DNA of 6,635 nt, from contig JALUHL010000226.1 in the NCBI GenBank assembly GCA_027053695.1, forward strand, positions 1 to 6,635, in the 5' to 3' direction. Under the pieces are notes generated by a model that saw only the letters and a list, made by a program, of their open reading frames with translations, was not told the origin of the DNA and ran no database searches. The position numbers were made by a program, and so were the translations under genes. Positions 1 to 6,635 of the stretch are shown here, one piece after another; the first letter of the stretch is position 1; each line of letters starts with the position of its first letter. This stretch comes from Ghiorsea sp. GTDB taxonomy: Bacteria; Pseudomonadota; Zetaproteobacteria; Mariprofundales; Mariprofundaceae.

Positions 1-368
1 CAACCTCGCTCACTGATGCTTATGCGCTGATTAAAGTATTATCAAGGCAGCGTGGTGTGAAACGATTTATGGTGGTGGTCAATCAGGCTGAGGCTTTTGA
101 TGCTCAAGTGACTTTCCGCCGTTTGGTGGCTGTTGCTGACCGATACCTTGATGTTCATTTGGATTATGTTGGGCAACTTCCCTATGCCAAAGCGGTGCGG
201 CAAAGCATTCAGAAGCAAGCTTTATTGCAAGCGCATGACTCGCCGCCAACACGCCAAGCTTTGGATAAGGTGTTGGATAATGTTTTATCTCGCCCAAGGG
301 ATATCCATAGGAATGGTGGCTTACAATTTTTTTGGGAACACAGTTTAAATGAAGGTTTGCAAGCTTAA
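1..368 (+). CDS. flhG: Flagellar number/placement ATPase FlhG (FleN, MinD-like), 3' end only
   Basis: C-terminal 121 residues of a MinD/ParA-type ATPase, open to the left edge; full codons begin at base 3. FlhG/FleN works with the GTPase FlhF at the cell pole and restricts flagellar number, in some bacteria by antagonising the flagellar master regulator. Visible features are the opening TSLTDAYALIKVLSRQ, which matches the conserved helix after the MinD-type switch region, the strand ending in VVVNQA whose Asn belongs to the nucleotide base-recognition motif, and the terminal LQFFWE motif common in FlhG/FleN. The Walker A lysine motif lies outside the window. The GTG at 57 is internal, not a start, because family-conserved sequence runs in frame through it. 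It leads the operon seen here and is followed after 24 bp by a small membrane-protein gene. Assignment is by remembered family pattern; a generic MinD paralogue is less likely given fliA downstream. Confidence 0.88.
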   Translation, partial: TSLTDAYALIKVLSRQRGVKRFMVVVNQAEAFDAQVTFRRLVAVADRYLDVHLDYVGQLPYAKAVRQSIQKQALLQAHDSPPTRQALDKVLDNVLSRPRDIHRNGGLQFFWEHSLNEGLQA

Positions 369-379
369 ACTTAAGATAT

Positions 380-385
380 AAGGAG
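380..385 (+). promoter_or_regulatory. Ribosome binding site deciding the start of the small membrane protein
   Basis: AAGGAG lies 7 nt before the ATG at 393 but only 1 nt before the in-frame TTG at 387. The spacing favours ATG 393 as the true start. Confidence 0.75.
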
Positions 386-392
386 TTTGGTT

Positions 393-623
393 ATGAATAT
401 ATATCATTCAGCAGTAACGGGTGCATGGGTAGGAGCTTGTTTAGCATTTGCCGTATGCATGGTTAAAGATTTGGCTTTAGCGGATACGCTTTATCGGATG
501 TTTATCCTTGGTATTGGTGGCGCTTGGATTGGCTTTTTATTGTCGTGGTTAAATCTTATTTTACCAAGCTTTGAATCCAAACAACAACATACGCAAGATT
601 ATCATCAAGGGCATCATCCATGA
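393..623 (+). CDS. Small two-helix membrane protein of unknown function between flhG and fliA
   Basis: 76 residues from ATG 393, which has a well-placed AAGGAG; a TTG two codons earlier is too close to that site. I do not recognise a named family. Two hydrophobic stretches, about residues 5-28 and 36-57, predict a helical hairpin in the inner membrane. Each contains a similar motif, GAWVG near residue 12 and GAWIG near residue 45, so the two halves may be related by duplication. The C-terminus (about 59-76) is polar and rich in His and Gln. There is no signal-peptide cleavage pattern. Its stop overlaps the fliA start (ATGA), which implies co-translation with fliA and a possible flagellar role. 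That role is inferred from position only. Confidence 0.75.
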   Translation: MNIYHSAVTGAWVGACLAFAVCMVKDLALADTLYRMFILGIGGAWIGFLLSWLNLILPSFESKQQHTQDYHQGHHP

Positions 624-1393
624 GCCTAGCTTCTTATGATGCCCACGCATCATTGCAAGATCCTGAGGCTTTGCTCAAGGAATATTTGCCCATGATTAAG
701 TATCATGCGGACCAATTGATGCGGCGAACACCTGCATCCATTGAGTTGGATGATATGATTGATGCTGGTGTGCTTGGCCTTCTGGATGGTGCGCAGCGCT
801 TTGATACCAGTAAGGATGTATTGTTTAAAACCTTTGCAGCCTATCGGGTTCGTGGAGCAATGATTGATTATTTGAGAGCTTTTGATTGGATGCCCAGAGG
901 TTTAAGGGATACCTCAAAATCTTTGCAAGGCGCATTTCAAGAGCTTGAGCAACGCTTTGGCAGGCCTGCCGAAGAAAGTGAAATTGCCGAGTTTCTAGAG
1001 ATGGATTTGGAAACATATAGACAAAAATTAGATCAAGTACGGTCTATGTCGGTGGTCTATTTTGATGATTTGCCCACTGTAAACAGCAGTGACGATGAGC
1101 TGCATGTGCTAGACATTATTGCAGGTGATGCTTCCCTGATGCCCGAGCATCAAACAGCCATGGGTCAATTTGTGGAAAAGTTAGCCCAAGCCATTGAAAT
1201 ATTACCCAAAAAAGAAGCTGTATTATTGAGTTTGTATTATTATGAAGAGTTAAATATGAAAGAGGTTGCCTTGGTTTTGGGATTAACTGAATCGCGGGTT
1301 TCGCAGGTGCACAGTCAAATGGTGATGCGTTTAAGAAGTCACTTAAGCTTATCCGCTGATGGGCAAACTACAGTGCGTAAAAGGAGAGCGTAA
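620..1393 (+). CDS. fliA: Flagellar sigma factor FliA (sigma-28)
   Basis: 257 residues, close to the usual length of about 240-250 for the family. FliA directs RNA polymerase to late flagellar and chemotaxis promoters and is normally held inactive by the anti-sigma factor FlgM until the hook is complete. Region 2 spans about residues 17-95, with LDDMIDAGVLGLLDGAQRFD and the promoter-melting segment RGAMIDYLRAFDWMPR (78-93). Region 3 spans about 100-150, including LEQRFGRPAEESEIAEFL. Region 4 spans about 184-243, with a helix-turn-helix around 212-233 (NMKEVALVLGLTESRVSQVH) that reads the -35 element. AAGGG at 607-611 is 8 nt before the ATG. The start overlaps the upstream stop by 4 bp, and the stop shares its last base with the next start (TAATG), so the gene sits inside a coupled operon. 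Identification is firm; a stress sigma such as SigB is excluded by flagellar context and region 2/3 pattern. Confidence 0.95.
   Translation: MSLASYDAHASLQDPEALLKEYLPMIKYHADQLMRRTPASIELDDMIDAGVLGLLDGAQRFDTSKDVLFKTFAAYRVRGAMIDYLRAFDWMPRGLRDTSKSLQGAFQELEQRFGRPAEESEIAEFLEMDLETYRQKLDQVRSMSVVYFDDLPTVNSSDDELHVLDIIAGDASLMPEHQTAMGQFVEKLAQAIEILPKKEAVLLSLYYYEELNMKEVALVLGLTESRVSQVHSQMVMRLRSHLSLSADGQTTVRKRRA
1379..1386 (+). promoter_or_regulatory. Ribosome binding site for the DUF2802-like gene
   Basis: AAAAGGAG within the last codons of fliA. It is 6 nt before ATG 1393 and 9 nt before a second in-frame ATG at 1396, so either Met can be used and the products differ by one residue. Confidence 0.65.
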
Positions 1394-1920
1394 TGATGGC
1401 ATGGGTGAATCAAATGGATATCAACTTAATATTCGATGGGGCATTGGTATGCGCCATTCTAGGTTTATGGGTGATGTGGTTTCAGCAGGCTGGGCAGCGT
1501 AAAAAAGTAGAGGTGATGCTACAGCAAGCCGCAGCAGATTTGCAACAAGCCAGTTTATTGTTGGAGCATGTTATGCAAGAAAGAGATGCGGGAAAAGAAA
1601 CAAGGCGAGAGGATGAAGTAGCTGAGCGTGAGCAACATCACGCATCAAGCAAGGCTATGGTCGAAGCCATACAAAAAAACATATCCAAGCAGGATAAAAT
1701 CCATATCCAAAATAAAGTGCATATCCAAAAGCGTACTCAAACCCAGAAGAAGTCAAGCCACACTAAGGTGGCAAGAAGGCAGGTTAAAGATGCAGATGCT
1801 GCGACAAAGATTCGTTACCTGCACCAGAAAGGCTTGGATTTAAAAGGAATTTCTCAAAAGCTTGGTTTGCCTATTGCGCAGGTCAAACTGATGTTGCTGC
1901 TGCAAAAAGCACAAGCTTAA
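1393..1920 (+). CDS. Membrane-anchored DUF2802-like protein downstream of fliA
   Basis: 175 residues. One hydrophobic helix at about 11-30 (LIFDGALVCAILGLWVMWF) should anchor it in the inner membrane. It is followed by a probable coiled coil at about 33-65 (Gln/Ala/Leu heptads), then a polar, basic Lys/Gln/His-rich linker (about 66-135). The C-terminal segment at about 138-173 (KIRYLHQKGLDLKGISQKLG, then LPIAQVKLMLLLQ) reads as a small helix-turn-helix-like unit. This plan and C-terminal pattern resemble DUF2802 proteins found next to flagellar and chemotaxis genes in gammaproteobacteria, whose biochemical function is not established to my knowledge. The gene overlaps fliA by one base and is followed after 1 bp by the FliK-like gene. 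DNA binding is not implied, since the HTH-like unit is tethered to the membrane and could be a protein-interaction module. Family assignment is from memory and moderate. Confidence 0.7.
   Translation: MMAWVNQMDINLIFDGALVCAILGLWVMWFQQAGQRKKVEVMLQQAAADLQQASLLLEHVMQERDAGKETRREDEVAEREQHHASSKAMVEAIQKNISKQDKIHIQNKVHIQKRTQTQKKSSHTKVARRQVKDADAATKIRYLHQKGLDLKGISQKLGLPIAQVKLMLLLQKAQA
1680..1728 (+). repeat. Three short direct repeats CATATCCAA
   Basis: CATATCCAA occurs at 1680-1688, 1702-1710 and 1720-1728 inside the linker of the DUF2802-like gene. The last two copies are in the same reading frame and give the repeated peptide HIQ; the first is read in a different frame. It looks like local duplication in a low-constraint linker. 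Confidence 0.6.
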
Positions 1921-1921
1921 T

Positions 1922-2638
1922 ATGAGCAGCTTTCTGAATGTGAGTTTGCCTGTGCTGATGCAGGCCAACCGTTCAGAAGGCGGCACATTATTACCATGGC
2001 CCAATGGAAGCTTGTTGGCAGGCAGATTAGCACCAGTCTCAGATGGTGCAGGTGCGATGTTGATGTTGGCGAATTATCGTGTGCGGGTGGAAGTGCCTCC
2101 CAATGTGCCTATGGGCAAGGTTTGGCTACAACTGCTGCAAAGAGAAAAACCAGGTCAGTTTCGTTTGCTCTCTGAGCAACAAGCCACAGCATTGATTACC
2201 AACTTATTCAATCATCAGCAGGAAGCTTTGGCGGATAAACCCACTATAACAGAGCATACGCTTAAGCAGGATTGGCAAAAGTTGCCCTTAGAGCTTATCC
2301 CTTTTCTCACAGAACAACAGGAGCAGCGAGTATTATTGTTGGATGCTGAGCATCAGCCCCAAGGCTTTGTTCAGGCAGAGGTGGGAAAAGATGAGTTTAT
2401 GTTGCATGGGCGTTTAGATTTAGCGCATTTGGGCGTGTTATTATTTTCCTTGGCGGGGGGTGAAGGGAAGCCATTCAAAGTAACCCTACATGTTCAAGAT
2501 AAAGCTAATTATCACGCATTAAAGCAAGCCTTTGATGATTGGTTAAGTGCGCAGCAGCAGGCTTATCCAAGGCTTGAAGGCAGTATGGATGAAGCGCAGA
2601 GCCATGATGTGTTTTCTGGGGTATTGTATCGAGCGTAG
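1922..2638 (+). CDS. Compact FliK-like protein (possible hook-length control domain)
   Basis: 238 residues, soluble, Gln- and Leu-rich, with no signal peptide or membrane helix. The segment at about 155-210 (FMLHGRLDLAHLGVLLFSLA, then FKVTLHVQDKANYHALKQAF) follows the pattern of the FliK C-terminal domain. That pattern is a strand, then L-D-x-x-x-LG, alternating hydrophobic strands and a helix with a spaced Leu. Residues about 30-85 (LLAGRLAPVSDGAGAMLMLA, then YRVRVEVPPNVPMGKVWLQL) resemble the small beta domain found in some FliK relatives. True FliK is usually much longer and secreted, so this may be a cytoplasmic paralogue or diverged version. No clear Shine-Dalgarno precedes ATG 1922; with a 1-bp gap to the upstream stop, translation probably depends on coupling. 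It is the last gene of the operon and is convergent with waaA. Resemblance was judged by eye and is weak to moderate. Confidence 0.5.
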   Translation: MSSFLNVSLPVLMQANRSEGGTLLPWPNGSLLAGRLAPVSDGAGAMLMLANYRVRVEVPPNVPMGKVWLQLLQREKPGQFRLLSEQQATALITNLFNHQQEALADKPTITEHTLKQDWQKLPLELIPFLTEQQEQRVLLLDAEHQPQGFVQAEVGKDEFMLHGRLDLAHLGVLLFSLAGGEGKPFKVTLHVQDKANYHALKQAFDDWLSAQQQAYPRLEGSMDEAQSHDVFSGVLYRA

Positions 2639-2642
2639 TGAC

Positions 2643-3866
2643 TCAAGATTCAAGGTAGGGTTCGATTCTTTCCCACATCCGTTCAAGCACTTGGTCTTGC
2701 GCGTGCATAAATAATGCAGCTTGCCCATGAAGTTGCTTCAGTTCAACAGGCTTCTCTAATAGACGGCTGATAGCTTGAGCCAATTCTTTGTTGTTTTGCA
2801 CAATGATAGCTGCGCCATGCTGCTGCATATCTTGGTAAATAGTTTTGAAATTTTGCACATGCTTACCAGATAATACGCCTCTGCCACATACCGCAGCTTC
2901 CAATGGGTTATGCCCACCAATATCGACTAAACTCCCGCCAATAAACACCACATCAGCGATGGTGTAAAGTGATGTTAATATACCCATAGCATCAATGAGC
3001 ACAACATCTTCCTGCCCTGTTCGTTCCTGAGCATAACGAGTATAACTCAAGCCTTGCTCACTGAGCAATTTAGCAACATCTGTAAAACGTTCAGGGTGTC
3101 TAGGGACAATAAGTGTTAATAAGTTTGGTTGTTGCTGTTTCCATACAGGTAGCAGACTTAAGACTTGTGCTTCTTCATCTTCATGGGTGCTGGCAATAAT
3201 TAAAATAGGGCGTTTAGCCGTAGGGTCAATCATTTGTCGGACTTGGGCTGCATCAACATCAGGTGGGCTGACGGCAAACTTGAGGTTGCCAACTGTTTTT
3301 ATATTTTGTTTATCCACGCCCATAGCTTCTAAGCGTTCTGCATCTATATCACTTTGTGCAAGGAATAAAGATACAACGCTCAGCCAACGTGCCCAGAGCT
3401 TTCTGGTTTTATAATATTTGGGGAAAGAGCGGTCGGATATGCGGGTATTGATGCCGACAATAGGAATGCCTTGTTTCTTACATGCCTTAAGCATGCCTGG
3501 CCAAAATTCAGTTTCATTCAAAAGGAGCATGCTGGGGCTTAAATGTTTGATAAAGCGAGCCATCAAAAAAGGTAAGTCCCAAGGCAGCCAACTGATGCTA
3601 ATGTTATCACCGAATAATCGACTTGCATGGGCAAAACCAGTACGGGTGACCACAGTGAGATGCACTACCTTATTTTTCTCAAGTAATCGATGAATCAATG
3701 CAGAAACAGAGCTTACCTCGCCCATGGAGCAGGCATGAATCCACACAGCACCCGTAGGTGCGTTTGGCAGCTGAAACGTCATATGTTGTTGCCACTTCGA
3801 TGCTCTCATACTATATGTAGTATCCCTTGATGATATTAGTCTGATAACATAACGATGAAAAAGCAT
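2643..3866 (-). CDS. waaA: 3-deoxy-D-manno-octulosonic acid (Kdo) transferase
   Basis: 407 residues; family members are usually about 420-430. WaaA/KdtA transfers Kdo from CMP-Kdo to the lipid A precursor at the cytoplasmic face of the inner membrane. Motifs in order: WIHACSMGEV at 42-51 with the expected catalytic base Glu50; LNETEFWPG at 116-124; GINTRISDRSFPKYY at 138-152; VGNLKF at 192-197; ASTHEDEE at 225-232; VPRHPERF at 254-261; and the CMP-Kdo-binding GT-B region FIGGSLVDIGGHNPLEAA at 308-325. The usual N-terminal hydrophobic anchor is not evident; only MLFHRYVIRLI is available. The chosen ATG is the first possible in-frame start after a TAG 20 codons upstream. It has no good Shine-Dalgarno, and Met20 is an alternative. 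Convergent with the flagellar operon (4-bp gap) and divergent from rpfF. Whether it is mono- or bifunctional cannot be told. Confidence 0.93.
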   Translation of the reverse strand: MLFHRYVIRLISSRDTTYSMRASKWQQHMTFQLPNAPTGAVWIHACSMGEVSSVSALIHRLLEKNKVVHLTVVTRTGFAHASRLFGDNISISWLPWDLPFLMARFIKHLSPSMLLLNETEFWPGMLKACKKQGIPIVGINTRISDRSFPKYYKTRKLWARWLSVVSLFLAQSDIDAERLEAMGVDKQNIKTVGNLKFAVSPPDVDAAQVRQMIDPTAKRPILIIASTHEDEEAQVLSLLPVWKQQQPNLLTLIVPRHPERFTDVAKLLSEQGLSYTRYAQERTGQEDVVLIDAMGILTSLYTIADVVFIGGSLVDIGGHNPLEAAVCGRGVLSGKHVQNFKTIYQDMQQHGAAIIVQNNKELAQAISRLLEKPVELKQLHGQAALFMHAQDQVLERMWERIEPYLES

Positions 3867-3986
3867 GGCTACAAGTGTACAAAAATTAGCACAGCCTAAA
3901 TCCCTAAAGCATTGACACCTTTTCTAGCCAAGTGAACGCTCAAGTGATGGCAAAGCCATAAAAAATAAAGGGAAAAGGGGCATATA
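3867..3986. promoter_or_regulatory. Divergent intergenic region between waaA and rpfF
   Basis: 120 bp that should hold promoters for both genes. A perfect TTGACA lies at 3912-3917 on the + strand, but no good -10 follows at 16-18 bp, so the promoter is only tentative. CAAGTG occurs three times (3872-3877, 3929-3934, 3941-3946); the last two extend to CAAGTGA and are 12 bp apart. TACA-AG-TGTA at 3870-3879 is a short inverted repeat, and ATGGC-AAA-GCCAT at 3947-3959 is a 5-bp hairpin in the probable rpfF leader. On the - strand, a 12-codon ATG-to-TAG reading frame (3959 to 3924) lies in frame ahead of waaA. Confidence 0.5.
3973..3980 (+). promoter_or_regulatory. Ribosome binding site for rpfF
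   Basis: AAAAGGGG ends 6 nt before ATG 3987, supporting that start. Confidence 0.7.
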
Positions 3987-4844
3987 ATGCAGCTAAAAAG
4001 AAAAATAGAACAACAAATTAATAGAGAGGAAAAATTTTCGTCGTTGGATATTACATATGAGGAAGAGCATGCATTGGCGTGGTACAGAATGAATGCACAT
4101 CCAAGGCCGTGTTTAACGAGGGATCTTATTGATGAAGCGCAAGTATGGTTTGATCAAATAACAAAAGAAACGCCTTGTGATTGCAAATTAAAATATATGG
4201 TTATGTCATCAAAGGTTCCTGGTGTATTCAACTTGGGAGGAGACTTGAATTTGTTTATACAACTTATTCGTGAAAAGGATAAAGAAACTTTATTGAAATA
4301 TGATATTGCATGTATCAAAGCTATGTATCGTATTCATAGAGGTTTAGAAAAGGAAATAACAAGTATTGCATTAGTTCAAGGGGATGCGTTAGGTGGCGGT
4401 TTTGAAGGTGTGCTTGCAAATGAAATAATTATAGCCGAAAAAAGTTCAAAGATGGGACTTCCTGACATTCTATTTAACCTTTTTCCTGGCGCTGGAGCTT
4501 ATAGCTTTTTATATAGAAAAGTTGGGTCTGCTTTGGCTGAAGAAATGGTTCTCAGCGGGAAATTATACACGGCACAAGAATTATATGATTTGGGTGTAGT
4601 TAATATTCTTGTTGAGGATGGTGAGGGAGAGCAAGCTGTGTATAACTACATAAAAAAAGAAAACCGTCAAAGAAATGGAAGGTTAGGTTTTAGGAAGGTA
4701 AAAAATCTTAATAACCCTGTAACCCTAGATGAATTAATTGATGGGGCAAAAATATGGGCTGAAACAGCAATGAACCTTGAAGATAAAGATTTAAGGATGA
4801 TGGAGCGATTGGTTAAAAGACAGTCGGCGTTACTTAACCATTAA
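3987..4844 (+). CDS. rpfF: DSF synthase RpfF (crotonase superfamily)
   Basis: 285 residues against 289 in Xanthomonas RpfF. RpfF makes the diffusible signal factor, a cis-2-unsaturated fatty acid, by dehydrating 3-hydroxyacyl-ACP and releasing the acyl chain by thioesterase action in the cytoplasm. It is distinguished from ordinary enoyl-CoA hydratases by FNLGGDLNLFIQLIRE (81-96), SIALVQGDALGGGFEGVLAN (126-145) and MGLPDILFNLFPGAGAYSF (156-174). It also keeps the C-terminal IWAETAMNL and RLVKRQS segments. GGD at 84-86 and GGG at 136-138 form the oxyanion-hole region. Glu140 aligns with catalytic Glu141 of Xanthomonas RpfF, but Asp160 replaces Glu161. Trp257 and Leu275 match pocket residues Trp258 and Leu276. 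Its codons are more AT-rich than its neighbours, suggesting different ancestry. It converges on an rpfC-like kinase, as in Xanthomonas; no rpfB-like acyl-CoA ligase is present. The chain length of the product cannot be predicted. Family alignment is from memory. Confidence 0.92.
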   Translation: MQLKRKIEQQINREEKFSSLDITYEEEHALAWYRMNAHPRPCLTRDLIDEAQVWFDQITKETPCDCKLKYMVMSSKVPGVFNLGGDLNLFIQLIREKDKETLLKYDIACIKAMYRIHRGLEKEITSIALVQGDALGGGFEGVLANEIIIAEKSSKMGLPDILFNLFPGAGAYSFLYRKVGSALAEEMVLSGKLYTAQELYDLGVVNILVEDGEGEQAVYNYIKKENRQRNGRLGFRKVKNLNNPVTLDELIDGAKIWAETAMNLEDKDLRMMERLVKRQSALLNH

Positions 4845-4864
4845 GTCAGGAATACTTCCCTTTG

Positions 4865-4898
4865 CTTATGCGCTACGTTGTTGGATGTAGCGCATAAG
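4865..4898. terminator. Perfect 12-bp inverted repeat, probable rpfF terminator
   Basis: CTTATGCGCTAC (4865-4876) and GTAGCGCATAAG (4887-4898) are exact reverse complements around a 10-nt loop. On the + strand the stem begins 20 nt after the rpfF stop and is followed by the T-rich TTCTTGCTT, giving a plausible though imperfect intrinsic terminator. On the - strand it covers the last codons and stop of the kinase gene and is followed by CAAAGGG without a U-tract, so termination in that direction is less certain. Confidence 0.55.
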
Positions 4899-6635
4899 TT
4901 CTTGCTTAGTTGCTTCTACCACCTCATGTAGTGGTTCAATGTTTGCTTGCAAGGCTTTTATATCTGCATGTTCAGCGATGGCCTCAATGTCATCACATGT
5001 TTGTTGGATAGCTGTAGCGCCCATCATGCCTGCGGAGCCTTTAAGGGTGTGGATAATGTTCATATAATCTTTTTTATCTTGGTGTTGCGCAGCAAAGGTT
5101 AATGCGGATACTTTTTCATCTGTGGCAGTCATAAATTTTTCAACCAAGCCCTCGACAAACTTTTCCTTTTTGGTCATGCCGCTTAGTTTATCCAGAGGTG
5201 CTATATCAATATATTGCCAAGTGTGCTGTTGAGGTTGTTGGAAGGGTATAATATTGGCAGGGGTTGGTTGTTGCTTGGTGGGTATCAATTTATCAATGGC
5301 TTGCGCTAGATTTTGATGCTCAATGGGTTTGGTGAGATAAGCATCGGCACCAGCAGCTAAGCATTCGTCTATATTTCCAGACATCGCATCAGCCGAAAGA
5401 ATAATCATGGGCAAATGCTCCCCAACTTCTAAAAAGCGATAAGCCTTAACCACATCCAAGCCAGATATATGAGGCATGTTCACATCCAACAGAGCTAAAT
5501 CAAAAGTATGGTTCTCTTGCTCTAAAGCATCGAGCGCTTGTTCACCATCATCCACCATGGTGACATGATGATTCATGCGCTCTAAAAATTCACGAATCAC
5601 AATTTGATTCACCTCATTATCTTCAGCAACGAGAATATTGAGCCCAAGATGCTGCTCTTGCTTTTGTTGCTTGGCGATGGATGGGATATCTTGATGCAAA
5701 GATTTGCCCACACAAATTTCATGTATGGCATTAAAGAGCAAGGATTCATTGAGTGGATAGCAAAGCACTTCAGCAAAGCCTTGTTCAATGAAAATTTCAG
5801 CAGAAATTTTATCCAAGCACTCACCCACCAAGACAAAGGCAATATCATTTAAGCCCTTTTTACGCACACGCACTATGAATTCTTCAGCAGGCATGCCTAG
5901 CATCTCTTGATCCACAATGGCAATATGAAAAGGTGTTTGCACAGCATGGGAGCCAGATAAAAGCGTCAACACATCGAGCACATTATCACATGTTTGCACA
6001 TCCTGCCCCCAGCGTTGCATGGGGGATAAAAATTGCTCTATTTTATTCTGGGGTAGTAAGGTGAGGATTCGTGCATCGGCAAAATCTGTTCGCTTGGCAA
6101 TGCTTTCTTTGGAGCAAGACTCAGGGCATTCAAAAGGGAGAGTAAACCAAAACTCCGAGCCTTCACCTTCCTTACTGGTCAGCCCAATCTCACCGCCCAT
6201 AAGCTCAATCAATTCTTTGGAAATGGTTGTACCAAGGCCAGTGCCACCGTATTGGCGAGTGGTGGAGACATCGGCTTGGGTAAAGCTATCAAATATCTTG
6301 CGTTGTGCTTGTTCTGAAAGCCCAATACCCGTATCTATCACGCGAAAGCGAAGCCATGTTTTTGAAGGCGTTGATTTGTCCATGCGCTCCACAAGCACTT
6401 TAATGCTACCTTTTTCAGTGAACTTTAAGGCATTGCTGATAAAGTTGATGAGTATTTGTCGAATATGCAGCTCATCACCGCACAGCTGGAACTTCACATC
6501 TGCATCCACATGGGAAGTCAGTGTAAGGTTCTTCTTGGCAGCTTGCGGCATAAAAGTTTGTAATGTTGAGCTAATAAGCATATGTAAATCAAAGGGTTTG
6601 ATTTCTATGGTTTGCTTGCCTGCCTCAATCTTGGA
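4866..6635 (-). CDS. rpfC: RpfC-like hybrid sensor histidine kinase (HATPase-REC-REC-HPt), C-terminal part
   Basis: 589 residues visible, open at the right edge; the first is encoded at 6635-6633. The fragment starts at SKIEAGK, the linker just after the HisKA helices, so sensor segments and phospho-His lie outside. HATPase domain, about 45-170: N-box Asn68, DTGIG at 101-105, GGTGLG at 130-135. A degenerate receiver follows at about 187-313: Asp242 is in the acceptor position, but the N-terminal acidic pair is absent and the conserved Lys is Tyr293. An intact receiver spans about 331-452: Glu338/Asp339, acceptor Asp384 (codon 5486-5484), Ser414, Lys436. A Gln/Pro-rich linker leads to the C-terminal HPt domain with His529 in HTLKGSAG (codon 5051-5049). 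RpfC senses DSF, signals through HPt to the HD-GYP protein RpfG, and in Xanthomonas its receiver also binds and restrains RpfF. The name rests on domain order plus convergence with rpfF. Xanthomonas RpfC has one receiver, so another BarA-type hybrid kinase remains possible. Confidence 0.72.
   Translation of the reverse strand, partial: SKIEAGKQTIEIKPFDLHMLISSTLQTFMPQAAKKNLTLTSHVDADVKFQLCGDELHIRQILINFISNALKFTEKGSIKVLVERMDKSTPSKTWLRFRVIDTGIGLSEQAQRKIFDSFTQADVSTTRQYGGTGLGTTISKELIELMGGEIGLTSKEGEGSEFWFTLPFECPESCSKESIAKRTDFADARILTLLPQNKIEQFLSPMQRWGQDVQTCDNVLDVLTLLSGSHAVQTPFHIAIVDQEMLGMPAEEFIVRVRKKGLNDIAFVLVGECLDKISAEIFIEQGFAEVLCYPLNESLLFNAIHEICVGKSLHQDIPSIAKQQKQEQHLGLNILVAEDNEVNQIVIREFLERMNHHVTMVDDGEQALDALEQENHTFDLALLDVNMPHISGLDVVKAYRFLEVGEHLPMIILSADAMSGNIDECLAAGADAYLTKPIEHQNLAQAIDKLIPTKQQPTPANIIPFQQPQQHTWQYIDIAPLDKLSGMTKKEKFVEGLVEKFMTATDEKVSALTFAAQHQDKKDYMNIIHTLKGSAGMMGATAIQQTCDDIEAIAEHADIKALQANIEPLHEVVEATKQELMRYIQQRSA

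What the first reader, a model, noticed from the sequence alone, without database searches (positions are those of the whole stretch)
3987..6635. Probable DSF quorum-sensing module: rpfF convergent with an rpfC-like kinase
The sequence shows an RpfF-type crotonase ending 21 bp from the end of a convergent hybrid kinase with receivers and an HPt domain. In Xanthomonas rpfF and rpfC are also convergent neighbours. Together they suggest complete signal synthesis and perception in an organism that is probably not a xanthomonad, judging by its moderate-to-low GC and unusual flagellar gene set.
Basis: partly seen in the sequence, partly recalled or inferred. Interest (0 to 1): 0.82.

Follow-up and report, generated by a model that had tools for sequence, protein, structure and literature searches.

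The report
Exchangeable signal-receptor types in DSF signalling
A zetaproteobacterium carries a gene for a likely fatty-acid signal synthase beside part of a kinase whose relatives have an RpfC-type sensor, and across its class the synthase core and the sensor are often exchanged together while the kinase body between them stays put, which would likely let these bacteria switch chemical dialects.

Summary
In detail: an RpfF-type crotonase (3987-4844, +) ends 21 bp from a convergent hybrid kinase (4866-6635, -; 5' part cut by the contig end). The host is a Ghiorsea-like zetaproteobacterium. Relatives supply the missing part, an RpfC-type multi-helix sensor; 29 of 34 zetaproteobacterial rpfF copies have it, the other five reach a contig end first. 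rpfG, linked to rpfC in 37 of 54 loci outside the class, is linked in only one fetched zetaproteobacterial locus.

The larger finding is a double-island mosaic. Of 16 locus pairs with kinase bodies >=75% identical, 12 have sensors <=50% identical, mostly with different RpfF cores. Within the genus, core and sensor divergence correlate at 0.83; neither tracks the kinase body lying between them. Thiobacillus-type loci show the same. The window's RpfF is a variant with Asp for a catalytic Glu (Xanthomonas E161) and Ala for pocket Met170, a fully linked pair in 120 of 120 homologues (E-M, D-A or D-I). Nine of 14 sensors partnered with this variant replace two residues of the known DSF hook.

Best reading: a DSF-type module in exchangeable signal/receptor types. 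The mosaic is shown; chemical specificity is inferred.

The parts
3987..4844 (+). rpfF-type DSF synthase gene (285 aa)
   Evidence: AlphaFold2 model (mean pLDDT 83.8) best matches RpfF structures 3m6m, 7zq7, 3m6n
4404..4406 (+). codon of Glu140, aligned with catalytic Glu141 of Xanthomonas RpfF; unchanged
4464..4466 (+). codon of Asp160 where Xanthomonas RpfF has catalytic Glu161
4491..4493 (+). codon of Ala169 where Xanthomonas RpfF has substrate-pocket Met170; changes together with position 160 in every homologue examined
   Evidence: pocket role from PMC9864630 (passages)
3987..4100 (+). rpfF 5' segment that stays with the resident locus in exchanges of relatives (about the first 38 residues; boundary approximate)
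4101..4844 (+). exchangeable island 1: RpfF core (boundary approximate, inferred from relatives)
4845..4865 (.). 21-bp gap between the convergent stop codons
4866..6635 (-). rpfC-type hybrid histidine kinase, body only; sensor and most of HisKA lie beyond the contig end
6132..6479 (-). HATPase_c domain
5295..5636 (-). receiver domain; putative phosphoacceptor Asp384 codon at 5484-5486
4902..5147 (-). HPt domain; putative phospho-histidine 529 codon at 5049-5051

Best explanation
The window holds an RpfF-type synthase gene convergent with the body of a likely RpfC-type kinase, and in its class the synthase core and the receptor's sensor are often replaced together as two separate DNA islands around a resident kinase body, so the locus likely works as a signalling module that comes in interchangeable signal/receptor types. 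RpfF would make a cis-2-unsaturated fatty acid (inferred from family). The N-terminal multi-helix sensor of RpfC would detect it and pass phosphate through HisKA, receiver and HPt to an unidentified response regulator (inferred). Recombination replaces the RpfF core and the RpfC sensor but keeps the rpfF 5' end, the kinase body and the flanking genes (shown in relatives). Because the two exchanged pieces are those that would set signal structure and signal recognition, and they co-vary with each other but not with the kinase body between them, the most likely selected property is a match between signal and receptor (inferred). The window carries a type in which the second catalytic carboxylate is Asp instead of Glu and the pocket Met is Ala (shown); this predicts a remodelled acyl pocket and so a signal of different chain or branching (inferred, untested).
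For: Pairing: 34 rpfF copies in 33 of 78 zetaproteobacterial genomes; 29 have a convergent kinase with the RpfC-type N-terminus and five end at a contig edge before the sensor. Mosaic: 12 of 16 locus pairs with kinase bodies >=75% identical have sensors <=50% identical. G011/G015: body dS 0.38, rpfF 5' end dS 0.40, RpfF core dS 2.1, sensor saturated; flanking proteins 89-95% identical; two sharp islands in the DNA. Control G024/G072, same type: all four segments dS 0.55-0.79, sensor dN 0.083 vs body 0.070, so the sensor is not intrinsically fast. Co-variation: genus g1 (10 loci) core-sensor 0.83 (0 of 2000 permutations), core-body -0.06, sensor-body -0.19; all 28 loci core-sensor given body 0.39 (0 of 2000). 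Trees: the D/E residue changes 2 times on the core tree, 3 on the sensor tree, 7 on the body tree; quartet agreement core-sensor 0.71, core-body 0.54, sensor-body 0.47; AU tests reject the body's groupings for core and sensor. Repeated in Thiobacillus-type loci: L116/L122 body 80%, sensor 40%, core 64%; L102/L116 body 83%, sensor 41%, core 64%, with DNA islands. Active site: 120 homologues, E-M 74, D-A 43, D-I 3. Hook: sensors with D-type partners have [NST]-P-E in 9 of 14; sensors with E-type partners have D-[ST]-E in 12 of 16, at positions needed for DSF sensing in Xanthomonas RpfC (PMC5391125, passages).
Against: No signal has been measured; specificity is inferred from co-variation. Core and sensor are not always exchanged together: G029/G097 have RpfF cores 87% identical (over the 164 residues of G029 available) but sensors 45%, and G036/G097 75% versus 47%. 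Five of 14 D-type partners keep a D-S-E or D-A-E hook (G023, G031, G078, G086, G088), so active-site type and hook type do not map one to one. The window's own sensor was not found. Outside the genus the core also tracks the body (0.32), and across 48 non-zeta loci core-sensor (0.63) does not exceed core-body (0.63). Four of 15 triplets did not show reversal of both core and sensor.
Confidence: 0.68

Rival explanations
1. An ordinary DSF module with one common signal; sensor and synthase core merely evolve faster than the kinase body.
For: Sensors are less conserved than bodies in most of the closest comparisons.
Against: Synonymous divergence differs between segments of one locus (G011/G015 body 0.38, core 2.1, sensor saturated), which selection on protein would not give; in the same-type pair G024/G072 sensor and body diverge equally; outside each island identity returns to that of the flanks; tree topologies conflict, with AU support.
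Confidence: 0.08
2. The exchanges keep the physical fit between RpfF and the receiver domain of RpfC, not a signal-receptor match.
For: RpfF-receiver binding is known in Xanthomonas (3m6m title; PMC4517397 Introduction).
Against: Within the genus the RpfF core does not track the receiver (-0.13) or HPt (0.07) but tracks the sensor (0.83).
Confidence: 0.08
3. The mosaics are metagenome-assembly chimeras.
For: Most loci come from MAGs; G003 carries two rpfF copies and a third RpfC-type kinase with 5% estimated contamination.
Against: Two single-contig genomes, G023 and G074 (2,301,665 and 2,537,610 bp, the contig sizes listed with Mariprofundus ferrinatatus and M. aestuarium proteins), show the conflict: sites shared by G023 only with G074 / only with the MAG G088 are body 130/32, core 21/53, sensor 15/38. 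The pattern recurs in Thiobacillus-type loci.
Confidence: 0.05
4. The D/A RpfF is a degenerate or cheating synthase that makes little or no signal, as proposed for S. maltophilia rpf-2 strains.
For: Glu161 is a catalytic residue in the Xanthomonas enzyme (PMC9864630, passages); producers and low-producers with different rpfF/rpfC types exist (PMC4517397 abstract).
Against: Asp keeps the carboxylate; D occurs in 46 of 120 homologues, with Glu140, Trp257 and Leu275 unchanged in all 120; the core is under constraint (G000/G003a dN 0.021, dS 0.29); and D always carries the second change M to A or I, which looks like tuning rather than decay.
Confidence: 0.11

Closest known systems
Xanthomonas rpfF/rpfC (DSF) system
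   Same: RpfF fold and Glu141 equivalent; convergent rpfF-rpfC; in relatives a multi-helix input followed by HisKA, HATPase, receiver and HPt.
   Different: rpfG-like gene beside rpfC in only one fetched zetaproteobacterial locus (G020); catalytic Glu161 is Asp and Met170 is Ala in the window; in Ghiorsea bivora the pair lies between waaA and a suf operon.
Stenotrophomonas maltophilia rpf-1/rpf-2 variants (PMC4517397; abstract, passages and Introduction read)
   Same: Linked RpfF and RpfC variants with predicted recombination breakpoints.
   Different: Two types only; differences reported mainly in the N-termini of both proteins, with a 10- versus 5-helix sensor. Here the RpfF N-terminus stays and the core is exchanged, the sensors keep one layout, 31 sensors fall into 10 to 19 clusters (single linkage at 50-60% identity), and there is an active-site switch.
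Xanthomonas axonopodis RpfF/RpfC (PMC2585010, passages)
   Same: RpfF and RpfC jointly divergent from other species; lateral replacement suggested there.
   Different: Single case, no segment-level dissection in the passages read.
Staphylococcus agr groups and Bacillus ComQXP pherotypes (recalled, not read here)
   Same: Synthesis and sensor parts co-diversify while the kinase body is conserved.
   Different: Peptide signals; there the variable segment is one contiguous stretch, here two islands separated by the conserved kinase body.
Leptospirillum rpfFCG (PMC8357829, passages)
   Same: DSF system in an iron oxidiser; [quoted passage not shown]
   Different: Unidirectional cluster with rpfG.

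Membership tests
RpfF (DSF synthase) | Closest to RpfF among crotonases in sequence and fold | tested here: met
   (NCBIfam RpfF equivalog cut-off itself not reached: 245 of 550 bits)
RpfF (DSF synthase) | Two catalytic glutamates (Xcc Glu141, Glu161) | tested here: not met
   Glu140 present; second position is Asp160. Filed as an RpfF-type variant, not as a canonical RpfF
RpfF (DSF synthase) | Makes a cis-2-unsaturated fatty acid | not testable with these tools
   needs LC-MS
RpfC | Five N-terminal membrane helices directly joined to HisKA, without HAMP or PAS | tested here: inconclusive
   window's own copy is cut. In relatives: mean hydropathy of 31 sensors shows five to six hydrophobic segments in the first ~175 residues; Pfam of two shows HisKA directly after and no HAMP/PAS
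RpfC | HATPase, receiver and C-terminal HPt | tested here: met
RpfC | DSF hook R15-x-D17-S18-E19-x-x-Q22 | tested here: inconclusive
   window's copy cut; the sensor beside the closest RpfF core, G003a, reads R-x-S-P-E-x-x-Q
complete rpf DSF system | RpfG (REC-HD-GYP) as output | tested here: not met
   none in the own, 71% complete genome; absence cannot be final. Linked RpfG-like gene in 37 of 54 non-zeta loci and in G020
mosaic signal/receptor type system | Synthase and sensor segments recombine together against a conserved body | tested here: met
   exceptions G029/G097 and G036/G097
mosaic signal/receptor type system | Types do not cross-activate | not testable with these tools
   needs signal and reporter assays

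The most novel reading that the evidence does not exclude
DSF signalling in iron- and sulphur-oxidising proteobacteria is a many-dialect system: recombination swaps the RpfF core and the RpfC sensor together around a fixed kinase, and one large dialect family uses an Asp/Ala-remodelled synthase to make a non-canonical fatty-acid signal read by sensors that have dropped the canonical DSF hook.
Probability: 0.48. Interest if true: 0.85.

Novelty: new variant of a known kind. Interest (0 to 1): 0.72.

Why it matters
DSF-family signals are often treated as broadly shared between species (my understanding, recalled). A natural series of loci in which synthase core and sensor have been swapped while the kinase was held constant would let one map which residues set signal structure and recognition, and ask whether private dialects evolve in fatty-acid signalling as they do with peptides. 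DSF and BDSF inhibit iron oxidation in acidophilic iron oxidisers (PMC8357829, passages), so dialects could shape competition among iron and sulphur oxidisers.

Tried and rejected
Own-genome HD-GYP hit (G000:C68, 415 aa) rejected as rpfG: by eye its sequence shows no receiver region and a degenerate HD motif (no Pfam scan was run on it). A REC-GAF-HD-GYP protein was considered as output: present in 46 of 78 genomes (22 of 33 with rpfF, 24 of 45 without), so uninformative. An RpfG-like query hits 13 of 33 rpfF-bearing and 17 of 45 rpfF-lacking genomes at E <= 1e-50, but at most 26 candidates per genome were scored and some hits cover only the HD-GYP half. NCBIfam's best names for the kinase (BarA, TorS) rejected: far below cut-off and driven by the body. 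Idea that RpfF tracks the receiver it binds: not seen. A search for the missing sensor in the own genome found only matches around HisKA in other kinases. Literature: Mariprofundus + rpfF gave 0 papers; Zetaproteobacteria + quorum sensing + diffusible signal factor gave 1 review, in whose passages no zetaproteobacterial DSF system appears; DSF with recombination/pherotype terms gave the Xanthomonadales papers cited among others listed; RpfC + sensor domain + DSF + Thiobacillus gave 0. These searches cover open-licence PMC only. One search (agr/ComQXP) listed nothing useful, so those comparisons are recalled.

Rows dropped: searches left out G000, G014 and G029 (incomplete sensor, body or RpfF) and rpfF copies without a kinase; 28 of 34 kept. 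One search dropped six of 54 non-zeta loci for a missing or uncalled gene; 48 kept. One search counted 99 rows in which some loci occur twice (named and unnamed copies); class counts here are and homologue counts. Trees are of the quick kind. Triplets, AU groups and DNA pairs were chosen after seeing identities or trees, and triplets share genomes, so their p-values are descriptive. Notebook says '2 of 17' E-type sensors with proline at the Ser18 position; one search gives 2 of 16.
Full report
WHAT IS THERE. The window is the entire contig C226 of a 1.33-Mb, 247-contig, 70.7% complete genome. Its nearest named relatives by RpfF are Ghiorsea sp. and other Zetaproteobacteria (titles). It encodes a FliA-type sigma factor (620-1393) and a Kdo-transferase-type protein (2643-3866, -), an RpfF-type crotonase (3987-4844, +) and, 21 bp on, a convergent hybrid kinase (4866-6635, -) cut at the contig end. 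The crotonase scores 362.6 bits with NCBIfam PRK08788 (cut-off 177) and 245.1 with the RpfF equivalog (cut-off 550, not reached), against 73.8 for the next model. By sequence and by predicted fold (mean pLDDT 83.8) its best solved relatives are RpfF-type synthases, 3m6m, 7zq7, 3m6n, 5fus and 6dgn, with a clear gap to other crotonases.

THE MISSING PART OF THE KINASE. Relatives show it. In the class, 33 of 78 genomes carry 34 rpfF copies. In 29 a kinase with one shared multi-helix N-terminus lies convergent next to rpfF (28 of about 800-860 aa, one, G017, of 614 aa); the other five (window, G014, G010, G092, G096) run into a contig end before the sensor is reached. The profile used was built from 20 of these kinases, so the match shows sameness, not by itself RpfC identity. 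The averaged hydropathy of 31 sensors has five to six hydrophobic segments in the first ~175 residues; Pfam of two kinases shows HisKA, HATPase, receiver and HPt after it and no HAMP or PAS. Xanthomonas RpfC is described with five membrane helices and a short linker instead of HAMP (PMC5391125, passages), and 14 of 120 listed relatives are named RpfC in their sources. Outside the class, 49 of 54 loci have such a kinase; in 46 of the 48 where both genes were called it is convergent within 250 bp. rpfG is another matter. An RpfG-like gene lies upstream of rpfC on the same strand in 37 of 54 non-zeta loci, but in the fetched zetaproteobacterial loci only in G020. The own genome has only a degenerate HD-GYP protein. 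In the class RpfG-like hits occur in 13 of 33 genomes with rpfF and 17 of 45 without. The output regulator of the window's system is unknown.

AN ACTIVE-SITE VARIANT. Xanthomonas RpfF has catalytic Glu141 and Glu161, and Met170 and Trp258 may contact the precursor (PMC9864630, passages). In the window the equivalents are Glu140, Asp160, Ala169 and Trp257. Among the 120 best homologues (the window's own included) positions 160/169 are E-M in 74, D-A in 43 and D-I in 3, with no other combination; Glu140, Trp257 and Leu275 never change. Among the next most type-specific positions, 247 to 255 lie on the predicted helix that carries Trp257: 253 is mostly Ile in E-type and mostly Ala or Gly in D-type, 247 mostly Tyr or Phe versus mostly Leu or Arg. 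In the class 15 of 34 copies are D-type and 19 E-type; Mariprofundus ferrooxydans PV-1 (L071) is D-type, and all 53 copies from loci not titled as zetaproteobacterial are E-M. The D-type core is constrained (G000/G003a dN 0.021, dS 0.29), so it is a working variant rather than decay. Smaller side chains at 169 and 253 predict a remodelled acyl pocket; that is inference.

THE MOSAIC. Comparing loci segment by segment showed something larger. Of 16 locus pairs with kinase bodies at least 75% identical, 12 have sensors at most 50% identical. Ten of these 12 have RpfF data: nine cores are 56-75% identical and one, G029/G097, is 87% over a partial RpfF. The cleanest case is G011 (E-type) against G015 (D-type). 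Flanking proteins are 89-95% identical. Synonymous divergence is 0.38 in the kinase body and 0.40 in the first 39 aligned residues of rpfF, but 2.1 in the rpfF core and saturated in the sensor. In 100-base windows identity is mostly 76-98% except in two islands, the rpfF core (46-80%) and the 5' end of rpfC (42-68%). G003b/G004, G004/G012 and G036/G097 show related shapes, the first with a lower 3' end of rpfC, the last with only part of rpfF exchanged. G024/G072, which share a type, show equal divergence in all segments and no islands of that kind; sensors are therefore not intrinsically fast. G003 holds kinases on C29 and C36 whose bodies are 87% and sensors 32% identical.

CORE AND SENSOR TRAVEL TOGETHER. 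In the genus (10 loci) RpfF-core divergence correlates with sensor divergence at 0.83 (0 of 2000 permutations reach it) but not with the kinase body (-0.06); sensor and body are uncorrelated (-0.19). The core does not track HisKA, HATPase, receiver or HPt either. The body lies physically between the two, so linkage alone cannot explain this. Over all 28 complete loci the partial correlation core-sensor given body is 0.39 (0 of 2000), core-body given sensor 0.21 (3 of 2000). Quartet agreement is 0.71 for core-sensor, 0.54 core-body, 0.47 sensor-body. The D/E residue, left out of the core tree, changes twice on the core tree, 3 times on the sensor tree and 7 times on the body tree. AU tests reject the body's G011+G015 and G019+G031 groups for core and sensor, and two core/sensor groups for the body. 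Of 15 triplets examined, 11 show body sites favouring one partner and both core and sensor sites favouring the other; four do not (G003b, G034, G074 with G003b, G077). Assembly chimerism is unlikely, because two single-contig genomes (G023, G074) show the reversal: body 130/32, core 21/53, sensor 15/38. Exceptions exist: in G029/G097 and G036/G097 the sensor differs more than the core does.

BEYOND THE CLASS. Thiobacillus-type (Hydrogenophilales) loci fall into two sets with kinase bodies up to 84% identical between sets, sensors about 40% and cores about 63%, while same-set pairs among the 40 closest have sensors of 68-99%. L102 or L116 against the other set shows both islands, with flanks near 85-95% (L102/L116); there the 3' end of rpfC is also lower. 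(L105, used in one such pair, is titled 'Rhizobium sp.', probably a misnamed MAG.) Across all 48 non-zeta loci core-sensor (0.63) does not exceed core-body (0.63), as expected when deep descent dominates.

THE SENSOR HOOK. In Xanthomonas RpfC, Arg15, Asp17, Ser18, Glu19 and Gln22 are needed for DSF sensing, and Ser18 can be functionally replaced by Thr (PMC5391125, passages). The same spacing appears in these sensors. Of 16 sensors with E-type partners 12 read D-[ST]-E; exceptions are G019 (N-P), G029 (N-G), G036 (G-G) and G095 (D-P). Of 14 with D-type partners, nine read [NST]-P-E, keeping Glu19 and Gln22 but replacing Asp17 and Ser18; four read D-S-E and one D-A-E. So the hook is altered in most, not all, D-type partners. 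This suggests, without proving, a different mode of ligand recognition.

INTERPRETATION. Shown: RpfF type, convergent pairing, linked active-site variant, double-island recombination in relatives, co-segregation of synthase core and sensor. Inferred: that the exchange preserves a match between signal and receptor, that types make chemically different DSF-family signals, that the window's own missing sensor follows its relatives, and that phosphotransfer reaches an unlinked regulator. Precedent exists: S. maltophilia has two fully linked RpfF/RpfC variants with predicted breakpoints (PMC4517397, abstract, passages and Introduction), and X. axonopodis has jointly divergent RpfF and RpfC (PMC2585010, passages). 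The present case differs in the number of types, in which part of RpfF is exchanged, in the two-island architecture and in the catalytic switch, hence 'new variant of a known kind'. In the open-licence library I found no paper holding both Mariprofundus and rpfF and one review holding Zetaproteobacteria with diffusible signal factor, mentioned apart.

Noticed in passing
window 1393-1920 and 1922-2638: Two genes after the FliA-type sigma factor are only 39-48% identical to their G003 counterparts while neighbours are 80-91%; the second could be a fast-evolving flagellar hook-length-type protein (guess).
   Followed up: no
L055 1014-3524: G003 has a further RpfC-type kinase with a third sensor (hook region S-L-D) on a 3.8-kb contig; no rpfF was found on that contig.
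   Followed up: partly
L047 7667-14936: In Ghiorsea bivora the pair sits between a flagellar/waaA block and a suf-type iron-sulphur assembly operon (FeS_assembly_P, NifU_N, Aminotran_5); homologous flanks recur in several genus relatives.
   Followed up: partly
L049 12611-13903: In G020 an RpfG-like REC-HD-GYP gene (430 aa, 49% identical to the query) lies directly upstream of rpfC, as in many non-zeta loci.
   Followed up: partly
L056 505-4532: Own-genome cluster of an AAA-type ATPase, a degenerate HD-GYP protein and two proteins that look cyclic-nucleotide-binding (by eye).
   Followed up: no
L080: A contig titled 'Halobacteria archaeon' carries a proteobacterial-type rpfF-rpfC pair; probably mis-binned.
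   Followed up: no
L036 5650-7494: The G017 kinase partner is only 614 aa and loses similarity after about residue 530: truncated, frameshifted or rearranged.
   Followed up: no
L185 and 45 other places: A REC-GAF-HD-GYP protein of about 530 aa is present in 46 of 78 zetaproteobacterial genomes, 22 of 33 with rpfF and 24 of 45 without.
   Followed up: yes
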